Shown: positions 1 to 51,368 of the stretch, piece after piece
Layout of the letters: the number at the start of each line of letters is the position of its first letter
How positions within the stretch are numbered: the stretch's first letter is position 1
Assembly (NCBI RefSeq): GCF_002894645.1
Contig: NZ_NCQY01000002.1
Coordinates: 430,038-481,405 of the forward strand
Length of the DNA: 51,368 bases
Source of the DNA: Salinibacter altiplanensis
GTDB lineage: Bacteria; Bacteroidota; Rhodothermia; Rhodothermales; Salinibacteraceae
Direction of reading: 5' to 3'
Notes under the pieces: model-generated
Seen by the model: the letters and a program-made list of their open reading frames with translations, nothing else
What the model was told of the DNA's origin: nothing
The model's database searches: none
Made by a program: the position numbers and the translations under genes

Positions 1-15
1 GCAGAAGACGGACGG

Positions 16-384
16 CTAGGCCGCAAAACTAGCGCCGCAGCCACACGTCTCGGTCGCATTTGGGTTCTCAAAAGTGAACCCTCGTGCGTCAAGCCCATCA
101 TGGTAGTTGATGACCGTTCCCATGAGATAGAGCCCGTGCCGCTTGTCCATGTAGACGGTAATGCCGTCAAGGTCGAACACTTTGTCTTTTTCCCGCTCTT
201 TGTCAAACCCGAGCACGTAACTCATGCCCGAACAGCCCCCGCCTTTGACGCCCACGCGAAGCCCGTATCCATCCGGAATGTTTTTCTTGTTGATGATCTT
301 CCGGATCTCGCGTGCCGCGTTCGGGCTGATCTGGATGGGTGTATCCTGGGCAGAATCGTTCTCGGGAGCGGCAGTCTTGGGCAT
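16..384 (-). CDS. A-type iron-sulfur carrier (IscA/HesB/ErpA family)
   Basis: This protein is a cytosolic scaffold or carrier that delivers Fe-S clusters to apo-proteins. From the ATG at 384 it is 122 residues, the usual length for the family. The three ligand cysteines are all present: C51 in GGGCSGM and C114/C116 in the C-terminal TCGCGASF. An open frame continues upstream to 498, but those 38 extra residues are Arg-rich and unlike the family, so I take 384 as the start. No other Fe-S assembly genes are visible nearby, so I cannot say whether it works as IscA, SufA or ErpA. The family assignment is secure; the subfamily is not. Confidence 0.93.
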   Translation of the reverse strand: MPKTAAPENDSAQDTPIQISPNAAREIRKIINKKNIPDGYGLRVGVKGGGCSGMSYVLGFDKEREKDKVFDLDGITVYMDKRHGLYLMGTVINYHDGLDARGFTFENPNATETCGCGASFAA

Positions 385-643
385 AGAGGGAAGGGCCGAT
401 AGGTGATTCTGTAGACGCCTCGCGATGGACGTCCGCAAACGGTGGGGGCGTCTCCCTGTTCCGGTCCCTAGGGCCGCGATGGGGCACCACAAGGCCACAG
501 AAGCCCTCTTAGGAAGCCCTCCTAGCGGATGCTGAAGACCTAAATTGACGGATTCGTGAAACGTGATTCGCGGCTACGAACCGTTGGTCCCTGCAGCCAG
601 TCCACTCGAAAGCCCCATGTCCTGCTGACTTTCCTCACCTCCG

Positions 644-1306
644 GTGGCCCTCATCGACATCACATCTCCGACTCCGCGCTCTACGCTCGTGATTGCATTG
701 ATCTCCGTGGTGTTCGCGGGGACCTTTGGATTAGGGGCACGGGGCCAGTCGGCCGGTCCTCTTCCTGACTCCCTGGCCCAGGTCCAATCGGCGCAGTTGA
801 GCGACGCGAAGAACGCGCACCTGTGGCGGGTCGGGGCGTGGGGCGGCGTAAATGCACTCGGAGGATTCGTTCTCGTCTGGGCATCGTCCCGTTCGGCCCA
901 GTCGACGCGGTGGCACTTCGGGGCCATGTCGGTGGGGTGGGGCCTGGTCAACACGGGCATCGCGGCGGGAGGGCTCCTGACGTCCGGGACTCCACCGGTA
1001 GAGGTCGGTCCTCTGTGGGCTGCGGAGCGACAATTCCACGATGTACTGCTATTCAATCTCGGCCTGAACGTCGCGTACTCGGCCGTCGGCGCCACCATGC
1101 TGGGGGCAAGCCACTACGGCGTTGGCAACACAGGCCGGTGGCGCGGCTTTGGCACGTCCCTCATTCTGCAGGGCGCCGGGCTGCTCGTGCTGGACGGCAT
1201 CGCGTTCTGGGCGTCGCGCAGCCGCCTCTCATCGCTCCTCGATGCGGGCGTGCAACTGTCCGTGCACCCTGCGCCGGCGAGGCTGGCCCTCACGCTTCAG
1301 TTCTGA
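644..1306 (+). CDS. Hypothetical small integral membrane protein
   Basis: I do not recognise a function. The 220-residue product starts with a GTG and has a hydrophobic N-terminal segment (about residues 14-34), followed by about three more Gly/Ala-rich hydrophobic stretches (around 65-80, 92-110 and 130-155) and another near 170-190. It is probably an inner-membrane protein with four or five spans. It carries histidine- and tryptophan-containing segments (HLWRVGAWGGVNALGG, RWHFGAMSVGWGLVNTG) that look conserved rather than random. The stop lies only 6 bp from the stop of the convergent S9 peptidase gene. The start is uncertain. Confidence 0.65.
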   Translation: MALIDITSPTPRSTLVIALISVVFAGTFGLGARGQSAGPLPDSLAQVQSAQLSDAKNAHLWRVGAWGGVNALGGFVLVWASSRSAQSTRWHFGAMSVGWGLVNTGIAAGGLLTSGTPPVEVGPLWAAERQFHDVLLFNLGLNVAYSAVGATMLGASHYGVGNTGRWRGFGTSLILQGAGLLVLDGIAFWASRSRLSSLLDAGVQLSVHPAPARLALTLQF

Positions 1307-1322
1307 CACGTTTCAGTTCTGA
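1296..1322. repeat. 11-bp direct repeat across two convergent stop codons
   Basis: TTCAGTTCTGA occurs at 1296-1306 and again at 1312-1322, a 16-bp period. The first copy supplies the TGA of the plus-strand membrane protein gene. The second supplies, on the other strand, the last codons and stop of the S9 peptidase. It looks like a small tandem duplication at the junction. Confidence 0.7.
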
Positions 1323-3733
1323 GTCCGTGCCGGGCCCACGCTCGTCTGGATAAGCTCAAAAATGCGGCGGTACTCATCCGTCCAGCTCGTCGGCTCCACG
1401 AAGCCGTGGCCCTCCACTGGATACATTGCCAGCTCCCAGTCGTCCTTGCCGAGCTCGATGAGGCGCTGCGTGAGCCGGAAGATGTCTTGCGGCTGCACGT
1501 TCGTGTCCACGAGGCCGTGGGGCATGAGCAGTGGGTCCTCCAGGCCCTCCGCGTGGTAGATGGGAGAAGAGCGGGCGTAGGCCAGAGAGTCGGTCTGCGG
1601 GGTATTCAGGATGTTGGACGTGTAGACGTCGTTGTAGTGGGCCCAGTCGGTCACCGAGCGGAGGGCCGCCCCGCCGCCGAAGTGATCCGGCGCAGTAAAG
1701 AGGGCCATGAGCGTCATGAAGCCGCCGTAGGAGCCCCCGTAGATGAAGCGGCGCTCGGCGGGAATGTCGTAGGTCGCGCCTACCCACTCGGCGGCGTCCA
1801 CGTAGTCTTGGAGGTCGCGCCCCCCCATGTGTCGGTAGATGGCCGTGCGCCAGTCGCGCCCGTAGCCGGCCGACCCGCGGTAGTCCACGTCCACGACTGT
1901 GTAGCCGAGGTCTGCGAGCATGTTGTGGAACATATACTCCCGGAAGTACGGCGGGAAGTCCTTGATCACGTTTTGCAGGTAGCCGGCGCCGTGGACGAAG
2001 AAAACGGCCGCGCCGTTCGGGGTGTCGGGCCGGAAGACGTGGGCGGGGACCTCGGCCCCGTCCGACGCCTCGAAGCGCCTAACCTCCGGCATGCGCCAGT
2101 CGTACGCCGCCCACTCGTCGGTGGGAGACTCTGTGATGCGCGTCCGCTCAGAATCGGCCGAGGCGTCCCCCAGGTAGAGGTCAGCGGGTTGGTTGGTCGT
2201 GGAGTAGAGCGTGGCGAGCCGCTCCCCATCGGGACTCAGGGCCGCGTCGTGGGTGCCCGCCATCTGGGTGAGGCGCGTGATGTCTCCTCCCTCGGCGGGC
2301 ATCTGCTCCGCGTGCTGCTGGTGGGGAGAGTGCCGGTTGGTGGTCAAAAACCACGCCGAGCCGTCCCGCGAGAGGCGGGCGTCGAGCACCTCGAAGTTGC
2401 CGCTCGTAAGCTGCGTGGTCGCGCCCGTTTCCACGTTGACGATGTAGAGGTGGCTGTAGCCGGTGGCCTCGCTCTGGAAGTAGAAGTGCTCCCCGTCGGG
2501 CATCCACCCTACGTTTCCGGGCCCGCCGTACGCGCTGATGCCGGGCCCCCCGATCCAGGCCGCGTCGTGCTGACGGTCGAGCACCGTGAGGTCCCCCGTC
2601 TCGGGGTCGAGGCGCGCGATCCATCGGTCCTTGTTGTTGTCCGCCCGCACCACGAGGACACCGTGCTCCCCGTCGTCGCTCCAGTAGGGCCCGTAGCTGT
2701 AAAGGGCCCGCTGGGCCTCGCTGGAATCAAGCTCCACGCCCTGCTCCTGCCGGAACTCCGGCACGTCGTAGGCGCCGGGGAGCTGATGCAGATTGACCTC
2801 AATCGTGGTGTCTCGTGCCAGGTCCTGCACGTGTAGCGCAAAATCGCCGGGCGGAATGCCGACCTTGGGCCGGGCCGGCTGCACGTCGGCGTGGCCTGAC
2901 TGGGTGACGTAATCGATGACCTGTGTGGGATCGGCGGCATCCGGCTGAGACTGCTGCGCGATCGTCACGAACCGCTCGGTCGGGTCCATGCGCAGGTCCC
3001 GCACCTCGGCGTCGCCGGTGTAGTGTGTGGAGGGCGGATCGTCGGCCCTACGGTCCCGCTCCCGCATCTCCTCGGCCCGCTCGTTCTCTTCGTTCTGCTG
3101 CCGGAGCGTTTCGAAGAGCTCCAGCTGCTGCTGCTCAAGGAATTCCTCACGGGGTGTGGGGTCGCTCTCTCGAGGCTCGCGCCCGGACTGCACGTCGGTC
3201 AGCTGCCGAAGCTGTCCGGTACGGAGGTGGACGGCAAACAGGTTGTTGGCCCGCTCGAACAGAATGCGCTCCCCGCCAGGAGCAAACCGCGGATCGCTTT
3301 CGCGAACCGGTGTGTCGGTCAGGCGGGTCTGCTCGTCGCTGGTCCGGTCGTAGAGGTACAGGTCGCCGTCGACGGCATACACTTTTCGGGAGAAGTCGTC
3401 GGTGTAGACGTGCTCGCCGTGATGCCAGCCGTCGAACGTCGGGGGATGTGAGCGCCGCTCTTCAGGGGACACCTTCTGGGGGGCTCCGCCGCCGCGCGAC
3501 ACCTTGTAGAGGGAGTCACTGGGGAAGTCGCCCTCGGGGTTCCAGTCGAAGTAGAGCGCCTTGCCACTCTCGTGCCAGCGGGCATTGGTCGGCCAGTCGC
3601 CGATCCACGTCTCGGGCTCCTGCATGATCTGCTCGACCGTGAGCGCGGAGGTGCGCTCGGCGGGTTGGCCCTGTACGGACAGGGGAGAGAGAAGGACGAG
3701 GAGGGGGACAAGAAAAGCAGTGAAGCGGGACAT
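1313..3733 (-). CDS. Secreted S9-family prolyl oligopeptidase / dipeptidyl peptidase
   Basis: An 806-residue serine peptidase with an N-terminal signal peptide (about residues 1-22, ending near SVQGQ), so it is exported. The middle region has repeated TolB/beta-propeller-like segments with DG and SPDG turns, for example ALSPDGERLATL and WMPDGEHFYF. The C-terminal alpha/beta-hydrolase domain starts near residue 560. The catalytic triad is visible: Ser in GGSYGGF near residue 665, Asp in VDTNVQPQD near 742, and His in EGHGF near 774. The family cleaves peptides, often after proline or in dipeptide steps. The start ATG directly precedes the signal peptide and fits the family length of 700-800. 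It is convergent with the preceding membrane protein gene, and no operon partner is evident. Substrate range cannot be told from the sequence. Confidence 0.95.
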   Translation of the reverse strand: MSRFTAFLVPLLVLLSPLSVQGQPAERTSALTVEQIMQEPETWIGDWPTNARWHESGKALYFDWNPEGDFPSDSLYKVSRGGGAPQKVSPEERRSHPPTFDGWHHGEHVYTDDFSRKVYAVDGDLYLYDRTSDEQTRLTDTPVRESDPRFAPGGERILFERANNLFAVHLRTGQLRQLTDVQSGREPRESDPTPREEFLEQQQLELFETLRQQNEENERAEEMRERDRRADDPPSTHYTGDAEVRDLRMDPTERFVTIAQQSQPDAADPTQVIDYVTQSGHADVQPARPKVGIPPGDFALHVQDLARDTTIEVNLHQLPGAYDVPEFRQEQGVELDSSEAQRALYSYGPYWSDDGEHGVLVVRADNNKDRWIARLDPETGDLTVLDRQHDAAWIGGPGISAYGGPGNVGWMPDGEHFYFQSEATGYSHLYIVNVETGATTQLTSGNFEVLDARLSRDGSAWFLTTNRHSPHQQHAEQMPAEGGDITRLTQMAGTHDAALSPDGERLATLYSTTNQPADLYLGDASADSERTRITESPTDEWAAYDWRMPEVRRFEASDGAEVPAHVFRPDTPNGAAVFFVHGAGYLQNVIKDFPPYFREYMFHNMLADLGYTVVDVDYRGSAGYGRDWRTAIYRHMGGRDLQDYVDAAEWVGATYDIPAERRFIYGGSYGGFMTLMALFTAPDHFGGGAALRSVTDWAHYNDVYTSNILNTPQTDSLAYARSSPIYHAEGLEDPLLMPHGLVDTNVQPQDIFRLTQRLIELGKDDWELAMYPVEGHGFVEPTSWTDEYRRIFELIQTSVGPARTQN

Positions 3734-4207
3734 GCGGGAAAGGAGTGGTACAAAAGCTGAACTGGTTCGAACTTATGGGCTGCGCCACCCAATGTCGATC
3801 CCGTCGGCAGGTCCACTCTTCACCCGGGTGGGGGCCCGCTCCAGAGCTTTGTGTGGAGATGAGCTACGTCAGCGACGGCGCCGCTTGGGCGCTCAAGATC
3901 GAGGTCTCCTTGGACTAGGGCCTTCACCGCCCGGCCCGGCTTCACTGCAGGGGGCCGGACACGAGTCTCATCCAGCACACTGGCCTCGTCCAGCCAGTGG
4001 GCTGATCGACGCCGGGGGACGCGGCGTGTGAGGTGGAAAGGGATGTCTCAGGATCGGCACGGCTCCATCGCGGCTGACTGCGCGCGCTGTCACCACGTCA
4101 GGCCGTCTCATGCTGATGTCCTTGGGGGAACGAATGTCCCAACGGGACAAGTGAGGAGGAAAGGCCAGGAGCATGGGGGGCATTTGTGGGCGCAGGAGAG
4201 GGGTGAG
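3734..4207. other. Intergenic region without a recognisable gene
   Basis: This stretch lies upstream of the S9 peptidase and downstream of the guanine deaminase, both on the minus strand. Short open frames cross it, but their composition (Arg/Pro/Ser rich) matches noise in high-GC DNA. It presumably holds the peptidase promoter. I see no RNA gene or strong hairpin with a U-tract. Confidence 0.5.
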
Positions 4208-4681
4208 TCAGTAGGTCACCCGGTCGTCGTAATTGAGCCAGGCCTCGAAGGGGCGTGTGCCCGTTTCCGGGAGGCGCTGCTCCATCGGAATCTGCCGGTC
4301 GGTGGGCGGCCGCGCCATCTCTTCGTAGATGTGGTGGTCGTCAAAGCCGGCCTCGGCGGCGTCTTCTTGGGTGGCGGCGTAGTAGACCCGATCGAGCCGG
4401 GCCCAGTACGCGGCGCCCAAACACATGGGGCACGGCTCACAGGTGGAATAAAGCGTACAGCCCGTCAGTTCAAAGTCGCCCAGCGCATCGCAGGCCCGCC
4501 GGATGGCCGTCACCTCGGCGTGGGCCGTCGGGTCGTTGAGCGTGGTGACGACGTTTGTCCCCCGCCCGATGACCTCCTGGTCCCGGACGATGAGGGCCGC
4601 GAATGGGCCGCCCTGCCCGGCGGTCACGTTCTGGACCGCCATGTCGACGGCCTCACGCAGAAATGACGTGGGAGAAGGCAT
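4208..4681 (-). CDS. guaD: Guanine deaminase, CDA-fold (GuaD-like)
   Basis: A cytosolic zinc hydrolase of 157 residues that probably converts guanine to xanthine and ammonia in purine salvage. The zinc motif is complete: H54-A-E56 in PTAHAEV and C84/C87 in CEPCPMC, with E56 as proton shuttle. The NDPTAHAEVTAIR segment, the FDDHHIYEEM segment and a C-terminal tyrosine ending DRVTY resemble Bacillus GuaD more than TadA tRNA deaminase or cytidine deaminase. The frame is open upstream to 4744, but the ATG at 4681 gives the usual family length. No other purine genes are adjacent, so the GuaD call rests on sequence alone; a broader nucleoside/nucleobase deaminase remains possible. Confidence 0.88.
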   Translation of the reverse strand: MPSPTSFLREAVDMAVQNVTAGQGGPFAALIVRDQEVIGRGTNVVTTLNDPTAHAEVTAIRRACDALGDFELTGCTLYSTCEPCPMCLGAAYWARLDRVYYAATQEDAAEAGFDDHHIYEEMARPPTDRQIPMEQRLPETGTRPFEAWLNYDDRVTY

Positions 4682-4921
4682 GGCGAAGCCGGGTTGGATG
4701 GAGAAAGGTCGAGCACGAAGGCCGGGAATGCGGGGCCGAGGCACTCAGCCAAAGCGCCTCCATCATTCGGGCGCCACGACGACGGGTTCCGGGGCCAACT
4801 CAACTTAAAGCCCGGGAGCCCGGCCTGGGGCCTTCGTCTGTTTATGGACGGCATTTGCATCCCGCGACGGAGAGCATTTTTTTAGCGGGTCCGTCAGTGC
4901 CTCTACTGTGGCGCTTTTCCC

Positions 4922-6115
4922 ATGGATCCTGCTGCGCCTCCGTCTTTCGCTGCCCGTGCCGACGACCTGCAACAGAGCAACATTCGCTCCGTCACCCGTC
5001 GGGTGAACGAGGTGGATGGCATCAACCTGGGCCAGGGCGTCTGTGACCTCCCGACGCCCGAGCCGATCAAGGCTCGCGCCCACCAGGCCCTCCGCGACGA
5101 CGCGTCGATTTACTCCCACTACGCCGGCATTGAGCCCCTTCGGCGCGCCATTCTTAAGAAAGAGCAGGCCCACAACGAGGTCCCCGCCCCCTCGCCGGAG
5201 GACGTGGTCGTGGGCGTCGGGTCGACCGGCGTGTTCGTCTCGGCGGCGTTCACGCTCTTGGAAGACGGCGACGAAGTGATTCTCTTCGAGCCGTTTTACG
5301 GATACCACCGCAACATTTTGGAGCTTACCGGGGCGACGATCCGGTACGTTCCGCTCGGCGGCCCCGAATCGATGTTCGACCGGGCGGCGATGGAGGCGGC
5401 CGTGACCGAGAACACAAAGGCCGTCGTCGTGAACACGCCCGCTAATCCGAGCGGCAAGGTGTGGACGCGCGAGGAGCTATCCACGCTCGTGGACCTGCTT
5501 CACGATCACGACCTCGTGGCGATTACGGATGAGATCTACGAATACATGCTCGACGACGGGACGGAGCACGTCTCGCTCGCGAGCCTGCCGGACGCCTACG
5601 AGCGCACGATCACCCTCTCGGGCTTTTCCAAGGCATACAACGTGACGGGGTGGCGCCTCGGTTACGGGGTGGCGCCCGCCCCCATCGCCGAAAAGATGGG
5701 ACTGATGAACGACCTGCTCTACATCTGCGCGCCCCGTCCCCTCCAGCACGCGGCCCTGGCGGCGTTCGAGGACCTGGACGACGAGTACGTGGCCCAGCTT
5801 CAGGCGGACTACGCGGAGCGCCGGACGCTCATGTGCGAGACGCTCGAGGCCATCGGGTTCGACGTGCCGTAGCCGGACGGGGCCTACTACGTGCTTGCGG
5901 GATTTGACGAGCTCTCCGACACGCGGGCCGGATTTGCGGACGATGCGGCGGCCTGCGACACCCTCCTCCAAGAGGCCCACATTGGGACCGTCACTGGGGG
6001 GGCCTTTTACCGTCGTCCTGCGGACGGCAAGAGACAACTGCGATTCTGCTTCGCGAAAGAAATGCCGGTCCTGCGGCAGGCGTGTGACCAGCTTCGCGAC
6101 GCATTTGCGGACTGA
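4922..6115 (+). pseudogene. Class I/II aminotransferase interrupted by an in-frame TAG
   Basis: A PLP-dependent aminotransferase of the fold-type I aspartate/kynurenine group. Residues 1-316 include NLGQGVCDLPTP, the Asn of NTPANPSGK, the Asp/Tyr pair in ITDEIYEYM, the PLP lysine in SGFSKAYNVTGWR and the arginine-containing GWRLGYG. Codon 317 (5870-5872) is TAG. Without any shift, the same frame continues as PDGAYYVLAGFDELSD through QLRFCFAKEMPVLRQAC, the small C-terminal domain with the substrate-carboxylate arginine, to TGA at 6113-6115. Read through, the protein is about 397 residues, the normal family length. A truncated product lacks the C-terminal domain and would probably be inactive. 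The likeliest cause is one substitution of a sense codon such as CAG; a sequencing error or amber suppression are alternatives. Confidence 0.88.
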
Positions 6116-6156
6116 GGGGCCAGGATTGCAATCCGCCGCGCACCACGAGTCTTCGG

Positions 6157-6972
6157 TCACGAAGCGTGGTCGGCGAGAGACGCTCGCACGGTGTCCGGGC
6201 CGAGCACGTGCCGCGGTTCGTTGCGAAGGAGGCGCCGTGCCCGCTTCAGGTCGTCGGGCGTGTTGCAGTGGAGGCGCAGGTTGGCCGTCCTCGGAAGGCG
6301 GTGGGCCCGCACGGAGTGCGTCCGGGCCAGCCGATCGAGAAAGCCCCCAAGCGTGTCGGGCGGTCCGCCGTCGTTGAGGTAGGCGGGAACGGCCCTCAGC
6401 CCCTCGGCACTCAGCAGGAGCCAGGAGGGGCAAATGCAGGGGGAGGAGGCGCCGGTCGGGTCGTCGAGCACCTCGGTTACGGTGGCCCCGTCGAGCCGAA
6501 GGACGCTGCTGTGGGCGCGCCGCGCAGGGTCGGGCTCATGGAGCGCGAGGACGTCGTTCGTGGTGCCCTCGTAGGCATTCAAAATCGGGGCGAGCGGGAA
6601 CCGGTACAGGCTATCGCCCCCGCTCACCAGTGCGCCGTCGGGTGAAGCGCCAACTTCGTCCAGCAGGAACTTCAGGTCGCCGACGCTCCCGAGCTGGTCG
6701 TCGGGAGACTCCACGCCATCGTTGTGAAGGTGCAGCTCGATGCCCGCGGCCGCCAAGTCTGCCCGGTGCGCGGCGGCCCACTGGCGGAAAATGGGGGCAT
6801 TCCGATGATTGACGGCGACGTGGATGTCTGTGAGGGCCGACCCGGCGGTGAGTTCGTTCAGAAGGTAGTCGAGAAGCGGGCGGCCCGCCACCTCCACCAG
6901 CGACTTCGGGGTGTCCGTCGTCAAGGGCCGCATCCGGGTGCCGAAACCTGCGCACAGGAGAAAGGCGTGCAT
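6157..6972 (-). CDS. Nucleotidyltransferase (sugar-1-phosphate NTP transferase family)
   Basis: A 271-residue cytosolic protein with the N-terminal signature of the NTP_transferase family: LCAGFGTRMRPLT followed by TPKSLVEVAGRPLLDYLL, which binds the nucleoside triphosphate. A second acidic motif, GGDSLYRF near residue 115, replaces the usual GD metal-binding site. It lacks the left-handed beta-helix of bifunctional GlmU-type enzymes, so it probably forms NDP-sugars or a related activated alcohol such as MurNAc-1-P uridylate (MurU-like). The start at 6972 places the motif at the N-terminus; the longer open frame upstream is noise over the next gene. It lies 35 bp downstream of the Hal2-like phosphatase on the same strand, so co-transcription is likely. 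The sugar is not identifiable. Confidence 0.9.
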   Translation of the reverse strand: MHAFLLCAGFGTRMRPLTTDTPKSLVEVAGRPLLDYLLNELTAGSALTDIHVAVNHRNAPIFRQWAAAHRADLAAAGIELHLHNDGVESPDDQLGSVGDLKFLLDEVGASPDGALVSGGDSLYRFPLAPILNAYEGTTNDVLALHEPDPARRAHSSVLRLDGATVTEVLDDPTGASSPCICPSWLLLSAEGLRAVPAYLNDGGPPDTLGGFLDRLARTHSVRAHRLPRTANLRLHCNTPDDLKRARRLLRNEPRHVLGPDTVRASLADHAS

Positions 6973-7007
6973 GGGCGAAACGAGCGGTGAATCGGAAGAG
7001 AGGGGGC

Positions 7008-8009
7008 TCACGCCTGGGCGGCGTCCAGGGCCGCAATCACTTCGTCGTGGAGGGGTCCATTGGTGGCGACGACGCCCGTGTTTGCCGCCAACAACCGACC
7101 ATGGGTAAAGTCGAGGGGACGGCCGTGCATGTCGGTCACGGTGCCCCCGGCGGCCTCCACGGTCAGCATCCCGGCCGCGTGGTCCCAGATGCGCTCGGTG
7201 TAGTCGGGGCTGTCCGGGCGCGGGAGGCGCAGGTAGATTTCCGCCTCGCCCCGTGCCACGACGGCGTACTTCGCCTGACTGTCGATCCGGATGGAGTCGG
7301 CGGTGATGCCGAGGCGCTCGCCGGCCTTTGCGGCAAGGCTGTGAGAGCTGTGCGACGAGACGAACGACTCGCAGAACCGGCTCTCCGACGGCTCGGTCGT
7401 GTCGCTGGTGTGGATTGGGGTGGGCACCGCGTCGGTGTCCGGCGTGAGCAGGGTCTGCACGGTGCCCTCGCCCCGCACGGCCAACAACGCTTGTCCTCGC
7501 GACTCCGGCGGCTCCGCGTCGAGGGCGTGGGGAAGGTGTGGGCAGCACAGGGCCGCCACCTGAGGCTGGCCGTCGACAATGAGGGCGAGCGCAATGGCGT
7601 ACTGGTCGCCCCGCACGAAGCCTTTGGTGCCGTCGATCGGGTCGAGCGTCCAGAAGCGGTCGCTGTATTCGTCGGCCGTGCCGTGGTCGATCCAGTCGAA
7701 CACCGTTTCGGGGTCGGCCCCAGGGTGGTGGGACTGAACCTCTTCGAGAAGGCGGCTCCGGACGTTTGCATGCGCGTCAGTGCGGAGGGCCGAGCTGTCT
7801 TCCTCACCGATGACGGGATCGTCGGGGAAGGCCGTCTGCAGGGCCTGGCAGATGACGGCCTGGCTGCCAAAGTCCGCCACAGTCACGGGCGTACGGTCGT
7901 CCTTTTCGAGCACGTCCCCCTCGAGGTCGTCCCGGACGGACTGGCACAAGTCGGCGGCGGTCTGGACAGCGTGGAAGGCGACGGTGCGTTCGCGGTCGTA
8001 GTCGGGCAT
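7008..8009 (-). CDS. 3'(2'),5'-bisphosphate nucleotidase, Hal2/CysQ-like (IMPase superfamily)
   Basis: A 333-residue metal-dependent phosphatase. The superfamily motifs are present in order: DRTPVTVADFGSQA near residue 40, GEEDSS near 70, WTLDPIDGTKGFVRGDQYA near 120-138, and WDHAAG near 275 before EAAGGTVTDMHG. The insertion between the first two motifs and the RGDQYA segment are characteristic of Hal2/SAL1-type enzymes, which remove the 3'-phosphate from PAP and PAPS during sulfate assimilation. Known eukaryotic members are inhibited by Na+ and Li+, which makes this gene of interest in a probable halophile. The start at 8009 fits the family. It is transcribed with the nucleotidyltransferase downstream. 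Inositol phosphatase activity cannot be excluded. Confidence 0.9.
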   Translation of the reverse strand: MPDYDRERTVAFHAVQTAADLCQSVRDDLEGDVLEKDDRTPVTVADFGSQAVICQALQTAFPDDPVIGEEDSSALRTDAHANVRSRLLEEVQSHHPGADPETVFDWIDHGTADEYSDRFWTLDPIDGTKGFVRGDQYAIALALIVDGQPQVAALCCPHLPHALDAEPPESRGQALLAVRGEGTVQTLLTPDTDAVPTPIHTSDTTEPSESRFCESFVSSHSSHSLAAKAGERLGITADSIRIDSQAKYAVVARGEAEIYLRLPRPDSPDYTERIWDHAAGMLTVEAAGGTVTDMHGRPLDFTHGRLLAANTGVVATNGPLHDEVIAALDAAQA

Positions 8010-8051
8010 GCGTCGGAAAAGCGGGACGGGTGAGGGAGCGAGGGGCGAGGT

Positions 8052-8522
8052 CTATGAGCGGCCCTCCGTGTCGAGAAGGGCGTCGTAGGGAGGAAGGTCG
8101 TCGAGAAAGGCGTAGCTCTGGTCGTCGAAGTCGATGGCGCAGGCGTAGTGGGTCTGGCCGTTGGTCACCACGAGGTACGGGGCCTGCAGGACGATGTTGT
8201 ACCGGGCGCACTGGTCGAAGGCGTCCTGGGTGAGCGACACGCGCGGGGCCTTGCATTCGACGAGGAGGAGCGGGTCGCCCTGCCGGTCGTGCACGATCAC
8301 GTCGGCGCGGCGCGGCTGGCCCTGGAACTGGAACGCGGCCTCAACGGCGACGAGGCCCGCAGGCACGCCGAGCTCCTGAGTCAGGTACTGCACAAAGTGC
8401 TGACGCACCCACTCCTCGGGCGTCAGGCGGACATACCGGTCCCGGAGCGGGTCGTATATGGTCTGGGCGTCGTCACGCGTCCGGGTCCGAAACTCGTACG
8501 TGGGCAAATTCAGTGCGTCCAC
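8052..8522 (-). CDS. Stand-alone HSDR_N-type restriction-fold protein
   Basis: A 156-residue protein resembling only the N-terminal nuclease-fold domain of type I restriction HsdR subunits. The PD-(D/E)xK core is visible as RRADVIVHD near residue 80 and LLLVECKAP near 95, with a following Gln-containing helix (DQCARYN). There is no helicase domain, and no hsdM or hsdS gene is near. Such small proteins recur in Bacteroidota as a conserved family of unknown role, so a housekeeping function in nucleic acid metabolism is more likely than restriction. The start is a GTG at 8522. It is 42 bp upstream of the Hal2-like gene on the same strand. Family recognition is good; function is unknown. Confidence 0.82.
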   Translation of the reverse strand: MDALNLPTYEFRTRTRDDAQTIYDPLRDRYVRLTPEEWVRQHFVQYLTQELGVPAGLVAVEAAFQFQGQPRRADVIVHDRQGDPLLLVECKAPRVSLTQDAFDQCARYNIVLQAPYLVVTNGQTHYACAIDFDDQSYAFLDDLPPYDALLDTEGRS

Positions 8523-8569
8523 CGCCGGTGTGGGCCGGTTCCAAAGAACGATCGGGAAGACCTGTGTGG

Positions 8570-9736
8570 TTACGAGACTGGGGAGCCAGGGCTGTCCCCG
8601 TATCCGGTCATCTCCACGTATCCGCGGCCGGTGGCAGAGCCCTCGACCTCAACAAATCCTTCCCAGTAGCGGACGGACACATCCAGCTCCTGGTTCGGGA
8701 AGAGGGGCGTGACCCGCAGGTCGATGTCCGCGTCGGGCACGCGCAGGGTCCAGTCCACCGGATAGGTGTGCGTGCCGTCCGGGCTCGTCCAGGTGTCGAG
8801 CACCTCCACGGAGACATCTGAGCGATCCAGAGGCTGGGTCGACCCATCGGGCCCGACGATCACGCCCTCGCTGAAGCGGCTGGGGGTGCCGTCCGTGCGG
8901 CGGAGCTGGTAGTACATGAGGTCGCGTCCGTCGTCCAGCTGGAGCGAGAACCAGTCCCAGCCCTCCTGGTCGGGGCCCAGGGCCGAGGTGCTCCACTCCC
9001 GGTCCATCCAGCTGTCGCCAGTGACCGACAGCGTGTCGCCCGACAGGACGAGGGTTCCCTCGGTGGCCAAGCGCGTGTAGGAGTAATAGTACGACGCATT
9101 GCCGCGCCCCGGTCCTTTTTGGCTCAGCCCCTGGTCCCCCTGCAGCACGCGTGGCTTTGTGGGGCGGAGGGACAGGTCCACGCCAACCCCTTCTTGCTGG
9201 GCCTGCAGTCGGAGCGGAAAGGCCGACGAGTCCGGTCCGGTCATGGACCAGTCGTCGAGCCACACCCGGAACGGGGTCGCCTGCGCCCCGGCGAGCCCGG
9301 CGCCGCCCCGCTGGAACCGTTCGAAGGCGTGAAATTTTTCGTCGGCGCCGTTCGTCACGGCAAAGTGCGCCAGGTACAACTGGTTTGTGCGCCAGCCGGA
9401 GGGGGACTCGGGCGCTTCGTCCGGTGGGGTCAGGCCGGTCCGAAAGATCGTGAGTTCGTAGCCGTAGGGGTGGGCGTCCGGGCCGCTCAGCGTGCCGGTC
9501 GCGTACCACCACTCCGTCTTGTAGCCGGGATGCGGGCCGTGGTCCGCCGGAAACGAAAACGGACGGGGGGCCGTGGCGCGCCGGTAGCCGGTGGTGTCCC
9601 CGGCCATCGCCTCCGACACGGAGACGGACGTTTGGAGCGTGGCCTCGCCGGACGACGCGGTGAGCCAGTAGGCGCCCAGGCCGAGGAGGGCGACCAGTCC
9701 AATCAGGCCGGTAAGCAACACCCGAGAACGTGACAT
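8570..9736 (-). CDS. Secreted AttH/CrtC lipocalin-like protein
   Basis: A 388-residue exported protein with an N-terminal hydrophobic anchor or signal (about residues 5-28). The body matches the AttH / carotenoid 1,2-hydratase (CrtC) family of predicted secreted hydrolases: FPADHGPHPGYKTEWWYATG near residue 65, then NQLYLAHFAVT, a central SVTGDSWMDREWS segment near 245, and WDWFSLQLDDGRDLMYYQLR just after it. The family adopts two lipocalin-like barrels. It is the third gene of a minus-strand operon after an ABC ATPase and an FtsX-type permease, the arrangement of Vibrio attEFGH. That context suggests handling of a lipid or hydrophobic substrate at the cell surface. Carotenoid hydratase activity is possible but not supported by neighbours. 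Confidence 0.88.
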   Translation of the reverse strand: MSRSRVLLTGLIGLVALLGLGAYWLTASSGEATLQTSVSVSEAMAGDTTGYRRATAPRPFSFPADHGPHPGYKTEWWYATGTLSGPDAHPYGYELTIFRTGLTPPDEAPESPSGWRTNQLYLAHFAVTNGADEKFHAFERFQRGGAGLAGAQATPFRVWLDDWSMTGPDSSAFPLRLQAQQEGVGVDLSLRPTKPRVLQGDQGLSQKGPGRGNASYYYSYTRLATEGTLVLSGDTLSVTGDSWMDREWSTSALGPDQEGWDWFSLQLDDGRDLMYYQLRRTDGTPSRFSEGVIVGPDGSTQPLDRSDVSVEVLDTWTSPDGTHTYPVDWTLRVPDADIDLRVTPLFPNQELDVSVRYWEGFVEVEGSATGRGYVEMTGYGDSPGSPVS

Positions 9737-9851
9737 GAGAGACGAATCTATTGAGAGCGTGAACCCCTATGGCGAGGCCGCGAGGGTGAGTTGGAAAGCA
9801 TGGTTCCTGCCGAAGAGCACCGCGATAGCGCCCCCGGCTCGCCCGACCGGT

Positions 9852-12395
9852 TCACTCATCCTGCAACGCAAGCGCGGGGCTGGACCGCGCCATTCGCCAC
9901 GTTGGATACAGGCCCGCCAGGAACGCCGCCACCACGGCCAGCACGAGCGACTGGACCAGAACATCGCCCGGGACGGTGAGCTGGAGGGTCCACCCGAAGG
10001 AGCGCTTGTTGATGACGAAGACCAGCACGTACGCCAGCACGTAGCCGAGTGGGAGGGACAGAATTCCCGCGATCGCCCCCATCAGGCTCGACTGCAGGGT
10101 GAGGTAGCCGCCCACCTGGGGCGGCGTCATCCCGGTGGCCCGCAGCACGCCCATCTCTCGCCGCCGTTCCAGGGCCAGGGCCATGAGGGCCGTCAGCACG
10201 CCGATGAACGCCACCGCAATCGCGAGCAGCCGCAGCACCGTCGTGATGGTGAACGTGCGGTCGAAGACGCGCATCGACGTCTCGCGCAGGGCCCGGTTCG
10301 ACCGGATGAGCACGTCCTGCAGGCCTGCCACCGAGGCGCGCATGTCTGCGATGAGCGCATCGACGGAGGTGGTGTCGGCGGCCGCAAACGCCAGTCCAGA
10401 CACGCCGCGGTCGTCGTAGAACTGCTCGTAGGTGGATCGGCTCATGAGGGTCACCCCGAGGTCGGAGCCGTAGTCGTAGTACACCCCCTTCACCGCGAAC
10501 GGCTGCTGCCCACGGTCCGTCTGGAGGCGGAGCGTGTCGCCCACGCCGACGTCGTAGCGGTAGCTGTACGGTTCGGAGACGAGCACGGACGGCCCCGCCC
10601 GGACCGCCGGCCAGGCCGACTCGGGCGTTCCGGCCTTGAGCTGGTAGACGTCGGCGGTCTCGGGGCCGGGCTCCACGGCCACCAGGTCCGTGCGCCCCAC
10701 ATTGGCCTGCACGGTGACCCGGCGGACCGAGTAGGCCCCTTCCACGCCCTTGACGTCCCGCAGGCGACGCGCGACGGCGGAATCAATCGTGGCGGTGGAG
10801 CGGCGGAAGACGAGGCTCGGCGGCTGCACGTAGACGTCCGCCTGCAGCGACTGCTCCAGCCAGCTGGTAACGGTGCCGCGGAAGCTGTCGATCATCACGC
10901 CCACGCCCACCGTGGAGGCGATTGCGATGGTGAGGGCGGCGATCGCGACGCCGGTGCGGCTGAGGTTCGTCACTACGCCACGGGCCGCCATGCGCCCAAT
11001 GACGCCGGCCACGCGGCCGAGGAGGGGGCGCACGCCGTTCGACAGGCCCACCACGGCCCACGGGATCATGAACGCCGTGCCGACGAGGACGCAGAACAGC
11101 GCCCCGTACCCGGCCCAGATGCTCTGTTCGGTCCCCAGGAGCAGGAGGCTGCCGGCCCCGGCCACGAGGAGGCCCAGCCCGGCCCACCCGGGGGCGCGGC
11201 GCCGCAGGGTGCTCTCGCGGGTCGAGCGGCGCAGGACAGTACTCACGGAGGCGGCGGTGGCCTCTTGGGCCGGCGGCAGGGCCGCGGCCAGCGTCGTGCC
11301 CATGCCCAAGAGCGCGCCCTTCGCCAGGGTCCAGGTCGAGATCGACAGCTCGCTCACCTCCACCACGAAGTAAAGGTCGTTGATCGTCTGCGCCAGGAGT
11401 TGCACCAGGCCGGACGCCAGCACGATGCCGAGCAGGAGCCCGAAGACACTGCCCACCCCGCCCAGCACGGCGGCTTCTCCCAGCACGAGCCGAAACACCT
11501 CCCCGCGCGTCACGCCCAGGGCCCGGAGCTGCCCAATGAGGGCGCGGCGCTGGACGACCGAAAACGTCATCGTGTTGTAGATGAGGAACGCCCCCACGAT
11601 CAGCGCCAGCAGGCTCAACGCCGTCAGGTTCAGGTCGAACGCCTTCGTCATCTGGGCCACGGTCTCCGTCCGGGTGTCCGAGCGCTGCAGTTGGGCCCCG
11701 TCCGGGAGCGCTTCGCGAACCCGAGCGAGGTACGCCTCCTGCGCCGACGCGTCGGAGGGGGCCAGCAGGTCGATCCGGCTCAACTGGCCGGACTGGTCGA
11801 AGAGCCGCTGGGCGGTCGACACGTCCACGACCAGCAGATTGGCCACCGCACGGCGGGTTCGTTCGTTCTGCGGCGCGATGAGGCCGCTGAGCACCACCGG
11901 CTGCGTCGTCCCCTCCACCCCCACGCGCAGGGTGTCGCCGGACGCGAGGCCGAGATCCTCGGCGGTTCGGGCACTCATGAGGGCCGCGTCGTCCGTCATG
12001 AACTGTCCCAGGTCCAGGTCACTGCCGGCCCCGGTCCCCAGATAGGGCCGGAAGGGCGCGTCGGCGAGAGGGGCGATCCCAACGACCTGGAACGTGCGGT
12101 CGCCTTGTTGAAGGGAGCCGTAGCCCTCCACGACGGGGGCAGAGGGACGAAGGCCGGCCGCTCGGAGGCGTCGGTAGACATCGTCGTCGAGCGTCCCGCC
12201 TGCGCCGACGACCTGGTGCGTCGCGGCGCCGGTGACGGTCTCGGCGGACAGCTCGAATGCCCGGCTCGCGCTTGTGTTGGCGAGGTCGATCGCCACCACC
12301 ACCGCCACCCCGATCGCCACGCCCAGTACCGACAGGCCCATGAGCCATGGGTGACGGGTGAGGTAGCGCCGGCTGGAGCGGTGGAGAAGCGTCAT
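9852..12395 (-). CDS. FtsX/MacB-type ABC transporter permease
   Basis: An 847-residue inner-membrane protein with the duplicated FtsX architecture. An N-terminal span (about residues 18-40, LMGLSVLGVAIGVAVVVAI) is followed by a large periplasmic domain, and a bundle of spans lies at about 265-385. Two or three spans occur around 410-460, with a further N-terminal-like span near 485 (GVAIAALTIAIASTVGVGVMI). A second periplasmic domain precedes C-terminal spans at about 715-740, 765-790 and 805-830. This is the layout of single-chain LolCDE/YbbP-like permeases that use mechanical force to extract or move lipids, lipoproteins or peptides rather than translocating through a pore. The ATPase partner starts 59 bp upstream of it and the AttH-like protein follows 115 bp downstream, so the three form one operon. 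Confidence 0.93.
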   Translation of the reverse strand: MTLLHRSSRRYLTRHPWLMGLSVLGVAIGVAVVVAIDLANTSASRAFELSAETVTGAATHQVVGAGGTLDDDVYRRLRAAGLRPSAPVVEGYGSLQQGDRTFQVVGIAPLADAPFRPYLGTGAGSDLDLGQFMTDDAALMSARTAEDLGLASGDTLRVGVEGTTQPVVLSGLIAPQNERTRRAVANLLVVDVSTAQRLFDQSGQLSRIDLLAPSDASAQEAYLARVREALPDGAQLQRSDTRTETVAQMTKAFDLNLTALSLLALIVGAFLIYNTMTFSVVQRRALIGQLRALGVTRGEVFRLVLGEAAVLGGVGSVFGLLLGIVLASGLVQLLAQTINDLYFVVEVSELSISTWTLAKGALLGMGTTLAAALPPAQEATAASVSTVLRRSTRESTLRRRAPGWAGLGLLVAGAGSLLLLGTEQSIWAGYGALFCVLVGTAFMIPWAVVGLSNGVRPLLGRVAGVIGRMAARGVVTNLSRTGVAIAALTIAIASTVGVGVMIDSFRGTVTSWLEQSLQADVYVQPPSLVFRRSTATIDSAVARRLRDVKGVEGAYSVRRVTVQANVGRTDLVAVEPGPETADVYQLKAGTPESAWPAVRAGPSVLVSEPYSYRYDVGVGDTLRLQTDRGQQPFAVKGVYYDYGSDLGVTLMSRSTYEQFYDDRGVSGLAFAAADTTSVDALIADMRASVAGLQDVLIRSNRALRETSMRVFDRTFTITTVLRLLAIAVAFIGVLTALMALALERRREMGVLRATGMTPPQVGGYLTLQSSLMGAIAGILSLPLGYVLAYVLVFVINKRSFGWTLQLTVPGDVLVQSLVLAVVAAFLAGLYPTWRMARSSPALALQDE

Positions 12396-12454
12396 CTACG
12401 AGAAGATGGGGTGGAGAAGAGGGGGCGCGAGTGCGGAAAAAGCACGCCACTTTC

Positions 12455-13192
12455 CTAACGTTCGTCTGCGGCGGAACGGGTCTCCGATCGTATGTACTCG
12501 GGCACTTCTTCGTGCAGGGTGCCGCCGTGAAGGTGCAGAACCCGGTCGGCGCGGGGGAGCACCTCCGGGTCGTGGGTGGCCACGAGGAGGGTGGTGTCAG
12601 TGTCCGTCACGAGGTCGCTGAGAAGGGTGAGCACCGCCTGACCGGTGTCATAATCCAGGTTGCCCGTTGGCTCGTCGGCGAGGACGAGGAGGGGCTCATG
12701 GGCCAGGGCCCGGGCGACGGCCACCCGTTGCTGCTCGCCCCCCGAAAGGCGGTCCGGAAACTGGTCGGCACGGTCGGCCAGCCCGACCCGGTCGAGCATT
12801 GCCTGTCCCCGCTCCCGGTTGGCCCGCGGGGCCGCACCGGCCAGTTCCAAGGGCAATCGCACATTCTCCCCGACCGTCAGGGTCGAGATCAAGTTGAACG
12901 ACTGAAACACAAATCCCACATGCGATCGCCGAAAGCGAGTGCGTGCCGTTTCGGACTTGCCGGTAAGGTCGGTGTCGCCAATCTGCACGCGGCCGGACGT
13001 GGGCTGGTCGATGCCGCTGATGAGGTTCAAAAGGGTGCTTTTCCCCGCCCCGCTCCGCCCCATGAGGACCGAGAAGTCGCCCCGGTTCAGGCGCAACGAG
13101 ATCTCTTGAAGCACCGTGCGGTCTTGCTCCCCTTCGCGGTAGGTCTTCGTCAGGGCGTCGAGCTGAACGAGGGGCGACGGGGCGTCGGGCAT
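12455..13192 (-). CDS. ABC transporter ATP-binding protein (LolD/MacB-type)
   Basis: A 245-residue ATPase that energises the adjacent FtsX-type permease. All motifs are present: Walker [10 protein letters not shown] near residue 40, Q-loop [10 protein letters not shown], signature [15 protein letters not shown] near 150, Walker [14 protein letters not shown], and H-loop ATHD. The ADEPTGNLD sequence and the FQSFNL Q-loop are typical of the LolD/FtsE/MacB class. The frame is open to 13252, but the ATG at 13192 gives the normal N-terminus, with the first strand [11 protein letters not shown] about 10 residues in. It is the first gene of the ATPase-permease-AttH operon. Confidence 0.95.
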
Positions 13193-13642
13193 GATGGCAG
13201 ACGGCTGAGCAGCAGTGAGGACGAGGCTCGGTGGCGAAATTGAAGGCCGCAACCAAAAAGCTCAACGCCGAGGATGGAGGGGGCCGTTCCGAGGTGGGGG
13301 GCTCTCTCCAGAATCTTTGCGTCTCACGCCGAAGAAGCGGAACCCAAGTCCCTGGGATCTCGATCCCTCTGCGCGCGGGCTCGACAGGCATCGGGTTGAG
13401 CACCGGCTGGGTGCAGACAGGAGGACAGTGGGGCGAGATTTGGGACGGCCCTAAGCGGATCGTGGGGCCTCTCGACGGAGGAAGGAGTTCCCTTTTCACC
13501 ATCTCCGACCCTGCAATGAAGTACTGGAGATGAGTCTGCTGTGCCCGTTTGGCCGCCGTGCGACTGTCCTTGACGGTTTCGAGTGGCGAGGGAAGATGAG
13601 CCGCCTCGCTTCTGGGGCCCACGCGGCGTCAGTCCGCGATTC
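13193..13642. other. Intergenic region without a recognisable gene
   Basis: This stretch lies upstream of the ABC operon and downstream of the barrel-protein gene, both on the minus strand, so it should contain the operon promoter. A 100-codon open frame on the plus strand (13231-13533) has no recognisable domain and I do not call it. I see no RNA gene. Confidence 0.45.
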
Positions 13643-15082
13643 TCAAAACCGGATCGTCGCCAACGAGAGGCTCACCGCGTAGCGCGCGCCGCTCCCGAGT
13701 GTGGAGGTCGAGGGCGTGATGCTCGCTCCCAGATCGAACCGGTAAAACCCGAGATCCAGCCCGAAGCCCCCGGAGAGCGCGACGGCCTGTGTGCCGAAGA
13801 AACGAGCACCGGCGCGGAGGGGAAAGGCCCCAAGGTGGAGCGTTCCTCCCACGTGGAGGGCCGCTGGACGTGGCACTGCCCCGGCATTCTCGTTGAGCCC
13901 GATCGACGTGCCCCCATTCAGGGTTACGAAGCCCGCGTCCCAAGTACCGTTCAGGTGCAATGTCGTGGGAAGGCCGGTAGCGAACGACGAGCGGTCGCGA
14001 TTAACGTCCTCGTAGGCGTCATGAGCAAGACTGTCGACCTGATCTTCGATGTATTCTCCCGTTGCTCCGTCGTACTCGTCATCGATCCGATCAGAGTCCA
14101 GCGACACGCCTTCAAACCGAAAGATGTCTTTGGAGGGGGTCACCGTCTGGGCCTCTTGGGTCCAGGTGATCCGCCCCAGGTCCGTGATGCTCGCCGATAC
14201 CAGCAGGCCCGGCCGCACCGTGTAGGTCGCCCCCAGATCGAGGCCGCCACCGATCCCCGCAATCCCGGACGATCCCCCCACGACCTCGTCCACCGGATCG
14301 TCGTTGAAGGCGTTGAACGTGTCGAACAGGCCGGTGCTCAACGGGCCCGCCGCACGGGCTGTGTAGTCGAATCGGTGAACCAGGGAGTCGCCACTCACGG
14401 TCGCCTGCGAGGTGAGTGCGGCGTCCGCGAAGGCCGTTCCGAAAATGACGCGGGGAGAAACGCCCACCGACAGGGGAGCCGACGAGAACCGGTAACTGAA
14501 GGCCCCCGTGACGTCGACGGCAGCGTACGCTCGGCTGCGCCCGTCGACCGGTACGGTTCGGTCTTCGCCCGTCCCCCGGAGCAGTACGTCAAAAATCCCC
14601 TTATTGACGGCGGAGGTCTGGAAGGTACGCCCCCGAATGCCGAAGCCGACTGCCCAGGAGGCGTCGCTGGGCCGGTGGGTGATCGACAGCGGGACGACTT
14701 CCAGGTACGTGCTTGCCGTTTGCTGATCCCGTCCGAACCAGTCATCGAGGATGGCTTTCTGCTCGTCGCTAGAAAGGGCCTTCTCGTTGTCATAGAAAAG
14801 GGGATCAATGTGCTCGAACTGGTAGAAGTCCCCCCCGTGGTAGGCCCCCAGGCGAAACAGTTGAATCTCGAGGGAAGGGGCGTCCGGCCCGACCGTGAGG
14901 TTGGCGGGATTGGAGTAGAGAGCGGCCGGGCCCGTGTCGAAACCAGACGTGCCCCCGCCGGTGCTCACCGCCTTCACGCTGCGCATGCCGGACTGGCCGC
15001 GGGCGGCTCCGGGCGCCAGGGCCAGAAGGCCAGAGAGAACAAGAGCAAGAGCCGAGCGGAGAGCAAAGGCGTGGCGCGTCAT
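13643..15082 (-). CDS. Predicted outer-membrane beta-barrel protein (FadL/PorV-like, DUF5723-type)
   Basis: A 479-residue exported protein. The signal peptide spans about residues 1-30 (LALVLSGLLALAPGAARGQ). The mature part begins SGMRSVKAVSTGGG, then GPAALYSNPANLTV, a segment seen at the start of FadL/PorV-type barrels. Alternating hydrophobic strands and Gly/aromatic-rich turns continue to the C-terminus, which ends in Phe as barrel proteins recognised by the BAM complex do (SLATIRF). The ATG at 15082 was chosen because it starts the signal peptide and has a GGAAAG upstream; the frame itself opens at 15133. It lies 63 bp after the large lipoprotein gene and is probably co-expressed with it. 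The ligand is unknown; DUF5723 membership is my impression, not a search result. Confidence 0.78.
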   Translation of the reverse strand: MTRHAFALRSALALVLSGLLALAPGAARGQSGMRSVKAVSTGGGTSGFDTGPAALYSNPANLTVGPDAPSLEIQLFRLGAYHGGDFYQFEHIDPLFYDNEKALSSDEQKAILDDWFGRDQQTASTYLEVVPLSITHRPSDASWAVGFGIRGRTFQTSAVNKGIFDVLLRGTGEDRTVPVDGRSRAYAAVDVTGAFSYRFSSAPLSVGVSPRVIFGTAFADAALTSQATVSGDSLVHRFDYTARAAGPLSTGLFDTFNAFNDDPVDEVVGGSSGIAGIGGGLDLGATYTVRPGLLVSASITDLGRITWTQEAQTVTPSKDIFRFEGVSLDSDRIDDEYDGATGEYIEDQVDSLAHDAYEDVNRDRSSFATGLPTTLHLNGTWDAGFVTLNGGTSIGLNENAGAVPRPAALHVGGTLHLGAFPLRAGARFFGTQAVALSGGFGLDLGFYRFDLGASITPSTSTLGSGARYAVSLSLATIRF

Positions 15083-15145
15083 CTTTCCAGCCTGATTTGT
15101 CGGGAGAGGGAGGGGCAGTGTAGAGATTGTCAAGGCCTTGAAGGC

Positions 15146-17122
15146 TTAGTTGCCGGTCTGAATGGAGGCGTCGGCCTTGAGGCGGATGCGGTTGAGGGTT
15201 AGTTGGTCGTCGGCCCGGAGGCGGGCGACGGCTGCTGTGCCTCCTCCCGATCCCTTCTGATTCATGTTGAGTACGAGCCGGATCTTGTCGCCGTCGGCCA
15301 GCGCTCGCAGGTCCTTCTGCGTGCTCCCGAGGGGGAAGACAAAGGTGCCCGACGACGAACGCGCCGCCGCTCCGTCTTCGTTCTTCGCGGCCGGTTCAAT
15401 TCGAAAGTCGTTGTTGCCGAAGCCGTCGTTGAACGTCTCAATCGCCGAGCCCGCGGCGTCGACAATGACCATCTTCACATCCGCTCCGAGTGGAAGACCG
15501 TTCGTGTAGCTGAACTGGAGCTCCGCCGTCGAAATATTCACGTCTTCCTCCGGGTTGGTCAGGTCGTTGAGGTCGGACAGGTCTGCATCGATGGTATCCC
15601 GCACGACGAAACGGTCCTTGATGCGGAGAGGGACGTTGAGCGAAAAGTTCGCGTCCAGCGAGATGGGCTTTCGAGCCTTCAGGCCGCCCCTGTCCGTGTT
15701 GATCTCGGCCTGCCCGGCCAGGCGGACCTCCGTCGGAAGTGCGTTGACGAAGTCCGCTACGTTTGAGTTGTCCCCGTCGACCACGAGCGGCGTCCGCACC
15801 GTTTCGTCCAGGGACGCATTCTCAAGCCCAACGCCCAGTTTGATCAGCGAGTCATTTGGAAGAGAAGCGCCGTTGTCCGTAAACCCAGCCGAAGAAAAGG
15901 GCAGCGAGGACACGTTCCGGTCGGCCCCGCGCGATTCGTTCTGATCTTCTGTCCCGCCAAGAAGGACCTGGCCCGATTCCTGTTTTCCTTGAATCGCCGC
16001 GTACAACTGGGCGTCGGTCGACGCGAGATTTACGGTTTCGACCTGGAAGCTCAGGCTTACGTCCGCCAGCTCAAGTCCGTCCACCCGGCCCGTGATGCCC
16101 TCAAACCCATCAAAGGCGGCCGTCTGCACCTCGTTGTCGTTGGCAACATTGATGTCTCCGCCGTTTTCATTCGGCGTGACGGCCACTGTGAACGGCTTCG
16201 CCGCACCGACGTCAATCTCTTGGACCTCAAAATCGGTGAGTGAGGTCGAGCCTCCGAGAGAGATCTTATCGTCGTCTTTTACCTGCAGATCTGGATTCAC
16301 TCGGCCGTCAATCTTGAACGCGATCGTCCCTTTTTCGTCGATCTTCGGCTTGTCCGGGTATACTCGTGCGTCTTTTAGGTCGATGCCAAACCCATCACTC
16401 AGGTCGTTTATGTCCCGTTGATATTCGCCATTGGGACCGCAGCGGCCGTCTCCGCAGGGGGTTTTGACAAATTCGACGACGAATTGGTCGTTCTTCCCGT
16501 ACGGCTTGACTCGGATATCGGGATATGTGAACCGTAGGCTGTCGAAAACACCCTTTGTAGAGTTTGGTGAAACCGCGATGTTCGGCACCCCGATCTTCGT
16601 GTTTCCGAGCTCTACGTAGTTGTCTTGCGACTTTTCGAAGGCGACTCTGTCGCTCCCAGTTACTGAGACGTCAGCCGTCGCAGATCTCTGTAGTTCTACC
16701 TCGAGGTCCCCGATCCGTTGTTTACCCGAAACCGGGACTCCTTCCTCCTTCAGGTCGATGAGCTCTTCTTCAAAGTTCTTCTGGGCAAAGGTGAGGCTGC
16801 CGGTGGCGTTTTCCAGGGCGCCGTCCAGATTCCCGATGTCGAAGTTATCGATGTCCTGTACGACCGAGATGTCGTTATTCGCCGATCCCACCTCGAAGAG
16901 GGAGTCGAAGTCCGACGACGTGGTGTCAATTAATGGGTCGAATTCACTGTCGGGCCCGCCGAGAAACGTGAAGGTTTTTTCCTGCACGAGTGGTGTGCTG
17001 ATCTCCGTCTCGGTGTTGAGGGACGGTGAGGTGTCCCCCGTGGGCACGTCGCACCCCACTAGGATCGTGAGGGAAAGTGCGGCGACCGTGGCGGCCCACC
17101 AGTTGGCGTGCGAAGCGGACAT
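15146..17122 (-). CDS. Large surface lipoprotein of unknown function
   Basis: A 658-residue predicted lipoprotein I do not recognise. The signal peptide ends in a lipobox, LTILVGC, with the modified cysteine at position 24, followed by DVPTGDTS. The mature protein is strongly acidic, Asp/Asn/Ser-rich and beta-rich, with a two-cysteine motif (PCGDGRCGPNGEY) near residue 235 that could form a disulfide. There are no transmembrane segments after the signal. The acidic content suits a surface protein of a halophile. It precedes the barrel gene by 63 bp on the same strand, suggesting a lipoprotein-barrel pair at the outer membrane. The start at 17122 is fixed by the signal peptide; the longer open frame upstream to 17593 is rejected. 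Base composition is somewhat less GC-biased than neighbours. Confidence 0.8.
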   Translation of the reverse strand: MSASHANWWAATVAALSLTILVGCDVPTGDTSPSLNTETEISTPLVQEKTFTFLGGPDSEFDPLIDTTSSDFDSLFEVGSANNDISVVQDIDNFDIGNLDGALENATGSLTFAQKNFEEELIDLKEEGVPVSGKQRIGDLEVELQRSATADVSVTGSDRVAFEKSQDNYVELGNTKIGVPNIAVSPNSTKGVFDSLRFTYPDIRVKPYGKNDQFVVEFVKTPCGDGRCGPNGEYQRDINDLSDGFGIDLKDARVYPDKPKIDEKGTIAFKIDGRVNPDLQVKDDDKISLGGSTSLTDFEVQEIDVGAAKPFTVAVTPNENGGDINVANDNEVQTAAFDGFEGITGRVDGLELADVSLSFQVETVNLASTDAQLYAAIQGKQESGQVLLGGTEDQNESRGADRNVSSLPFSSAGFTDNGASLPNDSLIKLGVGLENASLDETVRTPLVVDGDNSNVADFVNALPTEVRLAGQAEINTDRGGLKARKPISLDANFSLNVPLRIKDRFVVRDTIDADLSDLNDLTNPEEDVNISTAELQFSYTNGLPLGADVKMVIVDAAGSAIETFNDGFGNNDFRIEPAAKNEDGAAARSSSGTFVFPLGSTQKDLRALADGDKIRLVLNMNQKGSGGGTAAVARLRADDQLTLNRIRLKADASIQTGN

Positions 17123-18316
17123 AGCGCAAACCTGTTTTCGAAAAGGGAAAATGAAGTTTGTCTGGGGGGAAGCGCCGGTGTGGAGGGAACGGGCCGCTTT
17201 GCTCCCCGCAGAGCGGAGGATGCGGCCCTCAAGCGTAGTAAATTTTGAAACGCTTGTCTGCGTACATGTCTGGCATTGCGTTGAGGTCAAGAATCGCGCC
17301 AGGACGGACACCCGCCCTCGTTCGACGGTCTGTTTGCTTGAGGTCGACGATATTGAGGCCCGATCCGTAGTTTCTTCGCTCCCCGGTCCGCAATCATGCA
17401 GCTCAGAGTAGGTCAGGCATGAGGCCACATGCGGTATGCACGCCATAGAAGTTTGGGGCGACGTGGTCGCAGTTGAGGGCAGGTTTTTCGTCTCTCCCCG
17501 TCTGGACGACGGGTCCTTCTCGTTCGGGAACGCCTCGGTCGGCTCCAAAAGCCTGTCCGGATGCCCTCGGCAGTGATGACGCGGTCCTCCCACTTGTCCT
17601 CACCAGCGGCCATGTTCAACAGAGGGGGGAAAATGGCCTGGCCCGAGTGGAACGAAAAACCATCCGTGAGAGGAATCTGAGGAGTCGTGCCTAACGGTAC
17701 TCGACACTCGTCCCCGACAGGTTCTGAGACAAAAGGGGCCCCGTGACTCAGAACACCGGTAGGCCTTGGCGCTTCCGACCGTGGCGGAGGCCAACCTCTC
17801 AATTCTGGACATTCCTCAGTGATGTGCAGGTGTTGCTGCCCGGCGACGTGGGGGAGTCCGCTCTGTAGGGCGTGCTTGAAGTCCTTTTCTGGATGGACCA
17901 GACCGCCGGTACGCTTCAGCTCTCCGGTACAGCGGTGAAACTGTAGGGGACGTTTCGGGAGGGGGACGCGCCGTCGACGCGAGGAAATCCGTTTTCCGGT
18001 GACACCACGACAGACGCGAGTTGGGATGGGCCGTTGGTCGTCTCCATCGATCTGGAGGCCAGTCCGGACGTGCGTGGAGATTCCACGGCTTGGCGCTCGA
18101 TATCACCCCCCTGCAGAGTGAATTTGACGGTGAGGGGGGAGAGTGCGTAGAGCACCAGGCCGCCACGGTCGTTGGGGACATTCAAAAATGTGTGGGCGGC
18201 TGCCGGTTCAATTGTGGGCACAGGGGGGCTATGCACGCCGACGCAGGTCAGGGGGGCATCGCGCTCGACGCCTGTCGCTCACGACAGTCTAGTTTGCCCG
18301 TTTGGGGACCGTTGGG
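17123..18316. other. 1.2-kb region lacking a clear gene
   Basis: No ORF here has a recognisable domain, and codon usage looks random in all frames. The only open frame of any note is a 106-codon one on the minus strand (17916-18236) with no start context or family match; it could be a decayed gene. An 8-bp perfect inverted repeat occurs at 17721-17754. The right part must hold the 3' end of the pyr transcript, and the left part the promoter of the lipoprotein gene. Confidence 0.5.
17721..17754. repeat. 8-bp inverted repeat with an 18-nt spacer
   Basis: GTTCTGAG (17721-17728) and CTCAGAAC (17747-17754) are perfect inverses around a spacer that itself contains the palindrome GGGGCCCC. There is no U-tract, so a protein-binding site or remnant hairpin is as likely as a terminator. 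Confidence 0.5.
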
Positions 18317-19285
18317 CTACGCGTCCTCACGACGCGGGGCCAGCAGATAGAGTGCCGCCATCCGGAGGGCGACCCCGTTTGTGACCTGGCTCAGAATGAT
18401 GGACCGTTCGTGGTCCACGACGGCGTCGGTCAGTTCAATGCCGCGATTGACCGGCCCCGGGTGCATGATCAGAAGATCGGGGTGGCGGCGGAGGTGGTCG
18501 GCCGTGATGCCGAACTGGCGGTGGTACTCCCGCGTGCTCGGAAAAAGGCCCGCGTCCTGCCGTTCCATCTGGATGCGGAGGGCCATGGCGATGTCGCATC
18601 CGTCCAGTGCCGCGTCGAGGCGGGTCGTCGTGCGCACGTCCATCGCCGCCTCCATCTCGACCGGCAGCATGGTCTCGGGCCCGCAGAGCGTGACGGTGGC
18701 CCCGAGCGTGGTGAGGGCCTGCACGTTGGAACGCGCGACGCGGCTGTGGGTGATGTCGCCGATGACGGAAACGCTCAGGTCCTCAAACGAGTCGATGTGC
18801 GTCCGCATCGTGAGCACGTCGAGCAGCGCCTGGGTCGGATGGGCGTGGGCCCCGTCGCCGGCGTTCAAAACGACGCTGTCGGTGCAGCGGGCGAGGAAGT
18901 GAGGGGCCCCGGGCGAAGGATGCCGGAGCACCACCACGTCCACCTGCATCGCTTCCACGTTGCGGGCCGTGTCCTTGAGCGTCTCGCCCTTCGTGACCGA
19001 CGAGCTGGACTTCGAGAGGCTCACGGTCTCGGCGGAGAGACGCCCGGCGGCAAGGGTGAACGACAGCTTTGTTCGGGTGGAGGGCTCGAAGAAGAGGCTG
19101 GCGACCGAGGTGCCCTGCAGTGTGGGCACCTGTCGGATGGGGCGGTCCAGCACCTCCCGGAACTCCTGGGCGGTGTCGAGCAGGTACCGAATCTCGTCGG
19201 CCTCGTAGGTGGAAAGGTCCAAGAGGTGCCGGTGGTGCAGCGCGCCCGGACGGTCCAGGGGGGCAGACGATGTGGGAGCGGCCAT
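18317..19285 (-). CDS. pyrB: Aspartate carbamoyltransferase catalytic subunit
   Basis: This enzyme condenses carbamoyl phosphate with aspartate, the first committed step of UMP synthesis, in the cytosol. At 322 residues it has the normal length. The carbamoyl-phosphate loop [12 protein letters not shown] lies near residue 66, [11 protein letters not shown] (the 80s-loop Ser and Lys) near 92, and HPTQALLD near 145, with the C-terminal HPGPVNRG segment near 285. It is preceded on the same strand by pyrR with a 76-bp gap, the usual pyrR-pyrB pair. No pyrI regulatory subunit gene is visible, so allosteric control of the enterobacterial type is not supported here. Regulation through PyrR is likely from context. 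Confidence 0.96.
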
Positions 19286-19314
19286 AGGAGGGACGAGGGT
19301 AGGAGGGACGAGGG
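19286..19314. repeat. Tandem 15-bp repeat in the pyrB leader
   Basis: AGGAGGGACGAGGG occurs at 19286-19299 and 19301-19314, a 15-bp period, followed by AGGG. On the coding (minus) strand it gives a pyrimidine-rich tract ending right at the pyrB start codon, between pyrR and pyrB. There is no Shine-Dalgarno sequence there. It could be a regulatory leader element or simple slippage. Confidence 0.6.
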
Positions 19315-19361
19315 AGGGAAGATTCAGAGATCGGACAACTCGGGACGCGAGTGCGCTGCGC

Positions 19362-19961
19362 TCAGCGACTGTCGTTGGTGGAGCGTTCGGACACGGGGAC
19401 GTTCACGAGCCACACCCCGTCTTCGTCGTCGACCTCCTCGACACGCACCCGCACTTCTTCGCCGGGCAGGGTGGGCACCTCCCGCCCCACGATGTCCACC
19501 GAGATTGGAAGTTCGCGGTGCTGGCGGTCGACAATGGTGAGGAACTGAATGGCGGCGGGGCGGCCCCGGTCCATGAGGGCATCGAGGGCGGCGCGTCCCG
19601 TCCGGCCGGTAAACACCACGTCGTCGACGAGGACGAGCTCTCGGTCGGTCACGTCAAACGGGATGCGGGTGGCCTGAATTTCCGGCTTGTCCAGCCGCAG
19701 GCGCACGTCGTCCCGGTACATGGTGACGTCGAGGAGGCCGAGCGGCAGCTCCTGTCCCGTCTGGGTATGAATGCGTCGCTGGAGCCGACGGGCAAGGTGC
19801 ACCCCCCGTGTCTGCATGCCCACGAGGGCAAACGTATCAACGGGCGAGGCGGGCGCCATGGGGTCGAAGCGCTCGATCACCTGTTGGGCCATGCGGTCCA
19901 GCGTGCGCCCGAGATCCCGGGCCGTCATGAGTTGGGCTTTGATGCGGTCGTCGGACGGCAT
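19362..19961 (-). CDS. pyrR: PyrR bifunctional pyr regulator / uracil phosphoribosyltransferase
   Basis: A 199-residue type I phosphoribosyltransferase. The PRPP-binding loop [21 protein letters not shown] lies at about residues 112-132 and the flexible-loop region with MYRDDVRLR near 83. In Firmicutes PyrR binds pyr mRNA in response to UMP and also has uracil phosphoribosyltransferase activity; either or both roles could apply here. The ATG at 19961 gives the usual N-terminus ([20 protein letters not shown]). The open frame extends far upstream through a neighbouring gene and is not meaningful there. It is followed by pyrB and is divergent from the DUF58 gene. Confidence 0.93.
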
Positions 19962-20105
19962 GTGGACGGTGGGTAGGATGAGAACAGCAGGACTGCAGCG
20001 AAATCGGGACTGTGGCCGGAGGAGCGTTCCGCCACTCCCAAGGAACCGAACAGCAGGCAAACTTTCTAACCGGCCCGGTGCACTCCCGAAGTTGCTGTTT
20101 TCTTC

Positions 20106-21038
20106 ATGGCCGAATCCACCGCCGCGCGTCGCTATCTCGATCCCGTCGTCGTGTCGCAGCTCGAGACCATGGAGCTGCGGGCCCGTCTGATCGTGGAAGG
20201 GTTTATCACAGGGCTGCACCAGAGCCCCTACCACGGCTTCTCGGTCGAGTTTGCCGAGCACCGGCCCTACAACCAGGGCGACGAGCTCCGGCACGTCGAC
20301 TGGAAGGTGTACGCAAAGACCGATCGCTACTACATCAAGCAGTACGAGGAGGAGACCAACCTCCGCAACTACGTGGTCCTGGACACCTCTGCCTCGATGC
20401 GCTACGCGGGCGACAACGAGCTCTCGAAGCTCGACTACGGGTCGTACCTCGCCGCGGGCCTGCACAACCTCATGCTCAAACAGCGGGACGCCACGGGGCT
20501 CATCGGGTTTGACGAGTCGGTGCACACCGTCCGACCGCCGAAGGCGACCCAGGGCTACCTGCGGCAGTTGCTGCTCACCCTTGAGCAATTTCACCAGCAG
20601 GAGGCCGCCGATCAGCGCACCAACGCGGCCGCCGCACTCGAAGAGGTGGCCGAACGAGTTCAGCGCCGCTCTCTCATCGTCGTGATTACGGACCTCTTCG
20701 AAAATGTTGCGGCCCACGAGGACCTTCTGCGGGCCCTGCGTCACCTCCGGCACCGCGGGCACGAGCTCGTTGTTTTCCACGTCCTGGAAGGGCAGACCGA
20801 GCGCCAGTTCCAGTTTCCGGACCGGCCCATGCTGTTTCGGGACGTAGAGACCGGGGAGGAGGTGTCGCTCCAGCCTGCCCAGCTCCGTGATCACTACACC
20901 GAGGCCGTGGAGCACTTCACCGAAACGTTCCGCCGCAGTTGCCTGGAGCACGACATCGACTTCGCGGAGCTCGACACGAACGAAGCCTACGACACGGCGC
21001 TTCTGGAATACCTCAACAAGCGGTCCCGTCTGGTCTGA
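20106..21038 (+). CDS. DUF58 protein with a vWA-like domain
   Basis: A 310-residue protein of the DUF58 family. The family core GFSVEFAEHRPYNQGDELRHVDWKVYAKTDRYYIKQYEEE is visible at about residues 40-80, though longer than needed to recognise it. A MIDAS-like LDTSASM follows at about 95 and a second hydrophobic strand, LIVVITDLFE, near 195. DUF58 proteins usually lie in operons with MoxR AAA+ ATPases and BatA/BatB and are thought to help assemble or activate surface or metal-dependent proteins. Here no moxR partner is adjacent: pyrR diverges upstream and a membrane protein converges downstream. ATG at 20106 follows a gene-free gap of 144 bp. The biochemical role is unknown. Confidence 0.9.
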   Translation: MAESTAARRYLDPVVVSQLETMELRARLIVEGFITGLHQSPYHGFSVEFAEHRPYNQGDELRHVDWKVYAKTDRYYIKQYEEETNLRNYVVLDTSASMRYAGDNELSKLDYGSYLAAGLHNLMLKQRDATGLIGFDESVHTVRPPKATQGYLRQLLLTLEQFHQQEAADQRTNAAAALEEVAERVQRRSLIVVITDLFENVAAHEDLLRALRHLRHRGHELVVFHVLEGQTERQFQFPDRPMLFRDVETGEEVSLQPAQLRDHYTEAVEHFTETFRRSCLEHDIDFAELDTNEAYDTALLEYLNKRSRLV

Positions 21039-21048
21039 CGGCCCCCCA

Positions 21049-21714
21049 CTACGGGTGGGCGACGGTCTCTGAGGGGGACGCTGTGAATGCGTCCAGGTGA
21101 TCCAGTAGGGCCGTTCGTGCCTCGGGCTCCGGGAGGGCCACAATCACGGGGCCGTCGCTCGTGCGAATGCAGAGGACCTGCTCCGACATTGCACTGACAA
21201 ACACCTGTGTGGCGGCGTAGCGGCGGTAGTGGCGGTGGTAGCGCTGGGCCGGAATGAGCGTTGCGTTGTCGACATCGGACGGGGAAAGGGTACAGGTCCG
21301 GTCTCCTTGTTGAATCGTCAGCGCGTCCGGGCGATACATTACCCGAACCGCGGGACGAAACCCCACAAGCCCGATTGCGGCCAGCGCCAGGACCGTCCCG
21401 ACCTGGGTTCCCCAGAATATCGTCTGTCCTGCCGGATGGGCATTGATGACCGAGCCCAGGAGGGCCCAGCTCAGATAATGCGCCATGAGCAAGGCGATCG
21501 TGAGGCCCGTCATCGCTACGAGGTAGAGCGCCTCTCCCCGCAGGCGGTCGTTCGTCCAGGCCCGAATTGCACGGCCGAGGAGGGAGGCGCTGGGGCGGTA
21601 GGTCCGTGGAGCTTCGAACGTCCGCGTCACAATGTCTGATGAGGATCGGTTGGGAAAAAGCACTCCGTAGGGGGGCACTCGGTGACAAAAGGGACGCAGA
21701 ATGGTAGTCTGCAA
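21049..21714 (-). CDS. Hypothetical membrane protein with two spans
   Basis: A 221-residue protein without a family I can name. Two hydrophobic segments, at about residues 62-82 and 100-122, form a hairpin, and the C-terminal half is soluble and beta-rich with a pattern like small bacterial PH-type domains (VRVMYRPDALTIQQGDRTCTLSPSDV), which is only a suggestion. A later GTG at 21630, giving VTRTFEAPRTYRP, is an equally plausible start, because the first 28 residues look atypical. It converges with the DUF58 gene, whose stop is 10 bp away. Confidence 0.6.
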   Translation of the reverse strand: MQTTILRPFCHRVPPYGVLFPNRSSSDIVTRTFEAPRTYRPSASLLGRAIRAWTNDRLRGEALYLVAMTGLTIALLMAHYLSWALLGSVINAHPAGQTIFWGTQVGTVLALAAIGLVGFRPAVRVMYRPDALTIQQGDRTCTLSPSDVDNATLIPAQRYHRHYRRYAATQVFVSAMSEQVLCIRTSDGPVIVALPEPEARTALLDHLDAFTASPSETVAHP

Positions 21715-21784
21715 ACAGAGACCGGATGCTAACAGTGTGGAAGCAAGTGGGTTGCCCGGTCCTGCGTCCCGAGACGAAAACGTT

Positions 21785-23116
21785 TCATGGGGTGCCGTAT
21801 TCGCTCAGGTCGAGTGTTAATTCCTCGCGGCAGGCCCGGTAGCCCGTCATCAGGATGGCGGTCATGGGGACGGCAATCAGGAGGCCGACGACGCCGAGCA
21901 ACGTCCCGAACGCTAACAGAGAAAACAGCACCAGGAGCGGATGCAGACCAACTTGATAGCTGAGAATCTTCGGCGTTAGCACGCTCTGTTCAAGCAGGCC
22001 CTCGCCGAGGAGGACGGCGAGTACGATTACGGCTTTCACCCAGCTTCCGACGATGAGCGCCACCAGGGCCCCCACGGCCATTGTGATGAGGGCGCCGATC
22101 TGGGGGATGAGGTTGAGGAGACCGGCGAGCAGCCCGATCAGCAGCCAGAACGGGATGTCAAACAGAAACAGGAGCGCCGACACGTTGATCGTTGCGATTG
22201 TGCTGATCAGAAGCTGCCCCCGAAAGTAGCGGCCCACGATGCTCCCGGCCTCCACGAGGTAGTCGCGCCGGCCGCCCGCGGTGGGAAACAGGTCGACCAG
22301 GCCCGACTGGACCGTTGGATAGTCCTTGAGGGTGTAAAAGAGAATGACGGGCACGAGGGCGAGAAGCGTGACAATGCCCAGAACCGATCCGAGCGAGGCC
22401 ACGAGCTCCTCGGCGGCACTGGGCAGACGGCCGGCCTGCTCCTTGATCAAGGCCTGAACCTGCGCGATCACCTCTTCCTTCTGGAGAAGCCCCGCCCCTT
22501 CGAGGGTGTCCAAAACTGTGGAGGCTTCTAGCCAAGCGCGCAGGGTTCGAACGGTCCCGAGCACCCGGTCGGACAGGGCCTGTGCCTGGCTGGAAATGCT
22601 GGGGGCGAGAATGAGAATGAACAGTACAAAGACGCCCACCACGAGGCTCGTAATCACGAGTGAGGGCAGCCAGCGGGGCACCTGATAGCGCTCCCTGAGC
22701 CGCTCGACGAGCGGATTCAGGAGATAGGCCAGGAGGTAGACGGCCGCAAACGGAACGAGGACGCGGTGTACCTTGTCCAGTGTCCAGAGCAGGAGCAAGA
22801 GCCCGCCGGAGAGCAGCAGGGCCCGGACGGCCTTGTGCCCGCGAAGGGGCCAGAGGAGAACGATGCCCGCAAGCCCGACGAGGGCCGGGGACAAAAATGC
22901 GCTCTCCGGCGGCGGGGTGTGCATCTCGTAGAGCATCACGAGAAAAAGCACGACGCCGCCCGCGACGAGGACCGCTTCGAACGCCACCCTACGAAGCCGT
23001 TCCAGCCGAGAAGATGAGGCCACAGAGGAGACCGGGGAAGACGCGTCCGATGCACTGAAGGACGCGGTCGAATCGGAGGACTCCGAGGACTCGGGCGAGG
23101 GAGAATCGGGGGCCAT
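21785..23116 (-). CDS. AI-2E family transporter (PerM/YdiK-like)
   Basis: A 443-residue inner-membrane protein with about eight spans. A Ser/Asp-rich cytosolic tail (residues 1-35) precedes the first pair of spans, near 45-65 and 75-95, and the long amphipathic region around 185-245 is typical of the family. Spans then crowd into the C-terminal half, with the diagnostic GLLAGLLNLIPQIGALI near residue 325 and a GLLIAVPMTAIL segment near 415. Members have been linked to autoinducer-2 export or Na+(Li+)/H+ antiport; the sequence does not decide between these. In a halophile an ion-related role would be reasonable, but that is inference. The ATG at 23116 was chosen over the more distal frame opening because the upstream part is not family-like. 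It diverges from the DUF89 gene. Confidence 0.9.
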   Translation of the reverse strand: MAPDSPSPESSESSDSTASFSASDASSPVSSVASSSRLERLRRVAFEAVLVAGGVVLFLVMLYEMHTPPPESAFLSPALVGLAGIVLLWPLRGHKAVRALLLSGGLLLLLWTLDKVHRVLVPFAAVYLLAYLLNPLVERLRERYQVPRWLPSLVITSLVVGVFVLFILILAPSISSQAQALSDRVLGTVRTLRAWLEASTVLDTLEGAGLLQKEEVIAQVQALIKEQAGRLPSAAEELVASLGSVLGIVTLLALVPVILFYTLKDYPTVQSGLVDLFPTAGGRRDYLVEAGSIVGRYFRGQLLISTIATINVSALLFLFDIPFWLLIGLLAGLLNLIPQIGALITMAVGALVALIVGSWVKAVIVLAVLLGEGLLEQSVLTPKILSYQVGLHPLLVLFSLLAFGTLLGVVGLLIAVPMTAILMTGYRACREELTLDLSEYGTP

Positions 23117-23357
23117 GGCACAGGGAGGGGCGTTGACAGACCGACTGCTGCAAACTGCTACCGTCCTGATGGGTTCAGGCCCCCGTTTGTTTTCGGGGGG
23201 CGTTTTCGGGGGAGCAGCGTCCCGTAAAGCCGGGAGGCCCGCTCCAAAGTCTGTGCTTTCGACGAAAAGAGAAGAAGAGTCCGACCATCCTGTATGGGCG
23301 GGCCGTACGGGCCGGTGATACATCCCGTGTTTCCTCAGTCGCTCCTTTGCCTCGGTC

Positions 23358-24617
23358 GTGGAGTCCCCCGAATCCTCTGCGTCGCTCCCCGCCCCGCTCC
23401 GGGGCACAGACGCGGGCTCGTTTACCCACCACACCATCGCCCGCCGGTGGCCTCGCATCGCGGATCGCGTCGTTGCGGAAAACGACTTTCCGGACGCAAT
23501 CAATGCTCGTATTCAGGCCCTCCGCAACGACCTTCCGGACGGCTCCATTCGCCCCCTCCGCGACGAGGAGGCCCCCGATGCAGGCCTCTGGACGGAATAC
23601 GTCGCGCCCCACCGCGGAAAAACCTGGCTGGAGGCCCCCTGGTTCTTCGGCGAAACGTATTTTTACCGCCGCCTCCTGGAGGCGACGGGGTACTTCCGAT
23701 CCGGAGCAGGGGCGCGGGTGGATCCGTTTGCCTCCCAGAAGGACCAGGGGCTCGTCCAGACGGCGGATCGGATTGGGGCGCTGGCCGAGCGGCGCATGCG
23801 GGCTCTGGACGAAGGCGAGGGCGCAGGCCCGGTGCTCACGCGGCTGTTCCGGTCGGCCCTCTGGGGCAACCAGGCAGACCTGAGCATGTGGGCGGCCGAC
23901 GAGGAGGGACCGGCCCACGACGATGTCGCGCAGGCCGAGGAGCACCTCCTGGTCGATGACACTGCCACGGCGCTCCTGCCTCTCGAGAACCTGGAGCGCC
24001 CGGCCCGGGTCGACATCTGGGCCGACAACGCCGGCTTCGAGCTTGTGTCCGACCTCGCCCTGGTCGACGGTCTTCTTGCGGCCGAGGCGGTCGGGCGGGT
24101 GACGATTCACCTGAAGGCGCATCCAACGTTCGTATCTGATGCCACCGTCGGCGACGTGCACGCCACAGTTCAGGCCCTGGCCGATGCCGACCGGGCGCCC
24201 GTCCGGGCCCTTGCGCGACGGCTGCAAACGGCTCTCGCATCCGGGCGCCTCCGCCTGCGAGATGCCTGGGTGTGGACCTCACCGCTTCGGGCCCGAGCGC
24301 TTCCTCTGCACGTTCGGGCCGACCTCGCCCGGGCTGACCTTTTGATCAGCAAGGGGGACGCCAACTACCGACGCCTCCTGGGGGACCGCCACTGGGCCTT
24401 CACGACTCCCTTCGAAGAGGCCGTTGCGCCGCTCCCGGTGCCGGTGGTGGCGCTCCGAACGCACAAGTCCGAGGTGGCCGCCGGCCTGTCGCGGTCCCAA
24501 GTCGATCGGCTCGACGAGCAAGCCCCAGACTGGTCGGTGAATGGAGAGTGGGGGGTCATTCAGTCTGCCCCGGTCGACCCATCCCCAGCGGCCTTTCGCC
24601 CGGCCACCGCGACGTGA
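23358..24617 (+). CDS. DUF89 / ARMT1-like damage-control metal phosphatase
   Basis: A 419-residue protein of the DUF89 family. The metal-site residues are visible: ADNAGFELVSDLALVDGLL near residue 225 (Asp and Asn), HLKAHPTFVSDA near 250, LLISKGDANYRRLLGDR near 330, and ALRTHKSEVAAGL near 370. Plant, yeast and human members dephosphorylate phospho-metabolites or sugar phosphates that accumulate as damage products, using a divalent metal. The N-terminal WLEAPWFFGETYFYRRLLEATGYF is also family-typical. The start is a GTG at 23358. It reads toward yhbY, about 85 bp downstream; co-transcription is possible. The physiological substrate is unknown. Confidence 0.87.
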   Translation: MESPESSASLPAPLRGTDAGSFTHHTIARRWPRIADRVVAENDFPDAINARIQALRNDLPDGSIRPLRDEEAPDAGLWTEYVAPHRGKTWLEAPWFFGETYFYRRLLEATGYFRSGAGARVDPFASQKDQGLVQTADRIGALAERRMRALDEGEGAGPVLTRLFRSALWGNQADLSMWAADEEGPAHDDVAQAEEHLLVDDTATALLPLENLERPARVDIWADNAGFELVSDLALVDGLLAAEAVGRVTIHLKAHPTFVSDATVGDVHATVQALADADRAPVRALARRLQTALASGRLRLRDAWVWTSPLRARALPLHVRADLARADLLISKGDANYRRLLGDRHWAFTTPFEEAVAPLPVPVVALRTHKSEVAAGLSRSQVDRLDEQAPDWSVNGEWGVIQSAPVDPSPAAFRPATAT

Positions 24618-24702
24618 GGCGCCGCAGGGGAACGCCCCCGCACCGAGATCGTGAAGAGGAAATCGAAAATCATTGCCCCGCCTCACTCAGATTGCAGACC
24701 CC

Positions 24703-25026
24703 ATGCCCGACCGTCTAACATCCCGCCAGCGCGCTCATCTCCGCAGTGAAGCCCACGGGCAGGATCCCCTCGTGCACATTGGCAAGGAGGGGGGGACCGA
24801 CGCCGTCCTGGAAGCGGTGGAGGAGGCCTTCAATACCCGCGAGCTCGTCACCATTCGCGTGCTCGACAATGCCCCCCGCCCCGTCCGGGAGGTTGCTGAG
24901 GCGGTGGCGGACGCCCTGGAAGACGTGCAGGTGGTCCGGACAATTGGGGGAACGGCCCTGTTCTATCGCCCGCACCCCGACGATCCGGAGATCAACCTGC
25001 CGGCGCCGGGCGACCAAGACTCGTAG
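24703..25026 (+). CDS. yhbY: YhbY/CRS1-YhbY (CRM) RNA-binding protein
   Basis: A 107-residue single CRM-domain protein. It shows the family pattern LTSRQRAHLRSEAHGQDPLVHIGKEG (the KEG turn replaces the more usual KGG/KNG) followed by a helix and the hydrophobic strand LVTIRVL. The C-terminal VVRTIGGTALFYRP is also diagnostic. Members bind pre-50S ribosomal RNA. The ATG at 24703 is preferred over a TTG at 24673. It ends 8 bp before the convergent MBL gene stop, so the two transcripts must terminate within each other or share a site. Confidence 0.92.
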   Translation: MPDRLTSRQRAHLRSEAHGQDPLVHIGKEGGTDAVLEAVEEAFNTRELVTIRVLDNAPRPVREVAEAVADALEDVQVVRTIGGTALFYRPHPDDPEINLPAPGDQDS

Positions 25027-25033
25027 GAAAGGG

Positions 25034-25945
25034 CTACGACGCCTGCGTCGTCCAGTATCGGTGCAGGCCCTGCGCCGCCATCCAGCTCGGGTTGGCCAGC
25101 TCGTACTGCGCCCAGGCGTCGTCGCCGACGCTCTCCGCGGCGGCCTGCTCTCGCATCCAGTCCGTTACGGCGTCCTGGAGGGCCTCCTCGCCGTCGTCCC
25201 AGCCGGGCAGGCTCTGTGCGGCCCACTCGTCCGCCGCCTCGAGGGCGGTCTCCAGCCGATGGAGGTGGGCAGAGAGGTCGTCGTAGAGGCCGAAGTGGGT
25301 GGGGGCGAGGCGGCGCAGATCGTGGTGGTCGGCCGCGGTCCGGAGCCACGTCAGGCTCTCGCGCCAAGCGTCAAGGTCGATCTCTGGAGGGGCGAGGGGC
25401 AACTCGACGTGGTGTTCTCCGGGCATGCGGACGCCGCCCACGTCACCGGTAAAGCAAACGTCCCCGACGACGTAGCTCATGTGGTGCGAGGCGTGGCCCG
25501 GCGTGTCGAGGGCGGTCAGCTTCTCGCCTCCCAGCGACACCGTGTCTCCATCGTCCAGTGCGACGAGTTGTGCCTCAGGGACCGGAGGCATCTCTCCCCA
25601 GAGCGCGTCCATGTCGTCCCCGTAAATCCGTTCGGCGCTGGTCAGAAGGCGCTCCGGGCTGGACAGGTGCGGCACCCCAATGCGGTGTGCGTAGATCGTG
25701 GTGCCGTGGCGGGCGAGGTGGCCCGCGGCCCCCCCATGGTCGAGGTGAACGTGGGTCAGAAAGGCCGCCGAGATGTCTGCCGGCGTAAGGCCACGCTCGG
25801 CCAACTGGGCCTGGAGCATGGGAAACGTAGAGCCGGGGCCGGTTTCAATCAGGGCCACGCCGTCGGCGTGCGGAAGAAGGTACGCCGCGATGATGTGCCG
25901 CTGATCTTGGAAGTGGAGGTCGAGCGTGTCGATCCGGTCGATCAT
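25034..25945 (-). CDS. MBL-fold metallo-hydrolase
   Basis: A 303-residue cytosolic metallo-beta-lactamase-fold hydrolase. The metal motif THVHLDHGG is at about residue 63, a later Asp/His region includes DTPGHASHHMSYVVGDVCFTGD (near 150), and a final His occurs in LAPTHFGLYDD near 215. The short alpha-helical C-terminus (about 60 residues, with DEWAAQSLPGW) resembles that of glyoxalase II-like or general MBL hydrolases. There is no signal peptide from the ATG at 25945. It lies 116 bp downstream of the HisN-like gene and may be in the same transcript. Substrate unknown. Confidence 0.88.
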   Translation of the reverse strand: MIDRIDTLDLHFQDQRHIIAAYLLPHADGVALIETGPGSTFPMLQAQLAERGLTPADISAAFLTHVHLDHGGAAGHLARHGTTIYAHRIGVPHLSSPERLLTSAERIYGDDMDALWGEMPPVPEAQLVALDDGDTVSLGGEKLTALDTPGHASHHMSYVVGDVCFTGDVGGVRMPGEHHVELPLAPPEIDLDAWRESLTWLRTAADHHDLRRLAPTHFGLYDDLSAHLHRLETALEAADEWAAQSLPGWDDGEEALQDAVTDWMREQAAAESVGDDAWAQYELANPSWMAAQGLHRYWTTQAS

Positions 25946-26061
25946 GACAGGGACACGATGGATGAAGAAGGGAACGCGAGTTGGGGCCAGTGACTTCTCA
26001 TCGCCGCGGACGAACTGCCGGGGGGGCCACGGCCGGAGTGGCGAGGTCCGGACGGCCCCGA

Positions 26062-26889
26062 TCAGCCGAGGTGGGACACGGCATTGGTGTCCGGCTGGAG
26101 CAGATTGCGCACCGTGTCGAGTAGCGCCGCACTGCCGGCCGTCACCAGGCTGCCCCCGAAGACGATGTCGTCGGCATCCGGGTCGAGCGGCTGAGCAGCC
26201 CCGCCCGCCTCCCGCACGCAGGGCACCAGGGCGGCCACGTCCCACGGGTGCATGAGGGTGTCCACGGCTGCGTGGGTGCGGCCCCGGGCCACGAGGGCGT
26301 GCTGGGTGCAGTCCGTAACGAACCGAAACTTGCCGGCCCGGCGGACCAGTTCGGTGAGGCGGTAGGGGGTCTGGTTGTCCTCTGCCGTCACGTCGGAGCT
26401 GTGAAGGGCCGTGGTCGTCACGGTGGCTGCGTCGAGCGACTCGACGGGGTCTGTGCTCACGGCGTGTTCGGCCTCGGCTGTTCGGAACTGGCAGCCCTCC
26501 CCCCGAGCGGCGTAGACCGTTTCGTCGAGGGCCGGGAAGTGGATGACCCCCACGACCGGCGTGCCCTCTTCCAGGAGCCCCACGAGTGTGCCGAAGAGGG
26601 GCATGCCAATGGTAAATCCGGCGGTTCCATCCACGGGATCGAGGACCCACTGGTAGCGGGCGTCGTCGGGACCACCTTTGCCAAACTCTTCCCCCAATAC
26701 AGCGTGGTCGGGACGCTCATCGGCCAGGCGCTCGCGCATGGCCCGCTCGGCCTCACGGTCCGCCTCCGTCACCTCCGTGCCGTCGGGCTTGTGGGCGACA
26801 CTGACGGTACGGAATCGGGGAAGGATTTCACCTTCGGCAATGCGGGCGAGAGTGAGGGCAAGGTCAAGCTCAGAAGCGAGGGAGGACAT
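26062..26889 (-). CDS. Inositol-monophosphatase family protein, HisN-like
   Basis: A 275-residue metal-dependent phosphatase. Motifs in order are DGTEVTEADREAE near residue 36, GEEFG near 67, QWVLDPVDGTAGFTIGMPLFGTLVGL near 80-105, and MHPWDVAALVPCVREAGG near 212. The TAGFTIGMPLFGTL sequence and overall length resemble HisN-type histidinol-phosphate phosphatases, so a role in histidine biosynthesis is plausible. No other his gene is near, so inositol or other sugar-phosphate activity remains possible. It differs clearly from the Hal2-like paralogue at 7008-8009. It lies 67 bp after rnc on the same strand. Confidence 0.86.
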   Translation of the reverse strand: MSSLASELDLALTLARIAEGEILPRFRTVSVAHKPDGTEVTEADREAERAMRERLADERPDHAVLGEEFGKGGPDDARYQWVLDPVDGTAGFTIGMPLFGTLVGLLEEGTPVVGVIHFPALDETVYAARGEGCQFRTAEAEHAVSTDPVESLDAATVTTTALHSSDVTAEDNQTPYRLTELVRRAGKFRFVTDCTQHALVARGRTHAAVDTLMHPWDVAALVPCVREAGGAAQPLDPDADDIVFGGSLVTAGSAALLDTVRNLLQPDTNAVSHLG

Positions 26890-26956
26890 CAGAGGGGACG
26901 TGTTTATTGAGAAACGTGAGCTGAGAGGACGCGTCGGTTCATTGGGCCCAGCAAAA

Positions 26957-27688
26957 TTACGACGCGGGAGGGTCGGTGGTGAGTTCGTCGAGCGTTCGGC
27001 GGGCCGCTTGTTGCTCGGCCTCCTGCTTGCTGCCGGCGGTTCCGTGCTCGTAGGCCGTGTCGTCCACCCGCACCTCCACCGTGAAGGTCTTGTCGTGGCT
27101 GGGGCCGCTCTCCCGAACGACGTGATACGTCGGTTGAGGACGCCCCTGCGCCTGGAGGGACTCGAGAAGCTGACTCTTGTAGTTTTCGTCCTGGGTCGCC
27201 ACGGCCCGCAAATCGAGCGGAGCGAGCACCCGATTCCGCACGAACGCTTGCGCGGCCTCGTAGCCCAGGTCCAAGTAGATCGCTCCCACCAGCGCCTCGA
27301 ACGCATCCGCGAGGATGCTGGGATTGTCGCGCCCGTCTTCTTGGGCCGCATTCTGGCTCATCAGAAGGTGCCGGCCGAGATCGAGACGACGGGCGTAGAG
27401 GGCCAGGGGGGTCTCACTAACGAGCCGGGCTCGGAGTCGGGTCAGCGCGCCCTCGTCCTTCTCCGGAAAGCGCTCGTAGAGCACCTCCCCCACGAACACG
27501 TCGAGCAGCGCGTCGCCCAAAAATTCGAGGCGCTCGTTCGATTGAAACGTGTAGTCCGGATGGACGCGGAGTAGTGACCGGTGCGTGAAGGCGCGCCGAT
27601 AGTGGGAACGGTCGTCAATCGGCCGCCCCACGAGATCCTCGACCGCAGACGGGTCGACCTGAACGCCGGACGGAAGAGACGTGCTCAT
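26957..27688 (-). CDS. rnc: Ribonuclease III
   Basis: A 243-residue double-strand-specific endoribonuclease that processes rRNA precursors and structured mRNAs. The catalytic signature NERLEFLGDALLDVFVGEVLY is present near residue 52, and the second acidic site is in ADAFEALVGAIYLDLG near 125. A C-terminal dsRNA-binding domain begins about residue 165 (NYKSQLLESLQAQGRPQPTYHVV) and ends KQEAEQQAARRTLDEL. The ATG at 27688 is preferred over 27733, which adds 15 residues (MGMNARIPNPISRRP) of poor character. Downstream genes are HisN-like and MBL proteins rather than the usual era. Confidence 0.95.
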   Translation of the reverse strand: MSTSLPSGVQVDPSAVEDLVGRPIDDRSHYRRAFTHRSLLRVHPDYTFQSNERLEFLGDALLDVFVGEVLYERFPEKDEGALTRLRARLVSETPLALYARRLDLGRHLLMSQNAAQEDGRDNPSILADAFEALVGAIYLDLGYEAAQAFVRNRVLAPLDLRAVATQDENYKSQLLESLQAQGRPQPTYHVVRESGPSHDKTFTVEVRVDDTAYEHGTAGSKQEAEQQAARRTLDELTTDPPAS

Positions 27689-27877
27689 GGGCCGTCGAGA
27701 TATGGGGTTGGGGATCCGCGCGTTCATTCCCAACGCAAACAGCCTCGTTGGGATCTAGTGAGTCGACGAAGACGCCCCCGAATTGGCGAGGAAAAATCAA
27801 GTGTGGGGCCGGATCACCGGTCGTCCGCCGGGCGTGGAATTTCGTGTTGCCTCTCGTTCCATCACCCCTGTTGAGCC

Positions 27878-29245
27878 ATGCCTCTCGTCTCCAAGAATCC
27901 CACCACCGAGAATGAAATCGAACGGTATTCCCTGCACACCGACCGAGAGATTGAGCAGTGCCTTGCGCAGGCCAGGTCGGGCTTTGAGGCAAACCGAGAC
28001 CGTTCGTTCGGGGAGCGGGCCGCGCGGCTGGAGCGGGCCGCGGATCTTCTCGAAGACCGTGCGCCCGCTCTCGGGGCACTCATGACGGAGGAGATGGGAA
28101 AGCCCCTTCCACAGGCCCGGGCCGAAGCTGAGAAGTGCGCGTGGGTGTGCCGGTACTACGCGGAGCACGGGGCCGACTTCCTTGCCGACCAGGCGGTGGA
28201 GACGCCCGCGCAGAAAAGCTACGTGGCCCATGAGCCGCTCGGGCCCATCCTGGCCGTCATGCCGTGGAATTTTCCATTCTGGCAGGCGTTTCGGTTCGGC
28301 GCGCCGGCCCTCATGGCCGGCAACGTGGTGCTGCTGAAGCACGCCCCGAACGTCACCGGGTGCGCCGAGGCGATCGCGGACGTTCTGCGGGAGGCCGGGT
28401 TTGCGGACCACGAGCTGCAGGTGCTCCGCGTCGATGAAGAGACGGTCGGGACGATTCTGGAGGACCGACGGGTCCGGGGCGCCACGCTCACCGGAAGTGT
28501 GCCGGCCGGAGCGGCGGTTGCCCAGCAGGCGGCGGCTCAGCTCAAGCCGACCGTGCTGGAGCTCGGGGGCTCCGATCCGTTCATCGTCTGTGCCGACGCG
28601 GACCTTGAGGAGGCGGCCTCCATCGGGTGCACGGCGCGCATGCAGAACAACGGCCAGAGCTGCATCGCCGCGAAGCGATTCATCGTGACGCGGGCCGTGC
28701 TCGACGATTTTCGGGAGCGGTTGGTTGAAAATGTGGCCGCCCTCACCGTCGGTGATCCGACAAACGACGCGACGGATGTAGGGCCGATGGCACGGGGTGA
28801 CCTGCGCGACATGGTGCACGATCAGGTGGAGCGCGCCCTTGGGGACGGTGCCGTGGCCGTTACCGGCGGACATATGCTCGAGCGGGACGGGTTCTTCTAC
28901 GCCCCGACTGTCCTTGCGGACGTGGAGCCCGGCACCGTGGCTTTCGAGGAAGAGATCTTTGGCCCGGTAGCGTCCATCACCGCGGCGGACGACGCCGAGC
29001 ACGCCGTGGCCCTCGCCAACAATACCCGGTTCGGGCTTGGGGGAAGCATCTTTACCGAGGATCTTGAGAAGGGAGAACGGATGGCCCGTGCGCTGGAGGC
29101 TGGCTGTGTCTTTGTAAACGAGATGACGAAAAGCGACCCGCGCGTTCCGTTTGGGGGGATCAAGGACAGTGGCTACGGCCGGGAGCTGTCTCACCACGGA
29201 ATCCACGAGTTTGTGAACGTCAAGACCGTATGGGTTGAGGGATGA
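27878..29245 (+). CDS. NAD(P)-dependent succinate-semialdehyde dehydrogenase-like aldehyde dehydrogenase
   Basis: A 455-residue cytosolic aldehyde dehydrogenase. Key motifs are MPWNFPFWQAFRF near residue 128, the Rossmann region with TGSVPAGAAVAQQAAAQLKP near 207-226, the general-base segment LELGGSDPFIV near 229, and the catalytic Cys in NNGQSCIAAKRF near 263. The family tail PFGGIKDSGYGRELSHHGIHEF is also present. ELGGSDPF and GQSCIAAKRF are typical of the succinate-semialdehyde dehydrogenase (Sad/GabD) branch, which makes succinate from succinic semialdehyde; other aldehydes are possible. No gabT or other GABA gene is near. The ATG at 27878 gives the expected short N-terminus. Confidence 0.9.
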   Translation: MPLVSKNPTTENEIERYSLHTDREIEQCLAQARSGFEANRDRSFGERAARLERAADLLEDRAPALGALMTEEMGKPLPQARAEAEKCAWVCRYYAEHGADFLADQAVETPAQKSYVAHEPLGPILAVMPWNFPFWQAFRFGAPALMAGNVVLLKHAPNVTGCAEAIADVLREAGFADHELQVLRVDEETVGTILEDRRVRGATLTGSVPAGAAVAQQAAAQLKPTVLELGGSDPFIVCADADLEEAASIGCTARMQNNGQSCIAAKRFIVTRAVLDDFRERLVENVAALTVGDPTNDATDVGPMARGDLRDMVHDQVERALGDGAVAVTGGHMLERDGFFYAPTVLADVEPGTVAFEEEIFGPVASITAADDAEHAVALANNTRFGLGGSIFTEDLEKGERMARALEAGCVFVNEMTKSDPRVPFGGIKDSGYGRELSHHGIHEFVNVKTVWVEG

Positions 29246-29511
29246 GAGGCCCCCCAAGGAGCTTTTCCGAAGGAAACAGATACGGCCCCGCCTGGCATGC
29301 ATGTTGAAAAGGGGCGCCCGCCCTCCCCACGACGAGCCCGTACGTGTTTCCGCGGAAGGCGAATGGGACTCTGCTCGTTTGGCGAGCCCCGACAGCCGTC
29401 GGTGCTCAGGGCAATGACGTGCGTTCACGCAATTGCCTTCGGGACGGGCCCCGAAACGAAGTGGGGCCCCTGTCGTGAAAGCATCCGCTTTTCGTTCCGG
29501 ACGAATTCCAC

Positions 29512-30525
29512 TTGAGCCTGGTGGCCACCAACTCTGATTCCCAAGGCGCCGTGTTCTGGGACTGGCTGCGTCCCCTCTTTGCCTCGACGGACAACGAACC
29601 GCGGCGGGAGCCCCCTCCCCAGCGTGGCATGGCCCTCACGGTGTGCGTGCTGCTCTCCTGCGTCCTCTGGCTGTCGCTCACCCTAGGCGAGCAGCGCACA
29701 CAGACGGTCCGGTTGCCGGTAGAGGTGACGGAAACCCCGGAGGGGCAAGCCCTCGCCGAGGTGCCCCCGACACACGTGCAGGTGCAGGTGCAGGGCCGGG
29801 GGCTCGACCTTCTCCGCCTGCTTTACAGTCCCCCTGTCCTGAAGGTGAACGCCACCACGAGTCAGGTCGACGTGGCGGACATGGTGACCCTTCCGCAGGG
29901 AACATCGCTCCAGATTGAGTCCGTCACCCCGGCCTCGTTCGAGATGGCCCTGGAGCCTCCTCAAACCCGAAGAATTCCGGTGCAGAGTCGTGTGGAGGTT
30001 GACCTTGCGTCCGACTACGAACTGATTGGGGCCCCGCAGCTCGTGCCCGACTCCGTGGACATAGAGGGGGCGGAGTCGGTGGTGCAGGGGGTCGACGTGT
30101 GGCCCACCGCCCCGAGCACCATCGAGAATCTTCAGGACACGGCCGAGGTGCAGGTTCCGCTCGCCGACACGCTTCGTCGGCTCGTAGATGTGCAGCCGAA
30201 GGCGGTCCGGATAACTGCGCGGGCGGGCCGGTTTGTGGAAGAGACGAGGGAGGTGGAGGTCGAAGTAACCGGTGTGCCGTCCGGCCAGGATCTTGTGTCG
30301 CTTCAGCCGTCCACGGTTCGGATTCGGTATCGGGTCCTGTTTCGTGACCTGTTCAAGGCGCGCCGTGCCTCAGAATTCTTTGCTACCGTCTCGTACGACC
30401 AAATCCGGTCCGACACGACCGGATACGTGACGCCACGTGTGCACGTGCCCCCCGATCTTTACATCCGTGACTCGGAGCCCATTCCGTCGCGGCTGCGCTA
30501 CTACACGTTCGTTTCCGAGCGTTAA
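29512..30525 (+). CDS. YbbR-domain (CdaR-like) exported or membrane-anchored protein
   Basis: A 337-residue protein with one N-terminal membrane span (about residues 40-60, MALTVCVLLSCVLWLSLTL) and then a series of YbbR-type repeats, such as TVRLPVEVTETPEGQALAEVPP near residue 66 and RRIPVQSRVEVDLASDYELIG near 152. In Firmicutes, CdaR (YbbR) lies beside CdaA and regulates cyclic-di-AMP synthesis at the membrane. Here no diadenylate cyclase gene is adjacent, so only the protein family, not the pathway, can be claimed. The start is a TTG at 29512; a GTG nine bases later is possible. The 266-bp gap before it holds nothing I recognise. Confidence 0.83.
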   Translation: MSLVATNSDSQGAVFWDWLRPLFASTDNEPRREPPPQRGMALTVCVLLSCVLWLSLTLGEQRTQTVRLPVEVTETPEGQALAEVPPTHVQVQVQGRGLDLLRLLYSPPVLKVNATTSQVDVADMVTLPQGTSLQIESVTPASFEMALEPPQTRRIPVQSRVEVDLASDYELIGAPQLVPDSVDIEGAESVVQGVDVWPTAPSTIENLQDTAEVQVPLADTLRRLVDVQPKAVRITARAGRFVEETREVEVEVTGVPSGQDLVSLQPSTVRIRYRVLFRDLFKARRASEFFATVSYDQIRSDTTGYVTPRVHVPPDLYIRDSEPIPSRLRYYTFVSER

Positions 30526-30626
30526 CGTGAACGGACGGCGAGGGGAATCCCGAGAAAGGCCCCAACGATTGGGAGCGGATTTTTAGGGATCACTGTGGAC
30601 TCTGAACGTGCACTCGAGGCTGGTCG

Positions 30627-31556
30627 ATGATTTTCTTGGTCTTTGCCGTTGCGGGCAGCGTAGCAATCGGCATGATCTTCAAGCACGCCGGCCGGCAGCA
30701 GCTGGACCGAACGGCCCTCCTGACTGTGAATTACGCCGCTGCCGTGGTCGTGGCGGTCGGACTGCTCGGCTTCGGGGGGCGAGAAGTGGAGCAGGGTCTC
30801 GTTCTTTCAAAAGAGGTCCTGGCGCTTGGGGCAGGGGCGGGTGTGGTGCTGATTGCCGGGTTTTTTGTCCTCGCGTGGGCCACTGAGGTGGCGGGAATGT
30901 CGCTCGCGATCGGGGTCATGCGTGTGTCCGTCGTCGTGCCGTTCGTGGCATCATGGGGCATATGGGGGGAAGTCCCTACTCCGGCGCAGGGCCTCGGGAT
31001 GGTCCTGGCCATGGGCGCATTTTTCTTGCTCGCGCATCAGCGGTCCCCCTCCGACCCTGTTCCCGCCGGGGCGTCTCCCTCGGCCGAGACGACGGGCATG
31101 GCTCGCTCGGTGCTGGCTCGCGTCGACTGGTTCGCCGCAGGAGTGCTCGCGCTTACGTTCTGCTCCGGTGGGGCAATCGACGTGTTGATGAAAACGTTTG
31201 AGGAGGACTTTGGGGCCGAGAACAGTCGGGTGTTATTCTTGCTGCTGGCGTTTGGGGTCGCCTTCCTCGTGGGGGCCATCATCGTTGCGTATCAGGGCCT
31301 CCAGGACGGCGAATGGCCCACGCTCAGGGCCGTTGGGTGGGGCGTTCTGCTCGGCATTGCGAACTATGCCTCCCTTGAGTTTTTGCTTCGTGCCATTGAA
31401 GTCCTTCCAGGTCCGTTCGTCTTCCCGGCGAACAACATTGCCATCATGGTTATTGCGGCCCTGCTGGGGGTGACCGTTTGGGGGGAACGGCTCTCGCGCC
31501 CGAATCGCGTCGGCCTGGGGCTGGCCTGTATCGCGCTCGTGTTGCTTGGACTATAG
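30627..31556 (+). CDS. DMT-superfamily (EamA-like) transporter
   Basis: A 309-residue inner-membrane protein with about ten hydrophobic spans in two halves separated by a hydrophilic linker near residues 133-160. The first half begins MIFLVFAVAGSVAIGMIFK, and helix-start signatures of the EamA family are seen in MSLAIGVMRVSVVVPFVASWGIWGEVPT near 90-118 and in the second half PGPFVFPANNIAIMVIAALLGVTVWGERLS near 258-285, where the terminal GE of each half is the expected match. Family members export amino acids, sugars or metabolites, but the substrate cannot be predicted. It follows the YbbR gene on the same strand by 101 bp. Confidence 0.9.
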   Translation: MIFLVFAVAGSVAIGMIFKHAGRQQLDRTALLTVNYAAAVVVAVGLLGFGGREVEQGLVLSKEVLALGAGAGVVLIAGFFVLAWATEVAGMSLAIGVMRVSVVVPFVASWGIWGEVPTPAQGLGMVLAMGAFFLLAHQRSPSDPVPAGASPSAETTGMARSVLARVDWFAAGVLALTFCSGGAIDVLMKTFEEDFGAENSRVLFLLLAFGVAFLVGAIIVAYQGLQDGEWPTLRAVGWGVLLGIANYASLEFLLRAIEVLPGPFVFPANNIAIMVIAALLGVTVWGERLSRPNRVGLGLACIALVLLGL

Positions 31557-32099
31557 GTTCTTGCCTCTTTTCTCGGTGCGAGCACGCTGGACCTGCCGTC
31601 GTTCGTCTGAACACGGGCGGTGGGGATGAGAGATCCTGTTTGGCGGAACGCCTGCGGCCCCCCGGTGAGTATCCGGTCGCTGCGCTCAGGGCGCTCCACC
31701 ACAAGGTCCACTTGGGCGATTCATCGTCCCTTTGCCTACTGTGTCTCGGCTTTCGGTCAACACGCAAAGCAGGTTCTGAGGGCTACGTTTCGGCGTGTCG
31801 TCTCACGTCTGCCCCACGGGCTGGAGTTCAGATGGGTGAAGGGCCCGTTCTGCGTCGGGATGGCGAACAGAGGCAGAGGCCTTCCGCGTGACGTTCGTGT
31901 GCCCCTGCTCGCGGCATGTCTCGCGTGCCAGGGACGGGCTTGCTCTTTCAAGAGGGGCTCTTCCAGGAGGGAAAGTCTTTCAACTTTCGGTTTGAATTGA
32001 AACCGCGCCCCCCAGCCCCTGTACAGATCTGGCAGTTGTAAAACCCGCAAATGCAGCTGTCGCTTCGCGAGACGTTGATTCTGGTTCACAACGGTCTGG
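31557..32099. other. Intergenic region, likely regulatory, without a recognisable gene
   Basis: No reading frame here looks coding. From about 31965 the composition turns AT-rich, with imperfect inverted repeats (TTTCAA at 31978-31983 and TTGAAA at 31997-32002), about 100 bp ahead of the next start, which would suit a promoter or operator. No hairpin with a U-tract is clear after the DMT gene. Confidence 0.4.
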
Positions 32100-32741
32100 A
32101 TGGAGGGTTCTTCCACACCTTACATCGACACACCGTACGGTCTTCTTACGGAGGGGGGACGGTGGTACCACGTTACGGAGAAGGGCGTAGAGGAGTACGC
32201 CGGGACGGTGCTTGACCACGTGCCGCTGGGGCAGTTGCTCCGCTGGGCGGACACCTGGATCGACTCCGCCCGTACCGTCGTGGTGTGGGTGCTGCCACTG
32301 ATGCTCTGGGGACTATCCGTGGAGTGGGCAGTGGGGGGCGCGTTTGTATTGTTTACCGCCTGGGCCTCATTGAGCCCGGCCCTTCCGAGTCTTCTGGCGG
32401 TGCGGGCCGTGTCGATGCTCGACCATGTGCTCGCGCAGGCGCTCTATTACGTGCTGGCAATGAGTGCCGTTGCGGCCGCCGAGATGTACGGTGCCCTCGG
32501 GGCGGGTCTCCTGGGGTTTGTGCTTCTTCGGTGGGGGGTATTGGAATGGGCAATCGGACACGTCGTGCGCCCGTTGCGGCGGTCGCTTTACCCGCTGCCG
32601 GTGGCCGACCAGGTGCTGCGGGGACTCATCGTGCGGGTGGCCCTCAAGCACCGCCTCTCCCTGCCGCAGGTGGACGACATCACGAAGAACATCCTCGACA
32701 ACCTGGACAGTCATCAGGAAACAGACACGGACGCGTCGTGA
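32100..32741 (+). CDS. Hypothetical membrane protein
   Basis: I do not recognise this 213-residue protein. The N-terminal 55 residues are soluble and contain a WYHVTEKGVEEY segment; then come spans at about 60-80, 80-100 and 115-150 (LAQALYYVLAMSAVAAAEMYGALGAGLLG is hydrophobic throughout). The C-terminal tail (residues 165-213) is soluble, with a QVDDITKNILDNLD helix. There is no signal peptide. It precedes the phosphatase gene by 60 bp on the same strand and may be the first gene of the men transcript. Start ATG 32100 is the most upstream in-frame ATG. Confidence 0.6.
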   Translation: MEGSSTPYIDTPYGLLTEGGRWYHVTEKGVEEYAGTVLDHVPLGQLLRWADTWIDSARTVVVWVLPLMLWGLSVEWAVGGAFVLFTAWASLSPALPSLLAVRAVSMLDHVLAQALYYVLAMSAVAAAEMYGALGAGLLGFVLLRWGVLEWAIGHVVRPLRRSLYPLPVADQVLRGLIVRVALKHRLSLPQVDDITKNILDNLDSHQETDTDAS

Positions 32742-32801
32742 GGAGGCGTCCAGGCACTCGATGCCCTCGGTTTTCCCCATGCCTCTCCTTCGATTCGCTG
32801 T

Positions 32802-33479
32802 ATGAGTGACGATTTGCGACCGGCTCTTACAGATGCGCCGACGTCCCTGTACCTGGTTCGCCACGGCGAAACCGAGTACAACCGACGGGGCGTCATGCAG
32901 GGCGGCGGCATTGACAGCACACTCAATGCAACCGGCCGCGAGCAAGCCCGAGCGCTCGCTCACCGGTTTGCTCCGGTAGACGTCGATGCTTTGTACGCCA
33001 GCACGCTTCGGCGAGCAATCCAGACGGCCGACATTCTTGCGGCGGAGCACGAGTCGCTCTCCTGTACACGCCTCCAAGACCTGCGTGAAATGGACTGGGG
33101 GGTCTTTGAAGGGGAGCCCCCGTCTCCGGAACGGGATGCCTCGGTTGACGCCCTCAAGTCGGCCTGGCGAAACGGCGACTACGACCGTGCCCCGGAGGAA
33201 GGCGAGTCCATCCGGGACGTGCAGGGCCGGGTGCGGCGGGCGCTCCGACACATCCTTGCCCAAGAGGAAGGGGGGGCGGCCCTCGTCGTGACGCACGGCC
33301 GGTACCTGCGCGTCCTGCTCGCGACCCTTCTCGACGAGTACGGCCTTGAGCACATGTCCCAGTTTGGCCACTCCAACACGTGTGTCAATCACGTGGTCTT
33401 TGACGAAGGGCAGACACGGGCCGAACGGCTCAACTGCACCGCTCATCTTGCCGGGAATGGCGCTTCGGCCGCCTCCTAG
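32802..33479 (+). CDS. Histidine-phosphatase family protein (phosphoglycerate mutase-like)
   Basis: A 225-residue phosphatase of the histidine-phosphatase superfamily. The catalytic LVRHGETEYNRRG is near residue 19, the second Arg in YASTLRRAIQTADIL near 65, the acid in LREMDWGVFEGE near 90, and the second catalytic His in LVVTHGRYLRVLL near 165. The sequence is closest in feel to cofactor-dependent mutase-like or alpha-ribazole/sugar-phosphate phosphatases; true phosphoglycerate mutase activity is not implied. It lies just upstream of menF with a 106-bp gap containing a short direct repeat, and its link to menaquinone synthesis is only by position. Confidence 0.85.
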   Translation: MSDDLRPALTDAPTSLYLVRHGETEYNRRGVMQGGGIDSTLNATGREQARALAHRFAPVDVDALYASTLRRAIQTADILAAEHESLSCTRLQDLREMDWGVFEGEPPSPERDASVDALKSAWRNGDYDRAPEEGESIRDVQGRVRRALRHILAQEEGGAALVVTHGRYLRVLLATLLDEYGLEHMSQFGHSNTCVNHVVFDEGQTRAERLNCTAHLAGNGASAAS

Positions 33480-33492
33480 ACCACCTGCCTCG

Positions 33493-33518
33493 TTCCGCGG
33501 GACCAAATTCCGCGGGAC
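33493..33518. repeat. 11-bp direct repeat upstream of menF
   Basis: TTCCGCGGGAC occurs at 33493-33503 and 33508-33518, a 15-bp period. Each copy contains the palindrome CCGCGG. It lies between the histidine-phosphatase gene and menF, where a regulatory site for the men genes might be expected. Function is not known. Confidence 0.55.
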
Positions 33519-33584
33519 GAAGGGGGCGAGCCCACGCCGTTCGTCCCCGCTTGCCCCGGACCCGTTTTTCTCACACATACCTCC

Positions 33585-35021
33585 ATGCTCGATCTCGACC
33601 CCACCGTCATTCACGACATCGACAGGGCGGACGACGTGCGGACGGCCCTGGCGGACCAAATTCGCGACACGATCCAGTCGCCCACTGCCTGTGGTACGGT
33701 CCGTGTAGGCGTGCCGGTGCCGGGGCCCATGCGTCCCATTGACTGGGTGCGGGCCCAGCCGTCCTCCGAGGCGGTGTACTGGTCGGGGCGAGACGAGGAC
33801 CGCACGGTGGCTGCGTGCGGTGCCGCGGACGTCGTGTCGGGTAGTGCGGCGCCCGTTGACTACGGGGCCCTCGGCCGTGCCCTGGACGAGCGCCTCGACG
33901 AGGCCGGTCCTGGGGTTCGGTACTACGGGGGGATGCGGTTTGACGCCGGGCAGCCCATGGCACAGGGCCGTCCGGACCGTCGCTGGGCGCCGTTTGGAAC
34001 ATATCGCTTCGTCCTGCCTCGGTTTGAGCTGGTGGAGACGGACGGGGCGCTGCGTCTCGTGTGTACCTTGGTGCTTCCCCGCGATGCCGACCGCGCAGAC
34101 GAAATCATCGGGGCGTTGGGCGTGGCGGCCCTTCCTGGACCCAGCGATCACACGGCCCTCCCGCGGCCGCGGCGACGACAAGACGTGCCGGGTGATGAAG
34201 AATGGACCGACATGGTGCGGTGGGCGCTCGACGCGATCGACGGCGGGGCCCTCGACAAGGTCGTGCTGGCCCGGCGTGTGGCCCTTTCGCTCGGCGCGTC
34301 GATGGACCCACTCCTCGTGCTGAGTCACCTGGAGCCCGCGACGCCGGAATGCTACCACTTTGCGGTCCGACCGGCGAACGGGGCCGCGTTCGTGGGGGCC
34401 TCTCCGGAGCGCCTGTTTCGACGAGACGGCCGGACCGTCGTCAGCGAGGCGGTGGCGGGCACACGGCCGCGGGGGGAGACAGAGCGGGAAGATGAGGCGC
34501 TTCGGAACGAGCTCCTGCAGAGCCCGAAGGAGCGTCGGGAGCATGCGTTTGTGAGGGATGCCATCCAGGACGATCTAGCCCGCGTCTGCAGTACGGTCCG
34601 TGTTCCCGAGGAGACGGGAGAGCTGGCGCTGGCACGCAGACGTCATCTCCACGCCCGGGTCACCGGCACGCTCCAGCCCGACACGGCGACGGCAGATGTG
34701 CTGAAGGCATTGCATCCCACCCCTGCGGTGTGCGGGGTGCCCACCGCTGATGCTGCGGCGGCGATCCGTGCCCAAGAGCCGTTCGATCGAGGATGGTACG
34801 CGGGCCCGGTTGGGTGGGTAGGACGCGACGCCGCGGAGTTTGCGGTGGGCCTGCGGGCCGGGCTCGTAGAAGAAACGCAGATCGCCCTGTTTTCGGGGGC
34901 GGGAATCGTTGAGGGGTCGGCGCCGGGTCGCGAGTGGAAAGAGATCGAGCAAAAGATTGGCGACTTTGCCGCCATCATGGGCGTGAGCGATCCCCGAATG
35001 GCATCCCGGCAATCCTCTTGA
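33585..35021 (+). CDS. menF: Isochorismate synthase (menaquinone)
   Basis: Converts chorismate to isochorismate, the entry step of menaquinone synthesis, in the cytosol with Mg2+. At 478 residues it has the family's length. The chorismate-binding fold is clear in the C-terminal half: ALDKVVLARRV near 220, GASPERLFRRDGRTVVSEAVAGTRP near 270-292, ELLQSPKERREHAFVRDAI near 308, LHPTPAVCGVPT near 381, and GWYAGPVGWVG near 405. These match MenF/EntC rather than TrpE, and the adjacent menD decides for menaquinone. It is followed directly by menD, whose frame overlaps its stop region. The ATG at 33585 follows the gap with the repeat. Confidence 0.93.
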   Translation: MLDLDPTVIHDIDRADDVRTALADQIRDTIQSPTACGTVRVGVPVPGPMRPIDWVRAQPSSEAVYWSGRDEDRTVAACGAADVVSGSAAPVDYGALGRALDERLDEAGPGVRYYGGMRFDAGQPMAQGRPDRRWAPFGTYRFVLPRFELVETDGALRLVCTLVLPRDADRADEIIGALGVAALPGPSDHTALPRPRRRQDVPGDEEWTDMVRWALDAIDGGALDKVVLARRVALSLGASMDPLLVLSHLEPATPECYHFAVRPANGAAFVGASPERLFRRDGRTVVSEAVAGTRPRGETEREDEALRNELLQSPKERREHAFVRDAIQDDLARVCSTVRVPEETGELALARRRHLHARVTGTLQPDTATADVLKALHPTPAVCGVPTADAAAAIRAQEPFDRGWYAGPVGWVGRDAAEFAVGLRAGLVEETQIALFSGAGIVEGSAPGREWKEIEQKIGDFAAIMGVSDPRMASRQSS

Positions 35022-35050
35022 CTGACTGCTCTGACCAACCACACGGCCCT

Positions 35051-36826
35051 GTGGCTCCTCCCTCCTGGTCCGTTCTCGACGCGCCCAATCCCACCTACCT
35101 GTGGACGCAACTGCTCGTCGAGGAGCTCGTGCGGAGCGGCCTAGAGACCTTTTTTCTCGCGCCAGGGTCCCGATCCACTCCCCTTACCGTTGCCATTGCC
35201 CGCCACCCCGAGGCCGACTCGGTGCTGCATGTCGACGAGCGCGGCGCCGCGTTCGCGGCCGTGGGGGCGGCACGCACGGCCCAGGCGCCCGCTGCCTGGG
35301 TTACGACCTCCGGCACCGCCGTCGCCAATGGGCTCCCCGCCGTGGTGGAGGCGTCCGTCGACGGCGTGCCGATGCTTCTTCTGACGGCCGACCGTCCCCC
35401 AGAGCTGCGCGACACGGGCGCCAACCAAACGATCGATCAGGTGAAGATCTTCGGGGCGTACGTGCGGTGGCAGGCCGACGTCCCCCCGCCGTCCGACAGC
35501 GTTGATCCCGCCTACGTCTTGACCACGGCCGATCAGGCACTGCATCGGGCTCGGCGCGCCCCTTCCGGCCCGGTGCATCTGAATTGCATGTTCCGAAAGC
35601 CACTGGAGCCGGTGGAGCAAGAGGCATCCGTCGCGATTCCGCCTGCCGTTGAAGAGTGGGCGGCAGACACAGAGCCGTACACACACTACCCGACTCCCAA
35701 CCCGTCCCCGCCGGGTTCCAAGCTGGATGCCTTGACCGACTCTCTAGGCGGCACCGAGCACGGGCTCGTGGTGGCGGGGCGACTTGATTCGGCCGAGGCG
35801 GCCGAGGCGACCCAACGGCTGGCTGTGCACCTCGGCTGGCCGCTCATTCCTGACCTTACGTCCCGCCTCCGGTTGAACGGAGAGGACGGCCCCGGGCAGG
35901 TGCCGTACGGGGATCTTGTGTTGACCGCGGAGGCCTTCCGGGAGGCCCATCCGCCGAGGGCGGTTCTGCAGGTGGGGGGGCGTTTTGCCTCGAAGCGGCT
36001 GCGTCTTTTCCTTCGTGACAGTGCCCCGGAGACCTGGGCCGTCCTGCGCCCCGCTCCCTCCCGCATCGACCCGGACCACCGCGTGACCCACCACGTGGAG
36101 GCGGACGTCCCCGGGGCCGCCGACGCGCTGGTGGAACGGCTCGGTGGAGGGAAGCGCAGCACGGCGTGGCGCGACGCCTGGACCGACGCCAGTGAACGAG
36201 CCGGGGCCGTCGTGCAGGCCCACGTGGAGGCATCGGATGTTCTCACCGATCCGCTCGTGGCCACGCTGCTCGCCGAAGAGATGCCGTCGGAGCATGCGCT
36301 CGTGGCGGCCAGCAGCATGCCGGTGCGGGACCTCAACCGACACGCCCCCCCAACCGGGACGGGCGGGCCGGCCTACGCCAATCGGGGGGCGAGCGGCATT
36401 GACGGGACCGTGGCGACCGCGGCCGGGGTGTCCGAAGGGCGCGACGGCCCGGTGACGCTTCTCATTGGCGACCTTGCCCTCTGGCACGACCTGAATGGGC
36501 TGGCCCTTCTTCAAGATCGCCCCGTCGTGGCGATTGTCATCAACAACGACGGAGGGGGCATTTTCCACTTCCTGCCCATCCGGGCACACGACGAGTTCGA
36601 CCCGTACTTTACGACGCCCCACGGCCGGGACTTTGAACACGCGGCGGCCCTGTTCGGACTGGCGTACCATCGCCCGGAGTCCCCGTCCGCCCTCCGCAGG
36701 GCCTACACTCAGGCCTGTCGGTCCGGCGGGGCGGCCCTCATCGAGGTGCAAACCGATCGGGCGAAGAATCGACAGGTCCACGATCGCCTGGAGGCGTCGG
36801 CCGAGGCAGCGGTGGAGGACGGGTAA
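35051..36826 (+). CDS. menD: SEPHCHC synthase
   Basis: MenD is a thiamine-diphosphate enzyme joining 2-oxoglutarate and isochorismate, the second men step. The 591-residue product shows APGSRSTPLTVAIARH near residue 35, HVDERGAAFAAVGAAR near 58, TSGTAVANGLPAVVEAS, and LTADRPPELRDTGANQTIDQ near 115. The C-terminal half carries NRGASGIDGTVATAAG, GDLALWHDLNGLALL and the ThDP/metal segment INNDGGGIFHFLP near 495. The GTG at 35051 is chosen; a TTG at 35018 that overlaps the menF stop (TTGA) is the alternative and would give translational coupling. A 13-bp direct repeat follows the stop. Confidence 0.92.
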   Translation: MAPPSWSVLDAPNPTYLWTQLLVEELVRSGLETFFLAPGSRSTPLTVAIARHPEADSVLHVDERGAAFAAVGAARTAQAPAAWVTTSGTAVANGLPAVVEASVDGVPMLLLTADRPPELRDTGANQTIDQVKIFGAYVRWQADVPPPSDSVDPAYVLTTADQALHRARRAPSGPVHLNCMFRKPLEPVEQEASVAIPPAVEEWAADTEPYTHYPTPNPSPPGSKLDALTDSLGGTEHGLVVAGRLDSAEAAEATQRLAVHLGWPLIPDLTSRLRLNGEDGPGQVPYGDLVLTAEAFREAHPPRAVLQVGGRFASKRLRLFLRDSAPETWAVLRPAPSRIDPDHRVTHHVEADVPGAADALVERLGGGKRSTAWRDAWTDASERAGAVVQAHVEASDVLTDPLVATLLAEEMPSEHALVAASSMPVRDLNRHAPPTGTGGPAYANRGASGIDGTVATAAGVSEGRDGPVTLLIGDLALWHDLNGLALLQDRPVVAIVINNDGGGIFHFLPIRAHDEFDPYFTTPHGRDFEHAAALFGLAYHRPESPSALRRAYTQACRSGGAALIEVQTDRAKNRQVHDRLEASAEAAVEDG

Positions 36827-36827
36827 T

Positions 36828-36858
36828 CACGAGCGAACACTCACACACGAGCGAACAC
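36828..36858. repeat. 13-bp direct repeat after menD
   Basis: CACGAGCGAACAC occurs at 36828-36840 and 36846-36858, between the menD stop and the stop of the convergent MBL gene. It is a short, unexplained tandem repeat with an 18-bp period. Confidence 0.55.
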
Positions 36859-36882
36859 CCGGGGGCATCGTCCACGCCGTCG

Positions 36883-37782
36883 TCACCCCGCCGTCTGTTC
36901 CTGGTGGACGGCCTCGATGCAGTCGGCGAGCGACAGGGCCCAGTCGAAGTCGAAGGCCTCGAAGCCCTTCAGCGTTTCCGTTTGTTTCATTTCGTCCAGG
37001 GAGGCCCCGGCCTGGCGCTGCTGGGTGACGTACTCGTTGAGCGCCGAGAGAAAGTCGCGCATCACCAGCAGGTCCTCTCGCCCGCCGGTGACCCCAAACT
37101 CCGGGTTGCCGTGGCCATGGATGAGAATTGTGTCGTCGTCGAGCGTGTCGTGAATGGTTTCGAGGCTCTCAATCCAGCCTCGGGAGTCGGCCCCGCCGTC
37201 GACATCGATGAAGGGATAGGCTCGGTTGAAGACCAGGTCGCCCACGTGGACGATGTTCGCATTCTCGAAGACGACGATTGCGTCTCCGCCCGTGTGGGCG
37301 GGGCCGCGGTAGTGAAGCGAAATGGTCTCGTCCCCGAGGGATTCGGACCATGTCTCTTCGAATGTTTCCGTCGGGTACGTCTGGTCGTTGGCCGCTCCCT
37401 CGTCGGCGCTGGCCCGCATCAGATCCGGCACGTTGGCGTGGGCCACGAAGCGGTCGGTATACTGCGCGAAGACCCCGTTGCCCCCGACGTGGTCGCCGTG
37501 GTGGTGCGTATTGATGACGAGGGAGAGGGGTCCCTGAGACCGGTCGCTGAGGCCGTTCCAGCAGTCGGGGGCCGAATTCGGGGACTGGGTATCCACGACC
37601 GCAAGTCCGTCGTCGGTGGCAAGCCACCCGATGGTGCCTCCGCGCTGGGTGAAGGTCCCAATTCCTCCACGGAGAGACTCGAAGCCGTCTGCGGAGGACA
37701 GCCAGGAGGGCAGGGACGAGAGAACTGGGGAAGCGGCGAGGGCAAGGCCGCATTGGCGGAGAAATGTACGGCGTGATGGCAT
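36883..37782 (-). CDS. Tat-exported MBL-fold hydrolase
   Basis: A 299-residue metallo-beta-lactamase-fold protein with a twin-arginine signal: PSRRTFLRQCGLALAASPVLSS at the N-terminus (SRRTFL), so it is folded before export. The metal motif NTHHHGDHVGGN is near residue 92, followed by the second His in GPAHTGGDAIVVFE near 160 and later HVGDLVFNRAYPF and ILIHGHGNPE. The TIGWLATDDGLAVVDTQ opening strand is family-typical. It is encoded opposite to the men genes and splits menFD from menACE. The ATG at 37782 begins the Tat signal. Substrate unknown; subclass B lactamase activity is not claimed. Confidence 0.88.
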   Translation of the reverse strand: MPSRRTFLRQCGLALAASPVLSSLPSWLSSADGFESLRGGIGTFTQRGGTIGWLATDDGLAVVDTQSPNSAPDCWNGLSDRSQGPLSLVINTHHHGDHVGGNGVFAQYTDRFVAHANVPDLMRASADEGAANDQTYPTETFEETWSESLGDETISLHYRGPAHTGGDAIVVFENANIVHVGDLVFNRAYPFIDVDGGADSRGWIESLETIHDTLDDDTILIHGHGNPEFGVTGGREDLLVMRDFLSALNEYVTQQRQAGASLDEMKQTETLKGFEAFDFDWALSLADCIEAVHQEQTAG

Positions 37783-37993
37783 GGCGTCGGGAAAACTTGT
37801 AGGGACAAGGTGCAGCCCACAGTGTAGCTTCTGTGTGGACCGAATGCCAGCATATTGGTTCGCAAAGAGACGATATTTTCTTCCCTGAGGACCCCACGAC
37901 GCCAACAGAGGTCGGGATCGTTTGTGTCCTGAGAAGCGTTGAGGCACAGAGTCACAGACAGAACCTCCGTTTTCGTTGAGCCCCTCGTTGCCG

Positions 37994-38908
37994 ATGGACG
38001 ATCCGACGGATGCCCAAGACGTACGCCGGGCGCGCGTCTGGCTGTGGGCGGCCCGGCCCAAAACGCTTGGGGCGGCCGTGGCTCCTGTGCTCGTGGGGAC
38101 GGGCATGGCCGTCGAGGCGGGCGCGGGCCATCTTCCCTCGGCGGTATTGGCCCTCGCGGGGGCGATCCTCATTCAGGTTGGGGTGAACTACCACAACGAC
38201 TACGCCGACTACGTGCAGGGGGCGGACACCCAGGATCGAGTCGGGCCGCTTCGGGTTACGCAGGCCGGACTGGTGTCCCCCGAGACCATGCGACGGGCGA
38301 CGATTTTGGTCTTCGGCCTTGCTGTGATGGCGGGTCTCTATCTCATCGTGCGGGGAGGGTGGCCCATCCTTGCGGTAGGAGGGGCATCGATTGGGGCGGC
38401 GGTCTGGTACACTGCGGGTCGGTACTCCCTCGCGGCCCTTGGGCTGGCCGATGGGTTTGTGTTCGCGTTCTTCGGCCCGGTGGCAGTGGGGGGGACCTAC
38501 TACGTGCAGGCACTGTCGCTGCCCCTGGAGGTGCTCGTGGCTGGGACCGGGCCTGGGCTGCTCTCGATTGGAATTCTGCTGGTGAACAACGTGCGCGACG
38601 TGGCGGAGGACCGTCGGGCGGGGAAACGGACGCTCATCGTACGCTTCGGCCGCCGCTTTGGAGTCGCTGCGTACGGGGGCTGCATGGCCGCGGCCCTGTT
38701 GCTCTCGGCGGTTCTCGCGACGGGCGTGCTCGGCACGACCCCTCATCCGTGGGCGGCCCTGCCCCTCGGGCTGTTCCCCCTTGCGATTGAGTCCGTCCGG
38801 AGACTGTCCAACACGACAGACCCGCAAAAACTGAACCCATTGCTTGGGGCAACCGGTCGACTTCTCGTGCTTTGGGCCCTTCTGTTCGCCGTCGGCTGGA
38901 ACCTCTAA
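37994..38908 (+). CDS. menA: 1,4-dihydroxy-2-naphthoate polyprenyltransferase
   Basis: An inner-membrane UbiA-family prenyltransferase that attaches the isoprenoid tail to 1,4-dihydroxy-2-naphthoate to form demethylmenaquinone. The 304-residue product has about nine spans. The first Asp-rich site is VNYHNDYADYVQGADTQDR near residue 63, and the second is NNVRDVAEDRRAGKRTLIVRFG near 195. The following TLIVRFGRRFG is typical of MenA. The ATG at 37994 is preferred over a TTG six codons earlier. Menaquinone gene neighbours support MenA over other UbiA members. It is followed closely by menC (13 bp). Confidence 0.92.
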   Translation: MDDPTDAQDVRRARVWLWAARPKTLGAAVAPVLVGTGMAVEAGAGHLPSAVLALAGAILIQVGVNYHNDYADYVQGADTQDRVGPLRVTQAGLVSPETMRRATILVFGLAVMAGLYLIVRGGWPILAVGGASIGAAVWYTAGRYSLAALGLADGFVFAFFGPVAVGGTYYVQALSLPLEVLVAGTGPGLLSIGILLVNNVRDVAEDRRAGKRTLIVRFGRRFGVAAYGGCMAAALLLSAVLATGVLGTTPHPWAALPLGLFPLAIESVRRLSNTTDPQKLNPLLGATGRLLVLWALLFAVGWNL

Positions 38909-38921
38909 TGCATCCCCGCCC

Positions 38922-40022
38922 GTGACGATTTCGGAGAGCGCCCTCTACAGGTACGAGCTTCCGCTCACTGCGCCCCTGCAGGTGGGGGGCGAGCAGGTGG
39001 CCCGGCGCCGAGGCGTGCTCGTGCGGCTGGTGGCGGGGCAGGGGGCCGTGGGCTGGGGCGACGCGGCGCCGCTGCCGGGCTTTAGTGACGAGGCACTGGG
39101 GGACGTCGAGGAGCACGCCCGTACTGTGCTTCCCCGCTGGACCGGCCGCTCCCTCTTCGACGCCCCCGAGGATCTCGATACGATGCTGGGTGGGCTCTCC
39201 TTCGGCGCGGATGCGCCGGCATCCTTTCGGTTTTCGATGGAGAGTGCTCTGGTACAGGTGATCGCTGCGGTTCGCGAGACCTCTCGGCCGGACGTGCTGG
39301 GGGCACCGCGACGAGTCGTGGCCCTGAACGCCCTGCTTCCTCGCTCCACGGCAAATGGTCCGGCACAGGCTGTTCGGCGACAGAAAGACGGGTACCGGGC
39401 CATCAAAGTGAAGGTCGGGCGTGGGGACGTCGAGGCCGACATTGACCGCGTCCAGGCGATCCGGCGGGCCCTCAACGCTTCCGTTGCCCTTCGTGTAGAC
39501 GCGAACCGGGCCTGGTCGTACCGTGAGGCCGTAACATTTTCGGAGGGCATCGATGCCCTGAACATCGCCTACGTGGAAGAACCGCTCGCCAATCCGGCGG
39601 GCCTCGGAGCACTGATAGAAGACACGGGGCTTCCCGTGGCACTTGACGAGACAACGCGAGAAACGGCGCCGTCGACTCTTCGAGACCTGCCGGACGTGAC
39701 GGCCGTCGTCCTCAAGCCGACGCTCCTGGGAGGCCTGCGGCGTACGCGAGAGTGGGGCACCGTGGCCCGAGAAACGGATGCTCTCCCTGTCCTCAGTGCT
39801 TCCTACGAGTCCGGCGTTGGGCTGCAGATGCTCGTGGCGTTGGCCGCCACCGGCCCGGAGGTGGCCGTGGGCCTATCTACGTACGATCGCCTCGCGGCCG
39901 ACGTATATGCCCCTCCGCTTCCGCTTGGGGGACCCCGTGTAGACGTGGCCTCGGTCGTGAATCCCTCCACGTCCCAGGTTGCATGGGACCGGCTCGACCT
40001 CATCGAACGGTTTTCTGCTTGA
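38922..40022 (+). CDS. menC: o-Succinylbenzoate synthase
   Basis: An enolase-superfamily dehydratase that converts SHCHC to o-succinylbenzoate. The 366-residue protein has the catalytic KVKVGRG lysines near residue 160, metal Asp in LRVDANRAWSYREAV near 190, the VEEPL Glu near 217, and ALDETTRE near 240 with the VLKPTLLGG lysine near 265. The start is a GTG at 38922, just 13 bp after the menA stop, which fixes the N-terminus at the first strand (ISESALYRYELPL). The adjacent menE and menA support MenC over other members of the muconate-lactonising group. It overlaps nothing and is followed by menE after 10 bp. Confidence 0.92.
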   Translation: MTISESALYRYELPLTAPLQVGGEQVARRRGVLVRLVAGQGAVGWGDAAPLPGFSDEALGDVEEHARTVLPRWTGRSLFDAPEDLDTMLGGLSFGADAPASFRFSMESALVQVIAAVRETSRPDVLGAPRRVVALNALLPRSTANGPAQAVRRQKDGYRAIKVKVGRGDVEADIDRVQAIRRALNASVALRVDANRAWSYREAVTFSEGIDALNIAYVEEPLANPAGLGALIEDTGLPVALDETTRETAPSTLRDLPDVTAVVLKPTLLGGLRRTREWGTVARETDALPVLSASYESGVGLQMLVALAATGPEVAVGLSTYDRLAADVYAPPLPLGGPRVDVASVVNPSTSQVAWDRLDLIERFSA

Positions 40023-40032
40023 TCTGCACACC

Positions 40033-41460
40033 ATGGCTGCCGGCCCTCGCGCTCCGTGTCCAATTCGTCGTCAGGCCCAGGCCCGCCCCGACGCCCTGGC
40101 GCTCTGGACGCCCGACCGGCGGTGGGCGTACGCCGAGCTCGACGCGGCGGTTGCGGCAACCGGACGGCGACTGCGGGAGCGGGGATGGACCGATGGCACG
40201 CGGGTGGCTCTTCGTCTGCCCCGAGGGCCGTCACTGGTAGTGCTACTGTGGGCGCTGTGGCGCGAGGGGGCGGTGGCGGCTCCGATCAGTACTCGCCTCC
40301 CGGACGCGGAGGTCCGTCGTGCCACGGAACGGCTCCAGGCGCGCTGTCTGATTGCCCGGGACCGTGGCGCACCGACGACGGGAGGCAGTGTGGAAGAGAT
40401 CGAACCTCCCGAGTCGCTCGTGGTGCGGGAGGCGGTGGAGGATTCCGCGTCGACGCTGCGCCCGATTCATCGTCGGGCCACCATTCTGTTCACCTCTGGC
40501 AGCACGGGCCGCCCGGCCCCCGTCCTCCACTCGTGGGCGAATCACCTGTACAGTGCGAAGGGGGCAAACGCCAATATGCCCCTTCGCGCCGGAGACCGAT
40601 GGCTGCTTTCGCTGCCGCTGTACCACGTGGGGGGGCTGGCCATTCTCGTTCGGTGTGCACTGGCGGGGGCTGCCGTTGCGGTGCCGGGACGAGACGTGTC
40701 CGTTTCGGAGGCGCTGGGCGAGACCGGGGCGTCTCACCTGTCGCTCGTGGCGACCCAGCTTCGTCGTCTCCTGGACGCCCAGGAAGAAGGGACACCGGGG
40801 CGGGTGCGCGCTGTGCTCGTGGGGGGCGGGCCCATTCCGTCCGGGCTTCTGCGTCGAGGATACAATCAGGGATGGCCTCTCCACACCAGCTACGGCTCCA
40901 CCGAGATGGCCTCACAGATCACCACGACTCCCCCTGGGGCGCCGCTCGCGGACCTGCAGACCGCCGGACGCCGCCTCCCGCATCGTCGGGTGCGGATTGG
41001 AGAACGGGGGCAGATTCTGGTTGCCGGGCCCTCCCTGTGCGTGGGGGTGATCGAAGGAGATGCCGTCGAAGACCCGCGTGTGGACGGCTGGTACCCAACA
41101 GGAGACGTGGGGCACGTCGACGCGCAGGGGCGTCTCCACGTGCAGGGACGGGTTGATCGGCAGTTCGTCTCCGGGGGGGAGAACATTCAGCCGGAAGAGA
41201 TTGAGGCGGCCCTCGAACAGATCGACGACGTCGAGCGGGCAGTCGTCGTGGCGGTCTCCCACGAGGCCTACGGGCACCGACCGGTGGCCTTCGTCCGGTC
41301 GCGTGGTTCCCTGCGGCCGGAGGCCTGGCGACAAGCCCTGTCGGCGTCCCTGCCCAAGTTCAAGCTTCCGGACGCGATGTATGCCCTTCCCGAAGCGGCG
41401 GTGGACGACCGGTTGAAGGTGGACCACCGGGCCCTGCGCCAACGAGCCCAAGAGGAATAG
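40033..41460 (+). CDS. menE: o-Succinylbenzoate-CoA ligase
   Basis: An ANL-superfamily ligase that adenylates o-succinylbenzoate and forms its CoA thioester. At 475 residues it is of normal length. Motifs are the P-loop ILFTSGSTGRPAPVLHS near residue 153, LPLYHVGGLAILVRC near 195, YGSTEMASQITTTP near 293, YPTGDVGHVDAQGRLHVQGRVDRQFVSGGENIQPEEIEAAL near 353-390, and the C-terminal lysine in DRLKVDHRAL near 460. The ATG at 40033 is 10 bp after menC. It is the last gene of menACE. MenB and MenH are not in the window, so the downstream naphthoate steps lie elsewhere. Confidence 0.92.
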   Translation: MAAGPRAPCPIRRQAQARPDALALWTPDRRWAYAELDAAVAATGRRLRERGWTDGTRVALRLPRGPSLVVLLWALWREGAVAAPISTRLPDAEVRRATERLQARCLIARDRGAPTTGGSVEEIEPPESLVVREAVEDSASTLRPIHRRATILFTSGSTGRPAPVLHSWANHLYSAKGANANMPLRAGDRWLLSLPLYHVGGLAILVRCALAGAAVAVPGRDVSVSEALGETGASHLSLVATQLRRLLDAQEEGTPGRVRAVLVGGGPIPSGLLRRGYNQGWPLHTSYGSTEMASQITTTPPGAPLADLQTAGRRLPHRRVRIGERGQILVAGPSLCVGVIEGDAVEDPRVDGWYPTGDVGHVDAQGRLHVQGRVDRQFVSGGENIQPEEIEAALEQIDDVERAVVVAVSHEAYGHRPVAFVRSRGSLRPEAWRQALSASLPKFKLPDAMYALPEAAVDDRLKVDHRALRQRAQEE

Positions 41461-41619
41461 AAGAAACGGTGCCCGGGGCCCGGAAGATCAGGAGTGCTTT
41501 CTCGAATAGGGGCACGCCTGTTGCATTCGGGGGGGCTGCCCGTTTCCTTAGAAGGCAGCAGCACTCAGCCCAGATGGTCCGCCCTTCGCCTTCTCCCTGA
41601 ATTTGGAAGCGCTTTCAAA

Positions 41620-42231
41620 ATGAACCCTTCGCCTTCTGTTTCCGAGGTGACGCCGCTGTGTGGAGAGCGTGTCAAGTTCACGCCGCTCCGGATGGAGCAC
41701 ATCCACACGCACTTCCAGTGGAACAATGACCCGGAGCTGAACCGCCTCGACAGTGAGGTGCCGTACGAGGAAGAGTCCTTCGGGGCGTTCAAGGAGCGGT
41801 TTGAACGCATGTGTGAAGCGCCGCCCCCATCGAACCGGACGTTCGAGATTCACGCTGACGAAGAAGAAATGCTCATCGGGGTGGCCTACGCGACGCACAT
41901 CAACCCGCACAGCCGTCACGCGAAGGTCGGCATCACCATCGGCGATCGGGACTACTGGGGGCGAGGCTACGGGCGCGCCTCGTTTGAGATTTTGCTTTCG
42001 TACTGCTTCGGTCAGATGGACCTTCACCGGGTCCGCGCAGAGACGTTCGAGTACCACACGGCGTGGCGGGACCTGGTGGAGGGCATGGGGTTTCAGAGAG
42101 AGGGGACGGCGCGGGACTCCCTGCACCGAGACGGACGCTACTGGGACAAGGGCCTCTACGCCCTCTTGGAGACGGAGTACCGGGCACGCCGGACAGGCGT
42201 CGAACGGGAGGCATCGGTGACGGCTGCCTGA
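41620..42231 (+). CDS. GNAT-family N-acetyltransferase (RimJ/RimL-like)
   Basis: A 203-residue acetyltransferase. The acetyl-CoA-binding motif is clear in KVGITIGDRDYWGRGYGRASFEILL near residues 108-130, followed by MDLHRVRAETFEYHTAWRDLVEGMGFQREGT, the usual C-terminal GNAT block. The ending VEREASVTAA is unremarkable. It resembles the RimJ/RimL type that acetylates protein N-termini, but small-molecule substrates are equally possible. The ATG at 41620 is chosen because the 42 upstream codons of open frame are not family-like. It ends 57 bp before the stop of the convergent SpoIIE gene, with GC hairpins between. Confidence 0.87.
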   Translation: MNPSPSVSEVTPLCGERVKFTPLRMEHIHTHFQWNNDPELNRLDSEVPYEEESFGAFKERFERMCEAPPPSNRTFEIHADEEEMLIGVAYATHINPHSRHAKVGITIGDRDYWGRGYGRASFEILLSYCFGQMDLHRVRAETFEYHTAWRDLVEGMGFQREGTARDSLHRDGRYWDKGLYALLETEYRARRTGVEREASVTAA

Positions 42232-42236
42232 CGGGG

Positions 42237-42273
42237 CCCTCCGGGTTGGGAGGAGCGTGGCCCCCGCGCCACG
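42237..42273. terminator. Paired GC hairpins between convergent genes
   Basis: CCCTCC/GGGAGG (42237-42242 and 42248-42253) and CGTGGC/GCCACG (42256-42261 and 42268-42273) are two perfect 6-bp stems in the short gap between the GNAT and SpoIIE gene stops. Neither has a U-tract, so bidirectional termination is only a guess. Confidence 0.3.
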
Positions 42274-42288
42274 GCCGTTGAAGGACGG

Positions 42289-43404
42289 CTATTCCGCCAG
42301 GCGCTTCAGCCAGACGACGAGAAGGTCGTCCTCAAAACTGTCAGAGGCACTTTGGGAAAGGACCCCGTCCAACAGGGCCTGAATCGATGACGCGTCGTCG
42401 TAGGCGTCCACGGCGAGGTCTCGCACGCCGTCTTCGCCCAACATCCCGCCCTCCTGCGTGTGCTGCTCCGTAAGGCCGTCGGTGTAGGACAACAGCGCAG
42501 TACCCGGGTCGAGATCTAGGGAGACCTCCGAGAATGTGATGTCCTCCTCCAGGCCCAAAATCAGGTCGCTGTGTTCGTGCACCGTGGCCCCGTCCGGGGT
42601 CATGAGAACGGGCCGACAGTGGCCTGCATTCGCGTACGTGACGGTGTGGGCGTGAGGGTCCCAGTGAAAAAGCAAGAACGTGGCGAACGTATCCTCGAGC
42701 ACGTCGTCGTTGAGCAGCATGTCGTTTAGCTCCCCCATCAGTGCAGCCGGCGAGGTCGACTCCTCCAACAAGGTGTGGAGGGTGCCCCGCACGTAACTCA
42801 GGAAGCTGAAGGCATAGAATTTGGCCCGAAGGCCCTTGCCCATCACGTCCCCGATCGTCAGAAAGTACGTGCCCTTCTCCGTCTCGGTCCAGTCGAAGAG
42901 ATCGCCACCGCCCTGCTGACGCGATTCACTGTGGAAGTCCAACTCGTAGCCGTCGATGTCCGGGGTGTGGTCCGGAAGCAGGCGGTTGGAAAAGTCGCGT
43001 CCGATTTCTGCGTCGAGCTGGTTCTGGAACATGTCGATGCGCTCCAGAAGGCGTTCCACCCGGGAGAGCAGGGTCTCCATGTCGAAGGGCTTGGTGATAT
43101 AGTCATCGACCCCCTTTCGCTCGCCCTGCTGGCGGGCCTCTTCGTCGGCCCGGGCCGTGAGGAAAATGAACGGGATGACGCGCGTGTTTTTGTCGGCTTG
43201 GAGGGCCGACTGCAGCGCGAAGCCGTCCATCTTCGGCATCATGATGTCCGAAATGATGAGGTCGGGGATGGTCTCTTCAATTTGATCCAGGGCCTCCTTG
43301 CCGTTCGTGGCCGTGTAGACCTCGTAGTGCTTGCCGAGACGGTACTTCAGGAGCTCCCGAACCGTGCTGTCATCCTCGACAACTAAAATAGTGTGTTCAG
43401 CCAT
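42289..43404 (-). CDS. Receiver-SpoIIE (PP2C) phosphatase, RsbU/RsbP-like
   Basis: A 371-residue two-domain regulator. The N-terminal receiver domain (residues 5-120) has the acidic pair VVEDDS, the phospho-Asp in ISDIMMPKMDG near 53, FLTARA and the lysine in YITKPFD near 104. A short coiled linker leads to a SpoIIE/PP2C domain: GGGDLFDWTE near 168, IGDVMGKGLRAKF near 190, a TFLLFHWDPHAHTVTYANAGHCRPVL block near 245-270, and LLSYTDGLTEQ and DDLLVVWLKR at the end. Such phosphatases remove phosphate from STAS antagonists in partner-switching pathways, here controlled through the receiver by an unlinked kinase. It overlaps the RsbW-like gene by 22 bp. Confidence 0.92.
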   Translation of the reverse strand: MAEHTILVVEDDSTVRELLKYRLGKHYEVYTATNGKEALDQIEETIPDLIISDIMMPKMDGFALQSALQADKNTRVIPFIFLTARADEEARQQGERKGVDDYITKPFDMETLLSRVERLLERIDMFQNQLDAEIGRDFSNRLLPDHTPDIDGYELDFHSESRQQGGGDLFDWTETEKGTYFLTIGDVMGKGLRAKFYAFSFLSYVRGTLHTLLEESTSPAALMGELNDMLLNDDVLEDTFATFLLFHWDPHAHTVTYANAGHCRPVLMTPDGATVHEHSDLILGLEEDITFSEVSLDLDPGTALLSYTDGLTEQHTQEGGMLGEDGVRDLAVDAYDDASSIQALLDGVLSQSASDSFEDDLLVVWLKRLAE

Positions 43405-43832
43405 GGATCGTGGTCGGAGGGGATGATAAACTTGAATCGGTGAAGGCCGTCCTCCGTCGGCGAGTACGAGAGCTCGTCGGTGCATGCTTCGATGATCCGG
43501 AGTCCCATGCCGCGCTCAGGGAAGGCCTCCGGGTCTTCATCGTCGGTCGGGAGGTAGGAGGCAAGGTCGAATCCGTTTGAGTTGTCCAACACGGAGCAGT
43601 CCACCTGCTCGGCGTTACAGGTCAGCCGGATTTCGACCCTCGGGGTGTTGTTCTGGAAGTGAGCGTGCTGGTGGAGGTTGGCAATCCACTCGTGGAGCAC
43701 GAGACACATGCAGTGAAGCGTCTCGTCGTCGACTGTGCCGTTCTGGGCGGGGGGCGGCCAGTCATCAGAAAGCGAACGCACCTCGTCGATTGCACAATCG
43801 AGGTCCGTATACGTTTTCGTGAAGGGATTCAT
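43383..43832 (-). CDS. RsbW-like anti-sigma / serine-protein kinase (HATPase)
   Basis: A 149-residue GHKL-type ATPase of the anti-sigma family. The N-box is LVLHEWIANLHQHA near residue 45, the G1-type box VLDNSNGFDLASYL near 80, and the G2 segment ERGMGLRIIEACTDELSY near 107-125. There is no histidine-kinase dimerisation domain, as expected for RsbW/SpoIIAB relatives that phosphorylate a STAS partner on Ser and may hold a sigma factor or other effector. It follows the STAS gene by 65 bp and overlaps the SpoIIE gene by 22 bp, making a co-translated cassette. The effector controlled is not encoded here. Confidence 0.9.
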   Translation of the reverse strand: MNPFTKTYTDLDCAIDEVRSLSDDWPPPAQNGTVDDETLHCMCLVLHEWIANLHQHAHFQNNTPRVEIRLTCNAEQVDCSVLDNSNGFDLASYLPTDDEDPEAFPERGMGLRIIEACTDELSYSPTEDGLHRFKFIIPSDHDPWLNTLF

Positions 43833-43897
43833 AGAACCGGGGGGTGTCCAACGAGGCAGGCCACTGTCGATGCAGAAGCCCGAGGTCGGGCGATCAA

Positions 43898-44239
43898 CTA
43901 TTCCGCAAATGCCTCGCGGGCCGCTTCCACAGACGGAAATTGACGAAAGACCTTGTACGTTCGGGTGAGCTGGACGACCACCTGGACGGGCTCTGATACG
44001 TCTGCAAAGGCGACCTTTCCATCGTCCGGTGAAATGGCCCGGTACAGAGAAAAGATGGACCCGAGACCTGTTGAATCGAGCACCTCTGTGTCGGAAAAAT
44101 TGAGAATAAATTGCCGAACTCCTTCGTCGACGTGTTCCTGAAACGTTGCTTTAAAGTCGTCTGCGTTCCGGAAGTCGAGGGCCTCTCCGACGTGGATGAT
44201 TACAGTCTCGGAAGAAGCGGTCTCAGCGTCAAAGCTCAT
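43898..44239 (-). CDS. STAS-domain anti-sigma factor antagonist
   Basis: A 113-residue STAS protein. The conserved phosphorylatable serine lies in TEVLDSTGLGSIFSLYRAI near residue 55-72 (DSTGLG). Its partner RsbW-like kinase and receiver-SpoIIE phosphatase follow on the same strand, completing the phosphorylation-dephosphorylation switch that releases a sigma factor or other target. The ATG at 44239 is chosen; an upstream extension to 44356 reads Arg/Pro-rich and is not STAS-like. Confidence 0.9.
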   Translation of the reverse strand: MSFDAETASSETVIIHVGEALDFRNADDFKATFQEHVDEGVRQFILNFSDTEVLDSTGLGSIFSLYRAISPDDGKVAFADVSEPVQVVVQLTRTYKVFRQFPSVEAAREAFAE

Positions 44240-44814
44240 GATGGTGAAGCGAGTCGTCTGGACGGAGAGTGGTGAAGAGAAGGTGCGCCGCAGGAACGCT
44301 GGGTGAGGTCTGCGGGAGAGTCTCAGGGCAGGCAGTGTGCTGTGTGGGAGAATCATGCCCCGGCTCTACATGTCAGAAACGACCGTTTCCGTCGCGCCAA
44401 GCCCTGTGCGGGCTCCGGCTCGGGGTTGACGTGGGGCCCATCCGCCTGGTGTCTCCTCCTTGTTCGGGCGATCGGCTCTGCATTACGTTCAGAGCGACAA
44501 GGGACGTTTTCCTCATCGAAGGATGTTTTACGTATCTCGCTGTAGGACAGGCCGTTCTGAGGGGAAGGAGAGCGGAGGTGTGTCTGAGTCCCCCTGCAAC
44601 TAAGTGTCAGCAAAATCAGTGCCAAGGTAAAAGACAGGAGTCGGACTGTGAAGTGGTGTTCCAAGAGCCTTCAGCATTGTCCCTCAAATGTTGTAGTCTG
44701 TTCGTGGAATTTGTACACGGGCGTTGGGTCGGGACCTGCTGAGGACCGGCGTCCGTGGAAGCCAATGGAATTCCTGTTCAACACAAAAGCCAAACTGAAA
44801 ACCAGGGAGTTGTG
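44240..44814. other. Divergent intergenic region with one doubtful small ORF
   Basis: This region separates the partner-switching cassette (minus) from lptC (plus) and should hold both promoters. Its composition is less GC-rich than the genes. A 103-codon minus-strand ORF (44353-44664) is listed separately. I see no RNA gene or repeat of note. The lptC ribosome-binding site AGGGAG is at its right end, just before 44815. Confidence 0.45.
44353..44664 (-). CDS. Possible small lipoprotein (doubtful)
   Basis: A 103-codon frame starting at TTG (44664), with GAAGG a few bases upstream. The first 23 residues look like a lipoprotein signal: a charged start, then LLSFTLALILLTLSC with Cys 23. The remainder (Arg/Pro-rich, CRSERNAEPIARTRRRHQ) has no recognisable domain and resembles non-coding translation. 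It may be chance, or a decayed or very small surface lipoprotein. Conservation in relatives would decide. Confidence 0.25.
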   Translation of the reverse strand: MEHHFTVRLLSFTLALILLTLSCRGTQTHLRSPSPQNGLSYSEIRKTSFDEENVPCRSERNAEPIARTRRRHQADGPHVNPEPEPAQGLARRKRSFLTCRAGA

Positions 44815-45438
44815 ATGGAGCCATACTGGGGACGGCATTCGGGGTTTGCGCTGCTGCTCTGCGCCGCCGTGGGAGGGGGCAGCCTGCTCGGTGGAGGTTG
44901 TGAGCACCGATCGCACTCGGGAGAAACCGACCGCGAGCGTTCGGCGCAGGGACCGACGCCCACGCACGTGAGCTGGGACGCTGACTTTGGCATGTCGGAG
45001 CAGGGACGTGCCCGCGCTGTTCTTCGTGCCCGTCGGATGGAGCAGTATCAGACCAGCGACAGCACCTATTCGGTCTGGCGCTCAATGGAGGACACAGCGC
45101 GCGTGCGGGTCTACCTCTTCGACGAAAGAGGCGATTCCTCAGCCACCGTCACGGCCGATAGTTTGGTGTTTCAAGACCAGAAGGGTGTGCTGGATGCGTA
45201 CCGGAACGTCGTCGTGACGACTGAAGACAACAAACGGCTTGAAAGTGAGCACCTCACGTGGCACCAGGCCAACCGGACGATCCGCACCCGTCGGTTCGTG
45301 CGCATCCGCACACCCTCGGAGGTGGTCCAGGGGGACGGGCTCGTGGCGGACGAGGATCTTGAAACGTACCAGATCGGGCGCTTTTCGGCGGAGGTAGATG
45401 TGAACGAGGACGACGATGGGGAAGATGAACAGTCATAA
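44815..45438 (+). CDS. lptC: LptC-like LPS-export periplasmic protein
   Basis: A 207-residue envelope protein that would receive lipopolysaccharide from the LptBFG transporter and pass it to LptA. An N-terminal hydrophobic segment (about residues 12-30) ends in LGGGCEH, an imperfect lipobox, so it is anchored either as a lipoprotein or by a single span. The rest is beta-rich with ARRMEQYQTSDSTYSVWRSMEDTARVRVYLFD and ATVTADSLVFQDQKGVLDAYRNVVVTTEDNKRLESEHLTW, the LptC/OstA-type beta-jellyroll pattern of strand repeats. The ATG at 44815 follows AGGGAG; the longer frame is discarded. It is followed by the OstA gene and lptB on the same strand. Confidence 0.85.
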   Translation: MEPYWGRHSGFALLLCAAVGGGSLLGGGCEHRSHSGETDRERSAQGPTPTHVSWDADFGMSEQGRARAVLRARRMEQYQTSDSTYSVWRSMEDTARVRVYLFDERGDSSATVTADSLVFQDQKGVLDAYRNVVVTTEDNKRLESEHLTWHQANRTIRTRRFVRIRTPSEVVQGDGLVADEDLETYQIGRFSAEVDVNEDDDGEDEQS

Positions 45439-45578
45439 GGTGCGTCCCCAACGTGAAGAGACGATCCACAGGTCCGATGTGGAACTGGCGCTGGGGGAAC
45501 TCCGGCTTGGGCCCTTCGGTGTAGGACAAGCTTTTTTTGGGCGATGAATCTCGTGCGGGAACTACCGGCGCTAGTTGT

Positions 45579-47693
45579 ATGACGGACCCCTCCAGCTATC
45601 CGATGTGGCCCCTCCTCACGCGTGTGCTCACGCTGGCGGTGATCGGGGCCCTCTGGATGGGGGGCGGGACGGAGGTCTGGGCACAGGCCGAGGACGATAC
45701 GTCCCGGGCGGCCCCGACCGGTGTGGAGCCGGCGGACATGGACTCGTTGCCGACGGGGGGAGGGATTCCACCGCCCACACTGGCTCCCTCTGCATCCGAT
45801 ACAAGTGATCGCTCTCGAGCCCTGGTCGAGGCGGACTCGCTGAGCACATTTTCTCGGGACGGGAATCGCGTGCAGGACCTGTTTGGGGAGGTCTTCGTCC
45901 GGCAGGACACCACGCGGCTTCGGTCGGACTACGCCCGGCGGTACCTTGCGCGCAGCGACCTTTTGTTCACCGACAACGTGGTCATGTACGAGCGGGGGGA
46001 TACCCTTCGGGCCGACACGGTGCGGTACGACCGCGCCACCGACGTCGGGTACGCCCGTGGCAACGTACGGCTAACGAACGGGGACGTGGACGTTTGGGCG
46101 GACAGTGCACGGTACTACTCCGCGGAAAAACGCACAGTCTTCCCCGACAGCGTTGTGCTCGTTGATAGCAACCGGGTCCTGCGGGCCCAACGCGGCACGT
46201 ATTGGTCCGATGAAGAGCGGGCGGAGTTTGGGGGACGCGTACGCCTCACCGAGCCCGGGACCATGCTCCTTGCCGATTCGCTGACGTACGACCGTGATCG
46301 CGACCGGTCCACTGCCTACGGGAACGTCTTCATTGACCGGCGGGGGGACGCCGACGCCGACACGACGGCCCGGACGTACCTGTTTGGGGACCGGGCGGAC
46401 AACCGGGAGGCTCGTCGGTACAGTCGGGTCGAGGGCAACGCGCTTCTGGTGCGGGTGCGGATGGATTCGACGGGCGCCCCGAGCGACACGCTCGTGGTAC
46501 AGGCCCGTCGGCTGGAGTCCTTCCGCACAAACACGCATCGCCGGCTCGTAGCGGTGGACTCGGTGCGGATCTGGCAGCCCGACCTTTCCGCCGTCGCGGA
46601 CTCGGCGGTGTACGACCGTGTCGTGGGCACTTCCCCCGACAGCCTCCCCGACCGGAGGGGGGGTATCGACCCGCTCCGCCCGTCGGTGGACTCGTTGCCG
46701 GCGCAGAGAGAGACGGACTCGCGTCCGGTAAGCGCCTCCACGGCCGTCCCCTCGGCCTCCTCCCGAGACCGGCCCGTCTCCCCGCCCGATTCACTTAACG
46801 ATCGGTCCCGCCCCGTGCCCGACACCTCGGTCCCATCCGATACGGCAGATCCTTCCGACCACTCACGTTCTGCGGTTCTGCATCCCCCTCGTAGCGATTC
46901 GGGAAGGGCGCCGCGGAAGTGGGCGACCCCGACGGCGCGGGCCGAGAGCTCGCTGCCGATCGAAGAAACCCGCCTGTTTCGATCTCCCGTCACGTGGTTT
47001 GAAGGCAGCCAGGCATGGGGCGATTCGATTCGAGTGCGGGCCCGGGACCGGAGCCCCGATACGGTTTTCGTCCGCGGCTCCGGGTTTGCGGCCCGGCGCG
47101 ATTCCGTTCTGGATCGAATTCAGCAGCTTAAGGCCGAGACCATTACCGCATTCTTTGGGGACGGCACCCTCCGCCGCATTCGGGCCCGTCCCAATGCCCG
47201 GGCCATCCGGTTCCTCGCCACCGAACGTGATTCCCTAAACGGGGCCGCCCGAACCTCCGGAGACCGCATCGAGCTACGCTTCGTGAACGAGAGCGTTGAG
47301 CGTGTGAGCGTCATTGGGGGGACACAGACCACCTACTACCGGACGAAAGAAAATATTCCGGACCCTTTTGAACTAGAGGGCTTTCAATGGACCCCAAATC
47401 GGCGGCCGACCCAAAATGAGCTCCTGCGAGATGAACGGGTGCGCCAACGGCTCGGGCGAGGACAGCCCGAGCCCGACCGCCCTGTGGCGGATCCGTTCCT
47501 CCGCCTCGGCCCTCCAAAAGACCCGAAAGGCCGGGCCGACTCCACCGCTGGGCCGATGCCGGCCCAACAGTTTCCCGAGGCGTTCCCGCCAATGCTTCCC
47601 CGGCTGGACGCGCCACTGGACTTCCTGGGGCCTTCCCCGCGTGTGACACCGCCGACCGACACCCTTACCACATCGTCCACGCCCGACTCATGA
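45579..47693 (+). CDS. OstA/LptA-like lipopolysaccharide transport protein with a disordered linker
   Basis: A 704-residue exported protein with a signal peptide (about residues 10-35, [26 protein letters not shown]). Residues 75-330 form OstA-type jellyroll repeats: [50 protein letters not shown] and [22 protein letters not shown] illustrate the 20-25-residue periodicity. Residues about 350-450 are a Ser/Pro/Asp-rich, probably disordered linker. A second OstA-like region follows to about 600 ([20 protein letters not shown]) and the C-terminus is Pro-rich. It is larger than LptA (about 180) but smaller than LptD and likely bridges LPS transport between membranes. Its stop overlaps the lptB start by 4 bp (ATGA). 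Confidence 0.85.
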
Positions 47694-48475
47694 ACGCTCC
47701 GCTCTCCAACGGGTCTTTCCCGAATCGGGATGTCTCCGGGGAGCCGGCGACGCTTGCGGCCCGCCACCTCACGAAGCGGTACGACAAGCGGGCCGTCGTC
47801 GACGACGTGAGCCTTGAGGTACATCAGGGGGAGATTGTGGGGCTCCTGGGGCCGAATGGCGCCGGCAAGACGACGACCTTCCACATGATCGTGGGCATGA
47901 TTCGTCCGAATGAGGGCACCATTCACCTAGAAGAGGACGACATCACGCGCCTTCCGATGTACAAGCGGGCACGGCGCGGGGTGGGCTACCTGGCACAGGA
48001 AACCTCGGTTTTTCGGGAGCTGACGGTGGAGGAGAACCTGCACGCGGTCCTCGAATTCCAGTCGATGAGCAAAGAGGACCGCACAGCCCGGGTGGAGTCG
48101 CTTATTCAAGAGTTCGGCCTGGAACGGGTGCGAGACTCGAAGGGCTATGAACTGTCCGGGGGCGAGCGCCGTCGCACCGAGATTGCGCGGGCCCTGTCGA
48201 CCCGCCCACGGTTCTTTCTGCTCGACGAGCCGTTTGCGGGCGTCGATCCGATTGCCGTCGAAGACATTCAGGGCATTGTCGCGGGACTTCAAGAGCGCGG
48301 CATCGGGGTGCTGATTACAGACCACAATGTGCACGAGACCCTTGCAATCACGGACCGTGCGTATTTACTATACGAAGGGCACATCCTAAAGCACGGCACC
48401 GCGGAAGAGCTTGCGGCCGATCCCGAGGTGCGCAAGCGGTATTTGGGCGAGAAATTTTCGCTGGAACGGTACTGA
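47690..48475 (+). CDS. lptB: LPS export ABC transporter ATP-binding protein
   Basis: A 261-residue cytosolic ATPase that powers LPS extraction through LptFG. Motifs are Walker [10 protein letters not shown] near residue 55, Q-loop [18 protein letters not shown] near 100, signature [15 protein letters not shown] near 155 and Walker [21 protein letters not shown] near 175, with the H-loop [10 protein letters not shown] near 210. The [11 protein letters not shown] and [10 protein letters not shown] segments are diagnostic of LptB. Its ATG overlaps the OstA gene stop. The permeases LptF and LptG are not in the window. Downstream is a 380-bp gap and then glmS. Confidence 0.96.
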
Positions 48476-48855
48476 AGACACACGCAGAAATACATTGTTG
48501 AACGTCATTCTGGGGGACCGGCAACTAGAGGGAAGAACACGCCGAAGGGTTCGTAGGGGGATCCCCTGGGACTCTCAGGGAGGATGCCGGCTTGAGGAGC
48601 GCTTCTGCTGATCTCCGAAGAGATTCATTCCAAGAGCACTCAGTCATCGCGCTTCCAGCGCCTCCCCGCGCCGCTCCACCTGGAATGACGCATCGCCAAG
48701 GGGCTTTCACGTGTCCACTTGGCCAGACTTCGGCCTCCGGGGAGATTGTTTGCGGAGATCCATCCCCCATCGCCGCGAGCCTGGAAGGAGGAACCCGCTG
48801 CTCGGGAGGCACTTGCGTTTCATCTCGGTTGTCACATCAATCCAACTGGACGTCC
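48476..48855. other. Region upstream of glmS without a recognisable gene
   Basis: An in-frame open frame extends from 48592 into glmS, but GlmS requires an N-terminal Cys, so this extension cannot be part of the enzyme. No glmS ribozyme of the Firmicute type is recognisable. Several short GC stems occur (for example CCCTG/CAGGG near 48566-48582), which may be lptB termination or a glmS leader. Confidence 0.4.
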
Positions 48856-50694
48856 ATGTGCGGAATTGTCGGATACATCGGTAGCCAAGAAGCGGAAGAG
48901 CTCCTGCTCACAGGCCTCAAGCGCCTCGAATATCGAGGGTACGACTCGGCCGGCCTCGCAACGGTTGACGATGCGGGGCTTCACGTTCAAAAGCAGCAGG
49001 GGAAGGTGGACGGCCTTCGAAACAGCCTTGACGGGGCGTCCATGGCCGGAACGATTGGCATTGGGCATACCCGGTGGGCGACCCACGGGGCTCCCAATGA
49101 CGTCAATGCACATCCCCACGTCAGTTCCGACGGCGCCTTTGCCCTGGTGCACAACGGCATCATCGAAAACCACGGGGTCATCAAGGAACGACTCGAAGAG
49201 AAGGGCTACGCTTTTGAGAGCGAGACCGACACGGAAGTGCTCGTGAAGCTAATCGAGGAGGTGAAGCGGGCCACAACGCTTTCCCTTTCGGAGGCGGTGC
49301 GGCAGGCGCTCACTCAGGTGGTCGGGGCGTACGGAATCGCCGTCGTGTCGCGAGAAGAGCCGGACCTTCTCATCGCGGCCCGCAACGGCAGTCCTCTCAT
49401 CCTGGGCGTCGGGGACGGCGAGTACTTCGTGGGGTCCGACGCCGCCCCACTCGTGGAGCATACCCGACAGGTCGTCTACCTGGAGGACGGAGAAATGGCC
49501 ACCCTGCGTCCCTCCGGGTACGACGTGACGACCATCGACAATGAGCCGCTAAAAAAGGAAATCCACGAGCTGGAATGGTCGCTCGGCGAGATTGAGAAGG
49601 GGGGGTACGACCACTTTATGCTAAAGGAGATCATGGAGCAGCCCGACGCCCTGGAGGATGCCATGCGGGGCCGGGTGCGGCCCGAGAACAACCAGATTCA
49701 TCTGGGGGGGCTTCACGGTCACTGGGACCAGCTGCGGGAGGCCGACCGCATCGTCATCGCGGCCTGTGGGACCTCCTGGCACGCCGGCCTCGTGGGCGAG
49801 TACCTCATCGAATCGGCGTCCCGCGTCCCCGTGGAGGTCGAGTACGCGAGTGAGTTTCGGTACCGCGATCCTGTGCTGCGAGAGGGGGACGTGGTGCTCG
49901 TCATCTCACAGAGTGGCGAGACGGCCGACACCCTCGCGGCGGTCCGCGAGGCCCACAGCAAAGACATTCCCTGCTTCGGCATTTGCAACGTCGTGGGATC
50001 GACCATCGCGCGGGAGACGGACGCGGGGGTGTACCTGCACGCCGGGCCCGAGATTGGGGTCGCGTCCACGAAGGCCTTTACCGCACAGGTGACGGTGCTC
50101 TCGATGATCGCCCTCAAGCTGTCGGAGGGACGCACGCTGTCGAAGGCAGAGCTGGCCGACAACATTCGTGCCCTCGCGGGGGTGCCCGACAAGGTGCGCC
50201 GCGTCTTGGAGGCAAGCAACGGGGCCCTGCAGTCGATGGCCCACACCTACCGCTACGCGTCGAACTTCCTGTACCTGGGCCGCGGCTACAACTTCCCGGT
50301 GGCGCTGGAGGGGGCCCTCAAGCTCAAGGAAATTTCCTACATCCACGCGGAGGGCTACCCGGCGGCCGAGATGAAGCATGGGCCGATTGCCCTCATCGAC
50401 CGCTCCATGCCGGTGGTCTGCATGGCGATGAAAGACAGCACCTACGACAAGGTGCTCTCCAACATCGAGGAGGTGGCGGCCCGCGAGGGCTCGGTCATTG
50501 CCATCACCGACGACAAGGACGCGGAGCTCGAGCGCCTCTGCGAGGCGGTCGTGGAGATTCCGCAGACCAAGGAGTTTCTCTCACCACTCCTCACCGTGAT
50601 TCCGCTTCAGCTTTTGTCGTACCACATCGCGGTGCTGCGAGGGTGCCACGTCGATCAGCCCCGCAACCTCGCAAAGAGCGTGACGGTGGAGTGA
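48856..50694 (+). CDS. glmS: Glutamine-fructose-6-phosphate aminotransferase
   Basis: GlmS makes glucosamine-6-phosphate from fructose-6-phosphate and glutamine, the first step toward UDP-GlcNAc, peptidoglycan and lipid A. The 612-residue enzyme begins MCGIVGYIG, so Cys2 becomes the N-terminal nucleophile; the glutaminase half has GHTRWATHGAPN near 75 and NGIIENH near 100. Two SIS domains follow: CGTSWHAG near 305, ISQSGETADTLAA near 350, and a GRGYNFPVALEGALKLKEISY block near 475. The C-terminus DQPRNLAKSVTVE is nearly the E. coli one and encodes the TnsD recognition sequence of Tn7. The transposon end sits 24 bp beyond the stop. Confidence 0.97.
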   Translation: MCGIVGYIGSQEAEELLLTGLKRLEYRGYDSAGLATVDDAGLHVQKQQGKVDGLRNSLDGASMAGTIGIGHTRWATHGAPNDVNAHPHVSSDGAFALVHNGIIENHGVIKERLEEKGYAFESETDTEVLVKLIEEVKRATTLSLSEAVRQALTQVVGAYGIAVVSREEPDLLIAARNGSPLILGVGDGEYFVGSDAAPLVEHTRQVVYLEDGEMATLRPSGYDVTTIDNEPLKKEIHELEWSLGEIEKGGYDHFMLKEIMEQPDALEDAMRGRVRPENNQIHLGGLHGHWDQLREADRIVIAACGTSWHAGLVGEYLIESASRVPVEVEYASEFRYRDPVLREGDVVLVISQSGETADTLAAVREAHSKDIPCFGICNVVGSTIARETDAGVYLHAGPEIGVASTKAFTAQVTVLSMIALKLSEGRTLSKAELADNIRALAGVPDKVRRVLEASNGALQSMAHTYRYASNFLYLGRGYNFPVALEGALKLKEISYIHAEGYPAAEMKHGPIALIDRSMPVVCMAMKDSTYDKVLSNIEEVAAREGSVIAITDDKDAELERLCEAVVEIPQTKEFLSPLLTVIPLQLLSYHIAVLRGCHVDQPRNLAKSVTVE

Positions 50695-50718
50695 GCGGGG
50701 CCGGCGAGTGCGTCCTCG
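50660..50718 (+). other. attTn7 target region and putative 5-bp target duplication
   Basis: The last codons of glmS (PRNLAKSVTVE) and the following 24 bp form the classic Tn7 attachment site, where TnsD binds inside the coding 3' end and insertion occurs about 25 bp past the stop. The transposon terminus starts at 50719, so the 5 bp before it, CCTCG (50714-50718), should be the target-site duplication. Confirmation needs the other end, which is outside the window. Confidence 0.8.
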
Positions 50719-50730
50719 TGTGGGCAGACA

Positions 50731-50825
50731 ATAAAGTCCACAACTGCCAGATAAAGTCTACAACTCCAAAATAAAGTCCACAACTGGGAACTAAAGTCTA
50801 CAACTGAGGTCGAAGGTGCAGAACT
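50731..50825 (+). repeat. Array of TnsB-binding-site-like repeats (four plus one degenerate)
   Basis: Four 15-bp copies of (A/C)TAAAGTC(C/T)ACAACT lie at 50731-50745, 50751-50765, 50771-50785 and 50791-50805, each separated by 5 bp (GCCAG, CCAAA, GGGAA), an exact 20-bp period. A fifth site in phase at 50811-50825 matches 10 of 15 positions, including the terminal AACT. The Tn7 right end begins ATAAAGTC and has AAACT at the corresponding place, so these are most likely the transposase (TnsB) sites. Confidence 0.9.
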
Positions 50826-50863
50826 GCCACAGTATGTTAGGCGATTTCCCTGAATTGGAGACC

Positions 50864-50885
50864 GTCAGCGTGCTCTTCGGCTGAC
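50864..50885 (+). other. Hairpin in the transposon leader
   Basis: GTCAGC (50864-50869) and GCTGAC (50880-50885) form a perfect 6-bp stem with a 10-nt loop, between the repeat array and the TniQ-like gene. No U-tract follows, so it is not a classical terminator. Together with the terminator downstream it makes this leader unusually structured. Confidence 0.4.
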
Positions 50886-50930
50886 CGGCCCATGCTCCCA
50901 TTTGCTAGACCTTGGGTAGTACGCCCAGCA

Positions 50931-50963
50931 AGCCCTGGTGGCTCACCGCCCCAGGGCTTTTTT
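50931..50963 (+). terminator. Rho-independent terminator inside the transposon end
   Basis: AGCCCTGG (50931-50938) pairs with CCAGGGCT (50951-50958), an 8-bp perfect stem with a 12-nt loop, followed by a run of six T residues broken by one C. It lies between the terminal repeats and the TniQ-like ORF. The Tn7 right end also carries a stem-loop at this place. It would stop glmS readthrough into the element. Confidence 0.75.
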
Positions 50964-50986
50964 CTTTGATCTGACACTCGTGACCC

Positions 50987-51358
50987 ATGCCAGCTATTTT
51001 TCCGGAGCTTCAGCCTGAGGAACTCTTGTACAGCGGAATTGCGCGGTTCGGCGACATGATGGGATTCTCAAGCGCTCAGGCGCTCTGGAGAAATGTGTAC
51101 GGGGAGTGTCCGATGAAGGTGGAAGTTGACCTGTCGGGTCCGCTCGGGAGCATGATTGTCCGGATGCCCAGTAGGAGCAATTACGACGCCCCGTCACTCC
51201 TGCGAAGGCATACCCTATTTCCATACCTAACCTTCTCAATGCCTCCTAAGAGGCAACATGAGGTGGAAGCTAAATTAACCTGTAGGGGTCCTCGTCCAAC
51301 GGGGAGCGTGCTGCGAACGGGATATGTGCCCGAATTTTTGGACCAGTTGACCGGCTAG
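50987..51358 (+). CDS. TniQ/TnsD-like target-selection protein, N-terminal part only
   Basis: A 123-codon ORF matching the start of TnsD/TniQ proteins. IFPELQPEELLYSGIARFG (residues 4-22) corresponds to the FP...NELIYSTIAR opening of Tn7 TnsD, and the LSGPLGSMIVRMP and RRHTLFPYLTFSMPPKRQHEVEAKL segments (about 49-98) follow the same order, HTLFP being diagnostic. TnsD (about 500 residues) then has a CxxC zinc finger; here the frame instead ends VPEFLDQLTG and TAG at 51356-51358, with no cysteine pair. It may be a decayed gene, a frameshifted one, or a short TniQ variant. In Tn7 this position holds tnsA, so the gene order also differs. No ribosome-binding site is clear at the ATG. Confidence 0.8.
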   Translation: MPAIFPELQPEELLYSGIARFGDMMGFSSAQALWRNVYGECPMKVEVDLSGPLGSMIVRMPSRSNYDAPSLLRRHTLFPYLTFSMPPKRQHEVEAKLTCRGPRPTGSVLRTGYVPEFLDQLTG

Positions 51359-51368
51359 GTACGGCTAA

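Follow-up and report, generated by a model that had tools for sequence, protein, structure and literature searches.

Organization of the locus

This study analyzed a 51,368-nucleotide stretch of Salinibacter altiplanensis DNA (hereafter, the window), in which a lipoprotein gene (product P0001) is followed on the minus strand by the gene of a barrel protein (P0002; Table 1). A sequence-only reading had placed a 658-residue lipoprotein 63 bp before the barrel, and the analysis reproduced both genes, their sizes, and the spacer. That reading had also regarded the pair as a self-contained unit flanked by non-coding DNA. This view was borne out: no assigned gene lies in either flank, that is, in the 390 bp until an ABC-transporter ATPase gene or the 1,194 bp until pyrB (both names presumptive, given from the sequences), the upstream flank contains mechanical ORFs only, and the pair is conserved, jointly absent, or inverted in relatives.

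Table 1. Coordinates of features at the lipoprotein-barrel locus (window positions)
Feature	Position	Strand	Basis
Lipoprotein gene, 658 aa, P0001, short form	15146..17122	-	sequence/ORF
Signal peptide and lipobox ILVGC, predicted lipidated residue Cys24	17051..17122	-	sequence; alignment
CGDGRC two-cysteine motif, residues 223-228, clade-specific	16439..16456	-	sequence comparison
63-bp spacer, lipoprotein gene to barrel gene	15083..15145	-	sequence
Barrel gene, 479 aa, P0002, DUF5723 (PF18990)	13643..15082	-	profile match and fold
Barrel signal peptide, ...AARG/Q30, mature start Gln30	14996..15082	-	site read by eye
Asn58-Pro59-Ala60 of N-terminal hatch, equivalent to FadL N33-P34-A35	14903..14911	-	alignment
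Block bounded by pyrB and ABC ATPase gene	13253..18316	.	same-genus genome comparison
Non-coding stretch 5' of lipoprotein gene, possible leader or promoter	17285..17579	-	same-genus comparison

The non-coding stretch 5' of the lipoprotein gene exhibited 69-73% identity over 135-300 bp with three same-genus relatives and is possibly a leader or promoter. The promoter scan found 0 promoters, terminator prediction yielded 4 compared with 5.1 in shuffles, and Rfam had no match anywhere in the window. Weak repeats surround the block, among them one 27-nt direct repeat (78%) at 13533 and 18286, which may possibly be due to chance.

The lipoprotein P0001

The lipobox cysteine was invariant in all 12 aligned sequences (alignments A1 and A2 each comprise 12 of the 20 same-order sequences). 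The six residues following this cysteine in P0001 (DVPTGD) include two acidic ones. Among 66 relatives, 65 have an acidic residue at +1 to +6 and 39 have two or more; the lipobox was assigned by eye in six of these (L050, L053, L061, L081, L107, and L127), and the counting script misplaced the cysteine of L112. Nine of the ten close loci L050-L059 have a single acidic residue in this region, suggesting that the putative surface-export signal is weak among them, although P0001 itself has two. The mature lipoprotein is acidic, as previously described (pI 4.24, D+E 16.9%); such acidity would be expected in a salt-adapted organism.

P0001 is a short form; in 13 of the 20 same-order relatives the frame is 921-1,032 aa long. 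The isolated two-cysteine motif of the sequence-only reading is present (C223 and C228) and is kept in four of five short-form sequences, G010 being the exception. Because none of the seven long forms checked has any cysteine beyond that of the lipobox, the motif is clade-specific and not a family feature, and a functional motif for the whole family was rejected. Conservation within the lipoprotein peaks in block 41-80 in alignment A1, and the C-terminal blocks lead in A5 and A9. When module slices cut by eye were compared, the first module did not match the C-terminal domain (1.7).

The lipoprotein had been considered to lack a family. P0001 indeed has no direct Pfam match (none to DUF4621, PF15414, up to E 1, and no family of its own above the cut-off), but it belongs to a Bacteroidota-wide family that is related to DUF4621 by a wider-family profile and by fold. 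Structure prediction and structural search, the check originally proposed for the lipoprotein, drew on 49 of the 66 lipoprotein sequences and, for the barrel, on 49 of 80. The predicted models of P0001 and P0002 are both rich in strands, in agreement with the earlier description. The P0001 model matched the crystal structure 4h3w (Z 16.1, rmsd 3.7, 296 residues); Foldseek rated this match modestly (TM-score 0.28/0.53, rmsd 10), and the same-order lipoprotein profile did not find 4h3w in the PDB. BamH is absent from the structural match lists of P0001, an absence that excludes nothing.

Several weaker candidates were set aside. A BOF match on the lipoprotein was under the cut-off (E 0.11). Weak matches to LEA_2 (E 0.001) and YdbH (0.034), each in one of 55 relatives (alignment A6 comprises 55 of 56 sequences; L105, identical to L104 over the part compared, was left out), were not accepted as proof of lipid binding. 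The structural matches to PNGase F, virus capsids, and BcsB were not used, their Z being below 8, a level at which matches are common.

The barrel protein P0002

P0002 is a member of DUF5723 (E 1.2e-26; 94.7 bits against a curated cut-off of 26.8). The predicted model has a FadL-type fold, with VIA Z-scores of 19-23 for TbuX, CymD, TodX, and FadL; the Foldseek TM-score with TodX was modest (0.42), and the hatch region matched TodX weakly in sequence (E 0.018). Two modelled strands of 24 and 27 residues, both predicted with high confidence, are longer than the membrane span. Gln30 is invariant in two barrel alignments, and the NPA of the hatch is invariant in all 12 aligned barrels. The sequence-only reading had termed the protein a FadL/PorV-like barrel. 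The model upholds the fold, but membership in either family was rejected: P0002 had no match to PF03349 up to E 1 and is not among the three places in the genome that this profile matches, and the PorV profile (NF033709) matched five places, two of them above the cut-off and none at the barrel locus.

The N-tail, measured from the mature Gln to NPA, comprises 28 residues in P0002. A value was obtained for 43 of 50 DUF5723 rows (seven gave none), of which 31 have 17-22 residues and the other 12 have 27-28; two of the 12 same-order barrel rows have 14 and 19. The FadL N-tail comprises 33 residues, as counted from mutant names.

Conservation of the pair across genomes

Either gene occurs in 21 same-order genomes. 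Both occur in 19 of them and are adjacent in all 19; in the two genomes with one gene, this gene sits at a contig end. The sequence-only reading had named separate genes in most relatives as the outcome that would speak against it. Instead, of the 71 barrel relatives in named genomes that could be tested, 66 have a lipoprotein gene directly upstream. These 71 were drawn from the best 80 of 94 barrel relatives, presumptive members of DUF5723, after nine loci with an upstream gene missing or cut at a contig end were set aside (L077, L086, L093, L103, L117, L125, L126, L128, and L129). Another gene lies upstream of the barrel in the remaining five loci (L069, L075, L082, L114, and L121).

A sample of 148 genomes of the phylum yielded 59 lipoprotein places (60 merged places minus a false match, G122, second). 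At 53 of them the neighbor is a DUF5723-type barrel, and six have no such neighbor; for two of the 53, the lipoprotein was recognized through a weak match (E 2.6e-5 and 1.4e-4). Of the 98 barrel-carrying genomes in this sample, 42 had no lipoprotein match. Within the genus, the pair is jointly absent between the same neighbors in two genomes, where the matched ends are only about 194 and 183 bp apart, and is inverted at the same site in a third. Among same-order relatives, conservation is higher in the barrel than in the lipoprotein.

Possible functions of the pair

The genes, their families, and the co-occurrence, adjacency, and joint absence of the pair are established, and the folds are predicted by model. 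From these data we infer a surface location, physical contact, and transport by the pair. The explanation that we favor, to which we give about an even chance, is that the pair forms one outer-membrane complex, most likely capturing and moving a hydrophobic or amphipathic compound. The lipoprotein would be exported, lipidated, and probably then moved to the cell surface, where its N-terminal part may dock on the barrel at the strands that extend outward, much as BamH docks on BamG. The barrel, a FadL-superfamily protein with an N-terminal hatch, has no long tail, in contrast to BamG, that would block a lateral opening. The lipoprotein appears modular, with a 4h3w-like beta core into which beta modules are inserted in varying number; these modules may set its reach. 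The transport reading draws on the predicted fold and tail length. Under the same explanation, the pair is a dispensable unit, with gain, loss, or inversion affecting both genes together. PorV and BamG have the same fold and are not known as small-molecule channels, which counts against the transport reading.

Alternatively, the pair may be an assembly or scaffold unit with no small-molecule transport. The barrel would then serve as a docking post, like BamG in relation to BamH or like PorV in type 9 secretion, while the lipoprotein would assist particular outer-membrane clients at the surface as an accessory chaperone or canopy. The gene order and barrel fold match those of the presumptive BamH-BamG genes of this genome and of the complex as published, and the barrel is the more conserved partner in that presumptive pair as well. 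Moreover, in three genomes with a lone lipoprotein-family member, the third gene downstream is a fragment that on visual inspection resembles PorV; one of these three fragments is supported by the barrel profile. However, P0002 lacks a BamG-type N-tail, the DUF5723 profile had no PDB match up to E 1, BamG chains included, and profile comparison of the lipoprotein with the presumptive BamH, a protein identified by position only, showed no clear link (hhalign probabilities of 17.6, 4.4, and 5.6 against three alignments). The pair is also present in 20 of 60 relatives, whereas a BamG relative is present in 58 of 60. We consider the assembly reading somewhat unlikely. A related reading appears rather improbable, namely that the pair represents a further accessory class of machine in the Bacteroidota-type envelope, with a FadL-fold barrel and a surface lipoprotein in parallel to BamG-BamH, which assembles or folds specific outer-membrane clients and in which the modular lipoprotein forms a canopy of adjustable length.

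The constant gene order (66 of the 71 testable loci) would also suit a barrel that carries its own lipoprotein to the surface, where the lipoprotein works alone. The six family members without a neighboring DUF5723 barrel argue against such export, as does the fact that we know of no barrel of FadL-type fold that flips lipoproteins, and we find it highly doubtful. Equally improbable is that two envelope genes are held together by shared regulation only, without interaction of their products. The association is phylum-wide despite the strong divergence of both proteins, and the pair is absent or inverted jointly. Overall, we favor an accessory, undescribed complex of a barrel and a surface lipoprotein, probably with a hydrophobic substrate.

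Comparison with known systems

P0002 shares with FadL, TodX, and TbuX (PF03349) the predicted barrel fold and the hatch with NPA. In contrast to these channels, it has a shorter N-tail and, in most loci, a lipoprotein gene directly upstream. The fold is also that of PorV of type 9 secretion (Z 20.5 for chain 6h3i_F, which we take to be PorV), whereas the PorV profile finds other genes in the genome. The lipoprotein core has a fold in common with 4h3w, the DUF4621 protein BDI_1231 of Parabacteroides distasonis; compared with it, P0001 is approximately twice as long and has an extra central region. In another genome, 30 bp separate a DUF4621 gene from the DUF5723 barrel gene that follows it. The pair offers a lead on the function of DUF5723 and DUF4621, both of unknown function, and of this orphan crystal structure.

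The closest parallel is BamG-BamH, likewise a FadL-fold barrel with a lipoprotein. BamH is described as a surface lipoprotein that sits on BamG, a FadL homologue (PMC12611786, PMC12578637), and an account of F. johnsoniae suspected a functional link between a FadL homologue and the neighboring lipoprotein gene (PMC12045153). The S. altiplanensis genome has a separate BamG relative (matching 9hiv_F at 8.4e-27), and a lipoprotein gene lies directly upstream of it, in the same order as in the window; this presumptive BamH had 0 matches in the PDB. BamG is distinguished by an N-tail 10-12 residues longer than that of FadL, and BamG relatives have 44-46 residues to NPA (first AxA-Q site, by eye) compared with 28 in P0002. 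Profile-profile comparison of DUF5723 with BamG relatives gave 90.7 over 31 columns, and 3.8. Identity of the window pair with BamG-BamH was rejected because of the missing sequence relation, the BamG relative elsewhere in the genome, the short N-tail, and the patchy presence; the pair consists of other sequence families and is accessory instead of core. As reported in 2025, BamG-BamH indicates that Bacteroidota turned the fatty-acid-channel fold into a surface-lipoprotein platform. The window pair suggests that the same combination exists once more, between two other sequence families that likewise span the phylum. In the library searched by family names, no paper naming the two families was found, and the pair, which seems undescribed, mirrors a recently found part of the outer-membrane building machine without belonging to it.

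Occurrence of the lipoprotein and barrel genes as a unit

The lipoprotein gene and the DUF5723 barrel gene constitute a real, phylum-wide two-gene unit, which is apparently undescribed as far as the open-access literature shows. Profile searches returned no significant Pfam or NCBIfam match for the lipoprotein, and neither DUF5723 nor PF18990 was found by name in the open-access literature searched.

Coordinates of the gene pair and of related features
Feature	Position	Strand	Basis or remark
Lipoprotein gene, 658 aa, lipobox ILVGC	15146-17122	minus	sequence
Barrel gene, 479 aa, 63 bp beyond the lipoprotein gene	13643-15082	minus	DUF5723 (PF18990) match, E 1.2e-26
BamG relative directly behind a lipoprotein (presumptive BamH)	G000:C21:7521-10280 (L142:2522-5281)		BamH by position only
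27-nt direct repeat, 78%	13533-13559 and 18286-18312		
Non-coding stretch upstream of the lipoprotein gene	17285-17579		
DUF4621 gene	G380:C84, L139:3072-5642		
Classical FadL/Toluene_X barrel, then a GDSL-lipase lipoprotein	G000:C4 (L140:5192-8251)		

Among 60 relatives (own genome counted), the lipoprotein and the barrel were each present in 20; 19 genomes carried both genes, which were adjacent in all 19. Both one-gene genomes were contig-end cases: the lipoprotein frame of G048 runs off its contig, and the contig of G041 is 3,505 bp long and ends 318 bp past the barrel. We then scanned named genomes by using the barrel alignment and kept the best 80 of 94 loci, which included those of Roseithermus sacchariphilus, Balneolales, Marivirga, Prevotellaceae, and Bacteroidales. 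Within these best 80, a lipoprotein gene lay directly upstream of the barrel gene in 66 of the 71 judgeable loci and another gene did so in 5; the gap, counted from the first possible start, was at most 60 bp in 63 of the 66, and the two genes overlapped by 4 bp in 10.

In a phylum sample of 148 genomes, 98 contained the barrel, 57 the lipoprotein, and 56 both. The lipoprotein matches, some of them weak, merged to 60 places, of which 51 had a PF18990 match downstream, on the same strand and no more than 1.2 kb away. Among the nine remaining places, one was dismissed as a false match, one (G074) adjoined a barrel that PF18990 missed (own barrel profile, E 2.1e-41), one (G186) had the reverse gene order, and six had no DUF5723 neighbor; 53 of the 59 true places were paired with a barrel. 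The remaining 42 genomes containing the barrel, out of 98, had no lipoprotein match; some of these may represent missed matches because the upstream lipoproteins diverge strongly (mean column identity of 17% in the alignment of 55 such proteins from named genomes). The gene after five of the six lone lipoproteins resembles phosphoglycerate kinase. At L195, L197, and L198 (G063, G139, and G176), this gene is followed by a rhomboid-like gene and then by one resembling a PorV-type barrel; the barrel profile matched this third gene in G139 only (E 1.2e-8).

Gain, loss, and inversion of the pair within the genus

The pair is gained and lost as one unit. G005 and G011 kept the order of pyrB and the ABC ATPase gene without the pair, leaving approximately 194 and 183 bp, respectively, between the matched ends; G001 and G012 lacked the pair and had no pyrB match. 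The pair had the same orientation as pyrB in the window's own genome, G003, G004, and G010. At this site in G006, the pair is inverted and its lipoprotein is of the long form. It faces pyrB in this inverted orientation in G007 and G009 as well, where the stretch covered contained no ABC ATPase match. Identity to these three long-form members was 52-59% for the barrel, 28-36% for the matched part of the lipoprotein, and 82-88% for pyrB; of the three, the lipoprotein evolves fastest.

The two copies of the direct repeat lie close to the ends of the block that G005 and G011 lack; they could be a deletion-junction mark or could be due to chance. The non-coding stretch shared 69-73% identity over 135-300 bp with three same-genus relatives; it contained the block GGCGCGATTCTTGACC, kept in four of the five aligned sequences, and had no Rfam match.

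Families and predicted structures of the two proteins

Profile comparison indicates that the window lipoprotein and the upstream lipoproteins of other loci are one family: the window protein with 10 Rhodothermota/Balneolales-type relatives matched the 55 upstream lipoproteins with a probability of 99.75 (E 3.3e-27, 392 columns). The profile of the 55 retrieved PDB 4h3w_A, an orphan structure of the DUF4621 family (E 1.2e-21), as did the joint profile of both sets (E 7.7e-8); the profile of the window protein and its 10 relatives alone did not find 4h3w in the PDB. DUF4621 was matched by 3 of the 55, and a DUF4621 gene was found in 1 of 394 genomes searched, where it precedes a DUF5723 barrel (E 1e-117) by 30 bp. 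In the open-access literature searched, DUF4621 is mentioned in one plant paper and 4H3W in one cryocrystallography paper. The AlphaFold2 model of the lipoprotein (50 sequences, pLDDT 78.5, pTM 0.71) matched 4h3w with a Z of 16.1 (rmsd 3.7, 296 residues aligned; next-best match, Z 7.6), and 4h3w was also the top Foldseek match (E 2.1e-10), with a TM of only 0.28/0.53.

Lipoprotein frames spanned 921-1,032 aa in 13 of the 20 in the order sample and 913-1,089 aa in 8 of the 10 loci L050-L059; the complete upstream lipoproteins of L060-L127 had 249-735 aa. The window protein lacks the central stretch of the long forms, in which two modules resemble each other (hhalign probability 72.7, 102 columns); the second module also resembles the C-terminal domain (93.7, 103 columns), and the first does not (1.7). 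In the order-level alignment (12 of the 20 sequences), residues 41-80, past the Cys, were the most conserved 40-residue block, as would be expected if this region docked on the partner; in two wider alignments, C-terminal blocks were the most conserved instead. At least two acidic residues followed the Cys in 39 of 66 lipoproteins of the wider family, a pattern suggestive of a surface signal. This putative signal is weak near home, where a single acidic residue followed the Cys in 9 of the 10 loci L050-L059.

The barrel model (50 sequences, pLDDT 80.7, pTM 0.78) matched TbuX, CymD, TodX, and FadL (Z 19-23) and the type 9 translocon chain 6h3i_F, which is PorV (Z 20.5). It also matched BamG in three structures of the BAM complex (Z 17.7-18.4). 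The hatch motif NPA was invariant in 12 of 12 aligned barrels. Among the 43 measurable DUF5723 rows, the distance from the mature Gln to NPA was 17-22 residues in 31 and 27-28 in 12; the corresponding FadL tail has 33 residues, as judged from the mutant names N33A and P34A.

Proposed function and comparison with BamG-BamH

The two genes co-occur, adjoin, and are absent jointly, and their families and predicted folds are as described; contact between the proteins, surface exposure, and transport are our inferences. The pair most likely forms one outer-membrane complex, in which a surface lipoprotein would sit on a FadL-fold barrel. The short barrel tail would leave a lateral opening, if there is one, unblocked, which would favor hydrophobic-compound movement over a sealed-barrel scaffold role of the BamG type. 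Another barrel-lipoprotein pair, with the lipoprotein directly after the barrel, is the FadL/Toluene_X-GDSL-lipase pair of the window's genome.

According to PMC12611786 and PMC12578637, the BAM complex of the Bacteroidota includes BamG, a FadL homologue, and BamH, a lipoprotein that docks on BamG at the cell surface. The tail of BamG exceeds the usual length by 10-12 residues and passes through the lateral opening; the locus numbers of bamG and bamH in F. johnsoniae are far apart (PMC12611786 / PMC12578637). A BamG relative is encoded elsewhere in the window's genome (phmmer, 9hiv_F 8.4e-27, 9hjm_F 7.7e-22, and 9n2d_B 3.4e-12). BamG relatives were found in 58 of the 60 relatives and presumptive BamH lipoproteins in 51; by eye, from coordinates, the two are also neighbors in G003, G028, and G037. 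Profile comparison (probability 4-18) did not link the window pair to the lipoprotein taken as BamH by position only. Profile-profile comparison with the BamG relatives yielded a 31-column match (90.7) in one test, which we read as a shared barrel motif, and none (3.8) in the other. The distance from the mature Gln to NPA is 28 residues in the window barrel, whereas it is 44-46 in the BamG relatives. BamG-BamH itself is thus rejected as the identity of the window pair, which would act like a pair of this kind without being a member of it.
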